Assembly: GCA_021772835.1 (NCBI GenBank)
Contig: JAJFLE010000084.1
Coordinates: 1-64,000 of the forward strand
Direction of reading: 5' to 3'
Source of the DNA: Mariprofundus sp.
Lineage (GTDB): Bacteria; Pseudomonadota; Zetaproteobacteria; Mariprofundales; Mariprofundaceae
Length of the DNA: 64,000 nt
Positions 1 through 64,000 of this stretch are shown piece by piece (positions within the stretch are counted from its first letter, which is position 1; each line of letters begins with the position of its first letter). The notes below the pieces were generated by a model, which saw only the letters and a list, made by a program, of their open reading frames with translations, was not told the DNA's origin and searched no databases. The position numbers and the translations under genes are program-made.

Positions 1-105
1 GCGTTGAAAAACATCAGCAAAAAGTGGACGATGCCTATCAGAGATTGGAAAGCAGCACTAAACCGCTTTAGCATTCAATTCGACGACAGGATGCCAAGGC
101 AGTAA
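1..105 (+). CDS. IS256-family (mutator-type) transposase, C-terminal fragment
   Basis: The first 34 codons are open from the window edge to a TAA. They read [12 protein letters not shown], then [11 protein letters not shown], which I recognise as the characteristic C-terminus of IS256-family transposases, where a short basic and aromatic segment follows the DDE catalytic domain. The catalytic part lies left of the window, so I cannot tell whether the element is intact. It is too short for the ORF track. An IS-end-like sequence follows within ten bases, which supports the call. Confidence 0.75.
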
Positions 106-140
106 ACCAAAGCCGTTTACACAAAATTTCTTACACCCTC
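1..140 (+). mobile_element. right end of an IS256-like insertion sequence
   Basis: Just after the transposase stop comes GCCGTTTACACAAAATTTC then TTACACCCTC (112-140). It resembles the terminal inverted repeat of IS256-type elements, which typically carries a GTGTAAA..TTTACAC core. The element ends about 17 bases before the start codon of the broken pldA gene. The left end and target duplication are outside the window, so the exact boundary is approximate. Confidence 0.6.
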
Positions 141-156
141 CCACCGGGAGGGACTT

Positions 157-644
157 ATGAACAGGTATCGCTGTATATTGCTCTGTGTTCTGCTGCTGGC
201 CGGGACACAGGCACGTGCAGATCACGGGATCAGCGTCTGCACCGACATGACCAATCCCGACGCCCGCCTGGCCTGCAACGATAAAGCAGCCTGCTACCAG
301 CTGGAAACAAGCGATCCTCCTCTCCCATAGACCTCTGGTTTGCCTATACCCAGCAGTCCGACTGGCAACTCTATAATAGCTCTCGTTCATCACCGTTTCG
401 CGATACCAACTATGCGCCTGAACTGATTCTCAGCTTAACCATGGATATCAAGCTGCCCCACATGCACTGGAAAATATTCAATACGGGCTTTATGCATCAA
501 TCCAATGGCCGTTCCGGTATATATTCACGCAACTGGAATCGCGTGTAACTGCAGGCGGGTCTGGAATGGGGGGATTTTCTGTTTACGTTTCGTTCCTGGT
601 ATCGCCTCCCGGCAGCTGTGAGCAAGGATGACAATCCTGATATT
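157..644 (+). pseudogene. pldA: decayed outer-membrane phospholipase A (pldA)
   Basis: A signal peptide (MNRYRCILLCVLLLAG) is followed by a Cys/ARLAC-type N-terminus seen in many proteobacterial PldA proteins. The frame stops at 328-330. In another frame the protein resumes as LWFAYTQQSDWQLYN, then SSPFRDTNY, MHQSNGRS and SRNWNR. These match conserved PldA blocks, including the catalytic His and Ser (H-x-S) and the Asn of WNR. A TAA at 546-548 replaces the usual Tyr after WNR, and homology fades after DDNPDI near 644. The middle segment between the N-terminus and the barrel also seems deleted. So there is a frameshift, a nonsense codon, an internal deletion and a lost C-terminus. A GGGAGGG ribosome site in a small hairpin (136-152) remains. 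Active PldA is a dimeric calcium-dependent outer-membrane lipase; this copy cannot be functional. Confidence 0.8.
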
Positions 645-827
645 CGGCCTGGGCCTGTGCATTGTCACCTGGCCATAACACGGTCACAACCAGACACAGC
701 AGAAGCTTCTTATGCTTGCCGTTTAGCCGAAAACGCTCAAACTACAGGAGCGCAAATAATGACTATTATGTAAAAAGATGTTTATACATTTAATCAGTTA
801 AATGGCTGCAAATGGAAAGGACATACA
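645..827. other. non-coding stretch after the pldA remnant
   Basis: No coding frame with recognisable homology was seen. It probably contains the eroded 3' end of pldA and the promoter of the DUF2391 gene. The latter has a GAAAGGA ribosome site just before 828. Confidence 0.4.
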
Positions 828-1223
828 ATGAAATTCAGCTTTAACATGGAAGATGCGAGTCAGGTATTTGTGGGGGCATTTGCGCTCGCGGTGCCCATTG
901 CCTTTTCTGAAGAGGCATGGCGATTAGGAGAAACATTGCCTTTTCAGAATCTAATAATGTTGTTCTCGCTCTCAGTACTGTTTCTTACCCTTTTTACCTA
1001 CCAAAGTGTGTTTCAGAAAAATATTAAATCTCGTTTATCCGTATTCATTTTCCGTATAGTGATAGCGTACTTCATGACAGCGTTGGTTGTTGCTTTGGTT
1101 TTATTGTGTTTGGATAAACTTCCTCTGCTGGACGACCCTATAACATCGTTGAAACGCATTATAGTTATCACTATGCCAGCATCTATGGGGGCAATTATTG
1201 TGGATAGTTTTGACAAAGAATGA
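828..1223 (+). CDS. DUF2391-type integral membrane protein
   Basis: This 131-residue protein starts at an ATG preceded by GGAAAGGA. It has about four hydrophobic segments: near residues 12-28, 40-60, 72-95 and 110-126. The stretch FVGAFALAVPIAFSEEAWRL resembles DUF2391/TIGR02587 membrane proteins, whose function is unknown. It stands alone between the pldA remnant and a convergent membrane-hydrolase gene. Its lower GC than the neighbours is compatible with acquisition beside the IS element. The family call is from memory of the motif and is moderately secure. No enzymatic residues are evident. Confidence 0.6.
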   Translation: MKFSFNMEDASQVFVGAFALAVPIAFSEEAWRLGETLPFQNLIMLFSLSVLFLTLFTYQSVFQKNIKSRLSVFIFRIVIAYFMTALVVALVLLCLDKLPLLDDPITSLKRIIVITMPASMGAIIVDSFDKE

Positions 1224-1488
1224 GTCATAAGCATTTAACCCGGACTATTTATTCATCAATGCTGTTGCGCCCTTGCTTGTGCCTTTGTCTGCAACACATG
1301 CTTCATCAGTTTTCCGCATGCACTGCTAGGCACGCCTTCTTCTAAAATCCGTTGCAACCTAACGTCCGGCGCAATCGTTGTAAGTGACCACTGGAAGATA
1401 CAAAGGGTTTTACAAAAATCATCATATCAAACTCCTGTATTCCCAACATGAGACATACAAATGGCTGATGATGGCATCAGCCTGTGCG
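1224..1488. other. intergenic region between convergent genes, possible gene remnant
   Basis: No complete gene was found. On the minus strand, 1256-1381 reads as an open C-terminal-like peptide ending in GKLMKHVLQ then TKAQARAQQH and a TGA. It faintly resembles the GK-containing tail of an acyl-CoA synthetase, but it is too short to assign. Confidence 0.3.
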
Positions 1489-2556
1489 TTAGATCTGTTT
1501 TTCGGGGAAATCGGATTTGGCCTGCGGTTCTGGTCTGGCTTCTTCTTTGACGATGCGGACATCTTCACCGAACAACATGCTGATAAACGTCTGCCGCGTC
1601 AGATCGGAGGCGTCGTGGAATTGATTGAACGGCGTATGCCGCTGTTGCTCGGCCAGATCCAGTTCAATACCCCAGATCGGTTTCGTGGAAGTGGGCAGCA
1701 TGGAGTAGCGGGCATCACCAATCACAGGTTTATCGCCCGGAACCAGGGTAATATAACCATCGGAGAAAAATTCGAAGCGTTTGATATCGCCGGCCAATAC
1801 CGAATCGAGTGACAGCTGTGGCAGATCAGTCAGTTCAAAGCGTTTGACCGATTCGCCCATATAGAATTTTTCACCGGCAACGCCAACCCGGAAAGCATCA
1901 ACATGGAAATAACCGCCCGACTCATAAACCGAACGCCATAACACCAGATTACCCATCGTTGGTTTAATTTCGATGCGCTCCACCGTGTGTCCGCGTGATT
2001 CTGCCAGAGCCATGGCCATGGCTTCCACACGCTCGTGTTGGGCTAATCCGACCAGCATATAGGAGATGGCAAAGCAGACGCCAAAGGTGGCATATCGCGG
2101 TGTACGTTTCACGGCAGCAAAGGCAATCGCAGCAATGAGCGCAATGGAAAACAGTGGATCGAGAATGGAAATGATATTCCAGGAGATACGTTCATCACTC
2201 AACGGCCACAACAGAGAAGTACCATAAGAAGTACATGCGTCGATCAACCCGGATGTACCATATCCGGCTGTGGTAAACAGCAGCAGACGTTTGAATGGCA
2301 GATACTTTTTCAACACCGGCCACATCAGCAGGGCAGCGATCAGACCACCGAAGGGAATAAAAAATATCGAGTGGGTAAAATGGCGGTGGAAATCAAGTTG
2401 CAGCAAAGGATCCACATCCGACTGGGTAAACAGTGCATCGATGTCGGCAAGCAGGCCTGCCAGAAAACCGATCACCAGCGCCAGTCGCGTTTCATGCCCT
2501 TTCGAAAAACTCTGGGCCAGTACAGCACCAGCCAGTCCCTGTGTCACTATATCCAT
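1489..2556 (-). CDS. membrane-bound metal-dependent hydrolase, DUF457/YdjM-like
   Basis: This is a 355-residue protein counted from the ATG at 2556; the track start is a TTG three codons upstream. The N-terminal half has several membrane helices. It carries MDIVTQGLAGAVLAQ and a His-rich FHRHFTHS motif with an upstream ADID acidic cluster, the putative metal site of the YdjM/YbcI (DUF457) family. The C-terminal 170 residues form a soluble, probably periplasmic, domain. Family members are membrane-bound and some are SOS-regulated in enterobacteria, but their substrate is unknown. It follows the PEP-synthase-like gene by 68 bases on the same strand and may be co-transcribed. The ribosome site is weak. 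Confidence 0.7.
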   Translation of the reverse strand: MDIVTQGLAGAVLAQSFSKGHETRLALVIGFLAGLLADIDALFTQSDVDPLLQLDFHRHFTHSIFFIPFGGLIAALLMWPVLKKYLPFKRLLLFTTAGYGTSGLIDACTSYGTSLLWPLSDERISWNIISILDPLFSIALIAAIAFAAVKRTPRYATFGVCFAISYMLVGLAQHERVEAMAMALAESRGHTVERIEIKPTMGNLVLWRSVYESGGYFHVDAFRVGVAGEKFYMGESVKRFELTDLPQLSLDSVLAGDIKRFEFFSDGYITLVPGDKPVIGDARYSMLPTSTKPIWGIELDLAEQQRHTPFNQFHDASDLTRQTFISMLFGEDVRIVKEEARPEPQAKSDFPEKQI

Positions 2557-2624
2557 AGTGGGCAATCGTGCCGATTCCGGGTCTTCACCTCAAGCTCGGA
2601 CATACTGAATAAACCAGCGCTTCC

Positions 2625-5288
2625 TTAACCGGCACCTGCAGTTGTTTTACCAAGACGCGTGACAACCCCCCGGTATCCATCCACCTCCAGCAGCTCCCCC
2701 TCCTCAATCAAATCGAAGATACCCGGCAGATTCACTACTGCCGGAATACCGAACTCTCTTGCAACGATTGCCCCGTGCGAAAGATAACCGCCTGTCTCCA
2801 TGACCAGCGCACCCGCCTTCAGAAACAACGGGGTCCAGGATGGATCTGTCGAAGGCGAAACGAGAACTTCTCCCTGCAGCAAACGATGACCCTCCACCGG
2901 TGAGTTGAGCAATCTCGCAATACCTTGTGCCTTGCCGCTGCCCACGGCTACGCCGCTGAATGTCTGCTCAGTTGACGCCTTCAGGTCAGCAGCGACATAA
3001 GCAGAACTCCGATTTCCTGCATGCTCAATGACGACCGGATCAACAGGCGCCTCAGCCCAGGCCGCCATCTGCTGTTGTCTGACAGCAATGCGCGGCTTCA
3101 GTCCTGCGCCATCAACCTCTCCGGAGAGAACATCGCAAACCTCCGGCGCCGTGAGATTCCATATGTCATCAGCCTGAATAATCAGGCCTTGCTGCTGCCA
3201 CATCGTGCCGACGGCCAGAATTGTCCTGCATTGCGCCTCCATCAATGCCATCAGTGCGCTGCGAGCCGCCTCCCTGTGATGGGTCTCACGAATACTGCCT
3301 CTGATCAGACTGCGCAGCAGCGGGTACAACCAGAAGGGGGCCTTCTGTTTTAACCGCGCATGCGCTACTTTGGCATTGTGTTGTTGCCGCTGCCTGAGCG
3401 GAGCGATATCGGTATGCATCAACGCTGCGATAGTGTCGAGCAGGTAACCCGGCTCATCACGCCAGCGTGCATGGCGGAAGTAACTCTCATATACAGCCCG
3501 ATGACCGTATTGCTCAAGAAACCCTTCAAATGCTATTCGGAAAGGATTATCCGCGGCCAAATGATGCCGCCAGTTTTGATCACGATTTTTCGTTTCCAAC
3601 CACTGCCGAGCAGCTTTATTGAGCAAGGCTGTATGCGCCAGCTCAACCATTGCATAGGCCTGTCGGGCTGTGACCGTTGGCTCTTCTCCGGTAAGCAAGG
3701 CAGCCACCATGGCATGGCCTTCGCCGGGCAGCAGCTTGTTGATTTTATCCACCAGCATGGAGATGCTGGCACCGCTGGATGCCTGCAGGAAGAAGATCTC
3801 TTGTGAACTGCCAACATAGCGGGCCTGATCAAGTATGCTTTGCAACAGTTCCTGCTCATTTTGAGCAACAGGCTGAAGTCGCCAGCTTTTCGCGGTGGCA
3901 TGCGCCTGCTGCAGCGCTGAATCGGCTCGCTTGCGCATTTTTCCCGAGGCGATCAGGTAACGCATCAGGTATTTTAGCCTGGAAAACTTCTGCCGTATAT
4001 CCGCTTTGGGCACATCAATTTCCGGCTGATGGCCACCCATCAGATCACTGGTCGCCCGTGGTTCCAGCCCGAACACAGCGAAGTATTCCCACTGCATCAG
4101 TGACAGGTTGAGATACAGCCTGCCGTTCAACAAACCGGCGCGCTGCAATCCGGGCTGAAGCGGATAACCGGCCATCTTCAAACCCTGCTCAAGCAGCAGG
4201 TTCACCATTCTACGCGAGTAAAACCAGTCAATAGCTGACAGCGGATAGGGAAGCAATTCGCAGGTGTTGCCGCGCGACCAGATATCGGGCTGTCCCAACA
4301 GGCCGTCATATGTATTCCTCCCCCGACTGGTAACGGGGCGAGCCTGCACCAGCCAGAACTGCCGAGCGTCACGGACCCACTCCAGGTCAAAAAACGGGGC
4401 GCTGAAGTCCATGGCAATCGCAGCATTTCGAAGCAGACGGCCAAGCTTCAGAACCTCTTGATCAGATAACACCCTTTGCCGGGCACGTTCGGTTGATGTG
4501 GTTACACTCTCACAGCCTTCGACGACTGGCATAGTGGTGACCTTTTTTTCGCCAACCTGATAACGATCTATGGTTAGCGAACCGTCCAGTGGACTTTCTG
4601 CCAGTATGATTTCATCACCGCCGGTTAAGCCACCGACCAGTGCCTCGCCCAGCCCCCAGTTGGCGTGGATGACCGTGCGGTCATCACGACCTGAAACAGG
4701 ATCGCATGTAAAAGCGATGCCGCTGGCTTCGGCCGACAACAACGGCATGATCAGCACAGCCATATTCGCAGTTTGATCTTTTATCTTCATACGGTGACGA
4801 TAGACAACCGCCGCCGGACTCCATTGTGACACCCACACCTCAATGATACTGCGAGCGACTGCCTGCGCACCGATCACGTTTAATCTGGAACGGTGAATGC
4901 CGGCAAACGACGCGGTAGCGGAATCCTCGGCCGCAGCTGATGAACGAATTGCCAACGGCTGTGCATGCCAGCTGCTGTCAGTGATCGCCTCGTTGATCGA
5001 GTGCAGCAGACCAGCAGGCAGTGCTACACTTAGCAGACTCTCCTGCAGTTCGAGCAGCAACTCCTGATTGCCATCGTTGAGCATGCACTCTACAGCCTGG
5101 GCAACCGATTCTTTCAAACCTGAATTGCCCAACCACTGCTGCGCGACCCTGACGGGAATGATCATGACTTTGGGAACAGGCAATCCGTAGCGAGCCAGCT
5201 GCGCCAGATTCCAACCTTTGCCGCCAGCCTGTTCCACGCCTGCAGCGATGATTTCATCCCATTGCCTGAGCAACAACGGGCCACTCAC
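2625..5288 (-). CDS. PEP synthase / rifampin phosphotransferase-like enzyme
   Basis: This 887-residue protein combines an N-terminal PPDK-type ATP-grasp domain (about residues 1-320: GGKGWNLAQL, AIRSSAAAEDS and an FDLEWV-type block) with a C-terminal swivelling phospho-His domain. The latter contains GGYLSHGAIVARE, so His838 is the predicted phosphorylated residue. The middle part (about 330-760) begins with GNTCELLPYPL, like the acceptor-binding domain of rifampin phosphotransferases. It lacks the PEP/pyruvate TIM barrel of true PEP synthases. Length and layout match the RPH-like family of about 870 residues. These enzymes move the beta phosphate of ATP via His to a small acceptor; the acceptor here is unknown. 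Its start overlaps the end of the TetR gene by 4 bases (ATGA), so the regulator and enzyme are co-translated. Confidence 0.75.
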   Translation of the reverse strand: MSGPLLLRQWDEIIAAGVEQAGGKGWNLAQLARYGLPVPKVMIIPVRVAQQWLGNSGLKESVAQAVECMLNDGNQELLLELQESLLSVALPAGLLHSINEAITDSSWHAQPLAIRSSAAAEDSATASFAGIHRSRLNVIGAQAVARSIIEVWVSQWSPAAVVYRHRMKIKDQTANMAVLIMPLLSAEASGIAFTCDPVSGRDDRTVIHANWGLGEALVGGLTGGDEIILAESPLDGSLTIDRYQVGEKKVTTMPVVEGCESVTTSTERARQRVLSDQEVLKLGRLLRNAAIAMDFSAPFFDLEWVRDARQFWLVQARPVTSRGRNTYDGLLGQPDIWSRGNTCELLPYPLSAIDWFYSRRMVNLLLEQGLKMAGYPLQPGLQRAGLLNGRLYLNLSLMQWEYFAVFGLEPRATSDLMGGHQPEIDVPKADIRQKFSRLKYLMRYLIASGKMRKRADSALQQAHATAKSWRLQPVAQNEQELLQSILDQARYVGSSQEIFFLQASSGASISMLVDKINKLLPGEGHAMVAALLTGEEPTVTARQAYAMVELAHTALLNKAARQWLETKNRDQNWRHHLAADNPFRIAFEGFLEQYGHRAVYESYFRHARWRDEPGYLLDTIAALMHTDIAPLRQRQQHNAKVAHARLKQKAPFWLYPLLRSLIRGSIRETHHREAARSALMALMEAQCRTILAVGTMWQQQGLIIQADDIWNLTAPEVCDVLSGEVDGAGLKPRIAVRQQQMAAWAEAPVDPVVIEHAGNRSSAYVAADLKASTEQTFSGVAVGSGKAQGIARLLNSPVEGHRLLQGEVLVSPSTDPSWTPLFLKAGALVMETGGYLSHGAIVAREFGIPAVVNLPGIFDLIEEGELLEVDGYRGVVTRLGKTTAGAG

Positions 5289-5887
5289 CGGCTGGCTCCG
5301 TAACCATTGAGAAACAGGTCAAAAACAGTAGAGAACTCATCGTTCAATGCAGTGTCGTCGTTATTGATCCAGCGTATGAGTGCGCCAAAGTAGAGAAATG
5401 AGAAGTAGTAGACAGCGCTTTCCAGTGGCAGGTCGAGACGAAACTCGCCACGTTCAATCCCTCGCCTGATCAGCTCCGTAAAGATTTTATCGATACCGCT
5501 GCGCTGCTGTGATCCTGAATTTGAGGCCGAATTCATTCGAAAATGCAGATAGTGCGGCATGTATTGCCGGCGTTTTTCCGACCAGTCGGCACTTAATGCA
5601 AGAAAGTGCTTCATACGCTGTGCGGACTCTGGAATCTGTGCAAGGGACTCCATCAGTTGAGGTTTTTGCTGCTTAAGCTCATTGTGAAAGTAGTGCTGCA
5701 GCAAGGCTTCCTTGACCGGAAAATATTTATACAGCGTGCCTTTGGCAACATCAGCTTCCGTTGCAATGGCTTCCATGGTCACGTTTCCAAACCCATATTG
5801 CTCAAACAGTAACCAGGCAATTTCAGCAATCTGGTCTACCGTGTCTCTGCGTTTACGCTCCCTACGCCCCATATCTGCGCTCACCAT
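5285..5887 (-). CDS. TetR-family transcriptional regulator
   Basis: The N-terminal helix-turn-helix is clear: AWLLFEQYGFGNVTMEAIA followed by DVAKGTLYKYF. A variable C-terminal ligand domain follows. I place the start at the ATG at 5887 (MVSADMGRRERKRR), because GGAGGG lies 4 bases upstream. The track start at 5959 would run through the promoter. It is the first gene of an operon with the PEP-synthase-like enzyme. An inverted repeat over its -10 element suggests it represses its own operon. The ligand is unknown; by analogy with other TetR-controlled modifying enzymes, it could be the substrate of the downstream enzyme. Confidence 0.85.
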   Translation of the reverse strand: MVSADMGRRERKRRDTVDQIAEIAWLLFEQYGFGNVTMEAIATEADVAKGTLYKYFPVKEALLQHYFHNELKQQKPQLMESLAQIPESAQRMKHFLALSADWSEKRRQYMPHYLHFRMNSASNSGSQQRSGIDKIFTELIRRGIERGEFRLDLPLESAVYYFSFLYFGALIRWINNDDTALNDEFSTVFDLFLNGYGASR

Positions 5888-5910
5888 GTCACCCTCCGCC
5901 ATTAACTGAA

Positions 5911-5946
5911 CGTCGTATAATATTGAACGACGGCTACATATGTCAA
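5911..5946 (-). promoter_or_regulatory. promoter and candidate TetR operator
   Basis: On the minus strand, TTGACA (5946-5941) and TATTAT (5922-5917) are 18 bases apart, a strong sigma-70 promoter for the TetR operon. The inverted repeat CGTCGT-N10-ACGACG (5911-5932) covers the -10 region, a typical position for an autorepressing TetR operator. The promoter is read directly from the sequence; the operator assignment is inference. Confidence 0.7.
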
Positions 5947-6086
5947 GCAGGTGCATCAAATCAGAAAATCGTCAATCGTCTGTGGCACACTGCAGGCAGC
6001 ACGGGTTTCACAACATACCACTAACGGCTTTCCTGTTGCAGACGAAAATCTGTATAAACAGAATCCATGCCGTTACCATTGCTCCC

Positions 6087-7007
6087 ATGCATATTTTTCA
6101 CTCATGGGAACAAGCCAAGCTGTCCCACATCAAAGGCGGTGCCATTACCGTTGGTAACTTCGATGGTGTGCACATGGGCCATGAGCAGGTGCTGGCTGAG
6201 ACCAACGGCCATGCCAGGGCAGCCCAGGGACCTACGATAGTTGTGACATTTGAGCCGCATCCGCGTGCCGTGCTCTACCCTGAAGAAGCACCACGCCGCC
6301 TCTGCCATGTGCAGGAGCGTTTGCAGTATCTGGAAGCCGCAGGTGTGGATGCAGTATTGCTGCTGGAATTCACCAGAGAGCTGGCCACATGGTCAGCCGA
6401 AAAATTTTCCAACACCCTGCATGAGACATTCACCTTCAAACATATTCACGTCGGTTACGACTTTGCCTTCGGCCGTGACAGACAGGGTCATGTGGATGAC
6501 CTGCGCAGACTCGGCGAAACACAGGATTTTAACGTCACTGAAGCTTCGGCATTTGAAATGCTTGGTGGCGTGGTCTCATCCTCGCGTATCCGCTCTGCCG
6601 TTGAAGCGGCTGATTTCGAGCTGGCAAAAAAACTGCTCGGCCGCGACTATTCGATTGCCGGTACGGTTTTGCATGGTGACAAACGCGGACGAGAGATGAA
6701 TTTTCCCACCGCCAATGTTGATGTTGCCGACCTTGCCCACCCTCCGGTTGGCATTTATGCCGTGCGTGCCAACTCCTGTGATACACAGTGGAATGGCGCG
6801 GCCTACCTCGGCTACCGTCCCACCTTTAATGGTCGTACGCTGCTGCTGGAAACCCACCTGCTCGATGATTCTCCTGATCTGTATGATCACAATCTAAATG
6901 TCAGCTTCATTCAACGCATTCGTGAAGATCGAAAATTTACCGGCCATGCCGATCTGGCCGAACAGATTGCCAAAGACTGCGAGGCAGCAAGAGCCATTCT
7001 CGCTTGA
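6087..7007 (+). CDS. ribF: bifunctional riboflavin kinase / FAD synthetase
   Basis: RibF makes FMN from riboflavin and then FAD. The start at 6087 (MHIFHSWEQAK) gives 306 residues, the usual length; the track start adds 49 non-homologous residues. The N-terminal FAD synthetase domain has TVGNFDGVHMGH, a nucleotidyl-transferase HxGH-like signature, and SSSRIR. The C-terminal riboflavin kinase domain has GTVLHGDKRGREMNFPTAN, with the PTAN motif binding metal and nucleotide. No clear Shine-Dalgarno site is seen. It lies upstream of ileS, the common proteobacterial order ribF-ileS, but lspA does not follow. Confidence 0.95.
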   Translation: MHIFHSWEQAKLSHIKGGAITVGNFDGVHMGHEQVLAETNGHARAAQGPTIVVTFEPHPRAVLYPEEAPRRLCHVQERLQYLEAAGVDAVLLLEFTRELATWSAEKFSNTLHETFTFKHIHVGYDFAFGRDRQGHVDDLRRLGETQDFNVTEASAFEMLGGVVSSSRIRSAVEAADFELAKKLLGRDYSIAGTVLHGDKRGREMNFPTANVDVADLAHPPVGIYAVRANSCDTQWNGAAYLGYRPTFNGRTLLLETHLLDDSPDLYDHNLNVSFIQRIREDRKFTGHADLAEQIAKDCEAARAILA

Positions 7008-7132
7008 TATTCCACAACAATTTTCACCGCCTTCGTCCTGCCAGTAAACATTCATTGTGTATCTAAACAGATGGGTGAGACAAAAGCCCATATATTGCCT
7101 ATCATGCGCAACGTTTTAACTGATACTGGGGT

Positions 7133-9925
7133 ATGACTGTGGCCAACGACAAACAATCGCAAGAAACATTCGATTATAAATCCAGCGTTTTCCTGCCGAA
7201 AACCGACTTTCCGATGCGTGGTGGGCTACCGCAGAGTGAGCCGAAACGGCTGGCAAAGTGGGAAGATGAAGATCTCCATGGGCAGATTCGTGAAGCGCGC
7301 AAGGGTGCCCCGAAATTCATCCTGCATGATGGACCGCCTTACGCCAACGGCAGCATCCACATCGGCCATGCCCTGAATAAAGTTCTCAAAGATATCGTGA
7401 TTCGTTCACGCACCATGCTTGGATTCGATGCGCCTTATGTGCCGGGCTGGGATTGCCATGGCCTGCCGATTGAGCTGAAGGTGGAAGAGAAGTTCAAAAA
7501 GAAGAAGCGCAAGAAAGAAGACATCAGCGATTCTGAATTTCGTAGCGAGTGCCGCGAATATGCCAAAGGGCAGATTGATGTACAGCGCGAAGAATTCAAA
7601 CGCCTGGGCATCACGGGTGACTGGGACAACCCATATGTCACCATGGACTATAAGTTCGAAGCCAATACCGTACGTGAAATCGGCCGTTTCCTTGCGAATG
7701 GCGGCCTGTATAAGGGTGCAAAACCTGTGCACTGGTGCGTATCCTGTGCCACAGCTCTGGCTGAAGCAGAAGTGGAATATGAGGACCACACCTCGCACTC
7801 CATCTATGTAAAGTTTACCGCAGGCGAAGACCTCACGGATGTCGCTGCTGAGTTGACCGGTAATGTTTCTATCGTCATCTGGACCACGACACCCTGGACC
7901 ATCCCTGCCAACCTCGCTGTGTCTGTTGGCCCGTCCATCGAATACTCAGCGGTTAAAATCACCGATACAGGTGACAATGCCAACCTCGAAGTTGGAGAAA
8001 TCCTGATCCTGGCTGAAGAACTTCGCGACGGTGTCATGCAGGCCATTGGCGCCAACGGTGAAGTGATCGCCCGCTTTACCGGCGACAAGCTGGATAAGCG
8101 TAAGTTCCGCCATCCGTATCTGGATCAGGATGCTCCGATTCTGGTTGGTGCTCATGTAACACTGGAAGCGGGAACCGGATCGGTACATACCGCACCGGGC
8201 CATGGCCAGGAAGATTACGAAATCGGCATGAAATACGGTCTGGCCGTTTTTAACCCGGTTGGCAATACCGGCGTGTTCGATGAAGCAACACCAGTAGTCG
8301 CTGGCCGCCATGTGTATCAGGCCAATGCCATGATGGTCGATCACCTGCGCGACTGCGGTGCCCTGCTGGAAACCAGCCAGATCAAACATTCCTACCCGCA
8401 CTGCTGGCGCTGCCATAAACCACTTATTTTCCGTGCCACGCCGCAATGGTTCATCTCCATGGAGAACAACGACCTGCGCAACAAGGCTCTGGCTGAAATC
8501 AAGAAAACCAAATGGACACCGGAATGGGGTGAAAACCGTATCCGTGCCATGGTGGAGCAGCGTCCTGACTGGTGTGTATCACGTCAGCGCAACTGGGGCG
8601 TGCCGATCACGGCCATTCGTTGCGAATGCGGCTCACACAAAGTCACTACGCCTGACGTTGTTGAAGCCATAGCCAAACAGGTTGAAGTCGCAGGCGCCGA
8701 TGTCTGGTTTGCCAAGGATGTAACAGCATTCTTGCCTGCAGATGCCACCTGCCCTGATTGCGGCGGCACTGATTTCACCAAAGAGACCGACATCCTCGAT
8801 GTCTGGTTCGATTCCGGCAGCACGCATGCCTGTGTACTTGAGCATCGGAACGACCTGCAAAGCCCTGCTGATCTCTATCTGGAAGGCTCTGACCAGCATC
8901 GTGGCTGGTTCCAGTCCTCGCTGCTGGAGAGTGTAGGCACGCGCGGTGTTGCACCGTTCAAAGGTGTGCTCACGCATGGTTTTGTGGTGGATAAAAATGG
9001 TAATAAAATGTCCAAATCCAAGGGCAATGTGATTGCACCGCAGAAAATCATTGAGCAACTGGGCTCCGACATTCTGCGCCTGTGGATTGCCTCAGCCGAC
9101 TATTCAGCTGATATCCGCATCTCCGATGAAATCCTTAAACAACTGGCTGAAGCCTATCGCCGTATCCGTAATACCATCCGTTTCCTGCTCGGTAATCTCG
9201 ATGGTTTTGATCCGGTTCGTGATGCTGTGCCGCTTGCCGAACGAACACCACTCGATCAGTGGGCCAGCCATCGCCTGTCACAGGTGGAACATGTCGTGCA
9301 TAATGCTTATGAACACTATCAGTTCCATCGCATCCATCAGGAAGTGCATAACTTCTGCTCGGTTGATCTGGGCGGATTCTATCTGGATATCATCAAGGAT
9401 CGCCTCTACTGCGATGCCTTTGACTCCAAGCGTCGCGCTTCTGCACGTGCTACCTTATACGACCTGTCCGACACACTGATCAGACTGATTGCGCCGATTG
9501 TGCCATTCACGGCCGATGAAGCATGGGACTACCTGCCGGGTTCCGATGAACGAAGCATCCATTTGCAGAGCCTCCATCCGGCTGCCGATATCAAGGTGGA
9601 TGAAAAAGCATGGGAAGCCTTCTTTACCGTGCGCGAACAGGTCAATACGGCCATGGATCTGGCCAAGAAGGATAAGGTGGTCGGCTCGTCCATTGCTGCG
9701 ACAGTCACGGTGCCAGGTCTGGATCATGCATTTGCCGAATCACTGGGTGAAAGCTGGGAGCAGCTGTTTATTGTTGCCAAAGTTGAAGCTGGCGACAACA
9801 TCACCATTACGGCGGCAGACGGTATCAAATGCCCGCGTTGCTGGAATGTTTCCAAACCTGCAGAACCGGCGCATGCACTGCACAATGCACTGTGCCCGCG
9901 CTGCTTTGAGGTTGTCGCAGGTTAA
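7133..9925 (+). CDS. ileS: isoleucyl-tRNA synthetase
   Basis: This class I aminoacyl-tRNA synthetase of 930 residues has normal bacterial length. The HIGH signature (SIHIGHALNK) is near residue 66 and KMSKS (GNKMSKSKGNV) near 625. The CP1 editing domain is present (WTTTPWT and GTGSVHTAPGHGQEDY). A C-terminal zinc finger, CPRCW...CPRC, marks the bacterial type that charges tRNA-Ile with zinc bound near the C-terminus. The start ATG follows CTGGGG. It is probably transcribed with or after ribF and ends at a strong terminator. Confidence 0.97.
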   Translation: MTVANDKQSQETFDYKSSVFLPKTDFPMRGGLPQSEPKRLAKWEDEDLHGQIREARKGAPKFILHDGPPYANGSIHIGHALNKVLKDIVIRSRTMLGFDAPYVPGWDCHGLPIELKVEEKFKKKKRKKEDISDSEFRSECREYAKGQIDVQREEFKRLGITGDWDNPYVTMDYKFEANTVREIGRFLANGGLYKGAKPVHWCVSCATALAEAEVEYEDHTSHSIYVKFTAGEDLTDVAAELTGNVSIVIWTTTPWTIPANLAVSVGPSIEYSAVKITDTGDNANLEVGEILILAEELRDGVMQAIGANGEVIARFTGDKLDKRKFRHPYLDQDAPILVGAHVTLEAGTGSVHTAPGHGQEDYEIGMKYGLAVFNPVGNTGVFDEATPVVAGRHVYQANAMMVDHLRDCGALLETSQIKHSYPHCWRCHKPLIFRATPQWFISMENNDLRNKALAEIKKTKWTPEWGENRIRAMVEQRPDWCVSRQRNWGVPITAIRCECGSHKVTTPDVVEAIAKQVEVAGADVWFAKDVTAFLPADATCPDCGGTDFTKETDILDVWFDSGSTHACVLEHRNDLQSPADLYLEGSDQHRGWFQSSLLESVGTRGVAPFKGVLTHGFVVDKNGNKMSKSKGNVIAPQKIIEQLGSDILRLWIASADYSADIRISDEILKQLAEAYRRIRNTIRFLLGNLDGFDPVRDAVPLAERTPLDQWASHRLSQVEHVVHNAYEHYQFHRIHQEVHNFCSVDLGGFYLDIIKDRLYCDAFDSKRRASARATLYDLSDTLIRLIAPIVPFTADEAWDYLPGSDERSIHLQSLHPAADIKVDEKAWEAFFTVREQVNTAMDLAKKDKVVGSSIAATVTVPGLDHAFAESLGESWEQLFIVAKVEAGDNITITAADGIKCPRCWNVSKPAEPAHALHNALCPRCFEVVAG

Positions 9926-10001
9926 TACCGGTTGCCATTCGGCCGGGAGGGGTGAATGGCGATGCCACATGGATGTGACATCTGATATCAGGATGATAAA
10001 A

Positions 10002-10031
10002 AAAACGCCCCGCTTATTAGCGGGGCGTTTT
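10002..10031 (+). terminator. bidirectional intrinsic terminator between ileS and the cytochrome b gene
   Basis: A perfect stem AAAACGCCCCGC / GCGGGGCGTTTT with loop TTATTA lies between two convergent genes. A-rich on one side and T-rich on the other, it can stop transcription in both directions. Confidence 0.9.
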
Positions 10032-10057
10032 CGTTTCTGCAGTTTGTGAAAATATAA

Positions 10058-10798
10058 TCAGCTGTTCAGATCTTCCGGCTCTTTCGACAAGGTTTTCTTG
10101 CCGGAGAACATGGCTGAAACTAAGCCGCTCTCCTCTTTCAGCTCACTACGCACCACCACCATAATATGCAGCAGGATCAGGAACATCAGGAAATAGGCCG
10201 TGTAGAGATGGATCTCACCGAACGGCTCCTTGAATTCACCCAGTGCTTTCATCTTCGCGGCATCCACACCAGTTTTATCGTATGGTTTGAGCGATGCAGG
10301 GTCTACACCTTCTTTAGCAACATATTCAGCTACAGCGAAACCAAACGGCGGGTAATAAATATCGGTACTTGCACGGGTGAGTCCTGTCACTGCCATCACC
10401 ATCAGTGAAAGCATGATCACTACAACGGCCAGGCGACCCAACGGGTTATGCCCCAGAAACTGCTGCGGGTCACCCTGCTTAAAACTGGCCAGGTAGCCGG
10501 AAAGTGTCTCGCCGTAACCCTTGCCAGGAACAATATTGCTCCAACGTGCAAAACGGTTGCCGACAAACCCCCAAACAAGTCTGATCAGCAGATTCAGCAC
10601 AAACACATAACCGATGAGTACATGAATTGTTTTCAGCGTGATCTTGGCTTCCAGGCTGGTAATGCCCATGTCCTTCTTAAACAACATCATCAAGCCCATG
10701 AATATCAGCAGAATGACGGTGGTAAAATTCACCCAGTGGAATATCCGCGTCGGTGCATCCCACACCTGGTACTGCTTCAATAGTTTTTCTTTCACCAT
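10058..10798 (-). CDS. cytochrome b561 / Ni-Fe-hydrogenase-type membrane cytochrome b
   Basis: This is a four-to-five helix membrane protein of 246 residues starting at MVKEKLL, with AGGAG upstream. Candidate haem-binding His residues sit in RIFHWVNFTT (helix 1), KTIHVLIGYV (helix 2) and the C-terminal helices (GEIHLYTAYF and LILLHIMVV). This matches the cytochrome b561 (PF01292) type that accepts electrons from quinol or passes them to partner redox proteins. An insertion of about 45 residues lies between helices 3 and 4. No c-type cytochrome or hydrogenase partner is adjacent, so the electron donor and acceptor are not known. Confidence 0.85.
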   Translation of the reverse strand: MVKEKLLKQYQVWDAPTRIFHWVNFTTVILLIFMGLMMLFKKDMGITSLEAKITLKTIHVLIGYVFVLNLLIRLVWGFVGNRFARWSNIVPGKGYGETLSGYLASFKQGDPQQFLGHNPLGRLAVVVIMLSLMVMAVTGLTRASTDIYYPPFGFAVAEYVAKEGVDPASLKPYDKTGVDAAKMKALGEFKEPFGEIHLYTAYFLMFLILLHIMVVVRSELKEESGLVSAMFSGKKTLSKEPEDLNS

Positions 10799-10866
10799 AA
10801 GCTCCTGTTGCAACGTTGGATTTAAATGGAAGTACTATTAAACGAACAAAAGGTAACAGCCATAGG

Positions 10867-10892
10867 ACACGACCTCCCGAAGCAGGTCGTGT
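10867..10892. terminator. hairpin downstream of the FKBP lipoprotein gene
   Basis: The stem ACACGACCT / AGGTCGTGT with an 8-base loop lies 8 bases beyond the FKBP stop codon. The minus-strand side has no T-run, so it may be a processing or weak termination structure rather than a classical terminator. Confidence 0.5.
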
Positions 10893-10900
10893 TTATCTAG

Positions 10901-11671
10901 TTATTTACCGGTGGCCTCTTTAATGGCTTTTGCTGCCGCTTCTTCAGGTGTCAAATCCGTAGCCGGAGCTTCATCACCAATAGCGAGCAGTTCAACTTCG
11001 AATACCAGCACAGAATTCGGGCCGATTTTTGGGCCTGCACCACGGTCGCCGTACGCCAGATCAGATGGCAGTACCAATTTATATTTGGAACCTACACTCA
11101 TCAGCTGTACACCTTCCTGCCAACCTTTGATCACACCATTGAGAGGGAAGCTGATCGGCTCACCACGGGCGACGGATGAGTCAAACTCAGTACCGTCAAT
11201 CAAAGTTCCTTTGTAGTGCACTGTGACCTTATCGGTTGCTGCCGGTTTGGCACCATCTGCCGCCTTGATCACGGCATACTGCAGGCCGCTTTCAGTGACG
11301 CTAACGCCCTCTTTCTTGGCATGCTCAGCAAGGAAAGCCTCACCATCTGTTTTGTTCTTTTCACCGAGTGCTTTCTGTTCAGCTGCTTTTTCCTCAGCCT
11401 GCTTAATGAAAAATGCCTGTTTAATCTTGCCTGCATCTTCCTGGCTCAGTTTGCTTTCAGCTCCATCAAGACGATCATTGATGGCAGCTACCAATGCAGT
11501 CCGATCCAGATCTGACCCCAGTGTTTTCAGCGACTGGCCGATATCCATGCCTATGGCATAAGCGAGTTTTGCATCATCACTTTCAAGCGACTGTGCCGGA
11601 GCTTTTGTCTCTTCCTGCTGTCCACACGCCGCAAGCATGGCCACACAGGCAAGAATAAATACTTTTTTCAT
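10901..11671 (-). CDS. FKBP-type peptidyl-prolyl isomerase lipoprotein (Mip/FkpA-like)
   Basis: A 256-residue envelope protein begins MKKVFILACVAMLAACG, a lipoprotein signal with a LAAC lipobox. It is preceded by AGGAGAAACA. A helical dimerisation domain (about 35-130: YAIGMDIGQSL, AFFIKQAEEKAAEQK) precedes an FKBP domain (about 140-235: KVTVHYKGTLIDGTEFDSS, VIKGWQEG, YGDRGAG). This is the Mip/FkpA architecture of periplasmic or outer-membrane-anchored prolyl isomerases and chaperones. A short Glu/Ala/Lys tail follows. The gene lies downstream of guaBA on the same strand but probably has its own promoter. Confidence 0.9.
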   Translation of the reverse strand: MKKVFILACVAMLAACGQQEETKAPAQSLESDDAKLAYAIGMDIGQSLKTLGSDLDRTALVAAINDRLDGAESKLSQEDAGKIKQAFFIKQAEEKAAEQKALGEKNKTDGEAFLAEHAKKEGVSVTESGLQYAVIKAADGAKPAATDKVTVHYKGTLIDGTEFDSSVARGEPISFPLNGVIKGWQEGVQLMSVGSKYKLVLPSDLAYGDRGAGPKIGPNSVLVFEVELLAIGDEAPATDLTPEEAAAKAIKEATGK

Positions 11672-11754
11672 TGTTTCTCCTATCAATAATTCAATCTAAA
11701 GCTTATCAAAGCTGATAATTACATATTTGGCAAGCGACAAAGAAACCTTTGCGA

Positions 11755-13302
11755 CTATTCCCATTCAATGGTGGCCGGAGGTTTACCCGACACATCATAA
11801 ACCACGCGATTGATACCGCGCACTTCATTAATAATACGATTGGACACCTTGGCCAGCAGCGCATGTGGCAACTCAGCCCAGAGCGCAGTCATAAAGTCCT
11901 GAGTCTCTACAGCGCGCAGGGCAACCACCCACTCATAGGTACGTCCATCACCCATCACACCCACCGATTTCACCGGCAGAAACACCACAAATGCCTGGCT
12001 GGTCTTTTCATACCAGCCGGATGCACGCAACTCTTCAATAAAGATTGCATCGGCACGACGCAGCAGATCGGCATACTCTTTTTTCACTTCACCTAAGATT
12101 CGCACACCGAGCCCCGGACCGGGGAAGGGATGGCGATATACCATCTCGCGCGGCAGACCCAATGCCACACCGAGCTCACGCACCTCATCCTTGAACAGCT
12201 CGCGCAGTGGCTCCAGCAGCTTCAGGTGCAAGGTGTCCGGCAGGCCACCCACATTATGATGACTTTTGATGGTATGTGCTTTCTTGGTTTTGGAACCGGC
12301 CGATTCGATGACATCCGGATAGATCGTGCCCTGCGCCAGCCACTTGGCATTAGGCATACTTTCAGCCTCTTTCTGGAATACATGCACGAATTCACGACCG
12401 ATAATTTTGCGCTTGGCCTCCGGATCGGAAACACCAGCCAGCTCGCTGAGAAACTTCTCAGACGCATCAACACGATCCACTTTGACACCAAGGTTATCAG
12501 CAAACATCGCCATGACTTGCTCGCTTTCATTTAAGCGCAGCAAGCCGTTATCAACAAAAATACATGTTAACTGACTACCTATCGCGCGCTGCAACAATGC
12601 GGCCGCCACCGATGAGTCTACGCCGCCGGAAAGGCCCAGGATCACTTCTTCATCACCCACCTGTTCACGGATATGTGCAACTGCTTCATCAATATAATGG
12701 GGCATAGTCCAGTCACGCCCACAGCCACAAATGTCATGCACAAATCGGGAGATTATTGCTGTTCCCTGTTTCGTATGGGTAACTTCCGGGTGAAACTGCA
12801 AAGCATAGAAGTGACGGCTCTCATCGGCCATGCCAGCAATCGGAGTAGAATCATTGCTGCAAAGGACACGGAAACCATCGGGTAAGGCCGTAACCTTATC
12901 ACCATGACTCATCCAAACATCTAACACGCCATTTTCTTTATCTTCGATACCGCGCAACAGAGGCGAATCACCGCTACTCAAAATCTCGGCATAACCAAAC
13001 TCACGTGCATGGCCTGTTTCCACCGTACCACCAAGCTGGGCAGCCATGGTCTGCATGCCGTAACAGATACCGAGTACCGGTACCCCCAGCGTAAACACCA
13101 CTGCAGGCGCCTTGGGGGTTTCATCTTCATAGACGGAATTTGGACCACCGGAAAGAATAATGCCTGACGGTTTAAATGCTCGAATATCTTCTTCACTCAT
13201 ATCCCATGGGTGAAGTTCACTAAAAACTTCTGCATCACGCACACGGCGTGCGATCAGCTGTGTGTATTGGGATCCAAAATCCAGAATCAGAATCTTTTCC
13301 AT
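11755..13302 (-). CDS. guaA: GMP synthase (glutamine-hydrolysing)
   Basis: GuaA converts XMP to GMP using ATP and glutamine. The start at 13302 ([20 protein letters not shown]) is preceded by GAGGAAAAA; the track start is 18 codons too long. The class I amidotransferase domain has GICYGMQ, with the catalytic Cys, and the His/Glu pair in [10 protein letters not shown]. The ATP-pyrophosphatase domain has the P-loop-like [13 protein letters not shown]. The dimerisation domain ends in [18 protein letters not shown]. At 515 residues it is full length. It follows guaB in the same operon. Confidence 0.97.
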
Positions 13303-13378
13303 TTTTTCCTCAACTATCGCGGAATACATTTGATTGGACGGTTGATGACCACCCATACAGGGGTGGCTTCAGTGAGCT

Positions 13379-13402
13379 GAATGAAAACCGCGCTTTTCAT
13401 TC
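13379..13402 (-). other. hairpins in the guaB-guaA spacer
   Basis: The 140-base spacer holds a perfect 9-bp stem GAATGAAAA / TTTTCATTC with loop CCGCGC. About 25 bases away lies a second stem, CCACCC...GGGGTGG. They could adjust the GuaB:GuaA ratio through mRNA stability. No T-run follows, so they are not classical terminators. Confidence 0.45.
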
Positions 13403-13442
13403 GGCGTCCAAGGCAGAGGACAGGAGTCCGATGCCGTATCAA

Positions 13443-14933
<1,491 letters not shown>

Positions 14934-15002
14934 CTACCCATGTATCTACGAGAGGGCGGCATGATAGCGGAACAACCCGCTTCCCGAAAGATGCTTTACT
15001 AT

Positions 15003-15839
15003 CTAATCGTCATCCTCTTGAAATTGTTCAGCCTGCGCCTGCTCCTGTGCCGTGGCACAATGCGGACAATACAGATAATCAGGAGCAATACCGTGTTTGC
15101 AGGCAACACATTTGGCAGAGTCATTGATCATGCGACCGACCTTGACCGAAATCACAGCAGTCACCATGGCAAACATACAGATGCCGGACATGATCAGGCA
15201 GGTCGCCAGCATCTTGCCTGCAGCAGTCTGGGGCACAAAATCCCCGTAACCGACCGTGCTCATTGTCACCACCGACCACCAGACCCCCTCAAAAGCGTTG
15301 GAATAGGTCTGCGGTTCAAGCATGAAGATCAAATTGCCGACCATCACAGAGATAAGGCCGATGGTGCCCAACACACCCATCAACAACCTGAGAGACCCTC
15401 TGAGCGAGGCGAACAACGCACGCACCACCGGGAATGAAATTGCCACCCTGATCACGCGAGCCAGACGCAACAAACGCACAAGAACAAAGGATCCGCCGAC
15501 AATAAACAGCGGTAATACTGTTATCAAATCAACGATGCCATTGAAGCTGCGAATATAATGCCAGCGATTTCTTGCTGCATAAATACGCAATACATATTCA
15601 ACAGAAAATATGCACAACACCATGTATTCAAACTGGCCAATCAGCTGCCCCCACTGCTTGTTATAACCAGTTACCGTGTTCAGCATGGCAGCGGTAACCA
15701 CCACCATGATAAGCGTAAGCATAGCCCAGTTGGTTATACGTCCGGCTAATGTCCTTGTATCAAACAATAGTTCATTGAGGAATTTTCTGGGCACATTTAA
15801 GTGAACGTGATGATCTGCATCCGAATTAATATCCTTCAT
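15003..15839 (-). CDS. voltage-gated-type potassium channel with C-terminal zinc ribbon
   Basis: This 278-residue protein has six predicted membrane helices. An S4-like segment carries regularly spaced arginines (LVRLLRLARVIRVA), and a pore loop has TMSTVGYGDFVP, the K+ selectivity filter TVGYGD. That is the six-helix Kv-like ion-transport family (PF00520). After the last helix comes a cytoplasmic tail with CVACKHG...CPHC, a putative zinc ribbon, and then a Glu/Asp-rich end. It lies 84 bases upstream of guaB on the same strand and has no obvious functional link to it. The zinc ribbon may be regulatory, which is inference. Confidence 0.85.
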   Translation of the reverse strand: MKDINSDADHHVHLNVPRKFLNELLFDTRTLAGRITNWAMLTLIMVVVTAAMLNTVTGYNKQWGQLIGQFEYMVLCIFSVEYVLRIYAARNRWHYIRSFNGIVDLITVLPLFIVGGSFVLVRLLRLARVIRVAISFPVVRALFASLRGSLRLLMGVLGTIGLISVMVGNLIFMLEPQTYSNAFEGVWWSVVTMSTVGYGDFVPQTAAGKMLATCLIMSGICMFAMVTAVISVKVGRMINDSAKCVACKHGIAPDYLYCPHCATAQEQAQAEQFQEDDD

Positions 15840-15982
15840 ATTCTGTTCGTCCCCAGAGCAATGACTTGTTTGCGAATTGTATAAAGGTTGTAAGTAAGCA
15901 AGAAATTCGCCATATTTTGCAAATAGTGAGTAAGGCCATCCGTTTGTAAGGCCAAGACAGCCCCTACTGTCTGTTTAGGCAA

Positions 15983-16010
15983 TTGACATCAAGCATACCC
16001 CACTTATAAT
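15983..16010 (+). promoter_or_regulatory. promoter of rplM-rpsI
   Basis: TTGACA (15983-15988) and TATAAT (16005-16010) are separated by 16 bases, giving consensus boxes with a slightly short spacer. This fits a highly expressed ribosomal-protein operon. Confidence 0.85.
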
Positions 16011-16025
16011 GCGCCGCCCTTGCAG

Positions 16026-16051
16026 GACAGACCCCGATATTACGGTCTGTC
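16026..16051 (+). promoter_or_regulatory. 5' leader hairpin of rplM
   Basis: The perfect 8-bp stem GACAGACC / GGTCTGTC with a 10-base loop lies in the rplM leader, downstream of the promoter and 27 bases before the start codon. In E. coli the rplM-rpsI operon is autoregulated by L13 on its own mRNA. This hairpin is a candidate site for that here; L13 binding is inference. Confidence 0.5.
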
Positions 16052-16078
16052 AGAATGACCGCAAATATGGAGAAATAT

Positions 16079-16510
16079 ATGAGCACTTGGACTGTTCGCC
16101 CTGGCGATGTTGAGCGCAAATGGTACATCGTAGATGCCACTGACCTTATTCTGGGCCGTCTGTCTACTCAGATTGCAACGCTACTGCGCGGTAAACACCG
16201 CGCTGAGTACTCGCCGCATGCCGATTGCGGTGACCACGTAATCGTGATCAATGCAGAAAAAATTGCAGTGACTGGCAACAAAGAGGCGGCTAAAATTTAT
16301 TACCGTCATACTGGTTTCGCCGGTGGTTTGAAAAGTATTACGCTTGAGAAACAGCGTGAAAAACATCCGGAGCGCATCATTGAACTAGCTGTTAAAGGCA
16401 TGATGCCAAAAGGCCCATTGGGCCGCTCAATGCTGAAGAAGCTGAAAGTTTATGCAGGTGGAGATCACCCGCATACAGCCCAGCAGCCTGAAGCAATGAA
16501 ACTGAACTAA
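16079..16510 (+). CDS. rplM: 50S ribosomal protein L13
   Basis: L13 is an early-assembly 50S protein. The start at 16079 ([20 protein letters not shown]) is chosen because GGAG lies 9 bases upstream; the track start is 8 codons upstream. At 143 residues it has the normal length. It carries the conserved [14 protein letters not shown], the [13 protein letters not shown] type block and the [12 protein letters not shown] motif. It is the first gene of the rplM-rpsI operon. Confidence 0.97.
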
Positions 16511-16535
16511 GCAAAAGAAGACAGAGGAATTAACG

Positions 16536-16928
16536 ATGGCAGAAACAACTTATCGCGGCACTGGCCGCCGCAAGCGCAGTGTAGCCCGTGTAATCATTCA
16601 GCCAGGCAAAGGCGACATCCTGGTCAATGGCCGCGAACTGGCGAACTATTTCCCAGTTGAAATCATTCGCCAGCAGGCAATTCTGCCACTAACCGAAACA
16701 CAGTTAACCGGCCGCATTGATGTTCGCGTTAATGTATTCGGTGGTGGTGTCTCCGGTCAGGCTGGGGCCATCCGTCACGGCATTGCCCGTGCTCTGCTTG
16801 AATATGATTCTGGCCTTCGTCCATCGTTGAAAGCCCTGGGCTTCCTGACGCGTGACTCACGTAAGGTTGAACGCAAGAAGGCTGGTCTGAAAAAAGCACG
16901 TCGTGCTCCACAGTTCTCCAAGCGTTAA
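16536..16928 (+). CDS. rpsI: 30S ribosomal protein S9
   Basis: S9 sits in the 30S head, and its C-terminal tail reaches the P-site tRNA. At 130 residues it is full length. It has [14 protein letters not shown], the [19 protein letters not shown] core, and the basic terminal tail ending in RRAPQFSKR. The ribosome site AGAGGAAT precedes the ATG. It is 25 bases after rplM and followed by a terminator. Confidence 0.97.
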
Positions 16929-16950
16929 GATTCAATCTATTCATCAAAAA

Positions 16951-16978
16951 GGGAGGGCTTTGGCCCTCCCTTTTTTTT
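16951..16978 (+). terminator. intrinsic terminator of rplM-rpsI
   Basis: The stem GGGAGGGC / GCCCTCCC with loop TTTG is followed by eight T residues. Confidence 0.93.
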
Positions 16979-17057
16979 GTCTTTTCACCGGCGGATTCCG
17001 GGTTAGCTTGGGTTCGTAATGAAAGACCAATTCCTTGTGCAAAACCGGAGCAATCAC

Positions 17058-17558
17058 GTGACTACACCTGCTTATGAACCTGAACGTTTCACCAGCCCGG
17101 AGTATCTGTCGGTTATCGATGAACGCCCAAACTGCAAACAATTCAATATTCCAGCCAGCTGCCTTCAGGCAATCAAACAGCAGGGTGAAGAAGGTTTCCC
17201 ACATGAGATTTGTGGCCTGCTTATAGGCAACATCTCAAATGATAACTGGAACATCTCTGAAGTCCGTCAGGTGAGCAATATCAACAGTGAACGCGCCAGC
17301 GATCGGTTCCAGCTTGATCCGGCCGGATACCAAGCGGTGGACAAAGAGTTTCGTGGCTCAAAGCTGGAGATAATCGGCGTGTATCATTCGCATCCGGATT
17401 GCCCGGCCAAACCATCGCCAACGGATCTGGAAAGTGCATGGGATGGTTTTGCCTACCCCATCGTCAGCATCTGCGATGGCAAAGCTAGCGATTTCAGAAG
17501 CTGGGCCCTGAACGATCAAAGCAACGCATTTCAAAACATCAAAGTGAAGGAAGTGTAG
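17058..17558 (+). CDS. JAB/MPN-family (JAMM) metalloprotease-like protein
   Basis: The protein contains the full JAMM zinc motif: a Glu in FPHEICGLLIG, then YHSHPDCPAKPSPTD, which supplies His-x-His, Ser and Asp. Bacterial relatives remove a ubiquitin-like sulphur carrier from its partner or act in cysteine/molybdopterin sulphur transfer (Mec+-type). I set the start at the GTG at 17058 because GGAG lies 7 bases upstream; the ATG at 17019 in the track has no such site and adds 13 residues. No ThiS/MoaD or E1-like gene is adjacent, so its partner is unknown. It may be transcribed with the TPR lipoprotein that starts right after it. Confidence 0.8.
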   Translation: MTTPAYEPERFTSPEYLSVIDERPNCKQFNIPASCLQAIKQQGEEGFPHEICGLLIGNISNDNWNISEVRQVSNINSERASDRFQLDPAGYQAVDKEFRGSKLEIIGVYHSHPDCPAKPSPTDLESAWDGFAYPIVSICDGKASDFRSWALNDQSNAFQNIKVKEV

Positions 17559-17559
17559 A

Positions 17560-19284
17560 ATGCTCATGCGTCAGACAGCTGTTACCATCCTTTGTGCCCT
17601 TATAATAACAGCATGCGGCATGCAGAAACCAGACACACAAGAGAGCGCAGATAAACCAACAACTGTAACCCGTGCCGATTTCAGGCAAATGGATACAGCA
17701 TTTCTATATCTTGCCGCGCAGGATGCACTGAAAGAAGGTAATCATCTGCTTGCCATTGAGCTGTTATCCGCCTTGGTCGAAAAGGAACCCTCGGCCATGA
17801 CTCCGCACCTGCAACTGGCTGCATTGCTGCTGCAGACGGGCAGACCAGTTGACGCCGAGCAACACATCGCTGAACTGTCAAAAGCACCCACACTTTCAGC
17901 TGAACAGCTTGAGCAACTTAAACTGACCCAGATTAGAATGCTTGTCACCCAAGGCAACATGGATCAGGCACTATCATCGCTGGATGCGTTTCTCAAAACA
18001 CGTCCTGCACATGTCATGGCCCGCGAAATTCAGGTGCGCATTTTAGCCAACCAGAATCGCGTGGATGAGGCCCTGGCTGCTATCAATCAAGCCATAGCAG
18101 CAGATGAGTTGCCCGAGCTTCGTTTGTTACAGGCCCAGCTGCTGTTAAAGAAAAATGACTTGATGGCTGCCAGAGTTTCATTGAAACGCATGCTGATGCT
18201 GGAACCGGAAAGTGATACCGCAGCTATCATGCTCAGCGGTATCGCTTTGAAAGAAAACAGAGCTGAAGATGCTGAAAATATTCTGCGTCAGTTTTTACTC
18301 CCCTATCCCCAAGCCATGCGTGTCAGTCACGCCTTGGGAAAAATGCTGACCGAACAAAATCGTATCGCAGAAGCGATTCTGATTTATAGGGATGCCGATA
18401 CACAGTCGGGCGGTAACCCCGACATACTGCGTTCTCTCGGCATGCTCTACTTTCGCCATCAGGATTTTGAAAAAGCTGAAGAAATATTCAGCAGACTGTT
18501 GCAGGCAGAACCGACAGATCAGACCCGCTTCTATTACGCAACCAGTCTTGAGGCACTACAGAAGCCTCAGCAAGCCAGACAAGTCTATGAAAGCATCAAT
18601 CCGAAAAGCAGCATGGGTCAAGAGGCTCAGGTTCGCCTGGCTGGCATTGATTTTGGCAGCGGAAAAACCAAACAGGCTGAAAAACGGTTACTCAGCGTCG
18701 TCAGCACCGACCCCGAAAATTTAGAAGCTTTCATGATGTTAAGCAGCATCTGGCTTGCACAGGGGAAAAATAAAAACGTCATATCCTACACGGAACACCT
18801 GCTCGCAAATGATGGCATTTACCCACAAATTTTGTTTAACAGGGCTGTCGCATTCGAACACCTGAAACAGTATGACGGTGTTGTGATCATGCTCAACCGC
18901 GTCATTGCTAAACATCCCAAACATAGTGAAGCACTCAACTTTCTGGGTTACACCTATGCTATCCAGGGTATACATCTGGACAGAGCAGAAGCCTTAATCA
19001 AACGCGCCCTGCAGGAAAAACCCGGGGACGGTTATTATCTGGATTCACTGGCATGGGTCTACTATAAGAAAGGTGATTATGCCACAGCACTGGTAAGCCA
19101 GAAACAGGCAGTTGCGAGCATTTCTGATGATGCCATCATGTTCGAACACTTGGGTGACATACTGTGGAAAAATGGCGACTTCGATTCTGCCCGCCGGGCA
19201 TGGCAAAAAGCCATTGAGCTGAATTCGGACAATAACAAACAGCTAAAAGGTAAAATTAGCGGCGGATTGGAACCCCAACCGTGA
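17560..19284 (+). CDS. TPR-repeat lipoprotein
   Basis: This 574-residue protein has a lipoprotein signal (AVTILCALIITACG, lipobox ITAC). Many tetratricopeptide repeats follow, for example PHLQLAALLLQTGRPVDAEQ and LGMLYFRHQDFEKAEEIF. The C-terminal repeats (LNFLGYTYAIQGIHLDRAEA, YLDSLAWVYYKKGDYATAL) are typical of a large TPR protein often found directly upstream of lolB and ispE. Such proteins are thought to scaffold envelope processes; no enzymatic domain is visible. The stop overlaps the lolB start (TGATG), so the two are translationally coupled. A second in-frame ATG at 17566 is an alternative start. Confidence 0.85.
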   Translation: MLMRQTAVTILCALIITACGMQKPDTQESADKPTTVTRADFRQMDTAFLYLAAQDALKEGNHLLAIELLSALVEKEPSAMTPHLQLAALLLQTGRPVDAEQHIAELSKAPTLSAEQLEQLKLTQIRMLVTQGNMDQALSSLDAFLKTRPAHVMAREIQVRILANQNRVDEALAAINQAIAADELPELRLLQAQLLLKKNDLMAARVSLKRMLMLEPESDTAAIMLSGIALKENRAEDAENILRQFLLPYPQAMRVSHALGKMLTEQNRIAEAILIYRDADTQSGGNPDILRSLGMLYFRHQDFEKAEEIFSRLLQAEPTDQTRFYYATSLEALQKPQQARQVYESINPKSSMGQEAQVRLAGIDFGSGKTKQAEKRLLSVVSTDPENLEAFMMLSSIWLAQGKNKNVISYTEHLLANDGIYPQILFNRAVAFEHLKQYDGVVIMLNRVIAKHPKHSEALNFLGYTYAIQGIHLDRAEALIKRALQEKPGDGYYLDSLAWVYYKKGDYATALVSQKQAVASISDDAIMFEHLGDILWKNGDFDSARRAWQKAIELNSDNNKQLKGKISGGLEPQP

Positions 19285-19820
19285 TGCCGTTGACTCACCG
19301 CCTGTTTTCCCCGGCCTTGCTCATACTGTTAACCCTCTTAGCGACGGGCTGCACAAAAAAAATCGATACTGACTCTGCAATCAGCATAGGCCCTTACACT
19401 GAGTTTTCAGGGCGCCTTATTGTCATTGAACCCAAACGTCGCTGGCAGGTCATCGTTAACTGGAAAGCACCATCCCCTGAATCAGGCTGGTTACGGCTCA
19501 CCCATGCTGTTACCGGCACCGTGGTCGAATTCCGCTGGTTGCACGGCCTTATGGAAGTCAGGAATAACAACAGCGTGCAGTGGAACAATATTGACCAGCA
19601 GCAGCTCAGTGCTCAAGGCATCGTACTGCCACCGCAACAACTGGCCAGTCTGTTACTTGGCAAAATGCCCGCACATTTCAAACAAAAAAAGAAAGCCGTA
19701 TGGGAAAGCAAGGCTTCCGGAAGCCTGATACGGATTGAGTGGGACACAGAGAAGCAGCGACTGATCATGACCGACATCCTGCATGGTCGTCGTGCCACAC
19801 TGATTATCCGGTCATCATGA
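19284..19820 (+). CDS. lolB: outer-membrane lipoprotein LolB
   Basis: LolB receives lipoproteins from LolA and inserts them into the outer membrane. It begins with a lipoprotein signal (LLILLTLLATGCTKK). The mature part has the FSGRLIV and RRWQVIVNWK strands of the LolB half-barrel, then ending strands around RIEWDTEKQRLIM. At 178 residues it is close to the usual 190-205. The ATG at 19284 overlaps the preceding stop; the GTG in the track is one codon earlier. The position between a TPR protein and ispE is the common proteobacterial arrangement, which supports the call. Confidence 0.85.
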   Translation: MPLTHRLFSPALLILLTLLATGCTKKIDTDSAISIGPYTEFSGRLIVIEPKRRWQVIVNWKAPSPESGWLRLTHAVTGTVVEFRWLHGLMEVRNNNSVQWNNIDQQQLSAQGIVLPPQQLASLLLGKMPAHFKQKKKAVWESKASGSLIRIEWDTEKQRLIMTDILHGRRATLIIRSS

Positions 19821-20704
19821 TACACCTCTCGGCTCCAGCCAAAATCAACCTGCATCTGCATGTCACAGGGATACGTGAAGATGGCATGCATGAACTTGAT
19901 ACCAGCTTTGCTTTCACTGAGGCCAGAGACCTGCTGAGCTTTGAAGCAGCGGACAGCATCCAGATCAGCTGTTCAAAAGCACATCTCAGCGGTAAAAAAA
20001 ACCTGGTCTTTAAGATACTGCAAGCCTTCAAAGATCACTGCGGTGTCCAGCAGGGCTTGAGAGTTCATATTGAAAAAAACATTCCCGAGCAGGCGGGGCT
20101 TGGCGGCGGCTCATCCGATGCGGCAACAGCACTGATAGCTGCCAACAGCCTGTGGGAGAGCAATTTAAGTACCGAGCAGCTCATTGCATTTGCCACACCT
20201 TTTGGCGCAGACATTCCATGCTTCCTGTTTGGTAAAGCCAGCATGGCTCTTGGCATTGGGGAAAAGCTGCAGGACTACCCTCACAATCTGCCGGATAAAC
20301 AGCTGCTATTGGCCTGGCCAGGCGTGGGACTTTCTACAGCCGAGGTGTTTCGTCACTTTGATCAATCTGTTGCAACGGGTGATCACACGTTGACCAGCCC
20401 TGGGGGGGTGGATACCATCCGCGGCGACTTACGCAGCCTTGGAGAAAATGATCTCGAAGGCAGCGCTTGCAGCTTGAGTCCTGAGGTTTCGAAACTGTTA
20501 CAGCAACTGCGAAATCACTCGGAAAAAGCATGGATGAGTGGAAGCGGCTCAACCTGTGTCGCTCTGTTTGATGAAAATCATCAGGCCAGTGAAATGGCCG
20601 ATGTTCTGAAACAGCAAGGTCTGGCGACCTGGACACACGTTGGCGGTATGCACGCGAAGCATCCGCTGCAGGCACAAAAGTACTGGGACGTAGCCAAGCG
20701 GTAA
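19817..20704 (+). CDS. ispE: 4-diphosphocytidyl-2-C-methyl-D-erythritol kinase
   Basis: IspE phosphorylates CDP-methylerythritol in the MEP isoprenoid pathway. It is a GHMP kinase of 295 residues starting at MIHLSAPAKINLHLHVTG, overlapping the lolB stop (ATGA). The ATP loop PEQAGLGGGSSDAA is the GHMP motif 2, and WMSGSGSTCVALF is motif 3. The last seven codons and the stop lie inside the tRNA-Gln gene that follows, so the C-terminus YWDVAKR is encoded by the tRNA 5' half. Confidence 0.96.
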   Translation: MIHLSAPAKINLHLHVTGIREDGMHELDTSFAFTEARDLLSFEAADSIQISCSKAHLSGKKNLVFKILQAFKDHCGVQQGLRVHIEKNIPEQAGLGGGSSDAATALIAANSLWESNLSTEQLIAFATPFGADIPCFLFGKASMALGIGEKLQDYPHNLPDKQLLLAWPGVGLSTAEVFRHFDQSVATGDHTLTSPGGVDTIRGDLRSLGENDLEGSACSLSPEVSKLLQQLRNHSEKAWMSGSGSTCVALFDENHQASEMADVLKQQGLATWTHVGGMHAKHPLQAQKYWDVAKR

Positions 20705-20758
20705 GGCAGCGGGTTTTGATCCCGTCATGCGCAGGTTCGAATCCTGCCGTCCCAGCCA
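20684..20758 (+). tRNA. tRNA-Gln (anticodon TTG)
   Basis: This 75-base gene includes an encoded CCA. The acceptor stem TGGGACG / CGTCCCA, the D arm around GCCAAGCGGTAAGGC, the anticodon stem GCGGG / CCCGT with loop TTTTGAT (anticodon TTG at 20716-20718) and the T arm GCAGG-TTCGAAT-CCTGC are all clear. The first 21 bases overlap the 3' end of ispE. It was probably transcribed with ispE and released by RNase P. Confidence 0.96.
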
Positions 20759-20771
20759 GTTGATTAGGGAT

Positions 20772-20809
20772 ACGCTGAAAAACTATACATCCATATAGTT
20801 TTTCAGCGT
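20772..20809. repeat. 16-bp perfect palindrome, ACGCTGA-ended element or terminator
   Basis: ACGCTGAAAAACTATA and its exact reverse complement are separated by the loop CATCCA, just after tRNA-Gln. The T-rich arm could act as a terminator. Its outer ends ACGCTGA...TCAGCGT are the same as those of the element at 53673-53800, so it may belong to a dispersed family. Confidence 0.7.
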
Positions 20810-21060
20810 GCAAAGGCATCATTGTACAGGATAGTGCAATGAGGCAGCCGCTGCGCGACAGGCTCATATCAGAGCCGCCCACAGGACAAGTGCCCCAGGC
20901 ACCTGTCACTTTACATTGCTTACGACATCAAACACTTACTGTGCATGATGTTAGCAGGCCACCCATAGCCTGCACGGATACTCTGATTTTCAGAGCATCC
21001 ATTAGACAGAATACACCGGTTGCCGAACAGGCATACCGCGCATTACACGGAGGTGTGATC
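20810..21060 (+). other. prs leader region
   Basis: No gene is seen here. Small stems occur: GCAGGC...GCCTGC and CTCTGATTTTCAGAG near 20957-20996. An ACATCA...TGATGT inverted repeat lies at about 20926-20953. The ribosome site GGAGGTG lies just before prs. The track ORF extending prs upstream from 20839 is not supported by homology. Confidence 0.5.
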
Positions 21061-22008
21061 ATGTTCCACGAAAAACTTCGGCTTTTTTCAGGCACCTCCA
21101 ACCCTATTCTGTCTCAAGACATCTGCGATCATATTGATCATCCACTGGGCGACCTCTATTTCCAGCGTTTTTCAGATGGTGAAATTTTCCTGCAAGTGAG
21201 AGAAAGTATCCGCGGTCTGGATGCATTTTTCATCCAGAGCACCAGCAAACCATGCAATGCCAACCTGATGGAATTACTGATTTTCATTGATGCAGCCAAA
21301 CGTGCATCAGCCCGCAATATCTGTGTCGTCATCCCCTACTTCGGCTATGCGCGCCAGGATCGCAAGAGCGCTGGCCGCACACCGATTTCGGCCAAGCTGG
21401 TTTCCGATCTGATCTCCCGCGCAGGTGCTACCCGTGTGTTAACACTGGATCTGCACGCCACCCAGATTCAGGGATTTTTCGATATTCCTGTGGATAATAT
21501 TTTTGCTATTCCGCTGTTCTCCAAAGACATTGAAGAAAAAAATGACCTCGATGACATTATGATCGTATCACCCGATGTAGGTGGTGTCGTGCGCGCCCGC
21601 GCGCTGGCCAATCGCCTGCATGTAGACATGGCCATTGTGGACAAACGCCGCCCTGCGCCGAATGTCGCCAAAGTCATGAACATCATCGGTGATGTTGCAG
21701 GCAAGCACTGCATTCTCATTGATGATATGGTAGATACCGCTGGCACACTCTGCGGCGCAGCTGAAGCCCTGCTTGAACGAGGCGCTACCAAGGTCTCCGC
21801 CTACTGTTCGCACGGTGTACTTTCAGGCCCTGCCGCAGAACGCCTGGCTAACTCATGCCTGACTGAACTGGTCATTACCGACAGTATCATGCAGCCGGAT
21901 CAGATCATGGACACGGGTAAAGTGCGCATCATCTCGATTGCCCCGCTGATGGGTGAAGCGATCACGCGCATTTATGATGCCCGCTCAATCTCCAGTCTGT
22001 ACGAATAA
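21061..22008 (+). CDS. prs: ribose-phosphate pyrophosphokinase (PRPP synthetase)
   Basis: Prs makes PRPP from ribose 5-phosphate and ATP for purine, pyrimidine, His and Trp synthesis. The start at 21061 (MFHEKLRLFSGTSNP) has GGAGGTGTGATC upstream and gives 315 residues, the normal length. Motifs include FSDGEIFLQVRESIRG, the catalytic flexible-loop region PYFGYARQDRKSAGRTPIS, and the PRPP loop ILIDDMVDTAGTLCGAAE. It follows ispE and tRNA-Gln, a widely conserved order. Confidence 0.97.
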   Translation: MFHEKLRLFSGTSNPILSQDICDHIDHPLGDLYFQRFSDGEIFLQVRESIRGLDAFFIQSTSKPCNANLMELLIFIDAAKRASARNICVVIPYFGYARQDRKSAGRTPISAKLVSDLISRAGATRVLTLDLHATQIQGFFDIPVDNIFAIPLFSKDIEEKNDLDDIMIVSPDVGGVVRARALANRLHVDMAIVDKRRPAPNVAKVMNIIGDVAGKHCILIDDMVDTAGTLCGAAEALLERGATKVSAYCSHGVLSGPAAERLANSCLTELVITDSIMQPDQIMDTGKVRIISIAPLMGEAITRIYDARSISSLYE

Positions 22009-22022
22009 GCGAAGGTTCTGCA

Positions 22023-23372
22023 ATCCCCTCAACTGAGCCTGTAAAGCCCCTCCGCATTGATGCGGCATCAATTACCGCCCACTATGCCCGCCTCAACAGC
22101 ATGGGCGGTGATGAAAAAGGTGGCTTTGATCGCCCAGCCTATTCAGGCGAAGAAAGCTGCGTCATGCAATATTTTGCAGAACAGGCGAAAGCTTCCGGCT
22201 TACAGCACCATTACGACAACCTGGGCAATCTTATCATTGAAACCTCGGGGGCTTTCGAGCAGTGGGTTGAGACCGGCTCACATGTCGATACCGTGCCCTG
22301 CGGCGGCAACTTCGATGGCCTGGCTGGTGTAGTTGCAGGATTTGTTGCCCTGCAAAGCATCGCGAAATTGACTCCCCCACTTCATCATGGGCTACGCTTG
22401 CGCATCTGGCGCGGAGAAGAGTCAGCTGCTTTCGGTATCACCTCCATTGGTTCACGTGCTGCATTCGGCCAGCTATCTCCATCCAGCCTTACCATGAAGT
22501 GCCGGGGCAAACTCCTGCGTGAAGCCATGTCCGACCAGCATGCTGATCCAGCTGCCATAGAAAACAGCACACCATCCATATCAGCAGATGAAAAAGAACA
22601 TATTGCCGCCTATATCGAATTGCATATTGAACAGGGAAAATTACTGGAAACAGAACAGCGTAATATCGGTATTGTCACAGCCATTCGTGGCTCACGGCGC
22701 AGCTGGATAAGCTTAAGTGGCACATTTGATCATTCGGGAGCCACACCCATGGGCAACCGTTACAGACAAGATTGCAACCTGGCCATGGCCTATATGCATG
22801 TTCGACTTGATGAGCTTGTGCACGAGAATATTACTAACGGTTTTGATCTGGTTCAGACCATCGGCGTCATCAATAGCCATGGCGATAAAAATGAGAACCT
22901 TGCCATCTATAACAATGCAGTCAGCAAGGTCAGTGGCGCGGCCTTCTTTTCTCATGAAATTCGCGGCGCCGATGCCAACGAAGTTGCAGCCTACTACCGG
23001 CAGGCAGAGATACTCATTCATAACACCGCTGCTGAATTCGGCATAAACGCACGCATCGAAACATTCTCCGATCAGTCAGGTATCGGTACGCTAAATGAGA
23101 ACATTCAGCAGCAGATCACGGATGCCTGCGATGATCTGAAACTTTCTCATGCACACATGCCAAGCGGCGCCTGGCACGATGCCGCCGTAGTGGCTGGACA
23201 ACAACGCCGCAACGGCTCAGCTATCCCTGTCGGCATGATTTTCATCCCCTGCCGGAGTGGTATCAGCCATTCACCGGATGAATATGCGTCATCTCAGCAG
23301 ATTGCCGACGGCGCTTCTGTTCTGGCGACCACACTACTGCAGCTGGCATCCCGTAATATACAAGCAGATTAA
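22023..23372 (+). CDS. M20-family amidohydrolase (allantoate/N-carbamoyl amino acid hydrolase-like)
   Basis: This zinc-dependent hydrolase of the hydantoinase/carbamoylase type has TGSHVDTVPCGGNFDGLAGV (metal His and Asp), WRGEESAAFG with the catalytic/metal Glu pair, IELHIEQGKLLE and SGAWHDA. Substrates in this family are allantoate, ureidoglycine or N-carbamoyl amino acids; which one applies cannot be told. Family-like sequence (RIDAASITAHYARLNSMGG) runs upstream of the first ATG at 22101, yet the frame has no ATG, GTG or TTG back to its stop codon at 21975. The ATC at 22023 lies 7 bases after GAAGG, and ATT at 22056 is another option. So the start is probably non-canonical, or a base is wrong. 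Confidence 0.75.
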   Translation: MPSTEPVKPLRIDAASITAHYARLNSMGGDEKGGFDRPAYSGEESCVMQYFAEQAKASGLQHHYDNLGNLIIETSGAFEQWVETGSHVDTVPCGGNFDGLAGVVAGFVALQSIAKLTPPLHHGLRLRIWRGEESAAFGITSIGSRAAFGQLSPSSLTMKCRGKLLREAMSDQHADPAAIENSTPSISADEKEHIAAYIELHIEQGKLLETEQRNIGIVTAIRGSRRSWISLSGTFDHSGATPMGNRYRQDCNLAMAYMHVRLDELVHENITNGFDLVQTIGVINSHGDKNENLAIYNNAVSKVSGAAFFSHEIRGADANEVAAYYRQAEILIHNTAAEFGINARIETFSDQSGIGTLNENIQQQITDACDDLKLSHAHMPSGAWHDAAVVAGQQRRNGSAIPVGMIFIPCRSGISHSPDEYASSQQIADGASVLATTLLQLASRNIQAD

Positions 23373-23561
23373 GCTCAGAATGACCATGAACGCTGAGATG
23401 TAAACGCTTATCCCAGTGGCTTGCCAACCTCTCTACCTGATGCCTGAACCATGTATGTAGCTGTCGTTTGCAATGCCTTGTTCGCCGCATTTGAACAGTA
23501 TAGCGATGATTTTGATCGATTTTTTTGTCAACGATGCGGTGGCTGATGAGCTATAAGAGCG
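23373..23561. other. spacer between convergent genes
   Basis: No convincing gene or strong terminator was seen. Short minus-strand frames in the track here have no recognisable features. Confidence 0.4.
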
Positions 23562-24716
23562 CTATAAAGGAATACGCATACGTACGGGTTCGACTACCCC
23601 CACCGTGTGGGAAAAGCTGCGCAGCCGCTCCATGATTGGCTTGTTCACCTCCTGATCTTTAGCCATCAAAAGCAAACCACTTATAGTTTTAATCTCCTCA
23701 TCGGCAATCATCCCTACCTGAATCTCGCGCATTTTCAGGCTTCGAATATCCATTTTACGTTCAATCAGTTGAATATTATTCAAGACTTTCAGAATGATGG
23801 GATGATATACGCCTGTTCTGCCCTGCATAATCGTCACACTTGAATTTATCGGGTGATTCTGTGATGTCAGCAGATCAAAATCGATGGCAGCCTTGAGCAT
23901 CATGCCACCTAGCTCCACCTTGTCTTCAGGCAATGCATGAACACTCCCGCAGGCGGCACTGCTGTCCGAGAACTTCAGTTGCTGGTGTGCTATCATGCCT
24001 GAAATCTTTCCCAGTCTCGGAATATTACTTAGCAGCTCAGCAGCAAGGGCAGGATGAGACTTAAAGATTATTTCCTCATTACTATTGAGCCTTTCAGCCG
24101 CCATCACCTTGGACAAGGTTTCTGGCGGCAGCATAATGCAACCCAGGTCGCAAAGCATAGATGCAACCTCATAGCTCCAGACATTGGAGAGCCCAAGTTC
24201 TGTCGCCATATGTTTCATATAAAATTTAATGCGCGATGTGCGACTGAATGCAATCGGGTTGACTAGGCTTAATATCTGGCTCATCACCCGGAGACTGCCA
24301 ATCAAAGTTTGCTCCAGCAGCTCCTTTTCCACCCGCGTCAGACGATACTGCTCCAGCCCGGCATCCAATGTTTTGGCAAGTGAATCAGGCTCGCAGGGTT
24401 TGGTTAGAAAGCGGAATATATTACCCTCGTTGATGGCAGCCAGGGCATTATCCATATTAGCGAAACCCGTGAGCATAATGCGAACCGTGTCAGGTGCGAT
24501 CTTCCTTGCCTGCGATAGAAACTCCACTCCATTCATACCCGGCATGGCATAATCCGATACCACAACAGCAAAAGGGCCTTCTGCATGAAGTGCCTTCAAT
24601 CCTTCTTCCGGCCCATTCGCCGTATGCAGATTATATCGCTTTCTCAAGCTGCGTTTATAACCATCAAGCACGTTCTGCTCATCATCAACGCACAGGACTT
24701 TATTATTTTTTGCCAT
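23562..24716 (-). CDS. response regulator with degenerate HD-GYP-like output domain
   Basis: A receiver domain (about 1-125) has CVDDEQN, the phospho-acceptor Asp in VVVSDYAMPGMNG and the FLTKPC Lys. The C-terminal domain aligns loosely with HD-GYP phosphodiesterases: CDLGCIMLPPETLSKV sits where HDxGKxxIP is expected, and FKSHPALAAELLSNIPRL matches HPxxGAxIL. The metal-binding His-Asp is replaced by Cys-Asp and the GYP motif is absent, so c-di-GMP hydrolysis is unlikely. Its start overlaps the end of the REC-HDOD gene by 14 bases and has AGGGG upstream. It is the last gene of the peroxidase-kinase-regulator operon. Confidence 0.8.
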   Translation of the reverse strand: MAKNNKVLCVDDEQNVLDGYKRSLRKRYNLHTANGPEEGLKALHAEGPFAVVVSDYAMPGMNGVEFLSQARKIAPDTVRIMLTGFANMDNALAAINEGNIFRFLTKPCEPDSLAKTLDAGLEQYRLTRVEKELLEQTLIGSLRVMSQILSLVNPIAFSRTSRIKFYMKHMATELGLSNVWSYEVASMLCDLGCIMLPPETLSKVMAAERLNSNEEIIFKSHPALAAELLSNIPRLGKISGMIAHQQLKFSDSSAACGSVHALPEDKVELGGMMLKAAIDFDLLTSQNHPINSSVTIMQGRTGVYHPIILKVLNNIQLIERKMDIRSLKMREIQVGMIADEEIKTISGLLLMAKDQEVNKPIMERLRSFSHTVGVVEPVRMRIPL

Positions 24717-25923
24717 TGCTTAACCCCTTAAACATAGCCTGATATTTTTCCTGCCAGCGTGGCAAGTGATCAAGCAGACTAAGTTTTTCCAAATAGTCAA
24801 AATCAAACTCATTCTCTACAAATGCCGCTCCTAAACCGATGTCTTTATCCAGTGCATTGGCCACATGTACGGCTGTCAAGGCAAAGGAGATCTTTTCATC
24901 AGGACACTCGGATGGATTATCATGATAGGCAACACTTTCAGCCACCGTAGGAGAAAGTCCCCACAGACTGATAAGATAGGCTCCGATCTCGGCATGGCTG
25001 GCACCCAGCACCCTCCTTTCCACCGCCGATACAGATTCATTATGCTCACGGGACTCTCTCTCAATCTGACGATACTGCTCCAGGAAAGAGCTGATAATGA
25101 TCAGGCTGCCGATATTTTGCAGCAGACCGGCCAAAAATGCCTCGGCACACACGTGTTTGTCCTGCCCTTCCATCTCGGCAATAGCCTTGGCCAGCATGGC
25201 AATCCTGACACCATGATAGGATATCCGTTCCAGCGAGATGTCAGCCGGCAACATGAGACTTGAACACGTCTGCAGGTATAACAGCAGTGATTTGATGACG
25301 TCCGCGCCGAGCATCACAACGGCTTGAGATGGTGATTCAATTTTTCTTGTACAACCGAAAATCGGGGAGTTCGCCATCTGCAATACTTTTGCCGTGACAC
25401 CAACATCCTCGGCAATGATGTTGCCCACCTTTTTCATAGATGCGCTGGCTAACTTTAACTCCTGCTCAACTTCCAGATACACTCTGGGCAGGCTTGGCAG
25501 AAAACTGGCACGCGTAACCAGTGATCTGATCACTTTGTTTTCCAGCAGACCGCGCATATTGATTGCATGTGTAATCGTTCGTTTTAACTGATCTGCTTCG
25601 CAGGGTTTAGAGAGAAACTGATGTGCCGGCCAACCTGACTCCACAAATCTATCCACGTCATACTGACCAGACAGCACCACCCGAATCATATGTGGATGAG
25701 CTTCCACTGTTCGCTTAAGCAGCTCCGCACCATCCATGCCCGGCATACGCATATCGGTCACAAGCACGTCGTAATCCTTGCTCTCCATCATCTCCAGAGC
25801 CTTCTCGCCACCAAGCGCAAAACCAGCCACCCACTCAGATCGCATACTGCGCACCATACGCCTGAGTCCATCCAGGACCTCCTGCTGATCATCAACAAAT
25901 AATATACTGACCTTGTCACTCAT
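24703..25923 (-). CDS. response regulator with HDOD output domain
   Basis: A receiver domain (about 1-125) has FVDDQQE, phospho-Asp in VLVTDMRMPGMDG and FLSKPC. An HDOD domain follows (about 145-340: LPSLPRVYLEVEQEL, VGVTAKVLQMANSPIFG, SPSQAVVMLGADVIKSL). HDOD domains are non-catalytic relatives of HD domains found in signalling regulators. The start has AGGGG 7 bases upstream and overlaps the kinase 3' end by 8 bases, so the kinase and this regulator are likely a matched pair. Confidence 0.9.
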   Translation of the reverse strand: MSDKVSILFVDDQQEVLDGLRRMVRSMRSEWVAGFALGGEKALEMMESKDYDVLVTDMRMPGMDGAELLKRTVEAHPHMIRVVLSGQYDVDRFVESGWPAHQFLSKPCEADQLKRTITHAINMRGLLENKVIRSLVTRASFLPSLPRVYLEVEQELKLASASMKKVGNIIAEDVGVTAKVLQMANSPIFGCTRKIESPSQAVVMLGADVIKSLLLYLQTCSSLMLPADISLERISYHGVRIAMLAKAIAEMEGQDKHVCAEAFLAGLLQNIGSLIIISSFLEQYRQIERESREHNESVSAVERRVLGASHAEIGAYLISLWGLSPTVAESVAYHDNPSECPDEKISFALTAVHVANALDKDIGLGAAFVENEFDFDYLEKLSLLDHLPRWQEKYQAMFKGLSNGKK

Positions 25924-28328
25924 ACTCTTTCCCCTGATCTAGCTGTTTGACTGGCATGTGGATGGTAAACGTAGTTCCCCGGCCCACCTCACTGGAAAGT
26001 TGCAAGCTACCGCCATGTTTGTCGACAACGATATTGTGAGAAATGGAGAGTCCCTGGCCGGTTCCCTTGCCAACGTCCTTGGTCGTAAAAAATGGATCAA
26101 ACACTTTGTTTTGCTGCTCTTCGGGTATGCCCTTGCCACTATCACTGATCTCAATCTGGATATATGTATCTATGTGGGAGGTACGAATGGTGATCAGTCC
26201 CTTCTCTTCGGGCGTTTCTTTCTGTTTATCTTCAATCGCATGCGCGGCATTGACAATCATATTCAGAAACACCTGATTGATCTCGGGCAGGCATTCAATC
26301 AACGGCAGTTTCTCATCCAGATCGGTCTTTAAGTCAGCCACATATTTCCATTCGTTACGCGAAACTGTGACCGTATTTTCAACGGCTTTGTTGATATCGG
26401 TCATCACCTTGTCTTTGCCCGGATGCGAGAACGATTTCATGGCAGCGACAATGCTGCTTGCCTTACCCACCCCATCCAGACTCTGCGATATGGCCAGCGG
26501 CACCTCGTCAAAGAGATAGGCAATGTCCGCTTCATCTTCGGCAACACTGAGTTTTTCAATCCACTCGACTGCCAGCCCCTGCTCAGTGCAATAATGCTTC
26601 AAACCCTGATATTCTCTGCACAACAACTGGATATCGGCAAATGAATCGCGCAGGAACCGGATGTTATCGCCCACATACTGCAGAGGCGTGTTCACCTCAT
26701 GCGCCACACCTGCGGCAAGCTCACCGATCGCCGTCATCTTCTGCGACAACTGCAGTTGATTTCCCAGCTGGATTCTTTTGGTGATATCGGCTGCCATAAT
26801 CAGGAGCCCAATAAATTCCCTCTGCTCATAAATGGCTGAAACCGAGGCCCCAATATAACCGTCTGATCCATCCGAACGTAAATATTTCAGATTATCCAGT
26901 CTGGCCTCGCCAATATTCCGACTCTCTACAACACTTCGGTCTACCACTTCCCAGTCCCAGCTAATATCGAGGCTAGAGAAGGGGCTGCCCAAGACATCAT
27001 CACAGCTGATTGCAAAAGCTTTTTCGGCCGCCTTATTCCACAGGTTAACCTTACCGTCAACATCCACTCCGATCAGAATATGAAGAGATGGTAGTGAGCA
27101 CCCTGTCAAGCAGTGCATGCTCCCTCGCCAGCTCCTCTCTGGCATGTTTCTGGCCTGTAATATCGCCACGGATAGCCATGTACTGGTATGGCTTTCCATC
27201 ACTATCGAGGAAAGGCACCATGGTCGTATCCACCCAGTAGGTTTGCCCATCTTTTGCTCGATTGAGTATTTCTCCATGCCAGACTTTTCCGGAGGAAATC
27301 GTACGCCACATCTCCCTGAAAAACGCCTTGGGATGAAATCCGGAATTCACGATATCGTGATTATTGCCAAGTAACTCTTCTCTGGAATACTTGCTAATTT
27401 CACAGAACTTTTCATTGGCATAGGTGATAGTTCCGCGTGTATCGGTGATGGCAACGATGGCATGCTGGTCAATCGCGTATTTCTCGAGTTCAAAGTCACG
27501 GAGGGCTTGCTTCAGATTTCGGGCTATCTGATTTTGTCTCCTGAATAGGAACAACACGTAGAAAAACAGTACCAATACGAAAAAAAACAGTAAGCTGCGA
27601 TAATATTCCGACTGCTCAACGGCAAGATGATGCTCTCGGGCATATCCTTCATATAGCTGAGTAATGGCTTGTTCTGTCTTTATTGCGAACAGGCGTTGCA
27701 CTATTTCGCGAACAGCTTGGTGCTCCCTGATCATCACCCGTGCGTGTTTGAGAACATGCCCGATTTCATCTGCATAACCTCCACCGTCGGACGTTGCAAG
27801 CTCCTGTATAAGTAATGTAATACTTTCCTCGAGCCTTGGGGTGGGCGATAGATTGAACATCAGAAGCGTGTCCAATAGATGCATTAAATTGTGTGACAAA
27901 TACTCATTTACCACATCTTCCACTTTATCGACGGCACCAGGCAGGTATAGCAGTGAGTTTCTTAGAATACCGCTATGAGATTTGAATTGATTAATCAGAC
28001 GAACCTTCTCTTTGAGTAGCGTTTCTATATCGGCAAGATCTTTGCCTGAACTGATACCATGCTGTGTAAATGCAACTTTCATTGCTGCTATTTTTTTCAT
28101 CATCTGCTTACTGTGATCTGAAATAGCATCCATATTCAGCTGCGCCAGATAACGCACTTCAAGAAGATCCTGATTCAACAAGCCATCGAAATCATTGAGC
28201 TGCTGTATCGAGTTGACCGTTTCAGAATACACATCTAAATCAATTGTTTGGCTCTTATGAAACATCAATGCAAGTCCGCTTAACAGAACAGAAATAATGA
28301 GCAGATGCAGATAATTCCCCTTACTCAC
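25916..28328 (-). pseudogene. membrane PAS-PAS sensor histidine kinase split by a one-base frameshift
   Basis: The 5' part (GTG start at 28328) encodes one membrane helix (7-22), a periplasmic all-helical sensor of about 220 residues resembling DAHL-type domains, a second helix (about 245-262) and a PAS domain ending [15 protein letters not shown]. It then stops after SYSDRSGC. In the next frame the protein continues [15 protein letters not shown] (second PAS), then the His box LAAGVAHEVNTPL and a HATPase with DSGKGIPEEQQ and GTGQGLSI. Removing one T at 27083/27084 restores an 803-residue kinase through TTISHILIGVD. It is either a real frameshift mutation or a sequencing error. The gene overlaps the peroxidase upstream and the HDOD regulator downstream. 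If expressed as two pieces, sensing and catalysis would be uncoupled. Confidence 0.85.
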
Positions 28329-29328
28329 GAAGTGGTTTTCCTTTATAGTTACCCACCAGCGTGCCCAGAAACTTGATTATCAATTCTACATCTTCGTCCA
28401 GAATATGTCGGCCAAGCTGGTATCTAGCCATCACATTTATGGCTTCATCTAACGTTTCGGCACTGCCGTCATGAAAATACGGTGCGGTCAACACTGCGAG
28501 CCTCAAGCTTGGTACCTTGAACACATGCCGATCAATTTCATCACCGCTCACATTAAATCGTCCAAAATCGACCCGGGTCACTGCACTTCTGTCAGCAAAG
28601 TAGTCATCCATTATACCGAATTTCTGAAACATATTGCCGCCAACATTCTGCCCCTGATGGCAGGCCACGCAGCCGTAAGACTTGAACAGTTCATAACCTT
28701 TCAATTCATCCTTGCTGATCGCTTCCTTATCACCACGCAGAAACTGGTCGAAACGGGAATCAACCACATTCAATGAGCGCTCGAATGTTGCGATGGCATT
28801 GCGCACATTGTCAGCGGTGATGCCGTCATTATAGATCGCGTTAAATTCACCTACATATCCGGGATCGGACTTTAATTGTGCGATTACATCGGGCCAGTTG
28901 CTGGCCATCACTTTGGGGTTATTGATCGGCCCGTTGATCTGTTCTTCCAGTGTATCCGCTCTGCCGTCCCAAAATTGAGAATAATTCAGGCCCGCGTTGA
29001 ACACGGTAGGTGCATTGATATCGCCCTCTACTCCGCCTACACCGATAGAGCGAACCAAGCCATCCACACCACCGCTATCAAGTTCATGGCAACTGGCACA
29101 GCTGATCTTGTTATCACTCGAGAGACGTGTCTCGTGAAACAGAGTCTCACCGAGCGAGGCCTTTCCATCATCCGGGCCAGGCGCGTATGGAACAGGCTGA
29201 ATAAACTCGCTACGTACGGCATTGACATCAATACCACTCCCTTCAGCGAGAGCAGATTGACAGCTAAAAAATAAGATCAGACTGATAAAGACCAAGTGCA
29301 TTATATTAACTATCGAGAATAAACACAT
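28321..29328 (-). CDS. di-haem cytochrome c peroxidase (MauG/CcpA family)
   Basis: This periplasmic di-haem peroxidase has two CxxCH haem sites: CASCHEL near residue 90 and CVACHQG near 225. Further conserved blocks are [25 protein letters not shown] and [11 protein letters not shown]. It reduces hydrogen peroxide with electrons from small c-type cytochromes. A signal peptide ([19 protein letters not shown]) directs export. The start is uncertain: ATG at 29328 or at 29301, neither with a good ribosome site; the track start is too long. Its stop overlaps the kinase start by 8 bases, so peroxidase and two-component genes are one operon. That suggests peroxide- or redox-linked signalling, as inference. 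Confidence 0.88.
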
Positions 29329-29501
29329 AAACTTGAATTTTTTAACCCTATAAAAGGCCGTGTGAAAGCACAGGGCTTTGATATGCCTGCAACGCATGGG
29401 AAAGATGTGCAGGTCAGTCCACGCCTCAAGGGAAACCGGGTCAAACGTGATATTTCAGGGTGCCATAAGATTCCAAAAGGAAACGCAGGCCCATCCTTGT
29501 A

Positions 29502-29530
29502 TTGGACTTTTTTGATTGCCCCCCTAGAGT
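29502..29530 (+). promoter_or_regulatory. promoter of rplY
   Basis: TTGGAC (29502-29507) and TAGAGT (29525-29530) are 17 bases apart, upstream of the leader hairpins of rplY. Confidence 0.65.
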
Positions 29531-29538
29531 GCGCGCCC

Positions 29539-29599
29539 GCGTCGGGTAGAGCTAAACCGACGCACACCGTGACGGGATAACCCGACGGTGCATTTTTTT
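29539..29599 (+). promoter_or_regulatory. attenuator-like leader of rplY
   Basis: A first stem is GCGTCGG (29539-29545) with CCGACGC (29557-29563). A second is CACCGT-GA-CGGG (29565-29576) with CCCGACGGTG (29581-29590), loop ATAA, followed by CA and seven T residues: an intrinsic terminator. It ends directly before the ribosome site GGAGGA of rplY. The first arm CGTCGGG can also pair with CCCGACG of the terminator, giving mutually exclusive folds. Regulation by L25 or another factor is inference. Confidence 0.7.
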
Positions 29600-29611
29600 G
29601 GAGGATTCACC

Positions 29612-30250
29612 ATGAGTGATTATATTGTTGAAGCAGGACTTCGCGAAGAAACTGGCAGAGCAGCTACACGCCGTCTGCGCCGTGCAGGCAAACTGCCGGG
29701 CATTATTTATGGTGGAGGCAAGCCTGATATTGCCATCACAATGGATTACAACACTGTAAGCAAGCTGCTTAACGAAGAGCACTTCCATACCTCTATGATC
29801 GAAGTCAAGGTTGCAGGTTCGCGTGGTAAAAACACCGTACTGTTAAAAGACTCCCAGTATGATCCACTGATGGATACTGCTACTCACCTCGACTTCCTGC
29901 GCGTATCTGCATCAGACAGCATCACCATGGATGTTCAGGTTGTTGCTACCAACGTTGATCAGTGCCCGGGTGTAGCCGTAGGCGGTATGGTGGACATCAT
30001 TCGCCACAGCCTGCAAATCACCTGCCGTGCCGACTCAGTGCCTGAACACATCGAAATCGACTGCTCTGCACTTCAGCTGGGCGATACCATTCACATTGAA
30101 GACATTACACTGCCAGAAGGCGCTGAAGTTCATCATGAAGTCAACTTCACTGTCCTGAACATCTCTGTTCCTAAGGGTGCTAAAGGTGGTGATGCTACCG
30201 ATGAAGCGAGCGAAGAGACTGGAGAGGCCGGAGAGGCTGTCAGCGAGTAA
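29612..30250 (+). CDS. rplY: 50S ribosomal protein L25 / general stress protein Ctc
   Basis: L25 binds 5S rRNA. This is the longer Ctc type of 212 residues: an N-terminal L25 domain (LREETGRAATRRLRRAGKLPGIIYGG, about 1-95) plus a TL5 beta domain (about 95-185), with a Glu/Gly/Ala-rich acidic tail. The start at 29612 follows GGAGGATTCACC. It leads the rplY-pth-ychF cluster, which is conserved across many proteobacteria. An attenuator-like leader precedes it. Confidence 0.93.
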   Translation: MSDYIVEAGLREETGRAATRRLRRAGKLPGIIYGGGKPDIAITMDYNTVSKLLNEEHFHTSMIEVKVAGSRGKNTVLLKDSQYDPLMDTATHLDFLRVSASDSITMDVQVVATNVDQCPGVAVGGMVDIIRHSLQITCRADSVPEHIEIDCSALQLGDTIHIEDITLPEGAEVHHEVNFTVLNISVPKGAKGGDATDEASEETGEAGEAVSE

Positions 30251-30258
30251 CATATCAG

Positions 30259-30834
30259 ATGAAACTACTTGTAGGGCTGGGTAATCCCGGCAACAAGTAT
30301 GAGCAAACGCGCCATAACATCGGCTTTCGTTTTCTCGATCTGCTAGCAAGACATGAGGGGCTGCGTTTTGACGCGGCCCCTCGTTTCCATGCAGAAAAGG
30401 TCACCTGGGAAACCGCTACCGGACGTGTTCTGCTAATCAAACCACAAACATTTATGAATCACAGCGGTGATGCTGTTGCCGCACTGGCGCGTTACTATCA
30501 GGTGGAAGAGCAGGATATCGTTGTTGTTTACGATGATCTTGATCTGCCCAGTGGCAAACTGCGCATCAAAAAAGGTGGCGGGCACGGCGGCCACAATGGC
30601 CTGCGCTCCATCAATACGCATCTGCCGAGCGCTGATTATGTGCGCATCAAAATTGGTATCGGACGTCCCGCCCACGGTGATGTGTCAGCCTGGGTACTGG
30701 GTAAAGCCGAGGAAGGCGACCGGGCGGATGAAAGCCGTATTTTCGATGCCCTGCTCAAAGAAGTGAACACAATACTCGCTGGTGAAACTGACAAGGCTGC
30801 CAACCGTATTCATCTGGCAACACAAACGGAATAA
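30259..30834 (+). CDS. pth: peptidyl-tRNA hydrolase
   Basis: Pth frees tRNA from peptidyl-tRNA that drops off ribosomes. At 191 residues it has the usual length. It begins MKLLVGLGNPGNKYEQTRHN, with the conserved Asn and catalytic His in the TRHNIGF region. KPQTFMNHSGDAV and the VYDDLDLPSGKLRIKKGGG loop are both present. It is 8 bases after rplY and lies in the same operon. Confidence 0.97.
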   Translation: MKLLVGLGNPGNKYEQTRHNIGFRFLDLLARHEGLRFDAAPRFHAEKVTWETATGRVLLIKPQTFMNHSGDAVAALARYYQVEEQDIVVVYDDLDLPSGKLRIKKGGGHGGHNGLRSINTHLPSADYVRIKIGIGRPAHGDVSAWVLGKAEEGDRADESRIFDALLKEVNTILAGETDKAANRIHLATQTE

Positions 30835-30837
30835 TAA

Positions 30838-30863
30838 TTCACCGCTTGCTCCTCTGCGGTAAA
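30838..30863. repeat. minimal copy of the TTCACCGC palindromic element
   Basis: TTCACCGC...GCGGTAAA in the pth-ychF spacer has the terminal sequence of the longer elements at 35326 and 52878, with almost all of the interior missing. Confidence 0.55.
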
Positions 30864-30878
30864 TCTGAGGTTAAAAAC

Positions 30879-31973
30879 ATGGCACTGAGTATCGGAATTG
30901 TAGGCCTGCCCAACGTGGGAAAATCCACCCTGTTTAATGCTTTGAACGGCGGAGGTGCTGAAGCTGCCAACTACCCGTTCTGCACTATTGATCCCAATAT
31001 TGGCATTGTACCGGTGCCGGACAAACGTATTGATGCACTCTCCGCCATCGTTAAACCGCAGGCCACTCAGCATGCCATTGTCGAGTTTGTAGACATTGCA
31101 GGTCTTGTGGCTGGTGCTGCCAGTGGTGAAGGGCTTGGCAACAAGTTCCTGGCCAATATCCGCGAATGCGCGGCCATTGCACATGTGGTACGCTGCTTTG
31201 ATGATGAGAATGTGACACACGTTGCAGGTAAGATAGACCCATTATCCGATATCGAGATCATCGACACTGAGTTGATGCTCAAAGACATGGATGGTGTTCA
31301 GAAAGGCCTGATACGCATAGAGAAGCTGGCCCGCACCGGTGACAAGGAGGCCAAGACTCAGGTTGAAGTGTTCAAAAAGGTGAATCAGGGGCTGGAAGAC
31401 GGTATCCCTGTGCGTCGCCAAGGCCTGAGCAGTGATGAGTTGGCCATGGTCAAGGAGCTCTGCCTGCTGACGGCCAAACCTGTTCTTTATGTAACCAATG
31501 TTGATGATGGCTCACTGCCCGATGGCAACGCCTATGTCGAACAGGTTCGCAGCTTCGCAGCACAGGAGGGCGCTGGCGTTGCCGTTGTTTCCGCCCAGAT
31601 CGAGGCAGAGTTGGTGGAGATGGATGAGGAGTCGCGCACGGAATTTCTGGCTGACCTTGGCCTCTCCGAGCCGGGTCTGAATACCGTGATTCGCGAAGCT
31701 TATACACTGCTCGACCTGATCTCCTACTTCACTGCCGGTGTTAAAGAGGTGCGTGCATGGACGATTCATCGCGGTGATACAGCACCCAAAGCAGCTGCAG
31801 TCATCCATAATGACTTCGAAAAAGGGTTCATTCGTGCAGAGACTATCGCCTATGAGGACTTTGTTGCCTTAGGGGGCGAAGCCAGGAGCAAAGAAGCAGG
31901 CAAGATGCGGCTCGAAGGCAAGGATTACGTGGTCAATGATGGCGACGTGATGCACTTCCGCTTTAACGTCTAA
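30879..31973 (+). CDS. ychF: redox-regulated ATPase YchF / Obg-like ATPase
   Basis: YchF is an Obg-related P-loop NTPase that prefers ATP, binds ribosomes and is linked to oxidative-stress responses. The start at 30879 ([22 protein letters not shown]) shows the P-loop; the track start is 11 codons too long. Switch II is [20 protein letters not shown]. The NxxE-type specificity motif region and the C-terminal TGS domain ([20 protein letters not shown], ending DVMHFRFNV) are present. At 364 residues it is full length. It is third in rplY-pth-ychF. Confidence 0.96.
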
Positions 31974-31979
31974 AGGAGC

Positions 31980-32145
31980 TTAACCGCAAAGTATCGTAAA
32001 GGATGATCAAACTTCATGGGTTTTCACGTATGCAACATCAGCCTTGTCATTCGCCATTGATCACCCTTTTCAGAAGTACTCTGCGTAACGTTGCGCCAAG
32101 GTGAATTACGCTTGTGCAAGAGAGAGTGCTCTGCGCTGAAAACCT
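31980..32145. repeat. degenerate copy of the TTCACCGC palindromic element
   Basis: AACCGCAAAGTA...AAAGGATGATCA is answered by TGATCACCCTTTT...GTACTCTGCG, an imperfect inverted repeat in the ychF-ppa spacer. A further CTCTGCGCTGAAAA end lies near 32130-32143. The boundaries are uncertain and there may be two nested copies. Confidence 0.5.
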
Positions 32146-32209
32146 TCATGTACTTCATCACCTTTGTGGTGAATAATTACGCAAACACAAATCAAAAGGG
32201 AGAATAATC

Positions 32210-32743
32210 GTGGATATTACAAAAATTCCAGCGGGCGAAAATCCGCCTGAAGATATCAATGTAGTGATCGAAGTGCCTCAGCACGGCGATCCGATCAAAT
32301 ACGAACTGGATAAAGCATCGGGCGCTGTTTTTGTTGATCGCTTCATGCACACCGCCATGCACTATCCGTGCAACTACGGTTTTGTGCCAAACACACTATC
32401 GGATGATGGTGACCCGGTGGATGTACTGGTCGTATCCCAATTCCCTTTGATTCCTGGCTGCGTAATTAACTGTCGCCCGGTTGGCGTTTTGATGATGGAG
32501 GATGAAGCAGGCATGGATGCAAAAGTGCTCGCGGTTCCATCTTCAAAATTGAAACCGGTTTATTGCAATGTGAAGGGGCCGGAAGATCTGCCTGCATTCC
32601 TGATCGACCAGATCAAACATTTCTTTGAACACTACAAAGATCTGGAAAAGAACAAGTGGGTAAAAGTAACCGGCTGGGGTGATGCTGAAGCTGCCAAGAA
32701 GGAAATTATGGATTCGATAGCCAGTTATAAGGCTGAAGCTTGA
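32210..32743 (+). CDS. ppa: soluble inorganic pyrophosphatase
   Basis: A family I pyrophosphatase of 177 residues. Catalytic Asp-rich motif DGDPVDVLV matches the DxDPxDVLV signature, and the [18 protein letters not shown] block is intact. It starts at GTG 32210 ([22 protein letters not shown]) after AAAGGGAG. It lies next to the membrane pyrophosphatase hppA, so the cell has both a heat-releasing and an energy-conserving route for PPi. A terminator separates the two. Confidence 0.95.
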
Positions 32744-32767
32744 CGCGTTGGGTATGAAACATCATAA

Positions 32768-32799
32768 AGGTGGCTGAGCAATCAGCCACCTTTTTTTTG
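32768..32799 (+). terminator. intrinsic terminator between ppa and hppA
   Basis: The stem AAGGTGGCTGA / TCAGCCACCTT with loop GCAA is followed by a run of T. It overlaps the upstream extension of the hppA track ORF, supporting the later hppA start. Confidence 0.93.
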
Positions 32800-32826
32800 G
32801 AGCTTGGAAACACACAGGGAGAGAAC

Positions 32827-34827
32827 ATGGGAGAGAGTATAATCCCCGTCATTATAGGCGGAATTGGCCTGATCATCGCACTGTATCTGTATCAGCTGGT
32901 GAAACGGTATCCGGCAGGTCAGGGTCTGGTCGCTGAAATTGCCGAAGCCATCCATCTCGGTGCCATGGTGTTCATGAAACGTGAATATACGATTCTTGCT
33001 GCATTTGTCGTCATTGTTGCTGTCATACTGGCATTCACCTTAGGTTTGAATACCACCATCTCTTTTCTTGCCGGCGCCATCTGCTCGGCACTTGCCGGTT
33101 ACCTCGGTATGTTCGCAGCAACTCAGGCTAATGTGCGCACGGCCATGGCAGCTCAGCACCACGGCGCAGCCAAGGCACTGATCATTGCTTTCTACGGCGG
33201 CTCGATCATGGGGCTGGTCGTTGCCTCTCTTGGCCTTCTTGGCCTTGGCACGCTCTACCTCTTCTTCGGCGGTGATCCTGAAACTGCCCATGCCATCCAC
33301 GGCTTCGGTATGGGTGCATCATCCGTTGCCCTGTTCTCACGCGTGGGCGGCGGCATTTTCACCAAAAGTGCCGATGTCGGTGCCGATCTGGTTGGCAAGA
33401 TTGAAGCTGGCATTCCGGAAGATGACCCGCGCAATCCCGGTGTTATTGCTGATAATGTTGGCGATAATGTTGGCGACGTAGCAGGTATGGGTTCGGATAT
33501 CTTCGAATCTTACTGCGGTGCTATTATTGCAACAATCGCCATGGCTTCGACCATGGCTGCCGACATTCTTGACCCGTTGGGTCAACAACAGACGCTGATG
33601 TTTCTGCCACTGGCACTGGCTTCGATCGGCCTGATCTGTTCAGTGCTGGGTATTTTTCTGGTACGCGCTTCAGCCAGGCGAGACCCGCATCTGGCCTTAC
33701 GTATAGGCACCACCGGCGCATCAGTCATTTTCATCATAGCGGCCTTCTTTCTCGTCGACACCATGCACGTTTCGCTGTCAGTCTGGGGGGCCATTGTCTC
33801 CGGGTCTGTTGGTGGCATCATTATCGGCATCGTCACTGAATATTATACCGGCGGAAAACCGGTTCGTGATATCGCCAAATCCGGTGAAACCGGTCCCGCC
33901 ACCGTGTTGATTTCAGGGTTTGCCATTGGCATGCAGTCCGTCGTGATGCCAACCCTGACCATTGCCGCCATCATTTTTGCATCCACCCAACTCTGCGGGC
34001 TCTACGGCGTAGGCATTGCAGCTGTCGGTATGCTGGCAACCGTCGGCATTACCATGGCCATCGATGCCTATGGTCCTGTTGCCGATAATGCCGGGGGTAT
34101 TGCCGAAATGGCCGGCATGGGGGAAGAGACTCGTATCATTACAGACTCACTTGATGAACTGGGCAACACCACTGCCGCTATCGGCAAAGGTTTTGCCATC
34201 GGTGCGGCAGCCCTTGCAGCACTTGCAATCATTGCTGCCTTTGTGGAAACCGTTTCACTGCATAACCCGGATTTCATCCTGAATCTGAATGATCCGCTGG
34301 TCCTGGTCGGCATGTTCATTGGCGGCATATTCCCCTTCCTCGTGGCCTCTTTAACCATGACTGCCGTAGGCCATGCCGCGTTTGAAATGATCAAGGAGAT
34401 TCGTCGTCAGTTCCGTGAGATCCCGGGTCTGATGGATGGCACAGGTAAACCGGATCACGCTTCATGCATTAACATTGCTACGACAGCTGCCCTGAAAAAA
34501 ATGGTATTGCCCGGAGTACTGGCAGTCGCAGCACCGGTTGTGGTTGGTTTCGTACTCGGGCCTGAATCACTCGGTGGCATGCTGGCCGGTGCGCTGGTCT
34601 GTTGCGTACTGATGGCACTCATGATGTCCAATGCCGGTGGCGCCTGGGACAATGCCAAAAAGTATGTCGAGAAAGGCAATCTCGGCGGCAAGGGTTCCGA
34701 CGTACACAAGGCTGTCGTAGTTGGTGATACTGTTGGCGATCCATTCAAGGATACATCCGGCCCGTCCATGAACATTCTGATTAATGTGATGGCTATCGTA
34801 TCTTTGGTGATCGCACCACTGCTATAA
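32827..34827 (+). CDS. hppA: membrane-bound ion-pumping pyrophosphatase
   Basis: HppA couples PPi hydrolysis to H+ or Na+ export across the inner membrane. The start at 32827 ([14 protein letters not shown]) follows AGGGAGA and gives 666 residues with about 16 helices. The catalytic PPi/Mg motifs are [22 protein letters not shown] ([11 protein letters not shown]), [16 protein letters not shown] and a C-terminal [14 protein letters not shown]. The segment [10 protein letters not shown] has Ala and Gly where the K+-independent subgroup has Lys and Thr, so it should be the K+-dependent type. Whether it pumps H+ or Na+ cannot be settled here. Confidence 0.95.
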
Positions 34828-34866
34828 TAGCGGATATAAATATGATTCAATCAGGAGTAGAAAACC

Positions 34867-35322
34867 ATGAGTGACGATCTGAAAGAAAATGTAATGGATA
34901 GCAATATCTGGCTACGGCTGCTGTTTATGCTGTTGTTTGCTGTAGTCTTCGCTGCCACACGTGTGGTTCTGGTGGTAGTCATTGCCGTGCAGTTCCTTTG
35001 GGTATTGTTTACCGGCAAGCGCAACGACCAGTTGCTCTCCTTCGGCAGCCAGCTGGCCACCTTCATCTATCAGATTTACCGTTATCTGAGCTTTAATACT
35101 GAAAAGCGGCCATTCCCCTTTGATGACTTTCCGTCTTCTCAAGCATTGCTGGATGACAGTGTGGAAGATGATGTCGAAACCGTTGAAGCTGAACCTGTGA
35201 TCGAAAAATCCGCACCTGCTAAAGAAACAGAACCTGCAGCACCAACAGAAAAATCTGTTGATAACTCTGTTGATGCTGCTTCAGAAACCGGTGTGGAATC
35301 AGAAGTAGAGAAGAAAGGCTGA
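34867..35322 (+). CDS. DUF4389 membrane protein
   Basis: This 151-residue protein has one or two membrane helices (WLRLLFMLLFAVVFAATRVVLVVVIAVQFLW). A short conserved stretch follows (GKRNDQLLSFGSQLATFIYQIYRYLSF), typical of DUF4389 proteins of unknown role. The C-terminal third is Glu/Ala/Ser/Thr-rich and likely disordered. It starts at ATG 34867 after AGGAGTAGAAAACC, 40 bases from hppA, so it could be co-transcribed with it. Confidence 0.75.
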   Translation: MSDDLKENVMDSNIWLRLLFMLLFAVVFAATRVVLVVVIAVQFLWVLFTGKRNDQLLSFGSQLATFIYQIYRYLSFNTEKRPFPFDDFPSSQALLDDSVEDDVETVEAEPVIEKSAPAKETEPAAPTEKSVDNSVDAASETGVESEVEKKG

Positions 35323-35325
35323 TTA

Positions 35326-35471
35326 TTCACCGCAGAGTACACGGCGAAAAAGCGAACAGGACGGCCGTACTAACTGACTGCATCCAGTGATCATGATAAC
35401 GAGTCATGGAATCAACCGGTTTGAAAAAACGAACCGATTATCGTTTTTCCCTCTGCATACCCTGCGGTGAA
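35326..35471. repeat. TTCACCGCAG palindromic dispersed element
   Basis: This 146-bp spacer element is bounded by TTCACCGCAGAGTAC at the left and, inverted, TTCACCGCAGGGTAT at the right. The arms continue with partial pairing (CGAAAAAGCGAA against GGGAAAAACGATAA). It lies between two convergent genes and may also terminate transcription. It is related to the elements at 30838, 31980 and 52878. Confidence 0.7.
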
Positions 35472-35477
35472 GGTTTT

Positions 35478-36194
35478 TTACCCGCCCAGCTCGCGGGTGG
35501 CCGCCTCAATATCGGTTTTCAACCGCTCCAGCAGTTCATTGCGTTTCATCGCTGCCACCTCTTCTGGCGGGATATAGGGTAAGAAACGGAAGGTGATCGT
35601 GCCCGGTGTTTTGATAAAGCTGCGCTTGGGCCACAAGGCTCCGGCATTATGCGCCATCGGCAAAATACCTGATTTTGCCTTCTGTGCCAGAATGATACCA
35701 CCGGGCTGGTAGTGCCCTGTGCTGCCAACAGCTGAACGCGTCCCCTCAGGGAAAATCACCACCCAGCGGTCTTGCTCAAGCATGGCCGTGCCATCCTTGA
35801 TCACTTGTTTGATCGCTTCGCGCGGAGAACCACGGCGAATGCCAATCGTACCCATCAACGCCAGCGCCCAGCCGAAGAAAGGAATATTGAACAGCTCACG
35901 CTTGAGTATCCATGTATAGGGTGGCACCAGAATCGGCATAGCCACGGTTTCAGCGGCCGACTGATGCTTGGCCACCACCACGCAGGCATGATCAGGCATA
36001 TGCGCTTTACCCTCGATAACAATACGGATACCGCAGAGCAGCCTGAGTAGTAAAAATGTGGTATTCGACCACATTTTCGCCCACAGCCACGATGCTGGAA
36101 AACCGAATGGTCGAGACAGGATCACCAGCAGTGAAAACAACGGTGTCAGAACCATGAAACAGACATTGAACAGCGCCGAACGGATCATCAACAT
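35478..36194 (-). CDS. plsC: 1-acyl-sn-glycerol-3-phosphate acyltransferase
   Basis: A PlsC-type acyltransferase of 238 residues acylates lysophosphatidate at the inner membrane. An N-terminal membrane anchor (LFNVCFMVLTPLFSLLVIL) precedes the motifs. Motif I is KHQSAAET, a variant of NHxxxxD in which the catalytic His is kept but the Asp position carries Glu. Motif III is FPEGTRS, and motif II includes GWALALMGTIGIRRG. The start overlaps the gmhB stop (TGATG), so the genes are coupled. The H-x4-E variant is also seen in a subset of PlsC-like proteins, so acceptor specificity is uncertain. Confidence 0.88.
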   Translation of the reverse strand: MLMIRSALFNVCFMVLTPLFSLLVILSRPFGFPASWLWAKMWSNTTFLLLRLLCGIRIVIEGKAHMPDHACVVVAKHQSAAETVAMPILVPPYTWILKRELFNIPFFGWALALMGTIGIRRGSPREAIKQVIKDGTAMLEQDRWVVIFPEGTRSAVGSTGHYQPGGIILAQKAKSGILPMAHNAGALWPKRSFIKTPGTITFRFLPYIPPEEVAAMKRNELLERLKTDIEAATRELGG

Positions 36195-36754
36195 CAGCTT
36201 TCGTCACCCAGTATCATAGTCACAGCTTCTGCAAGATTGGAGCAGGATTGGATACCCGGCATGAACTGCTGCGACTGTTGCAGTATGCTCTCCGCATCGC
36301 CATAACCACTCTGCACCAGCATAGCCGGCACTCCGGCTGCATGCGCCGCCTCAACATCACGGATGGAATCACCGATAAACAAGGCCTTCTCCGGCGTTTC
36401 GGACAGGCCCAAAGCTTCAAGTGTCTCAATCACCATACCGGGCTTGGGCTTGCGACAGTTACAATGCTCATCAGGACCATGCGGACAATAAGAAACATGT
36501 GTAATAAAACCGCCAGCCATCTCAATAGCCAACATCATCTTGCCATGAATATCATTGAATGTTTTCTGATCCATCATACCGCGCCCGAGACCCGATTGAT
36601 TACTGACAATAGTCACAGCAATACCGGCCGCATGCAGACGTGCAATCGCCGCAAGTGACCCGGGAATGGGATGCCACTGATCGGGGGCAAGGATATAATC
36701 CGGTGAATCGAAATTGATGACTCCGTCTCGATCCAGTAATACAGCTTTTAGCAT
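36194..36754 (-). CDS. gmhB: D-glycero-beta-D-manno-heptose-1,7-bisphosphate 7-phosphatase
   Basis: GmhB is a HAD phosphatase of the ADP-heptose pathway for LPS inner core. The start at 36754 (MLKAVLLDRDGVINFDSPDY) shows HAD motif I DRDGV. SNQSGLGRG is motif II. A zinc site YCPHGPDEHCNCRKPKPGM with three Cys and a His is the GmhB hallmark, and IGDSIRDVEAA is motif IV. It has 186 residues, normal length. The track start adds 15 residues. It is coupled to plsC. Its pathway partner GmhA is probably the SIS gene at 61875. Confidence 0.93.
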   Translation of the reverse strand: MLKAVLLDRDGVINFDSPDYILAPDQWHPIPGSLAAIARLHAAGIAVTIVSNQSGLGRGMMDQKTFNDIHGKMMLAIEMAGGFITHVSYCPHGPDEHCNCRKPKPGMVIETLEALGLSETPEKALFIGDSIRDVEAAHAAGVPAMLVQSGYGDAESILQQSQQFMPGIQSCSNLAEAVTMILGDES

Positions 36755-36814
36755 AGTTCTGTTTCCCTCACCCATGGCAGAACAATACGCTCTGAGCACT
36801 GATGAGAAAAGGTG

Positions 36815-39319
36815 TCAGTCAGCCATGAGCTTGGCATGGATGGATTCACTCAGCGCCTGAATGGAAAACGGCTTGCTCAGCACAGTCTCCTTAATATCCT
36901 CATTGCCTTGCAGAGCATTGTTATCGTAACCGGTGATAAATATCACCCGCACATGCTCATCCGCCTCTCTGATCTGCCTGAGCAACTCAATGCCGCCCAC
37001 TCTCGGCATAATGATATCCGAAATAATCAAATCAATATCTTGCCTATGTTTGTTATAACAATCGAGAGCCTCACCGCCATCACTGGCAACCATAACCTTA
37101 TAACCCAATGCCTTGAGTACCTCGCCGGTTGCCTGGCGTATATTTTCATCATCGTCCACGAGAAGCAGCAGCTGCCCATGGCCTTTACTGATTTCACTCT
37201 GTCCAATCAGCTCTTTCACCGCTTGCTTTTGCATCACCGGCAGATAAATATGCATGGTCGTGCCACTGCCCACCTCACTGCCCACCTCACTGTCCACTTC
37301 GATGATGCCCTGATGAGCCTCCACAACGCCATAAACCATAGCCAGCCCCAAACCGGTACCTTTACCGGCACCCTTGGTGGTAAAAAAGGGTTCGAACACC
37401 TTATCAAGGCGATACTGCGCGATGCCATGGCCATTATCGGAAACAGAAATATGGGCAAACTGTTCCGCCTTAAGGTCGCTATATTTCTTTCTGAAACATG
37501 AGTCAGCCGAAAACAGCTCCAGTTTGCAGCATATGAGAGGCTCAGCCACAGATTCGACAGCATCGCGGGCATTATTCAGCAAATTCATCAGCAGCTGTTG
37601 TAATTGTGTGGCATCACCATTAACCATCAGGTTATCCGCACAGATATGTGACTGATATTCAATATTTTCCGGTATTGCAGCCTGCGTCAGCTTGTAGGCC
37701 TCCTTCATAAAAGAGTTGATATTAAAGACTTTCATGTCGACATTGTCTTTGCGCGCAAAGGTGAGCAACTGGCGTACCATGTCACCGGCCTGAGTGCCAA
37801 GTTTCTCAATATTTTTCACCTTTTCAAAGGCCTTGGACCCTTCGTCCAGCTTGATGCGGGCCAGATAGGCATTTCCCTGAATGGCTGCAATCACATTGTT
37901 GAAATCGTGGGCAATGCCTCCGACCAGCGTACCCATCGCCTCCATCTTCTGTGCCTGCAGAAACTGACGTTCAAGCTTGCTATAGTCGGACATATCCTGT
38001 TGCAGGGAAACGAAATGCGTGATGTTATCCTGCTCATCCTTGATCGGAGTGATGCTCATCATAGCCGGATAGTATTCGCCGTTTTGACGTTTATCGGTCA
38101 ACGAGCCATGCCAGATCTCACCACTGAGAATTGTACCCCAAAGTTGTTTGTAAAAATCCGGGCTCTGAGCACCGCTATTGAGCACTGCGGGGCTTTTACC
38201 GATCACGTCATCGTAACTGTAGCCAGTAATTCGTGTGAAGGCAGGGTTAACATATTCAATGACTGAGTGCACATCCGTCACCATCACCGATTCCACCGAC
38301 TGCTGAATGGCCGTTGAAAGCTGGCGCATCAGTGCTTCGGATTTCAGGCGACTGCTGACATCACGAGCAATGGCGACAAAGAACAATTCCCCTTCCATTT
38401 CGAAACGCCGCACAAGTGCCTCAACCGGAAATTCGCTACCATCTTTTCGCCTGTACCTGCACACACTACGGCCAACCTCTATTTCACCTGTCTGCAACTG
38501 CTGAAAAATCCTCTCAAGCGCATCAGGTTCTACCAATGCAAAACTCAGTGGATTCATTTCTAACAGCTCTCCTCTGGTATAACCCAGTTGCTGACATGCG
38601 GTATTATTAACATCAACAAATCGTCCCACCCTGGGATCGTAGAGGAAAAATGCATCCGGGCTTGAATCCAGTGCAAAGCGGGAACGCTGAAGTTCATGCT
38701 CTATTTTTCTCTGCCTGGTAATATCCTGAGCAGTACCGTATGAGCGGAGTGGATTTCCCTGACTGTCATAATCCGTATCGCCATGCACGGAGATATATTT
38801 GATCCGTCCATCCGCCATTAGCAGACGATGAATCACATGGTAGAATGTATGATCGGCTACAGACGCTTCATACACCTTGGTAACCACATCTCTGTCCTGC
38901 GGATGAATGGCAGCGAGGAATGCATCGTAACTGGCTCCGAACTGCGTCTTCTCTATCTCAAAGATGTCAAACACTTGATCTGACCACTGCAGATATTTTG
39001 CTCCCCGATCCAGCTCCCAGTTACCCATCAAAGCAACCTGTTGGGCTCGGGCAAGAAAGTGCTGCTGCTCCAGTATCTGTTCGGATAAGGCAATCTTTTC
39101 TTTTCCCCTGCGATATGAGAACCAGATGAATGCCAGCGAAATCAGAAAAACTGCCATCACCAGATCATCCAGTTCCCAGGACTCGTGGCGGTGAACGGAT
39201 TCAAACAGCAGTTCAAACAGATCAAAAGTTGATGCCATTGCCCAGACAAGCATAACCGCTGCAACAGCTATGGTAATATCCAGCCCGGCTTTAGTTCCGA
39301 GCTTAGGCACAGAGCACAC
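36815..39319 (-). CDS. membrane hybrid sensor histidine kinase with three PAS domains
   Basis: The order is: two membrane helices (about 15-37 and 52-68) around a short periplasmic loop; a PAS_3 domain (about 85-205); a PAS (about 215-325); a PAS (about 335-450); an HDFNN-class His box GGIAHDFNNVIAA with the phospho-acceptor His; a HATPase ([24 protein letters not shown]); and a C-terminal receiver (VDDDENI, phospho-Asp in LIISDIIMPRVGG). It begins at GTG 39319. A small tandem duplication (VGSEVGSEVGSG) lies in the HATPase after the G2 region. The N-terminal membrane module matches that of the larger kinase upstream, so they are paralogues. Confidence 0.92.
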   Translation of the reverse strand: MCSVPKLGTKAGLDITIAVAAVMLVWAMASTFDLFELLFESVHRHESWELDDLVMAVFLISLAFIWFSYRRGKEKIALSEQILEQQHFLARAQQVALMGNWELDRGAKYLQWSDQVFDIFEIEKTQFGASYDAFLAAIHPQDRDVVTKVYEASVADHTFYHVIHRLLMADGRIKYISVHGDTDYDSQGNPLRSYGTAQDITRQRKIEHELQRSRFALDSSPDAFFLYDPRVGRFVDVNNTACQQLGYTRGELLEMNPLSFALVEPDALERIFQQLQTGEIEVGRSVCRYRRKDGSEFPVEALVRRFEMEGELFFVAIARDVSSRLKSEALMRQLSTAIQQSVESVMVTDVHSVIEYVNPAFTRITGYSYDDVIGKSPAVLNSGAQSPDFYKQLWGTILSGEIWHGSLTDKRQNGEYYPAMMSITPIKDEQDNITHFVSLQQDMSDYSKLERQFLQAQKMEAMGTLVGGIAHDFNNVIAAIQGNAYLARIKLDEGSKAFEKVKNIEKLGTQAGDMVRQLLTFARKDNVDMKVFNINSFMKEAYKLTQAAIPENIEYQSHICADNLMVNGDATQLQQLLMNLLNNARDAVESVAEPLICCKLELFSADSCFRKKYSDLKAEQFAHISVSDNGHGIAQYRLDKVFEPFFTTKGAGKGTGLGLAMVYGVVEAHQGIIEVDSEVGSEVGSGTTMHIYLPVMQKQAVKELIGQSEISKGHGQLLLLVDDDENIRQATGEVLKALGYKVMVASDGGEALDCYNKHRQDIDLIISDIIMPRVGGIELLRQIREADEHVRVIFITGYDNNALQGNEDIKETVLSKPFSIQALSESIHAKLMAD

Positions 39320-39437
39320 TTGTTATCGAACTTATAATTAAGGCCACCCCAGCACTTGGTGCAAATCCATTGCACCAGCTAATATCTATCGGATAAACAT
39401 CCTGCTTCTTTAGACAGAGTTCAGCCCAGTCACACCT

Positions 39438-42400
39438 CTATCGCGATGGTATCAGCATAGCTTCAATCAACAGGCTAAGTTCGGCGATGTTCGCCGGTTT
39501 ATTGATGAGTCCACAATGATCAATCTGTTTGATCTCTTCACTTCGACCGGAAAAGTCGTAACCGGTCACAAGAATGATCGGCATCTGACTGTCTGATTCG
39601 CGAATCATATGGGCCAGCTCAATACCACCCATCACCGGCATCACCACATCGGAAATGACCATATCTATCTCATCCCGATGATAGCGATAGTGTTCAAATG
39701 CCTTCTCACCATTGACGGCTTCCACCACCACATAACCGAGGCTTATCAATACCTCTCCGATAGTTTCAAGAATCAACTGTTCATCATCCACCAGCAATAT
39801 GGTTTCACCATGCCCAACTACGCTTTGCTGAACCTCCTCACATTGTTCACTCAACAGAGGAAGATAAACTTGCACCGTGGTACCGTGGCCAATTTGACTG
39901 TCTATTTCAATTAAGCCGCCATGCCTCTGCACCGCACCGTAAACCATAGCCAATCCCAGGCCTGTACCTTTGCCGACCCCCTTGGTCGTAAAAAACGGTT
40001 CCAACACTTTTTCGATCAAATCTGCCTCTATGCCACTGCCATTATCCTGCACTGATAGACAGACCATCGGGCCAGCCCCGACTTCAGGGTATTTATGACG
40101 GAATGCATTTGTAGGCTCAAACAGACTCACACTTGTTTTAATGATCGGCTTTTCGGTATCAGCAACAGCGTCACGGGCATTATTGAGCAGATTCATCAGT
40201 AGCTGCTGCAGTTGTGTTGCATCTCCTTTCACCATAATACGCTGATCGATGACATCTTTGATAAACTTGATATTTTCTGGAATTCCGCTCTCTGCCAACT
40301 TCAGTCCTTCTTTGACAAAAGAATTGAACGAGATCCCCCGCATTTCCACCCGATCCTTACGGGAAAAGGTGAGCAATTGACGTACAATATCAGCAGCACG
40401 GGAACTTAAACGTTCAATATTCATTAGCTTTTCGGCCACGATAACCGGATCATTCACCCTGGACTTGGCCAGATACACATTGCCCTGCAGGGCAGCCAGC
40501 ATGTTGTTGAAATCGTATGCGATACCGCCGACCAGCGTGCCAATCGCCTCCATCTTCTGGGCCTGCAGGAACTGATCTTCCAGTCGTTTATACTCGGTCA
40601 TATCCTGTTGCAGAGAAACAAAATGGGTGATCTCACCGGCATCATCATGAATTGGCGCTATGCTCATCAAGGCTGGATAGAAACTACCATCCTTGCGCCG
40701 GTCTATGAGTGTGCCGTGCCAGACATCGCCTGCGAGGATGGTTTGCCACAGCTCCCTGTAAAAGGAGGGATTTTGGGCATCGCTTTTAAGCATGGCCGGT
40801 GTATTGCCTATTGCCTCTTCAGCATCGTATCCGGTGATCCCGGTAAATGCCGGGTTCACATACTCAATCGTGGCATTGCGGTCAGTGATAATAACCGCTT
40901 CACCAGCTTCACCAATGGCCTTAAGCAACTTTCGCTGCTCTGCCTGCGCACTCACCTGATCGGACAGATCACGCATCATCACCGTCATAATGGGCTTATC
41001 CCCGATCACCTGTTTAGAAATCGATATCTCAACAGGAAATTCTTCGCCGTTGAAGCGGCGCCCGAACATACCGACTCTCCTGTGCATCAATGGCGCAACC
41101 TCTTCATTGAGAAAGTCTTCAACTTTTTTGTGATGGGACTTGTGAAAACGTGTAGGGATCAGCCTGTCAACATGTTCTCCCATGATCTCGGAAGCAGCGA
41201 CTGCAAACATGCCCTCAGCCGCTTTATTGAACAGAACAACTTTCTGCTCTTCATTGATAGAGATAATCGCATCAGCTGCCATCTCCACAATTCCGGAAAA
41301 ACGTTCCCGACTCTCGAGCATTTGAATATCGGCCAACTTACGTTTGGTAATATCCTGGGTTGTGCCAATCGAACGAACTGCTGTGCCATCTTTATTATAA
41401 TCAGTATGGCACTGTTCCTGCACCCACTTCACCGAGCCATCCGGCATCAACAGGCGGTGCTCAATGTCATAAGCCGTGCTGTTTTCCACTGAACTGGTAT
41501 AGGCATGATTTACATCATCCCGGTCATCCGGATGTACTCTTTCCAGAAAGGTCTCATAATTGTTCGCAGCCTTGGTGGTGCTGCCGAATATATGGCAGTT
41601 CTCTTTTGACCAGATCAGGTTATTTTCAATCAGATCAAGTTCCCAATGACCCAGATGGGCGACATGTTGTGCTTCTTCATATCTTTCTTGCGTTTGTATC
41701 AGCAAGTTCTCGGTTTCTTTGCGCTGCTCATTAAGATTATATGCCGAGATAATTTGACCACATGAGGCCGTGAGTGGCTTCAACATATCTCTCAATCGTT
41801 CATCATATCCCTCTGGCCGGTTAGCCATACCGGCCATACCTATCAGTTCTCCGCCAATGACAAAAGGAATGCCCATAAACGCATTGAGCGGTGGATGTCC
41901 TTCCGGTCTGCCACAGGCTCTCGGGTCGGAGGCCGGATCATTGGCAAACACATATTGCCCCGTTTTGATCACCTCTCCAAACAGAGAATCCAGATTACGA
42001 AACTCCATGCCGGATGGTGCATTCTGTTCATAGAATTCCAGCGTTTCTTCATTCCATGCGATATTGCTCAGGGCAAAAGTTTTCAAGTAAGGCACATCGT
42101 CTTCCGTATAAAGAATGCGACCGATAAAACCGTACTCACTACCGGTAATAGCAAGTAATTCATTAAGCAGCGAATCAAACACAGCTTGCGGCGATGCATC
42201 TGCAATAAATCGGGACTGAGCATGGCTGATCGAGTCCAGCATGGCCCGATCAAATTTCAGGTTCTCTTGAGCCTCTTTCATTTCACTGATATCAGTTGAT
42301 ATGCCACCCATGCCATAGATATTTCCACTAACATCAGTAAGAGGGAACTTGACGGATAGGTAGGTATGGAGACCGTCGTTATGCGGCGCAGACTCTTCCA

Positions 42401-43256
42401 TCTCCCTGGCTTTATTCTCTTTGATCACTTGCCTGTCATTCTCCTGAAAGGCATGGGCAGTCGCTTCGGGAAAAACATCGTGGTCGGTTTTCCCTACAAT
42501 CCACTCCTGTGTAACGTCGAACATTTTTTCCCACTGTTTGTTAACAAGAATATATTTCCCTTCCAAATCTTTGAGATAGATCAATGAGCTTGTGTTATCG
42601 AGAATCGACTGCAAACGCTGCTGACTCTCGCATGCAGCTATTTCCGAGCATTTTTTTTCTGTGATATCCTTGGCAACACCGGCTAGCCGAAAGGGTTCAC
42701 CCTTTTCATCGAGTACCGGGAACGTAGACTCGAGTATCCAGCATATCGACCCGTCAGGCTGCACGATTCGATATTCCTCTTCATACTCTCTGGCGTCAGC
42801 CATATTACCAAGAGACCTGCTCATTCGCTCTCTGTCATCAGGATGAACTGCATCCAGCCATGCATCAGGAGATGCATACAGAGCTTCAGGCGGCTGCCCC
42901 CATAGTGTTTCGTAGGCAGGGCTGACAAAATACATTTCACTTAGATCAAGGTTGCCGACCCACAACACATCGGAGCTGTTTTTGGCAACGTCCAGAATAA
43001 ACATTTCGGACTGTTTCGCCTGAGCATTGACATGTTCAGCCTCTCTCCATCGTCTGTATGCAAGCCAGCATGCAACGATTGAAAGTATCAGAAAGAAAAA
43101 AACAGCTTCATCAAGCTGCCACTGTTCATGCTGGCGAAGAAAGGCCTGTACATACCCGTACAGATCCAGATAGACACCCGCACCCCACACTGCGACAAGC
43201 ACTGAGCCTGCAATAATCAGGTCGCCGCGGAAGCTGCTGGCTAAACCCTTCTTCAT
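39438..43256 (-). CDS. multi-PAS/GAF hybrid sensor kinase lacking the phospho-acceptor His
   Basis: This 1272-residue protein has two N-terminal helices, PAS domains near 80-195 and 205-325, a GAF domain (about 345-510) and three more PAS domains (about 530-640, 650-765 and 775-885). Then come the kinase core, with HATPase ([17 protein letters not shown]), and a receiver ([20 protein letters not shown]). In the His box the sequence is GGIAYDFNN, so residue 914 is Tyr (TAC) where the paralogue has His (CAC). It therefore probably cannot autophosphorylate at the usual site, though ATP-binding and receiver parts look intact. It may act with its paralogue as a heterodimer. The start has GAAGG nearby. 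Confidence 0.9.
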
Positions 43257-43402
43257 TGACGCAACTCTGTAATCGACCGTCTAACCTGCATTCTGTCACC
43301 TCTGGACAAGCTGCTTATTCATGCAACCTTATATTCCAGCAATGATGGTGCCAATAATCGGACTTACAGGTAATAAGACTCCTGCTCTGAGTTACAGGCA
43401 AA

Positions 43403-43423
43403 AAAAAGGCCGCTTATAGCGAC
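43403..43423 (-). terminator. terminator of trxB
   Basis: On the minus strand, GGTCGC-TATAA-GCGGCC is followed by seven T residues, just downstream of trxB. The stem has one G-T wobble. Confidence 0.8.
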
Positions 43424-43448
43424 CCTCTTTTTGATGTAGTTTATCACG

Positions 43449-44408
<960 letters not shown>

Positions 44409-44468
44409 CTAATAGCAAGGATAAGGAAACCTAGCGCCGCGCCGTACAATGGCAACGTCACACTGGAT

Positions 44469-45833
44469 TCAGATCAGAAAAACAGTTGCCAGTCCGAGGA
44501 AGGTGAAAAAGCCAACCACATCGGTCACCGTAGTTAGAATGGTGCCCGAGGCGAGTGCCGGATCGATTTTCAAACGTTGTAATGTCAACGGAATCATCGC
44601 ACCAGCCAGTGCTGCGGCAAACAGGTTGATCAACATGGCCGCTGCAATAATCCATCCCAACCGAATGCCCAGCTCCGGAAACCATAATGATGTGATTGTA
44701 CCGATCACAAGTGCAAAGATGACACCCGATACCAAACCCACAGATACCTCTTTGATCAGCGTGCGACGGGCATTGGCAAAGGTGATACGGCCAAGTGCAA
44801 TACCACGCACAATCACTGTCAGCGTCTGAGTGCCGGCAATGCCGCCCATGCTGGCGACAATCGGCATCAGCACAGCCAGCGCCACCACCTGCGCGATAGT
44901 CGCCTCAAACTGGGCGATAACGATGGATGCGGCGATGGCAGTCATCAGATTCACTGCCAGCCAGATACCGCGCCTGCGTGCGGTAATACCTACGGGTTCG
45001 GCCAGGTCATCCTGATCGGACAGGGCTGCCAGTCGATACATATCCTCGGTGGCTTCTTCATGAATCACATCAATCACATCATCGGCGGTAATGCGGCCGA
45101 CCAGTTCACCGGCTTCGTTGACAACCGGCAGCGCCAGCACATCGAACTTCTCGAAGATACGCACCACATCTTCCTGATCCTGGCCAGCCAGGGCGCGTGG
45201 AAACTCTCTGTCTGCCAGTGCGCCAACCACGACTTCAGGCTGGGCAAACAGCAGTGCATGCAATGAAAACGCTCCGACCAGAAGGTCTTCATCGTCCACC
45301 ACATAAACGTAGTTAAGGTTTTCAATCTCTTTGCCGAAGCGGCGCAACACCTGCAACACCTTTTCGACTGTCCAGTCACTGCGCACCTTGAACAGTTCGG
45401 CCTGCATCAAGCCACCGGCAGTCTCCTCGTCGTGACTCATCAACTGTTCAATCTCGCGACGATCCGAAGGCTCCAGACGCTCCATCACCTCATCGGCAAC
45501 GTCCTTGTCCACAGCCTGCAGAATGTCAGCCGCATCATCGGAATCGAGATGTTCAACCATCTCTTCGACTTCACCTGCGGCAAAGTCGGAAAGCAGATCC
45601 TCCTGCATGCCTTCGGGCAGTTCAAGCAGTGCCTCACCAAGCAGTTCATCCGGAATATATTCAAGCAGAATGCTGCGTTCGCCATCCTTGCGGCACGACA
45701 GCAGCAGCTCGGCCAGCTCCGTGGCGTGCATGTCCGACATCAGTTCATGCAGGCGCGGCTCATCCCATTTGGCCAACTGGAGGGCCTCTTCGCTGCCGAG
45801 CATTAACTGTTCTTCTTCACTGCCGTTGAGCAA
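44469..45833 (-). CDS. mgtE: magnesium transporter MgtE
   Basis: MgtE is a Mg2+-gated channel. The layout is a cytoplasmic MgtE_N domain (about 20-140: ELLLSCRKDGERSILLEYI), a tandem CBS pair (about 140-265, ending ITADDVIDVIHEEATEDMYR) and five membrane helices (about 290-450) with VLMPIVASMGGIAGTQTLTV in the pore region. I place the start at the TTG at 45833, because AGGAGG lies 6 bases upstream; ATG alternatives at 45872 and 45803 fit less well. This gives 454 residues, the family norm. Confidence 0.95.
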   Translation of the reverse strand: MLNGSEEEQLMLGSEEALQLAKWDEPRLHELMSDMHATELAELLLSCRKDGERSILLEYIPDELLGEALLELPEGMQEDLLSDFAAGEVEEMVEHLDSDDAADILQAVDKDVADEVMERLEPSDRREIEQLMSHDEETAGGLMQAELFKVRSDWTVEKVLQVLRRFGKEIENLNYVYVVDDEDLLVGAFSLHALLFAQPEVVVGALADREFPRALAGQDQEDVVRIFEKFDVLALPVVNEAGELVGRITADDVIDVIHEEATEDMYRLAALSDQDDLAEPVGITARRRGIWLAVNLMTAIAASIVIAQFEATIAQVVALAVLMPIVASMGGIAGTQTLTVIVRGIALGRITFANARRTLIKEVSVGLVSGVIFALVIGTITSLWFPELGIRLGWIIAAAMLINLFAAALAGAMIPLTLQRLKIDPALASGTILTTVTDVVGFFTFLGLATVFLI

Positions 45834-46140
45834 AGCACACCTCCTGTTGATATCGGGACGGCAAGCATACATCAGGCTCAGCTGGCTTGAAATGATGACT
45901 TAACAACACATGCCTTCAAGGCTATTTGCATACAAGGCAATGCCAGGCACATACCGTTGCAATGACATAATATTTTGGAAAATATCCGTGCCTTTCTGCA
46001 AAATAATGATTCAGACTATGTCTATAACACTATGTTGCCCCCGGGCAGCTACATTGCTCTGCAATTGCTCGGGCAGCAGATCCAAACCGAGTAATTCCGC
46101 GCTGTTGAAGTCACGTGTGCACCCTGAGGGTGCAGAGCGT
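45834..46140. other. spacer between the Crp/Fnr regulator and mgtE
   Basis: A perfect stem TGCACCC-TGA-GGGTGCA (46118-46134) lies just after the regulator gene and may end its transcript. A minus-strand frame (about 46020-46120) reads SAELLGLDLLPEQLQSNVAA and looks coding-like, but it has no start and no recognisable homology. The rest is AT-rich promoter-like DNA for mgtE. Confidence 0.4.
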
Positions 46141-46836
46141 TTACATGGTGCCGAAGTTTCTGAATTTTTCGACATCCGGAATACGGATCTCCCTGGCTTT
46201 AACCGACATCAGTCCCATATCATCAAGTTGACGGAAAGTCCGCGATAGCGTCTCCGGAGAAATATTCAGATGCGAGGCAATATCATGTTTGCTCGCTGGC
46301 AGGGTAAAATGCACTGCACGACCTGATTCCTGACCTGCTTCAATATAACGCAACAGATAACCAATGACCCGTTGCATGGCACTGTGCAGGGTCAACGTTG
46401 CGATCTGGTTGGCAAAATGGTGCAACTGAGCACTTAGGTTGGCAATCAGGATGCGTGCAAAATCAGGGTGATTGGCCAGACAACTATCCACGGCCTCTTT
46501 GCCGACGAACAGCAACTCCGAGTCCTCCATGGCGAAGGCGTCAAGTGGATAAGGGTGATTGAGAAACATGACTGCTTCGGCGAAATGGTCACCGGCAACG
46601 GCAATTTTAGCGATATGCTCACGCCCGTCGGGTGCGGTAAACACAAGCCGGATGCCACCGCAGAGTACCAGATAGAATCCCGTGCAGCGTTCCCCCTGAC
46701 GGAACAGAACCTTGCCCTTGCCTATTGAGACTACTTTTGAACCCGCAGCAATAATATCCAGCTCGGCAGCCCGAGCAGTGCGAAACATCGTGATATTTGG
46801 AACCAAATTACGGGTTTGAATGTTGCTGATAGTCAC
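46141..46836 (-). CDS. Crp/Fnr-family regulator, DNR/NnrR-like
   Basis: This 231-residue protein has a cyclic-nucleotide-like sensor fold (about 20-140: VLFRQGERCTGFYLVLCGGIRLV) and a winged helix (about 165-220: SKHDIASHLNISPETLSRTFRQL). The recognition helix has the ExxSR pattern of FNR-type readers of TTGAT. It lacks the N-terminal Cys cluster of FNR, so it is not an Fe-S oxygen sensor; DNR-type proteins sense NO through haem. It lies next to the norCB genes, whose promoter carries a perfect TTGAT-N4-ATCAA site. NO-responsive control of nor is therefore the likely job. The start is GTG at 46836; ATG at 46788 is an alternative. Confidence 0.85.
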   Translation of the reverse strand: MTISNIQTRNLVPNITMFRTARAAELDIIAAGSKVVSIGKGKVLFRQGERCTGFYLVLCGGIRLVFTAPDGREHIAKIAVAGDHFAEAVMFLNHPYPLDAFAMEDSELLFVGKEAVDSCLANHPDFARILIANLSAQLHHFANQIATLTLHSAMQRVIGYLLRYIEAGQESGRAVHFTLPASKHDIASHLNISPETLSRTFRQLDDMGLMSVKAREIRIPDVEKFRNFGTM

Positions 46837-46883
46837 TCCCTGCCAGAGTCTGCGCCTCTGTCACGTTGATGAAGCTAAAAGCA

Positions 46884-46910
46884 ACGGGGCCAGCGTCAAG
46901 CCAGCCCCGT
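46884..46910 (-). terminator. hairpin after norB
   Basis: The arms ACGGGGC and GCCCCGT enclose a 13-base segment, followed on the minus strand by TTGCTTTT. It probably ends or weakens the nor transcript before the regulator gene. Confidence 0.65.
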
Positions 46911-46942
46911 GCGTGAAGTCTGTTTAGACTCAGCGATAGTGG

Positions 46943-48370
46943 TTAAACTTCCTGTTTGGCTCTGTTTTCACCCTTGCCTATGGTGAGAAGGTCCCAGACC
47001 AGCAATACAATCCCCATCGCTGTGACAACACCGAATACCATGCGCCAGTTCATACCCTGAATAAACCACGGGTGAACCTGAGCAACAAAATAACCCTGCC
47101 ATGTTGATCCTTCGATAGCGCGCTCAATGAACGACTGCTCGTAACCGGCAATCAGCAGCGCCATGGTCATGCCGAGCACACCACCGTTCAGCAGCCCCAG
47201 TGCCCACTTCCATTTCCAGCCATTACCGGCAAGTCCACCTGACATCCAGACTCCACCGCGCCACTGCTGAACGGCAATATAAAAGACAGCAATAACGATT
47301 GTCGCATAAGCGCCGAAGAAAGCGAGGTGCCCGTGCGATGCAGTCCACTGTGTACCGTGGGTATAGAGATTAATTTGCGGCAGCGTATGCATGAAACCCC
47401 ATACACCTGCACCAAAGAAGTTGCCGAAAGTGTGTGCAATCAGCCAGGCCATAGCCGGATGGTTGGCGGCTTTAAACTTATGTGCGCCCGAGTCGTAGAC
47501 CGAATGAACGACCATCGCCACCAGCGGAACCGGTTCCAGTGCCGAGAAGAAGCCGCCGATAGAGAGCCAGTACTCGGGCGTACCGATCCAGAAGTAGTGA
47601 TGACCGAGACCGAGGATGCCTGAGCCGAACATCAGCGCCACTTCGATATACAGCCAGGTGGTAACGATCTGACGGCGCGCACCCAGCAGTTTGATCAGGC
47701 CCCAGGCCATGATGCAGCCCACCAGAACTTCCCAGGTTGCCTCCACCCACAAATGGATCACCCACCACCACCAGAACTGGTCTACAGAAATATTGGTGGT
47801 GTAAAACATACCGGCCAGATATATGCCAGCCAGCGCTACCAGGTCAAGAATCAACACACCGCTGATACCGCTCCAGCGCCCCTTCATGAAGGTGGCTGCC
47901 GCGTTATAAAAGAAGATCAGCATACAAACGACGATGCCTATGTCAGCCCAGCGGGGCGCTTCGATATATTCGCGCCCCTCATTAACGAACCAGCGGGTGA
48001 AATCATCACCAGGGCCCACCTGTATGAACAAATAGACCAGGACTACGACGGTGACCGCAGAAGTTAACAACCAGAAGGCGAGGTTGCCAAGTTTCAGGCC
48101 TACGGTTTCCACCCCCGCCTCATCCTCCAGCAGCCAGTAGATCGAACCCATGAAACCCATCAACAGCCAGACCACCATGGCATTGATATGCACCATACGG
48201 GTAACGTTGAAATCCAGCACGTTAAAAAAGAGATCCGGCATAATGAACTGCATACCGGCTATAAGACCGAACAGGATCTGCGCCACAAACAGTATGACCG
48301 CAACGCTGAAATATTTTACGGCAAGTTTCTGCCCACCGTTGAGATTGTTGTTATCCAATACTCCGAGCAT
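46943..48370 (-). CDS. norB: nitric oxide reductase large subunit (cNOR)
   Basis: NorB is the haem b/b3-FeB catalytic subunit that reduces 2 NO to N2O. The 475-residue, 12-helix protein has the haem-copper-oxidase-type His ligands in RMVHINAMVVWLLMGF, the HLWVEATWEVLVG block (FeB His and active-site Glu) and HHYFWIG. GAGVWGFMHTLP and ASHGHLAFFG carry further His ligands. It lacks the N-terminal quinol-oxidising extension of qNor, consistent with NorC upstream. The start has AGGAGGG, overlapping the norC end. Confidence 0.95.
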   Translation of the reverse strand: MLGVLDNNNLNGGQKLAVKYFSVAVILFVAQILFGLIAGMQFIMPDLFFNVLDFNVTRMVHINAMVVWLLMGFMGSIYWLLEDEAGVETVGLKLGNLAFWLLTSAVTVVVLVYLFIQVGPGDDFTRWFVNEGREYIEAPRWADIGIVVCMLIFFYNAAATFMKGRWSGISGVLILDLVALAGIYLAGMFYTTNISVDQFWWWWVIHLWVEATWEVLVGCIMAWGLIKLLGARRQIVTTWLYIEVALMFGSGILGLGHHYFWIGTPEYWLSIGGFFSALEPVPLVAMVVHSVYDSGAHKFKAANHPAMAWLIAHTFGNFFGAGVWGFMHTLPQINLYTHGTQWTASHGHLAFFGAYATIVIAVFYIAVQQWRGGVWMSGGLAGNGWKWKWALGLLNGGVLGMTMALLIAGYEQSFIERAIEGSTWQGYFVAQVHPWFIQGMNWRMVFGVVTAMGIVLLVWDLLTIGKGENRAKQEV

Positions 48371-48373
48371 GAT

Positions 48374-48964
48374 TCAGCCCTCCTGATCAATGGGTTTGAA
48401 ATTGTAAGGGAAACCGTTGGTATCAATCGAGGACATCCATTTCAGGAAAGCTATAATGGCTTGCGCTTCTTGTTCGCTGATATTCATGTTCGGCATCTTG
48501 CGCCCCGAGTCGTTCATGTAATTGCTTACCGGGTCCATCAGGAAATTGACCATCATGCTTTCGCGGGTACTGCTATCACCCCAGGCCGGGTCCAGCCATG
48601 CTTTGGTCAGATCGGGGGCATAATAAGCACCGTTACCGAGCAGGGTATGACAATTCATGCAGTTGCGTCCCTGGGTGATTTTTTTACCCCAGGTGACCAG
48701 CGCTTCTGCCTCTTCCTCATTTAGCGTATTGCCGAACAGCGGCTGTGCCTGACCAATCACCGGCACCTGAAAATTTCGCTCTTTATTGAAAACATAATCG
48801 ATACGCTGATTGATCACACTGTAGGCAGGCACACGTTCACTGCCTACCGATATTTTGGGGATCGTGTCGAAGGTCAGCAGAATAAGAACGAGCGTCATCG
48901 AGGCGGTCACCCATACGGCTGACTTGCGCCAGAAATTTTCGTTTGCCCACCATTTGGATGTCAT
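48374..48964 (-). CDS. norC: nitric oxide reductase cytochrome c subunit
   Basis: NorC passes electrons from periplasmic cytochromes to NorB. An N-terminal membrane anchor (about 15-33) precedes a periplasmic domain with one haem c site, GRNCMNCHTLLGNGAYYAPDL, the typical NorC context, and a Met ligand in the GRKMPNMNIS region. It has 196 residues, longer than classic NorC (about 150), with an extra segment of about 40 residues (TIPKISVGSERVPAYSVINQ onward) before the haem site. The GGAGGT ribosome site precedes it. It sits between the small membrane protein and norB. Confidence 0.93.
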   Translation of the reverse strand: MTSKWWANENFWRKSAVWVTASMTLVLILLTFDTIPKISVGSERVPAYSVINQRIDYVFNKERNFQVPVIGQAQPLFGNTLNEEEAEALVTWGKKITQGRNCMNCHTLLGNGAYYAPDLTKAWLDPAWGDSSTRESMMVNFLMDPVSNYMNDSGRKMPNMNISEQEAQAIIAFLKWMSSIDTNGFPYNFKPIDQEG

Positions 48965-48981
48965 GAGGAAACCTCCGTAGT

Positions 48982-49302
48982 TTAATCAGAATTGAATTTG
49001 GCTTCGGCTTCGTTGTGCGTATCGCGACTAAGCAGCCAGATGCCATGCGGCGCGAGCAGATATCCGACAAGCATGACCACGGTGATAAGATTCCAGAAAC
49101 CGTCAAAATGCATGGCCTCAGCAAGAACCAATACGGCTATAACGAGCAGTGCGTACACACCGTATGCAGCTGCGATAAAATTGCGACTACCCCTGAGCCT
49201 GCCCCAGGCCAGAAACAGGGCATAAATCGCACCGAACACGATAACCAGTGCGCCTGAAAAGAACGCTGCAAAAAAGTCCTGCATTTCAACCGGGTCAATC
49301 AT
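48982..49302 (-). CDS. small membrane protein of the nor operon
   Basis: A 106-residue protein with three predicted helices (about 10-32, 42-62 and 70-92). It is preceded by GAGGTG and is the first gene behind the FNR-type promoter, 17 bases before norC. I do not recognise a named family. Its place as the leading gene of a norCB operon suggests a role in assembly or stability of the reductase, which is inference only. No haem-binding or metal motif is visible beyond single His residues (MHFDG, APHGI). Confidence 0.7.
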   Translation of the reverse strand: MIDPVEMQDFFAAFFSGALVIVFGAIYALFLAWGRLRGSRNFIAAAYGVYALLVIAVLVLAEAMHFDGFWNLITVVMLVGYLLAPHGIWLLSRDTHNEAEAKFNSD

Positions 49303-49333
49303 TGCGCCACCTCACCCTGATATTTCGACCCTC

Positions 49334-49375
49334 ATTGTATGTAGGTATTGATATGGATACCTTGATCTAAATCAA
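49334..49375 (-). promoter_or_regulatory. FNR/DNR-dependent promoter of the nor operon
   Basis: TTGAT-CTAA-ATCAA (49362-49375) is a perfect FNR/DNR site. On the minus strand TACAAT (49339-49334) makes a -10. If transcription starts about 7 bases beyond the -10, the site centre is at -41.5, the standard class II activator position. Confidence 0.85.
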
Positions 49376-49486
49376 TATTTAGCAACTAAGTCGATGTATT
49401 TAGCAACAGCTGATTACTCTCTTCAGAATAAATCATCATGACGCAATAGTCAAAATTGATGGCTGCAGGATTCGCTTTGCGGCATC

Positions 49487-52400
49487 ATGCGCCCCCCCAT
49501 GAACATCACAGTAGAGAGTCATAAAAAAAACGAAGCGACGCTCGCTTCTGAACAACTGACCGGACTGGCATGGCAGCTGGCCGAGCTGGCACGAGAGAAC
49601 CGCATGTCCGTCTGGATATGTCCCGATCTGCGCAGTTATCGCCAGCTGGTTGAAGAGATCGCATTTTTTCTGCAGGACAGTACCCAACTGCTGTGGCGCT
49701 TCCCTGCCTGGGAAGTGTTACCTTATGACCGGGTTTCACCCCATCACTCCATCGTAGGGGAGCGTTTTTCCACGCTAGGGCGCCTGCTCTCCACCCCGAA
49801 TCCGAAAGGACTGCTCATCACCTCTTTGCCTGCATGGCTGCACCGAATTGCCCCACCTGAATCTGTAGCGACGCATGTCTGGCAACTCAAACGTGGCCAG
49901 CAATTTGACATCAGCAACCTTAAATTACGTCTGGCCGAGGCTGGCATGATGCCCGCTGAAAGAGTACTTGCACCCGGTGAGTTTGCCGCCCGTGGTGGCC
50001 TGCTGGATATCTGGCCAGCAACAGAAACAACTCCTCTGCGCATTGATATGTTTGGTGACGATATCGAATCCATACGCCGCTTTGATCCGGAAACGCAACG
50101 CTCATCCGATGAACTGCAGGCTTTCACTTCAGTGCCTGTGCGTGAAGTGATTCTTGATAAGCCGGGCCAGGAAACATTTATCGCAGCATTCCGCGCCCGT
50201 TTCCCGCAGCTGCGCAAACACCCGATGCTCAGTGCTGTACAAGCCGGACGCCCGCATCCTGGCATTGAGGCACTGCTGCCGCTGGCCTATGCACAGACTG
50301 CCCGCCTGCCTGATTATCTGCCGGAAGATGTCACTATATTCGGTGATAAAAGCATTGAGATGCAGCGGCAGCTGTTCGCCGGACAGGTAAGAGCCCAGTT
50401 CGAAATGGTGCGTACAAGCTCAGAGCCCAGTATAAGCCCTCAGGAACTGTATGCTGTTGAAACACCGATAAAGACAAGACCCCTCACCATTTCCGACATC
50501 GAAGCAGCCCCCGGCATTGCAGATTTCTCGGATGCGAAACAACCGCTGCATGCCCTGCGTATTTCCCTGCAGGAGAAACTGAGCAAAGGTTGGAAAATCG
50601 CGCTCATTGCTCATGGGCTCGGGCAGCAGGAGCGCATGCTTGAAGCCGCGCTTTCTCTGTCCGGACAGATTGGCGAAGAGCACCCATGCAACAAAAACCT
50701 GCCGCAACTGAGCAGCTGCATCGGCTTTCTTGATGCAGGCTTTGCCATCAACAAAAGCAAACTACTGCTGCTCACCGGTCGTGAATTGCTCGGGCAACGC
50801 CTGCCGCGCAAACGCAGCAGTCGTACCACTGTGTTGCACAGTGATATCTTCTCCAGCCTGGCCGAGCTAAAAAATGGTGATCCTGTCGTTCATGAGGATC
50901 ACGGCGTTGGCCGCTACCAGGGCCTGGAAACCATGGGCGATGAAGATGGCGATGGAGAACAATTCGCCGACTTCATCAAAATTGAATATGCCGATAAAGC
51001 CTGCGTGTATGTGCCGGTGGAAGAGCTGGCACGCTTGCACCGCTACAGCGGAGATGATTCACCGCAGCTGAACAAGCTGGGTTCCGAAAAATGGAAGCGC
51101 ACACGCGAACGCGTCAAACACGATCTGCTGGCCATGGCACATGAGTTAATCGATATTGAAGCCGAACGCACCAGCGCCCGCCGCCCGGCCCGCAAGCTCG
51201 AAGGTGCTCTGCAAGATGCATATGAAGAGTTTGTGGCTCGCTTCCCGTTTGAAGAAACCGATGATCAGGCTGAGGCTATTGATGCTATTATAGCCGATCT
51301 TGCACGTGACAAACCTATGGATCGTGTGGTCTGCGGTGACGTGGGGTTCGGTAAAACGGAAGTGGCCATGCGGGCAGCTTTTGTGGTTGCCGAATCGGGA
51401 CATCAGGTGGCTATACTGGCGCCAACCACAGTGCTGGCCAACCAGCACTTTGCCAGCCTCTCCGAACGCTTTGCCAGCACCGGTCTGAAAGTAGCCATGA
51501 TCTCACGCCTGCAGGGCAAAAAAGATACTGATCGCATTTGCCGTGAACTGGCAGGAGGAGACGTCCGCGTCATTGTCGGCACGCACCGTCTGCTTTCCGA
51601 CCAATTCAAATTTGCCGACCTCGGCATGGTCATTGTCGATGAAGAGCAGCGTTTTGGTGTTAAACACAAACAGAAATTGAAATCTCTGCATGCCAGCGTT
51701 GACCTGCTCACACTGACCGCCACACCTATTCCACGCACCCTGCATCAGACATTGTCGGGTTTACGCTCGGTATCCATTATCAGCACACCTCCGGCCGAGC
51801 GTGAAGCGATTCGCACCATGGTTTCAAGTTTTGACCGCCATCTCGCTGCTGAAGCCATACGCCGTGAACTCTACCGGGGCGGTCAGGTCTATTATCTGCA
51901 CAACCATGTCAAAAGCATCAACCGCATCGCCGAGCGCATTCGTGAGGATGTGCCGGAAGCCGAAATCGGTATTGCTCACGGACAAATGAGTCCGGCAGAA
52001 CTGGATCGCCAGATGCTGGCATTTTATGAGGGACGCCTGCATATCCTCGTCTGCACAACCATCATTGAATCCGGCCTTGATGTACCCAATGCCAACACCC
52101 TGATTGTCGAACGTGCCGATCTGCTGGGATTGTCGCAGCTGCATCAGATCAGGGGACGCGTCGGACGCAGTCATCGTCAGGCCTATGCCTACATGTTCAC
52201 GCCCGATGCACGCGCCATGACTGCTGATGCCCGCGAGCGCCTGCAGGCCATTGCCGAGCACACAGAACTTGGTGCCGGTTTCCTGCTGGCCAGACAGGAC
52301 ATGGAAATTCGCGGCGCGGGTAACCTGCTCGGAGCTGAACAGAGCGGCAAGATCGAGGAAATTGGCCTGGACCTGTATATGGAGATGCTCAGCGAAGCCG

Positions 52401-52876
52401 TCTCGGAAGCACGTGGAGAATGCGCCAAACCTAAACAGAGCACCGACATGCATCTCGGCATCAATGCCATCCTGCCACCGGCATATGTGCCGCAGCCGGG
52501 CGAGCGCTTGAACCTCTACCGTCGCATTTCACGTGCCGCCGATGACGCTCGGATCACCCTGCTGTTTGAGGAGATGACAGATCGTTTCGGCAGTATGCCT
52601 GATGAATCGAAATTCTGTCTGGAACAGCAGCGTATCCGCTGGCGTGCATCTGAACTGTTTCTCTCAGCAATCAAGACAAGTTCTCTGGGCCTGAGAATTC
52701 AGTTCACTGCAGAGTCGCAAATTGATGCGGGTAAGATGATTCAACGTGTACAGCAAGATCCGCACCGCTTTCGTCTGACTCCGGACGGCAACCTTACACT
52801 ACTGCATCGCACAGATGACCAGCGACAACGGCTGAAAGACTGCATTGCCTTTCTCGATGAATTAATCAAAAACTGA
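49487..52876 (+). CDS. mfd: transcription-repair coupling factor
   Basis: Mfd removes stalled RNA polymerase and recruits UvrA. The 1129-residue protein has the UvrB-homology region (about 15-330: [20 protein letters not shown]), the RNA-polymerase-interacting domain ([19 protein letters not shown]), a RecG-like SF2 motor with Walker [16 protein letters not shown] and DEEQRFG, the TRG motif region, and the C-terminal UvrA-binding domain. All appear intact. The start could be 49487 or the ATG at 49499, neither with a strong ribosome site. It is divergent from the nor operon. Confidence 0.95.
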
Positions 52877-52877
52877 T

Positions 52878-52968
52878 TTTTCCACCGCAAAGTACGCAAA
52901 GTTCCGCAAAGGAATACATACATATTTTCCGGTTTCCTTTGCGCAACTTTGCGTCCTCTGCGGTAAAA
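52878..52968. repeat. TTTTACCGCAGAG palindromic dispersed element
   Basis: The arms are long and nearly complementary: CCGCAAAGTACGCAAAGTTC and CGCAAAGGAA at the left, TTTCCTTTGCGCAACTTTGC and GTCCTCTGCGGTAAAA at the right. Only a few mismatches occur over about 36 bp. It fills the mfd-serB spacer and is the best-preserved hairpin of the CACCGCA family in this window. Confidence 0.75.
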
Positions 52969-53008
52969 TCTTTTGAATTCAGCCTGAAGCTTGGCAGCAT
53001 GGCGAACT

Positions 53009-53668
53009 ATGACGAATCAACGCCCCACTCTTTCACAACCCGGCCTGCTGTTTATGGATATGGACTCCACACTAATCCAGTGCGAGTGTATTGATGAGAT
53101 CGCCGATTTTCTCGGTATCAAACAACAGATTTCAGAAATCACCGAACGTGCCATGCGCGGAGAACTCGATTTTTCCGCATCACTGACGGAGCGTGTGCAA
53201 CTGCTGGCAGGGCTGGATGCGAGTGTGCTTGAGCGTGTTTATCTTGAGCGCATCAAACTCACCGATGGTGCCGAGAACCTGATCAAAACCGTGCAGAGCC
53301 ACGGCTGGAAAGTGGGACTGGTATCCGGCGGTTTCACCTATTTCACCGACAAGTTCAAAGAGCGTCTGAATCTCGATTTCACCCGCTCTAATGTTTTGCA
53401 GATCCACAATGGTAAGCTGACCGGCTCAGTGCTGGGCGATATCGTTGATGCACAGAGCAAACGCCACAGCCTGCTTGAGCAAGCGGAAATACACAGCATT
53501 CCGATCTCGCAAACTGTCGCACTCGGTGATGGCGCCAATGACCTGCCGATGATTCATGCTGCTGGCCTGGGTATTGCCTTCCATGCCAAACCGAAAGTAC
53601 AGGCTGAAGCGCCCTATTGCATCAATGTCGGCCCGCTGGATCAAACGCTTGACCTTCTGAACCCCTGA
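53009..53668 (+). CDS. serB: phosphoserine phosphatase
   Basis: SerB catalyses the last step of serine synthesis. The HAD motifs are DMDSTLIQCECIDEIAD (motif I with SerB-specific ECIDE), GLVSGGFTYF (motif II) and ALGDGANDLPMI (motif IV). The start at ATG 53009 gives 219 residues; it lacks the N-terminal ACT-like extension of E. coli SerB. The track start at TTG 52991 is less likely. It lies between two palindromic elements. Confidence 0.95.
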   Translation: MTNQRPTLSQPGLLFMDMDSTLIQCECIDEIADFLGIKQQISEITERAMRGELDFSASLTERVQLLAGLDASVLERVYLERIKLTDGAENLIKTVQSHGWKVGLVSGGFTYFTDKFKERLNLDFTRSNVLQIHNGKLTGSVLGDIVDAQSKRHSLLEQAEIHSIPISQTVALGDGANDLPMIHAAGLGIAFHAKPKVQAEAPYCINVGPLDQTLDLLNP

Positions 53669-53672
53669 AGAA

Positions 53673-53800
53673 ACGCTGATTCATTCAGCTTCGTGTCCTG
53701 ACCATTTCGCACGAAGCGAAATGGTACGATTCTCAGGAATCGAAGGTGAACCCCATGGACGTGGTGAAGATTTATTGCATGGATCGCAATAAGTCAGCGT
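53673..53800. repeat. multi-hairpin element with ACGCTGA ends
   Basis: This 128-bp element is bounded by ACGCTGA and TCAGCGT. Inside are GCTGA-TTCAT-TCAGC, the perfect 10-bp stem ACCATTTCGC / GCGAAATGGT, CGATTC-TCAG-GAATCG and ATTGC...GCAAT. It lies between the convergent serB and DUF455 genes. The ends match the palindrome at 20772-20809, so it may be a non-autonomous mobile repeat. Confidence 0.65.
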
Positions 53801-53806
53801 CCCCCC

Positions 53807-54625
53807 CTAAGCTTTATCCTGCATCAATAGCTTAAGTTCTGTTTCTGAAAAACCAGCCTGTCTTCGCGCTACCACATTATAAGGACCCATCAAGCCTTTG
53901 GGATAATACGTTTCCAGCAATCGCATAAAGGTTTCAAGCGGTTTTTCGCCCCTCTGCTCACAACAGTAACGGAACCAGCGATTACCAACTTCCACATGAC
54001 CGATCTCATCGCGCAAAATAACATCGAGCAGACTCACGGCGTTCAAATCACCAGCCTGAGTCAATTTCTCCTGAATGCCCGGCGTGACATCCAGACCACG
54101 TGCTTCCAGCACCCGCGGCACCAGTGCCATGCGTACCAATACATCATGTGCAGTTTTTTCACACATTTCCCACAAACCACCATGCGCAACATAATCACCG
54201 TAATCTGCACCAAGATGACGCATATGAGCCCGGATCAGTTCAAAGTGATAAGCCTCTTCTTGGGCCACGCGCAACCAGTCACTGTAAAATTGCGCTGGCA
54301 TCTCGGCAAAACGCTGAATGGCATCCAGCGCCAGGTTAATTGCATTGAATTCAATATGGGCAATGGCGTGCATCATCACCGCACGCCCCTCTTGTGTGGC
54401 AAAGCCGCGCCTGGATAGCTTACCTGCGTGCTTCAGCAATGGCTTATCAGGCCTGCCCGGTTCAGCTACAGTCAGAGCTTCATGATGCACATCCAGCTTG
54501 AGCGAGCCTGCTGCCCACAATGCCGAAAGGCGCCGTACCAGCGCCAGCTTTTCATCAACACAGCTTTGCAGCAGACACTGGCGTGCCGCCGCCCTCATCT
54601 CATTCATTACTTGAGCATCTTCCAT
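53807..54625 (-). CDS. DUF455 ferritin-like protein
   Basis: A 272-residue protein of the ferritin-like DUF455 family. Paired metal-binding Glu/His motifs are visible: AHIEFNAINLALDA, QEEAYHFELIRAHMR and DEIGHVEVGNRW. This suggests a di-iron helical bundle, distantly like the tRNA hydroxylase MiaE; the reaction is unknown. The start at 54625 has GGAG 5 bases upstream; the TTG before it is the track start. It is divergent from hflD with only 20 bases between start codons. Confidence 0.85.
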   Translation of the reverse strand: MEDAQVMNEMRAAARQCLLQSCVDEKLALVRRLSALWAAGSLKLDVHHEALTVAEPGRPDKPLLKHAGKLSRRGFATQEGRAVMMHAIAHIEFNAINLALDAIQRFAEMPAQFYSDWLRVAQEEAYHFELIRAHMRHLGADYGDYVAHGGLWEMCEKTAHDVLVRMALVPRVLEARGLDVTPGIQEKLTQAGDLNAVSLLDVILRDEIGHVEVGNRWFRYCCEQRGEKPLETFMRLLETYYPKGLMGPYNVVARRQAGFSETELKLLMQDKA

Positions 54626-54645
54626 CAAATCTCCAGCATTAAGGC

Positions 54646-55317
54646 ATGTCCGAAACTAAACCTACTTCCAACCATTCATCGCATATCTCTGCAATGAGCC
54701 AGCGCGCCACCGCACTGGCTGCCATGATTCAGGCAGTCTATCTCGTTGACAGCATTGCACGCAAAGGTATGGCCGACGGGGATGATACCCGGGTGCTAAT
54801 GGAAAGTATTTTTTCACATGGCACACATGACACGGCCAAGCTTTATGGCGGACTAGCCAACCTGCACACGGGTCTACGCATCAGCAGCCAGATTCTGGGC
54901 GGCAAGGATCTGCCGCAAAGTAAAACATTGATGAGCTACTGTGCGGGGCTGCTGAGCATTGAAAGGCGACTGTCCAAACAGGTGGAAATGCGCACAAGTC
55001 TGACTCATGGTATGGCTCGCATTGAGAAACAGAAACAGTATTTTGGTGATGTCATGCATAACAACGTGATTGCAGCCATTGCCGACCTGTACGGCGAAAC
55101 CATCAGCACCATGAAGCCGCGCATTATTGTACGCGGCAAGACAGAACACCTTAGTCAGGCGGACAATACTCGTCGGGTTCGCGGCTTGTTACTGGCGGGT
55201 TTACGCGCTGCCCATATTTGGCGTGCAAATGGCGGCAGCCATTTAACACTGCTGTTAAGACGAAAGATGATACTTCGCGAGCTCGATCACCTTCAGCGCG
55301 CTATTGCGCTCGATTGA
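54646..55317 (+). CDS. hflD: HflD-type protein
   Basis: A 223-residue helical protein aligns with HflD: MIQAVYLVDSIARKG, YCAGLLSIERRLSKQ, and the C-terminal GLLLAGLRAAHIWRANGGS, which matches the conserved LLAGIRAAxLWxQxGG of E. coli HflD. HflD interacts with phage lambda CII and the inner membrane; its normal job is unclear. In enterobacteria it sits with mnmA and purB, which are absent here. The start is ATG 54646 with AAGG just before. Confidence 0.88.
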   Translation: MSETKPTSNHSSHISAMSQRATALAAMIQAVYLVDSIARKGMADGDDTRVLMESIFSHGTHDTAKLYGGLANLHTGLRISSQILGGKDLPQSKTLMSYCAGLLSIERRLSKQVEMRTSLTHGMARIEKQKQYFGDVMHNNVIAAIADLYGETISTMKPRIIVRGKTEHLSQADNTRRVRGLLLAGLRAAHIWRANGGSHLTLLLRRKMILRELDHLQRAIALD

Positions 55318-55370
55318 ACTCAATTTTATTACAACCCCGTATTTTCCACGCCTACCTGCACCCTAAAAAC

Positions 55371-55380
55371 ATGCTATAAT
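55371..55380 (+). promoter_or_regulatory. extended -10 promoter for the secreted-protein/OmpA pair
   Basis: ATGCTATAAT contains a perfect TATAAT with a TGN extension. No good -35 is seen, consistent with an extended -10 promoter. AAGGAGGAG follows before the ATG at 55412. Confidence 0.65.
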
Positions 55381-55411
55381 ATCGACACCTTAAAAAGGAG
55401 GAGAACTTATA

Positions 55412-55663
55412 ATGAAAATATTTTTATTATTATTTACGCTATTTGCGTTTTCCCTGCCAGCCAGTGCAGGTATGAACAGCATACAAGATAGAGCTGCAGC
55501 CGTTAAGACACAGACCGAGGGAAATAACGGTTACCACGCCCACCTTGCCCGCAAGCTGGCCAGCATCGCTGTTGAAGAAAAAGGTCAGTCTGATCTGCAC
55601 GCAGCCAAAGAGTTCATGAATATGGCTGAAGAACATGCGGCTCAGGCCGGAGGTGAAAAATGA
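55412..55663 (+). CDS. small secreted alpha-helical protein
   Basis: An 83-residue protein begins with a clear signal peptide (FLLLFTLFAFSLPASAG). The mature part of about 60 residues is charged and helical (HAHLARKLASIAVEEKGQSD, AAKEFMNMAEEHAAQAGG). A strong ribosome site AAGGAGGAG precedes it. It overlaps the OmpA lipoprotein start by 4 bases (ATGA), so the two are made together. I do not recognise a family. The Ala-rich mature region resembles the N-terminal half of the downstream OmpA protein, suggesting both work in the periplasm. Confidence 0.8.
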   Translation: MKIFLLLFTLFAFSLPASAGMNSIQDRAAAVKTQTEGNNGYHAHLARKLASIAVEEKGQSDLHAAKEFMNMAEEHAAQAGGEK

Positions 55664-56334
55664 TTAAACGTCTCGTTCTGATTGCCTCCACACTTTCCCT
55701 GGCAGCCTGTGCCGGTCACTCGATTGACACCGAACGCAGTGAGCTTTCTGAAGCCCGTGATGCGATTGCAGCATCCAAAGCGGCCGGTGGTGAAAAATGC
55801 GCACCAAAACTTCAGGCTGAAGCTGTAGCTGCCTACTACTGGGCCGCTCACGAATTGACTGAGACAGGTTACCATGCTGAAGAAAATGCCGAACTGATCG
55901 CCCGGGCAACCTCCAAAGCGAAAGCGGCTAAAGCTGCAGCCGGAAAAAATTGCGCTCCTCCACCCAAGCCCAAACCAGCTGCGCCCGCACCTGTTGAAAT
56001 CATCAAACTCGATGGCATCAACTTCCCGCATGACAGCGCTGAGCTGACGCCGGCATCCATCGCCAGACTCGACAAGGCAGTTGCCACACTGAACAGTCGC
56101 TCCAAGATCAGTGTTGAAGTAGCTGCCCATACCGACAGTTCCGGCAAAGACAGCTACAATCAGGCACTGTCTGATCGTCGTGCAACCAGTGTGATGAACT
56201 ATCTGGTATCAAAGGGCATTGCTGCCGACAGATTAAGCTCGAAAGGTTATGGTGAAACACAGCCTATCGTAAGCAATAAAACCAGCGATGGTCGCGCACA
56301 AAATCGTCGCGTTGAACTTCGCGTCATGAACTAA
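55660..56334 (+). CDS. OmpA/Pal-family peptidoglycan-associated lipoprotein
   Basis: A 224-residue lipoprotein (VLIASTLSLAACAGHS, lipobox LAAC). A helical, Ala/Glu/Lys-rich segment follows (about 20-95) with two Cys residues (GEKCAPK and KNCAPPP) that might form a disulphide, then a Pro/Ala linker. A C-terminal OmpA domain (about 115-224) carries the peptidoglycan-binding motif around AHTDSSGKDSYNQALSDRR. It probably tethers the outer membrane to the cell wall. It is co-translated with the small secreted protein and ends at an intrinsic terminator. Confidence 0.9.
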   Translation: MIKRLVLIASTLSLAACAGHSIDTERSELSEARDAIAASKAAGGEKCAPKLQAEAVAAYYWAAHELTETGYHAEENAELIARATSKAKAAKAAAGKNCAPPPKPKPAAPAPVEIIKLDGINFPHDSAELTPASIARLDKAVATLNSRSKISVEVAAHTDSSGKDSYNQALSDRRATSVMNYLVSKGIAADRLSSKGYGETQPIVSNKTSDGRAQNRRVELRVMN

Positions 56335-56360
56335 ACAGTCTCTAACGAGACGTTCATTCG

Positions 56361-56392
56361 ATACGGGTCGCATGTTGCGGCCCGTATTTTTT
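56361..56392 (+). terminator. terminator of the OmpA lipoprotein gene
   Basis: The stem ATACGGGTCGCA / TGCGGCCCGTAT (one G-T pair) with loop TGT is followed by TTTTT. Confidence 0.9.
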
Positions 56393-56460
56393 CACACGTG
56401 GGCTTGCCTTGCACTCATTGTCACGGCTACTAGAGTGCCGTTCCCAACAGGAGTATGCCC

Positions 56461-57978
56461 ATGTTTCAGCTCTATTATAATCATGCTGCCAAAGCCAAAG
56501 ATGACATTCTTTCAGGACTGACCGTAGCGCTTGCTCTGGTTCCCGAAGCAGTTGCCTTTGCATTTGTTGCAGGCGTTCACCCGCTGGTAGGTCTGTATGC
56601 TGCATTCATGGTCGGACTGATCACCTCACTGATAGGCGGGCGCCCGGGTATGATTTCAGGTGCTACAGGCGCATTGGCAGTGGTAATGGTGGCACTGGTT
56701 GCCCAGCATGGTATTGAATACCTCTTCGCCACTGTCGTACTGATGGGTTTTATTCAGATTGGTGCAGGACTGCTCAAGCTCGGGAAATTTATCCGCATGG
56801 TTCCCTACCCCGTACTTATTGGTTTCGTAAATGGCTTGGCCATTGTGATTTTCCTCGCCCAGCTTCAGCAACTCCAGTTTGAAGATGGCTCATGGATGAG
56901 TGGTACTCCAATGTATATTATGGGTGGCCTGATCCTGCTGACCATGCTGATCATGCACTTCCTGCCTAAACTCACGCGTGCAATTCCTTCCGGTCTCGCT
57001 GCGATTATCGTGATTTCATCTATCGTGATCCTCGGCGGTCTGGACACAAAATCAGTTGGTGACATTGCCAGCATCGGTGGTGGTTTCCCGCCATTCCATA
57101 TTCCCGAAATCCCGATGAACTTTGAAACCTTGCAGATTATTTTACCGTATGCGTTCATCCTTGCTGCCATTGGCCTGATTGAATCACTGCTGACCATGAG
57201 CGTGATTGATGAAATGACGGATACCCGTGGGCAGGGTAATCGGGTCTGTATCGGACAGGGTACATCCAATATTGTAACCGGTTTCTTCGGTGGCATGGGC
57301 GGTTGCGCCATGATCGGCCAGAGCATGATCAATATCTCATCCGGTGGCCTGCGCAACCTATCCGGCATTGCCGCAGCACTCTTCCTGCTCAGCTTTATCC
57401 TCTTTGCCTCGCCTTTGATCGAATTAATTCCAGTAGCAGCCCTTGTCGGCATCATGTTTATGGTGGTCATCGGCACATTCGAATGGGGCACGTTCAACAT
57501 GCTCAACAAAGCCCCTCGCGAAGATGTTTTCGTGAGTATCCTTGTTGCCGCTGTCACCGTAGCGACCGATCTGGCTGTTGCCGTGATTGTTGGTGTGATT
57601 GCCACAGCCCTTATTTTTGCCTGGAAGCAGGCACGCCACGTGTATGCAGAAACCCACATCAATGAAAATGGCAGCAAAGTCTATGTTGTGCATGGGCCTC
57701 TATTCTTCGCTTCCATCCATCGTTTCAATGAACTGTTCAATGTAAAAAACGACCCGGATGATGTAATTGTCGATTTTGCCCATTCACGTGTAGCCGACCA
57801 CTCCGCCATTGAAACAATTGACTCTTTGGCCAACAAGTACACCAAAGAAGGTAAAACCCTGCATTTGCGTCACCTGAGTATTGAGTGCAAAGCGCTACTG
57901 GAAGACGCAGGTGATCTGGTGGAAATAAACATCAAAGAAGACCCTCACTACCACGTCGCCGACGATAAACTGGCCTAG
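56461..57978 (+). CDS. SulP-family anion transporter with STAS domain
   Basis: A 505-residue transporter with about 10-12 helices. The SulP signature region is AKDDILSGLTVALALVPEAVAFAFVAG, and the family core follows (GLYAAFMVGL, GATGALAVVM). A cytoplasmic STAS domain (about 415-500: DVIVDFAHSRVADHSAIETI) closes it. SulP proteins carry sulphate, bicarbonate or dicarboxylates. The sequence favours the SulP subgroup with NAPREDVFVS-like loops, but the substrate is not certain. I take the second ATG (56461), since AGGAG is 7 bases upstream; the first, at 56455, is only one base away. Confidence 0.9.
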   Translation: MFQLYYNHAAKAKDDILSGLTVALALVPEAVAFAFVAGVHPLVGLYAAFMVGLITSLIGGRPGMISGATGALAVVMVALVAQHGIEYLFATVVLMGFIQIGAGLLKLGKFIRMVPYPVLIGFVNGLAIVIFLAQLQQLQFEDGSWMSGTPMYIMGGLILLTMLIMHFLPKLTRAIPSGLAAIIVISSIVILGGLDTKSVGDIASIGGGFPPFHIPEIPMNFETLQIILPYAFILAAIGLIESLLTMSVIDEMTDTRGQGNRVCIGQGTSNIVTGFFGGMGGCAMIGQSMINISSGGLRNLSGIAAALFLLSFILFASPLIELIPVAALVGIMFMVVIGTFEWGTFNMLNKAPREDVFVSILVAAVTVATDLAVAVIVGVIATALIFAWKQARHVYAETHINENGSKVYVVHGPLFFASIHRFNELFNVKNDPDDVIVDFAHSRVADHSAIETIDSLANKYTKEGKTLHLRHLSIECKALLEDAGDLVEINIKEDPHYHVADDKLA

Positions 57979-58689
57979 CTTCGCTTACAGCGTGTAAGCT
58001 TTGATAACTGTTTCCGGGGCTAAACCCGGACGATCTCCACAGACGACTTATTCGCTATTGATTAGCCAGTGGAGATAAAGAATTTATCTGTAAGGATTCT
58101 TTTCTGTAAAGTTTCTGCCCACTTTACAGCACAGCCTCATCCTGGTTTGAGAAAAAAGCTGTCTGATGAGAACGGCCATCAAGCCAGACATCTGCTTGGA
58201 AATGGGTTCTACCCACCCCTTTAATTTCACTGATTTTTAGCATGCATATCACCCCGACCAGTTCAAATAGATTGGTCTCTCCAAGAGATTAAGCATAATT
58301 TGTACCAACAATCGGGACGCGATTATTTTTGTGTAAAGTCCGAAGAGTCGAATGTTCGAGACTGGCCCAGGCTGTATGAAAATAAAACCCATCGTTGTAA
58401 GTGTTCATAGGGTTGAAGGGCAATAAGGCCTACGAAATGAGTCCTCTTTGCCATATCATTGAATACCATGCCTATCCAGGATCACTCCCACCAGCATGAA
58501 ATATTTTGTGTTTTCATACAGCCTGGGTCGAAAACGGCTGGTCAGGTCATCGCAGCATAGTATCGTTTTGCTTCACAATAGGGTGTCACCTTTGGCTCGA
58601 AACAGTCATTCGATAAACAAAGCATAGTTTGATTAAGGGGTTTGCATCTCCCCCAAATGAGGGACATACAGACAGTAGCGGGAAGGTGA
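57979..58689. other. 711-bp non-coding region with many hairpins
   Basis: No gene is seen. Stems include GCTTAC-AGCGT-GTAAGC (57983-57999, after sulP), CCGGG...CCCGG, ATCTCCAC...GTGGAGAT (58033-58076) and CTGTAAAGT...ACTTTACAG (58104-58129). A 17-bp inverted-repeat element lies at 58366-58527, and CCCTCATTTGGGGG follows lpoA near 58650. Short minus-strand frames show no homology. It looks like accumulated repeat or mobile debris. Confidence 0.55.
58366..58527. mobile_element. inverted-repeat-bounded element (MITE or IS remnant)
   Basis: CCCAGGCTGTATGAAAA at the left is exactly inverted at the right end (TTTTCATACAGCCTGGG). They bound 162 bp with no transposase frame. The ends have the look of IS terminal repeats. 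No target duplication was identified, and the left outer flank seems to carry a few extra bases relative to the right. Confidence 0.6.
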
Positions 58690-60627
58690 TTAACCGGCAG
58701 GTACGATTTCACCCTTTTTGATGCTGAATACATCAAGTTGTTTCTGACCAACACCGGAATCATCAAATTTCACGTGACCTGTCATGGCCGGGAAACCTTC
58801 AGGTGCACGTAGCCCCCGAGCAATTTCGTGTCTGGATAAACCCAGACGACTGGTCATCACGGTTGCGATACGCATCGTATCATAAGCCAGACTCATTAAA
58901 TCAGATATCTTGTCATTGCCCCACACCTGACGGTGTTTAAACTGGAATTGACGAATATTGAGATCTTCCTGATTGCTGTTTACATCAACTGCAGTGTTGG
59001 ACGCAGCAAAGCGGGCTTTGGACAGGTAACGACCACGGTCATCCAGCAGATGGCCATCCTGCCAGCGGCTGGTGCCATACAATGGCACATTTCTGATCCC
59101 GGAGTATGCAAGCTGGCCTGCCAGCATCGCAACATGACGACCATCAAGAGCCAGATAAATACCGTCAAATCCGACCGGCATAAGTATCTCCATGTCCATC
59201 TCAGGTAACATCACCGCCAGCTCTTCATCAAGCTCAGCCAGCAAAACCTCATCATCCGTTTCATGACGTAACTTTCTCAACAGAGAGCGCTGGTCCATGG
59301 TGGATTTATCCAGATGAACAAGTTGGGAAATCTCGCCTCCCAGCCTCTGAAAGGAAACAGAGAACATTTCAGCCTCAGTCTGATCATCACGTGCCCCTGC
59401 CATCACGACCATACGCGTTGCACCCTGCTGCCATGCATAGTTGGCCATCACATAGACCTGGGCCAGAGGAGAAAGCGTATGAATAAACAGAGCATCCGAT
59501 CTGGCTGCAAGGTCCGTACGGCCTGTCAGACTGATTACAGGCAGATCGGATCTGAGGTATGGCAATAGCGCCTCGGTCGTTTCGGCCAGTAGCGGGCCGA
59601 TAATCATATTCACTGATTCATCTGCCAGCAGCTTATAAGCTTGAATGGCTGTCATGCTATCAGATGCCGTATCTTCAACGCGCAGTGTAATATATTCATC
59701 AAATTCAAGCCCGGCCAGGGCAACACGAATACCGCGCAGAGCTTCCTGACCATAACGGGCATAAGGACCGGTCAATGGCAGCAAAATACCGATAGTCGCC
59801 GCCCGAATTTCTCCACTTGCCCAGGCCTGCAACTGTTTGACGTTACGATGTGTTGGCTGAGATGCCGATAACAATTCAGCAATGCGGGCGACTGCTCTCG
59901 TATCACCTGTCATCAGCCGCGAGCGACCGGCATGCAGGTCAAAATCCGGCATCAGATCAGGTGACAATGCAAGCTCACGATGTAATTGTTCAATCGTTTC
60001 CATAGACGCACGGCGTGCAGCCATGCGCAACCAGCTATCCCTACCCCCCTGATCCACAGCTGCTGCTGCCAGCAACCAGTAGACTGCTTCACGTTCGGAT
60101 GCCTGCTGGGTAATTGCCGGTGCTAATTCAAAAATTTCATCTGCCAGCTCCCTGGTCAGACGTTCATGTAACAGAGCTTCGCGCATTTTTTCCAATGCAC
60201 GCCCTGCCTCGTCCTGAGATATCCACCATTTGGCCAGCCAAACATGAGCATAGGGAACCAGCGCATGTTTCGGGTGCGCCTCAATTACAGCACGGGTGAC
60301 TTCTGCTGCACCGGGACTCTGATTTTCCAACAGTAATTGTGCTTTGCGAAAAACGGCTTCTTCGCGAAGCAGGGGTTCACCCTGTTCAATAAGACGATCA
60401 AATCCTCGCATAACCTGGTCCAGATCTTCACCTGATCTGGCGCGTAACATCAGGGCCTGTACCTCAATCGCACTTATCGGGGCCTCCGCCATTCGCTTCA
60501 ATCCGGGCCGTGCTTTTTCCCCGGTTGTTACACCGGTTGGCTGTTTCGGCTGACAGGCACTGAGCAAAAGCAGGGAAAACGCCCCTAGCAAGGCATAGGT
60601 TACGGCTTTGGAAAGCATGGCTGCCAT
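58690..60627 (-). CDS. lpoA: penicillin-binding protein activator LpoA-like lipoprotein
   Basis: An outer-membrane lipoprotein (LLGAFSLLLLSACQP, lipobox LSAC) with a TPR-like N-terminal helical half (about 40-260) and a periplasmic-binding-like C-terminal half (about 275-620: IGILLPLTGPYARYGQEALR, VNMIIGPLLAETTEAL). That is the LpoA/YraM (LppC) architecture; LpoA activates PBP1A. The start is uncertain: ATG 60627 or 60618 fits the signal peptide, while the track start 60666 overlaps the rsmI start. It is divergent from rsmI, as in E. coli. Confidence 0.9.
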   Translation of the reverse strand: MAAMLSKAVTYALLGAFSLLLLSACQPKQPTGVTTGEKARPGLKRMAEAPISAIEVQALMLRARSGEDLDQVMRGFDRLIEQGEPLLREEAVFRKAQLLLENQSPGAAEVTRAVIEAHPKHALVPYAHVWLAKWWISQDEAGRALEKMREALLHERLTRELADEIFELAPAITQQASEREAVYWLLAAAAVDQGGRDSWLRMAARRASMETIEQLHRELALSPDLMPDFDLHAGRSRLMTGDTRAVARIAELLSASQPTHRNVKQLQAWASGEIRAATIGILLPLTGPYARYGQEALRGIRVALAGLEFDEYITLRVEDTASDSMTAIQAYKLLADESVNMIIGPLLAETTEALLPYLRSDLPVISLTGRTDLAARSDALFIHTLSPLAQVYVMANYAWQQGATRMVVMAGARDDQTEAEMFSVSFQRLGGEISQLVHLDKSTMDQRSLLRKLRHETDDEVLLAELDEELAVMLPEMDMEILMPVGFDGIYLALDGRHVAMLAGQLAYSGIRNVPLYGTSRWQDGHLLDDRGRYLSKARFAASNTAVDVNSNQEDLNIRQFQFKHRQVWGNDKISDLMSLAYDTMRIATVMTSRLGLSRHEIARGLRAPEGFPAMTGHVKFDDSGVGQKQLDVFSIKKGEIVPAG

Positions 60628-60664
60628 TGCAGCCGGGGGGTTAGATCGATAACGTGTCCACAAC

Positions 60665-61516
60665 ATGGATACGCAGCCTAAACATCAAACCTCATCCGGC
60701 CAACTTTTCATCGTGGCCACACCGATTGGAAATCTGAGCGATATGACGTATCGCGCCGTAGAAACGCTGAAATCGGTTGCCGTGATTGCCGCTGAGGATA
60801 CCCGTAACAGCCGCAAGTTATTGCAGCATTATGGCATCAATACGCCTATGATTACTGTGCATGAACACAATGAGCAGGCCATGCTGGATTCACTTCTGAC
60901 ACGTCTGAACAGTGGTGAAGATATTGCCCTGATTTCCGATGCCGGTACTCCACTCATCTCTGATCCCGGATACCGCTTGGTCTCCGGACTGCGGCGAGAG
61001 GCCATTCGCATTACACCGATTCCCGGTGCCAGCAGTATTTTAACCGCCCTGTGTGCCGCAGGTTTACCAACCGATCATTTCCGCTATGCAGGGTTTCTTG
61101 CCCGTAGCGGCAATAACCGCCGCGAAGCATTAAACAGGTTGATCGGTTCCGATGAGACTTCAATCATTCTGGAGTCACCACGAAGACTTCTGGCTACCCT
61201 CAGAGAAATCCAGAAACTGGACAATAACAGGGAAGTGGTAGTCGCTCGTGAGCTAACCAAATTGTATGAAGAGTTTGTTTCAGGCCCCGTACACGAAGTT
61301 ATCACTCATTTCGAGCAACATGAACCGCGAGGAGAAATTGTCCTGTTGCTCGCACCTGCCAGTGAAGAAGCGGTGGATCTTTCTGACCAGCAAATCATTG
61401 CATGCCTGAATGCCGAAGCCATGCAGGCCCTGCCTCCTTCAGCTCGCGCCAAAGCCGTTGCCAAAACTCTGGATGTACCAAAATCGAGGGTCTACGCACT
61501 TATCAACAACACATGA
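60665..61516 (+). CDS. rsmI: 16S rRNA (cytidine-1402-2'-O)-methyltransferase
   Basis: RsmI methylates the ribose of C1402 in the decoding centre with SAM. The 283-residue protein has TPIGNLSDMTYRAVETL, AAEDTRNSRKLLQHYGI, ISDAGTPLISDPGYRLV and the SAM-site PGASSILTAL of the tetrapyrrole-methylase fold. The C-terminal helical domain ends KTLDVPKSRVYALINNT. It overlaps yraN (ATGA). There is no strong ribosome site at the first ATG. Confidence 0.95.
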   Translation: MDTQPKHQTSSGQLFIVATPIGNLSDMTYRAVETLKSVAVIAAEDTRNSRKLLQHYGINTPMITVHEHNEQAMLDSLLTRLNSGEDIALISDAGTPLISDPGYRLVSGLRREAIRITPIPGASSILTALCAAGLPTDHFRYAGFLARSGNNRREALNRLIGSDETSIILESPRRLLATLREIQKLDNNREVVVARELTKLYEEFVSGPVHEVITHFEQHEPRGEIVLLLAPASEEAVDLSDQQIIACLNAEAMQALPPSARAKAVAKTLDVPKSRVYALINNT

Positions 61517-61875
61517 GTACGGCTCAGGGACAAGCAGGTGAAGAACGGGCAGCCCGCTTTCTCAAACGCAAGGGCTTCAAAATTCTGGGGCGTAATATCC
61601 GCCTCGGCCGCGGAGAGTTGGATATCGTTGCGTGCAATCACGATCTGCTACTGTTTGTTGAAGTAAAAACGCACAAAACCCGCGAGTCCGGGTTATTGGC
61701 CTTGCATGAAGACAAATGTGCCAGACTGTTATCGGCAGCAGAATCATGGCGCGCCATCCATGCCCAGTACGCACATTTACAATGCCGCTTTGATTTAATC
61801 ATTGTCACCCCTAGACTCGGCTTACTTAGCTGGGTTTCACCCCGCATCGAACATATGAGGAATATTATCAACTGA
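61513..61875 (+). CDS. yraN: YraN-family (UPF0102) endonuclease-like protein
   Basis: A 120-residue protein starting at MSTAQGQAGEERAARFLKRKG (ATG 61513, overlapping the rsmI stop); the track start adds 37 residues. It has the restriction-endonuclease-like core GRGELDIVACNHDLLLFVEVKTHK, with the GELD...EVK catalytic pattern. The family is thought to act on nucleic acid, but its target is unknown. Both ends overlap neighbours, indicating tight translational coupling. Confidence 0.92.
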   Translation: MSTAQGQAGEERAARFLKRKGFKILGRNIRLGRGELDIVACNHDLLLFVEVKTHKTRESGLLALHEDKCARLLSAAESWRAIHAQYAHLQCRFDLIIVTPRLGLLSWVSPRIEHMRNIIN

Positions 61876-62462
61876 TGAATAGTGATCTGATCCGCAAAGC
61901 CATGTTAGATGGCATCGAGCTTCGCCAATCATGTAGCGAAAGTATGACCGAACCGCTGCTTAAAGCGGCCCGCACCATCGTCGAGTGTCTGCAGGGCGGA
62001 GGCAAAGTACTGGCCTGCGGCAATGGTGGGTCGGCTGCCGATGCACAACATTTTGCGGCAGAACTGGTCAACCGTTTTGAAATGAACCGGCGAGGACTGG
62101 CTGCTGTTGCCCTCACCCACGATGCATCAGTGATCACCAGTATCGCCAACGATTTTTCATTTGATCAGATATTTTCACGCCAGGTCGAAGCCTTAGGCCG
62201 CCCCGGCGATCTGTTGCTGGCCATATCCACCAGTGGTGCCTCAGCAAATGTGATTGCAGCCGTCGACAGGGCTGGAGAGATCGGTATGAGTGTCATTGCC
62301 CTGACCGGTAAAAACGGTGGTGAACTTGGCCAGAATGACAACATCAGCGTACACTTGAACATCAACCATGCTTCAACACCGCGCATTCAGGAGATGCACA
62401 TCACCTGCCTGCATATCCTATGCACACTGGTGGATGATGAAATGTTTGGAGGGGCCTCATGA
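61875..62462 (+). CDS. gmhA: SIS-domain protein, phosphoheptose isomerase GmhA or DiaA
   Basis: A 195-residue SIS protein. GGKVLACGNGGSAADAQHFAAELVNRF and LLLAISTSGASANVI form the sugar-phosphate site. ALTHDASVITSIANDFSFD and the C-terminal RIQEMHITCLHILCTLVD match GmhA, whose His in the last block is catalytic. GmhA turns sedoheptulose 7-phosphate into heptose 7-phosphate for LPS core. The position (yraN-here-dolP) equals that of diaA in E. coli, a closely related SIS protein that binds DnaA, so both names remain possible; residues favour GmhA. A gmhB gene is in the window. Confidence 0.8.
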   Translation: MNSDLIRKAMLDGIELRQSCSESMTEPLLKAARTIVECLQGGGKVLACGNGGSAADAQHFAAELVNRFEMNRRGLAAVALTHDASVITSIANDFSFDQIFSRQVEALGRPGDLLLAISTSGASANVIAAVDRAGEIGMSVIALTGKNGGELGQNDNISVHLNINHASTPRIQEMHITCLHILCTLVDDEMFGGAS

Positions 62463-63412
62463 CGATCAAACCACTTTCGTTCACAAAGATTAAAACCGTT
62501 CCGCTGTCCAAACGCGATGTGGACAGTGACGGCAAAGATTTTGCCGCTCCATACAAGGCCGGTACCGGTTTCGAAAATTTCCTCTGCAGCCTGCCCAATC
62601 TCGGTTGTGCCGGAGACCTGTTCCGCCTGCGCGATGCCATCGTGTCAGCGCACCGGCACGGGCATCAGGTCTTTCTTGCCTGCGGCGGCCATGTCTTTGA
62701 TTCTGGACTTGGCCCGCTGATCTGCCGCCTGATTGAGCAGAAGCTTGTGACCGGTATCATTCTTACAGGTGCTGCCCTGGAGCAGGATATCGAAATTGCC
62801 ATGCTCGGGCAGACGGTATCGGCCAGTGACCGGGCTCTGAGTGATGGTAAATACTGTATCACCGAAGAAACAGGCTGTATGATCAATGATGCAATTAATT
62901 ATGGTACATCCGAGAACTGGGGTCTGGGTCAAAGTGTAGGCAAACGTCTGATAGAATCAGATCTGGAACACCTTGACCACTCTGTAGTCGCGACAGCTGT
63001 TCGTTACGGCATTCCGGTCACTGTACACCCTGCCATAGGTGCCGATGCTTTCGGCATGCACCCTGCAGCACATGGTGAATCCATCGGTGCAGCAGGCTTC
63101 AGAGATTTTCGTTTGCTTGCCGGCATGTTGGCAGAAGCCAATCACGGCGTTGTCATCAATATCGCATCGAGTGTAGTTCTGCCACGCGTACTGCTTCAGG
63201 CAGTCGATGCAGCACGCAATCTTGGCAACAACATTGAAAACATTACGTCTGCAGTAATCGACCCGGCTGCCAGCACCAACGCCATAACGGATGTAGTGAC
63301 CCGTTTGTCACTGCCCAATGGCAAGGGATACTGGTTATCCGGCCCGGATGAAATTCTCGTGCCTCTGCTATTCGCCGCTGTTCTGGAAGCTCTGGGTGAT
63401 GAAATAATATGA
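62459..63412 (+). CDS. deoxyhypusine-synthase-like protein
   Basis: A 317-residue protein overlaps the preceding stop (ATGA). HVFDSGLGPLICRLIEQKLV and TGIILTGAALEQDIEIAMLG resemble the SSGLRDTLRYLV and VTTAGGIEEDLIK blocks of deoxyhypusine synthase, so it likely shares its NAD-binding fold. The catalytic Lys region (SWGKI) of true DHS is not found, and bacteria of this type lack eIF5A, so hypusine synthesis is unlikely. Its place among heptose/envelope genes suggests a role in sugar or cell-envelope metabolism. The actual reaction is unknown. Confidence 0.65.
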   Translation: MTIKPLSFTKIKTVPLSKRDVDSDGKDFAAPYKAGTGFENFLCSLPNLGCAGDLFRLRDAIVSAHRHGHQVFLACGGHVFDSGLGPLICRLIEQKLVTGIILTGAALEQDIEIAMLGQTVSASDRALSDGKYCITEETGCMINDAINYGTSENWGLGQSVGKRLIESDLEHLDHSVVATAVRYGIPVTVHPAIGADAFGMHPAAHGESIGAAGFRDFRLLAGMLAEANHGVVINIASSVVLPRVLLQAVDAARNLGNNIENITSAVIDPAASTNAITDVVTRLSLPNGKGYWLSGPDEILVPLLFAAVLEALGDEII

Positions 63413-63435
63413 ACAACACAACAGGAGATTTTTCC

Positions 63436-64000
63436 ATGTTCACATGGCGTTTGATTGCACTATGTGCTTTACCACTTTTTCTTTCCGGCTGCTTTGCGGC
63501 AGTTGTCGGAGGCACAGCCGCTGTAAGTTCTGGTGTTCACGATCAGCGTAGCATCGGCACCCAAATCGATGATGTGACTCTATCCACAAAAATCGATGCC
63601 CGCCTGATAGCAGAGAAGGATATGCCATCACGGTGGGTCAGCGTTCAGGTTATAGAGGGAAAGGCTACTCTGACCGGCCACCTGCCAACCGAACGACATA
63701 TTCAACGCGCCATATACATTACCGAAAGTATCAGGGGCGTTCGCTCCGTACATTCAGAGTTACTGGTTGGGAAACCGGCAATAGGTGCCATGATGTCCGA
63801 TTCTTGGATTACAGCACAGGTCAAAACAAAGCTGTGGAACGATAAGCTGGTCTCCGGCTTCTCCATCAAGGTGGATACTGTCGAAGGCAAAGTATATCTG
63901 CAGGGTATAGTCAATGACTTCGTTCAACGCCAGCGTGCCAAAGATATCGCCCTGAAAGTGGAAGGCGTGACTGCCATTGTTGACCTGATGCAAGTCGCCG
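63436..64000 (+). CDS. dolP: BON-domain lipoprotein DolP/YraP-like (partial at window end)
   Basis: This frame is open to the window edge, so the ORF track missed it. ATG 63436 has AGGAG upstream. A lipoprotein signal (LIALCALPLFLSGCFAA, lipobox LSGC) precedes two BON domains: the first about 45-115 (KIDARLIAEKDMPSRWVSVQ, EGKATLTGHL), the second from about 120 (SDSWITAQVKTKLW, EGKVYLQGIV). DolP is an outer-membrane lipoprotein that supports membrane integrity and BAM activity. Its location after rsmI-yraN-diaA/gmhA matches E. coli synteny, with one extra gene inserted. The last few residues are cut off. Confidence 0.9.
   Translation, partial: MFTWRLIALCALPLFLSGCFAAVVGGTAAVSSGVHDQRSIGTQIDDVTLSTKIDARLIAEKDMPSRWVSVQVIEGKATLTGHLPTERHIQRAIYITESIRGVRSVHSELLVGKPAIGAMMSDSWITAQVKTKLWNDKLVSGFSIKVDTVEGKVYLQGIVNDFVQRQRAKDIALKVEGVTAIVDLMQVA

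Follow-up and report, generated by a model that had tools for sequence, protein, structure and literature searches.

A gene for a TetR-family repressor that runs directly into a gene for an enzyme laid out like rifampin phosphotransferase (Rph) raises two questions: what the enzyme may phosphorylate, and whether the pair is an antibiotic resistance determinant. Both were addressed for such a pair in a 64,000-nucleotide stretch of Mariprofundus sp. contig JAJFLE010000084.1 (hereafter, the window). On balance, we read the locus as a self-contained, horizontally acquired, ligand-induced cassette of two genes, repressor and small-molecule dikinase, that most likely serves detoxification, and rifampicin is probably not the substrate.

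A coupled repressor and dikinase gene pair

The dikinase gene (positions 2625–5288, minus strand) is an open reading frame encoding 887 amino acids from a GTG start, and the TetR-family gene (5285–5887, minus strand) encodes 200 amino acids from the ATG at 5887. Direct reading of the minus-strand leader made this ATG the best-supported start, with the SD sequence GGAGGG in front of it (5897–5892). The TGA of the TetR gene and the GTG of the enzyme gene share 4 bp (GTGA, 5285–5288). As this overlap is exact in 22 loci, window included, it bears out the translational coupling proposed in an earlier note on this DNA.

Pfam recognized a TetR_N DNA-binding domain in the repressor (E = 1.9e-14). In the enzyme it recognized an N-terminal ATP-grasp domain (PPDK_N, residues 19–325, E = 1.4e-62) and a C-terminal phospho-His swivel domain (PEP-utilizers, residues 805–874, E = 1.6e-22), with nothing known between them, where a middle substrate-binding region is predicted at about 330–770. 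This is the domain order of Rph. His838, named earlier as the phospho-His, aligns with the catalytic His825 of Rph-Lm. An AlphaFold2 model of the enzyme (pLDDT 91.8) found Rph-Lm as its best PDB match by Foldseek, at full length (E = 2.6e-41), so that the Rph-like layout and fold first read from the letters are upheld by both domains and structure; TM-scores near 0.5 and a high whole-chain rmsd fit domain motion.

A conserved putative operator at a single promoter

A sigma-70-type promoter with 11 of 12 consensus bases lies upstream of the TetR gene (5917–5946, minus strand; -35 TTGACA at 5946–5941, 18-bp spacer, -10 TATTAT at 5922–5917). Its -10 element sits inside a 24-bp palindrome (5910–5933; CCGTCGTTCAATATTATACGACGT as read on the minus strand), and the putative TetR target DNA carrying this palindrome is ACGTCGTATAATATTGAACGACGG. 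The core CGTCGT-N10-ACGACG (5911–5932), for which 0.02 chance occurrences per 64 kb are expected even when a mismatch is tolerated, is unique in the window and, when the fourth base is set to W, also in the 2.55-Mb genome. Its centre, AATATT, is itself symmetric, and 9 of the 11 pairs of the 22-mer match. The chance of perfect 6-bp arms around a 10-bp spacer within the 140-bp promoter region is p ~0.03; above this within-promoter figure, we regard conservation in relatives, in 22 loci, as the decisive evidence for the predicted operator.

The operator consensus ACGWCGTWYAATWTTRWACGWCGT was scanned over 685 kb of carrier loci at a threshold of at least 19 of 24 matches, which returned 23 positions from 22 loci, every one of them at the TetR-operon promoter. 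Because the consensus had been built from these same sites, a leave-one-out matrix was used, by which the operator ranked first in each of the 22 loci; in the window its score was 28.1 bits, and the runner-up among 63,977 positions reached 10.7. When 14 whole carrier genomes were searched for the 24-bp pattern, three mismatches being the most tolerated, 10 gave a match, one site each and always at this promoter; the remaining four, in which the sites are more degenerate, gave none. Clostridial and Desulfosarcina members have an altered palindrome of the same shape in the same place (e.g. ACTTTGTATATAAAGATACAAAGT in L067). In Acidithiobacillus ferrianus the operator precedes a CN_hydrolase gene (L056:6334–7311), which in turn precedes tetR. 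Many operators show a second half-site, shifted by 17 bp, which was dropped, since matches to one half-site score well by construction.

Because the operator occurs at one place only in each matching genome, overlapping the repressor's own promoter, its pattern points to a dedicated autorepressor that would control its own operon only, in keeping with the autoregulated TetR operon previously predicted from the palindrome over the -10. Operons for drug modification or efflux under TetR control likewise have a local autorepressor and a palindromic operator over their own promoter; here, in contrast, a dikinase is the controlled enzyme, and repressor and enzyme form one bicistron rather than a divergent pair.

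Distribution and conservation of the pair

An orthologue of the enzyme is absent from all 22 same-genus genomes examined. Distant orthologues, 33–49% identical over the whole length, were found in one further genome among the 399 sampled from the phylum, in 11 of 300 in one order and in several in one class. Named carriers are Zoogloea, Acidithiobacillus, Herbaspirillum, Noviherbaspirillum, Nitrosospira, Ralstonia, Dechloromonas, Azospira, Oryzomicrobium and Lysobacter, as well as Clostridium, Desulfosarcina, Syntrophomonas, Desulfosporosinus, Pelotomaculum and a Methanoperedens MAG. A single-protein query against genome contigs and viral contigs returned no relative, whereas an alignment-based scan did, and no phage record covered 80% of the enzyme.

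Of 40 loci (window included), 34 have a TetR of the same family upstream in the same orientation. Three of the six loci without it (L059, L075 and L076) stop so near the gene that no call can be made, which leaves 37 informative loci, from beta- and gamma-proteobacteria, Clostridia and the Methanoperedens MAG; the TetR gene is directly upstream in 34 of these and absent despite room in L058, L070 and L077. Distances among the repressors and among the enzymes are correlated (r = 0.76, Mantel p = 0.0005). No third gene recurs near the pair among the loci examined. The pair is an old module that travels between bacteria as one unit. In a Syntrophomonas MAG (L072:3602–10625), two pairs adjoin in divergent orientation, each dikinase with a separate TetR.

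Insertion site and neighbouring genes

In three same-genus genomes without the module (G001, G008 and G012), ydjM and ribF are divergent neighbours 84–96 bp apart. Homology of the window to these genomes ends at about 2572 and resumes at 6074–6086; the adjacency and this break together place the cassette (2573–6073) as an insertion between ydjM and ribF. Horizontal acquisition is the best reading of the cassette. Its G+C content gives no separate sign of transfer (54.5%, against 53.6% for ribF and 53.3% for ileS).

The earlier note had supposed that the membrane hydrolase downstream might belong to the operon. This gene, ydjM, lies 59 bp downstream of the enzyme gene, and its place beside ribF in genomes without the module refutes that membership and marks it as an older resident. 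The sequence between the enzyme gene and ydjM showed no terminator-like site, so read-through from the dikinase gene into ydjM is possible.

Elsewhere, single neighbours vary. A MatE exporter gene lies downstream of the dikinase gene in L072 and L073, a nitroreductase gene in L066, and a B12-binding radical-SAM gene directly downstream in two distant loci (L065:4464–5909 and L068:10689–12050), of which one is from a Methanoperedens MAG and one from a Bacillota MAG. A polysaccharide pyruvyl transferase gene is directly upstream in L058. In Desulfosporosinus an AAT-family gene (L074:6848–7936) stands between TetR and dikinase; with the CN_hydrolase gene of Acidithiobacillus it places amide-bond enzymes inside the operon, a possible hint of an amide-containing substrate. 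At 828–1223 of the window there is a small membrane protein with a partial match to the DUF2391/TIGR02587 model, which may be a short version of that family.

Relationship of the enzyme to known dikinases

In a tree of 104 proteins of Rph layout, the enzyme fell in a 41-row clade (support 99) apart from Rph and PigC. A second tree, of the ATP-grasp and His domains and with PEP synthases included, separated the TetR-associated clade (100/99), the PEP synthases (100/100) and the Rphs (100/100). Such a phylogeny had been proposed as a check on the first reading of this DNA, and placement within the PEP synthases was rejected; AU tests gave p = 5e-31 for the window's enzyme grouped with PEP synthases and p = 2e-75 for its grouping with the three Rphs. 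These figures were obtained by moving that enzyme alone and forcing it out of its own clade, so that branch support speaks more directly to the question.

The enzyme scored far below every NCBIfam cut-off: 274 bits vs 999 for Rph (NF041857), 288 vs 1300 for PigC (NF052631) and 248 vs 739.75 for PEP synthase (TIGR01418). Its RedH score was 269 bits. As positive controls, genuine Rphs (L140 and L141) scored 1504 and 1448 bits and genuine PigCs 1415 and 1565. The middle domain is 41% identical to the core of its own clade, 13% to Rph and 16% to PigC, Rph and PigC themselves also sharing 16%.

The catalytic residues of Rph are kept (K24, R115, S134, E303, R317, T540, R672, E673, R676 and H838), among them the dikinase set of ATP-grasp Lys/Arg (K24, R115), block 9 Arg-Glu-x-x-Lys/Arg (R672, E673, R676) and phospho-His (H838). 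In Rph, Gln336, Gln337 and Tyr351 contact rifamycin or phosphate, and Stogios et al. reported the phosphate-contacting Gln as retained in candidate clades A–C (PMC4844700). The enzyme has Cys343, Glu344 and Ser358 at these three positions, and its acid at 344 is common to PigC at the position of Rph Gln337. Judged by its sequence, the enzyme would work like rifampin phosphotransferase yet is very probably not one.

Proposed mechanism and function

By analogy with these relatives, the enzyme is probably ATP-driven and phosphorylates a small molecule. In Rph and its relatives the swivel His is phosphorylated from ATP and carries the phosphate more than 40 Å to the acceptor (PMC4844700); as the relay residues are kept, an identical relay is the most economical reading here. 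In the proposed cycle, a TetR dimer on the 24-bp operator would block the -10 of the sole promoter under its control. A small molecule, imported or made in the cell, would bind TetR and free the promoter, and the bicistronic message would give repressor and dikinase by translational coupling. The β-phosphate of ATP would then pass to His838 in the ATP-grasp site, yielding AMP and Pi, and the swivel domain would swing to the middle domain, where a hydroxyl of the small molecule would be phosphorylated with Arg672, Glu673 and Arg676. Phosphorylation would reduce the ligand, and the operon would shut again. That the TetR ligand may also be the substrate had been suggested earlier, and the single-site regulon strengthens this suggestion.

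Since YvkC phosphorylates flavonoids and HpeHI phenolics, our best guess for the acceptor is a planar hydroxylated aromatic, as for YvkC. YvkC of B. subtilis, a structural homologue of Rph, is a flavonoid phosphate synthetase (PMC13099321; PMC11124408). It is a single-chain, Rph-homologous dikinase acting on hydroxylated aromatics and is a candidate relative of the enzyme here. In Bacillus subtilis, yvkC presumably adjoins a TetR gene, yvkB.

The purpose that appears most likely is detoxification, with an aromatic or some other hydroxylated compound as its target. It is preferred to catabolism and biosynthesis on the strength of single-site local repression, the lack of pathway genes, the patchy distribution and the occasional MatE exporter, and the nitroreductase of L066 is a further hint; weighing against it, the exporter and the nitroreductase each occur in only one or two loci, and the B12-radical-SAM neighbour of two loci fits biosynthesis or lipid metabolism better.

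It is rather unlikely that the enzyme instead opens the catabolism or scavenging of a phenolic, in the manner of HpeHI or phenylphosphate synthase, with TetR sensing that nutrient. Several carrier genera are aromatic-degrading or anaerobic, which counts for this reading. The fold is related, the HpeI structure 9goj being among the Foldseek matches, and the two-component dikinases HpeHI, PpsAB and CreHI perform the same phospho-relay chemistry on phenols, HpeHI phosphorylating phenolics (PMC12167813). These systems, however, have two chains and a catabolic-pathway setting, whereas the enzyme here is one chain; no catabolic gene recurs beside the pair, and an operator confined to the pair in the genomes scanned implies that there is no co-regulated pathway.

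More doubtful still is a role as ligase or biosynthetic dikinase, in which a metabolite would be activated for condensation as by the prodigiosin ligases PigC and RedH. These share the three-part architecture and, in PigC, the acid at 344; their scores equal that of Rph, and the amide-bond, B12-radical-SAM and pyruvyl transferase genes of single loci would suit such a role. Against this stand the separate clades, the low middle-domain identity and the gap to true PigCs, which belong to prodigiosin gene clusters: no conserved biosynthetic neighbour appears in more than three loci, and no pigment gene cluster was found among the neighbours examined.

A true rifamycin phosphotransferase, and thus an antibiotic resistance gene, is very improbable. 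Rph-Lm and RphT of B. subtilis do share with the enzyme the ATP-grasp domain, large middle substrate domain and C-terminal swivel domain, together with the catalytic Lys, Arg, Thr/Ser, Arg-Glu and His, and Rph-Lm is the best structural match; but the enzyme is TetR-coupled, lies in a separate clade far below the Rph cut-off, lacks the glutamines of the drug and phosphate site and has a divergent middle domain, and membership in the rifamycin phosphotransferases is not supported. A PEP synthase for gluconeogenesis under a TetR is scarcely credible: it would be the automatic annotation, PRK06241 models being the best NCBIfam matches, and PpsA has homologous ATP-grasp and phospho-His domains, but the His domain here is C-terminal rather than central, the PEP-utilizers C (pyruvate) domain is absent, and score and clade both differ.

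Novelty and a possible wider family

No description of the TetR–dikinase pair was found in the open-access literature searched. Small-molecule dikinases and TetR repressors are known as kinds; the clade, the fixed pairing and the operator appear undescribed. The superfamily of Rph-like dikinases consists mostly of proteins that are labelled PEP synthase and lack a known substrate (PMC4844700). The present assignment sets right what would likely be a wrong label, be it PEP synthase or rifampicin resistance gene, and defines a compact TetR module with its operator. As the clade has its own sensor and one sharply defined operator, a simple reporter could find the ligand and, through it, the substrate of the whole clade.

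More tentatively, the locus may represent a widespread undescribed family of mobile, ligand-inducible dikinases, carried as a resistance-like TetR cassette with its own 24-bp operator and directed at a natural toxin or signal outside the range of known dikinases. TetR–dikinase coupling is seen in a second branch of the superfamily as well, that of Nonomuraea and its relatives. A TetR-like gene precedes the enzyme in ten loci of other Rph-like dikinase branches, from Nonomuraea, Streptosporangium and others (L082, L083, L086, L090, L091, L098, L103, L112, L120 and L123); the overlap there is mostly 4 bp, and most enzyme starts lie near 7950. Either the pairing has more than one origin or it is ancient. 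One of these loci (L098:2355–7007) holds a 1550-amino acid open reading frame, apparently of two dikinase-like halves, with a TetR in front.
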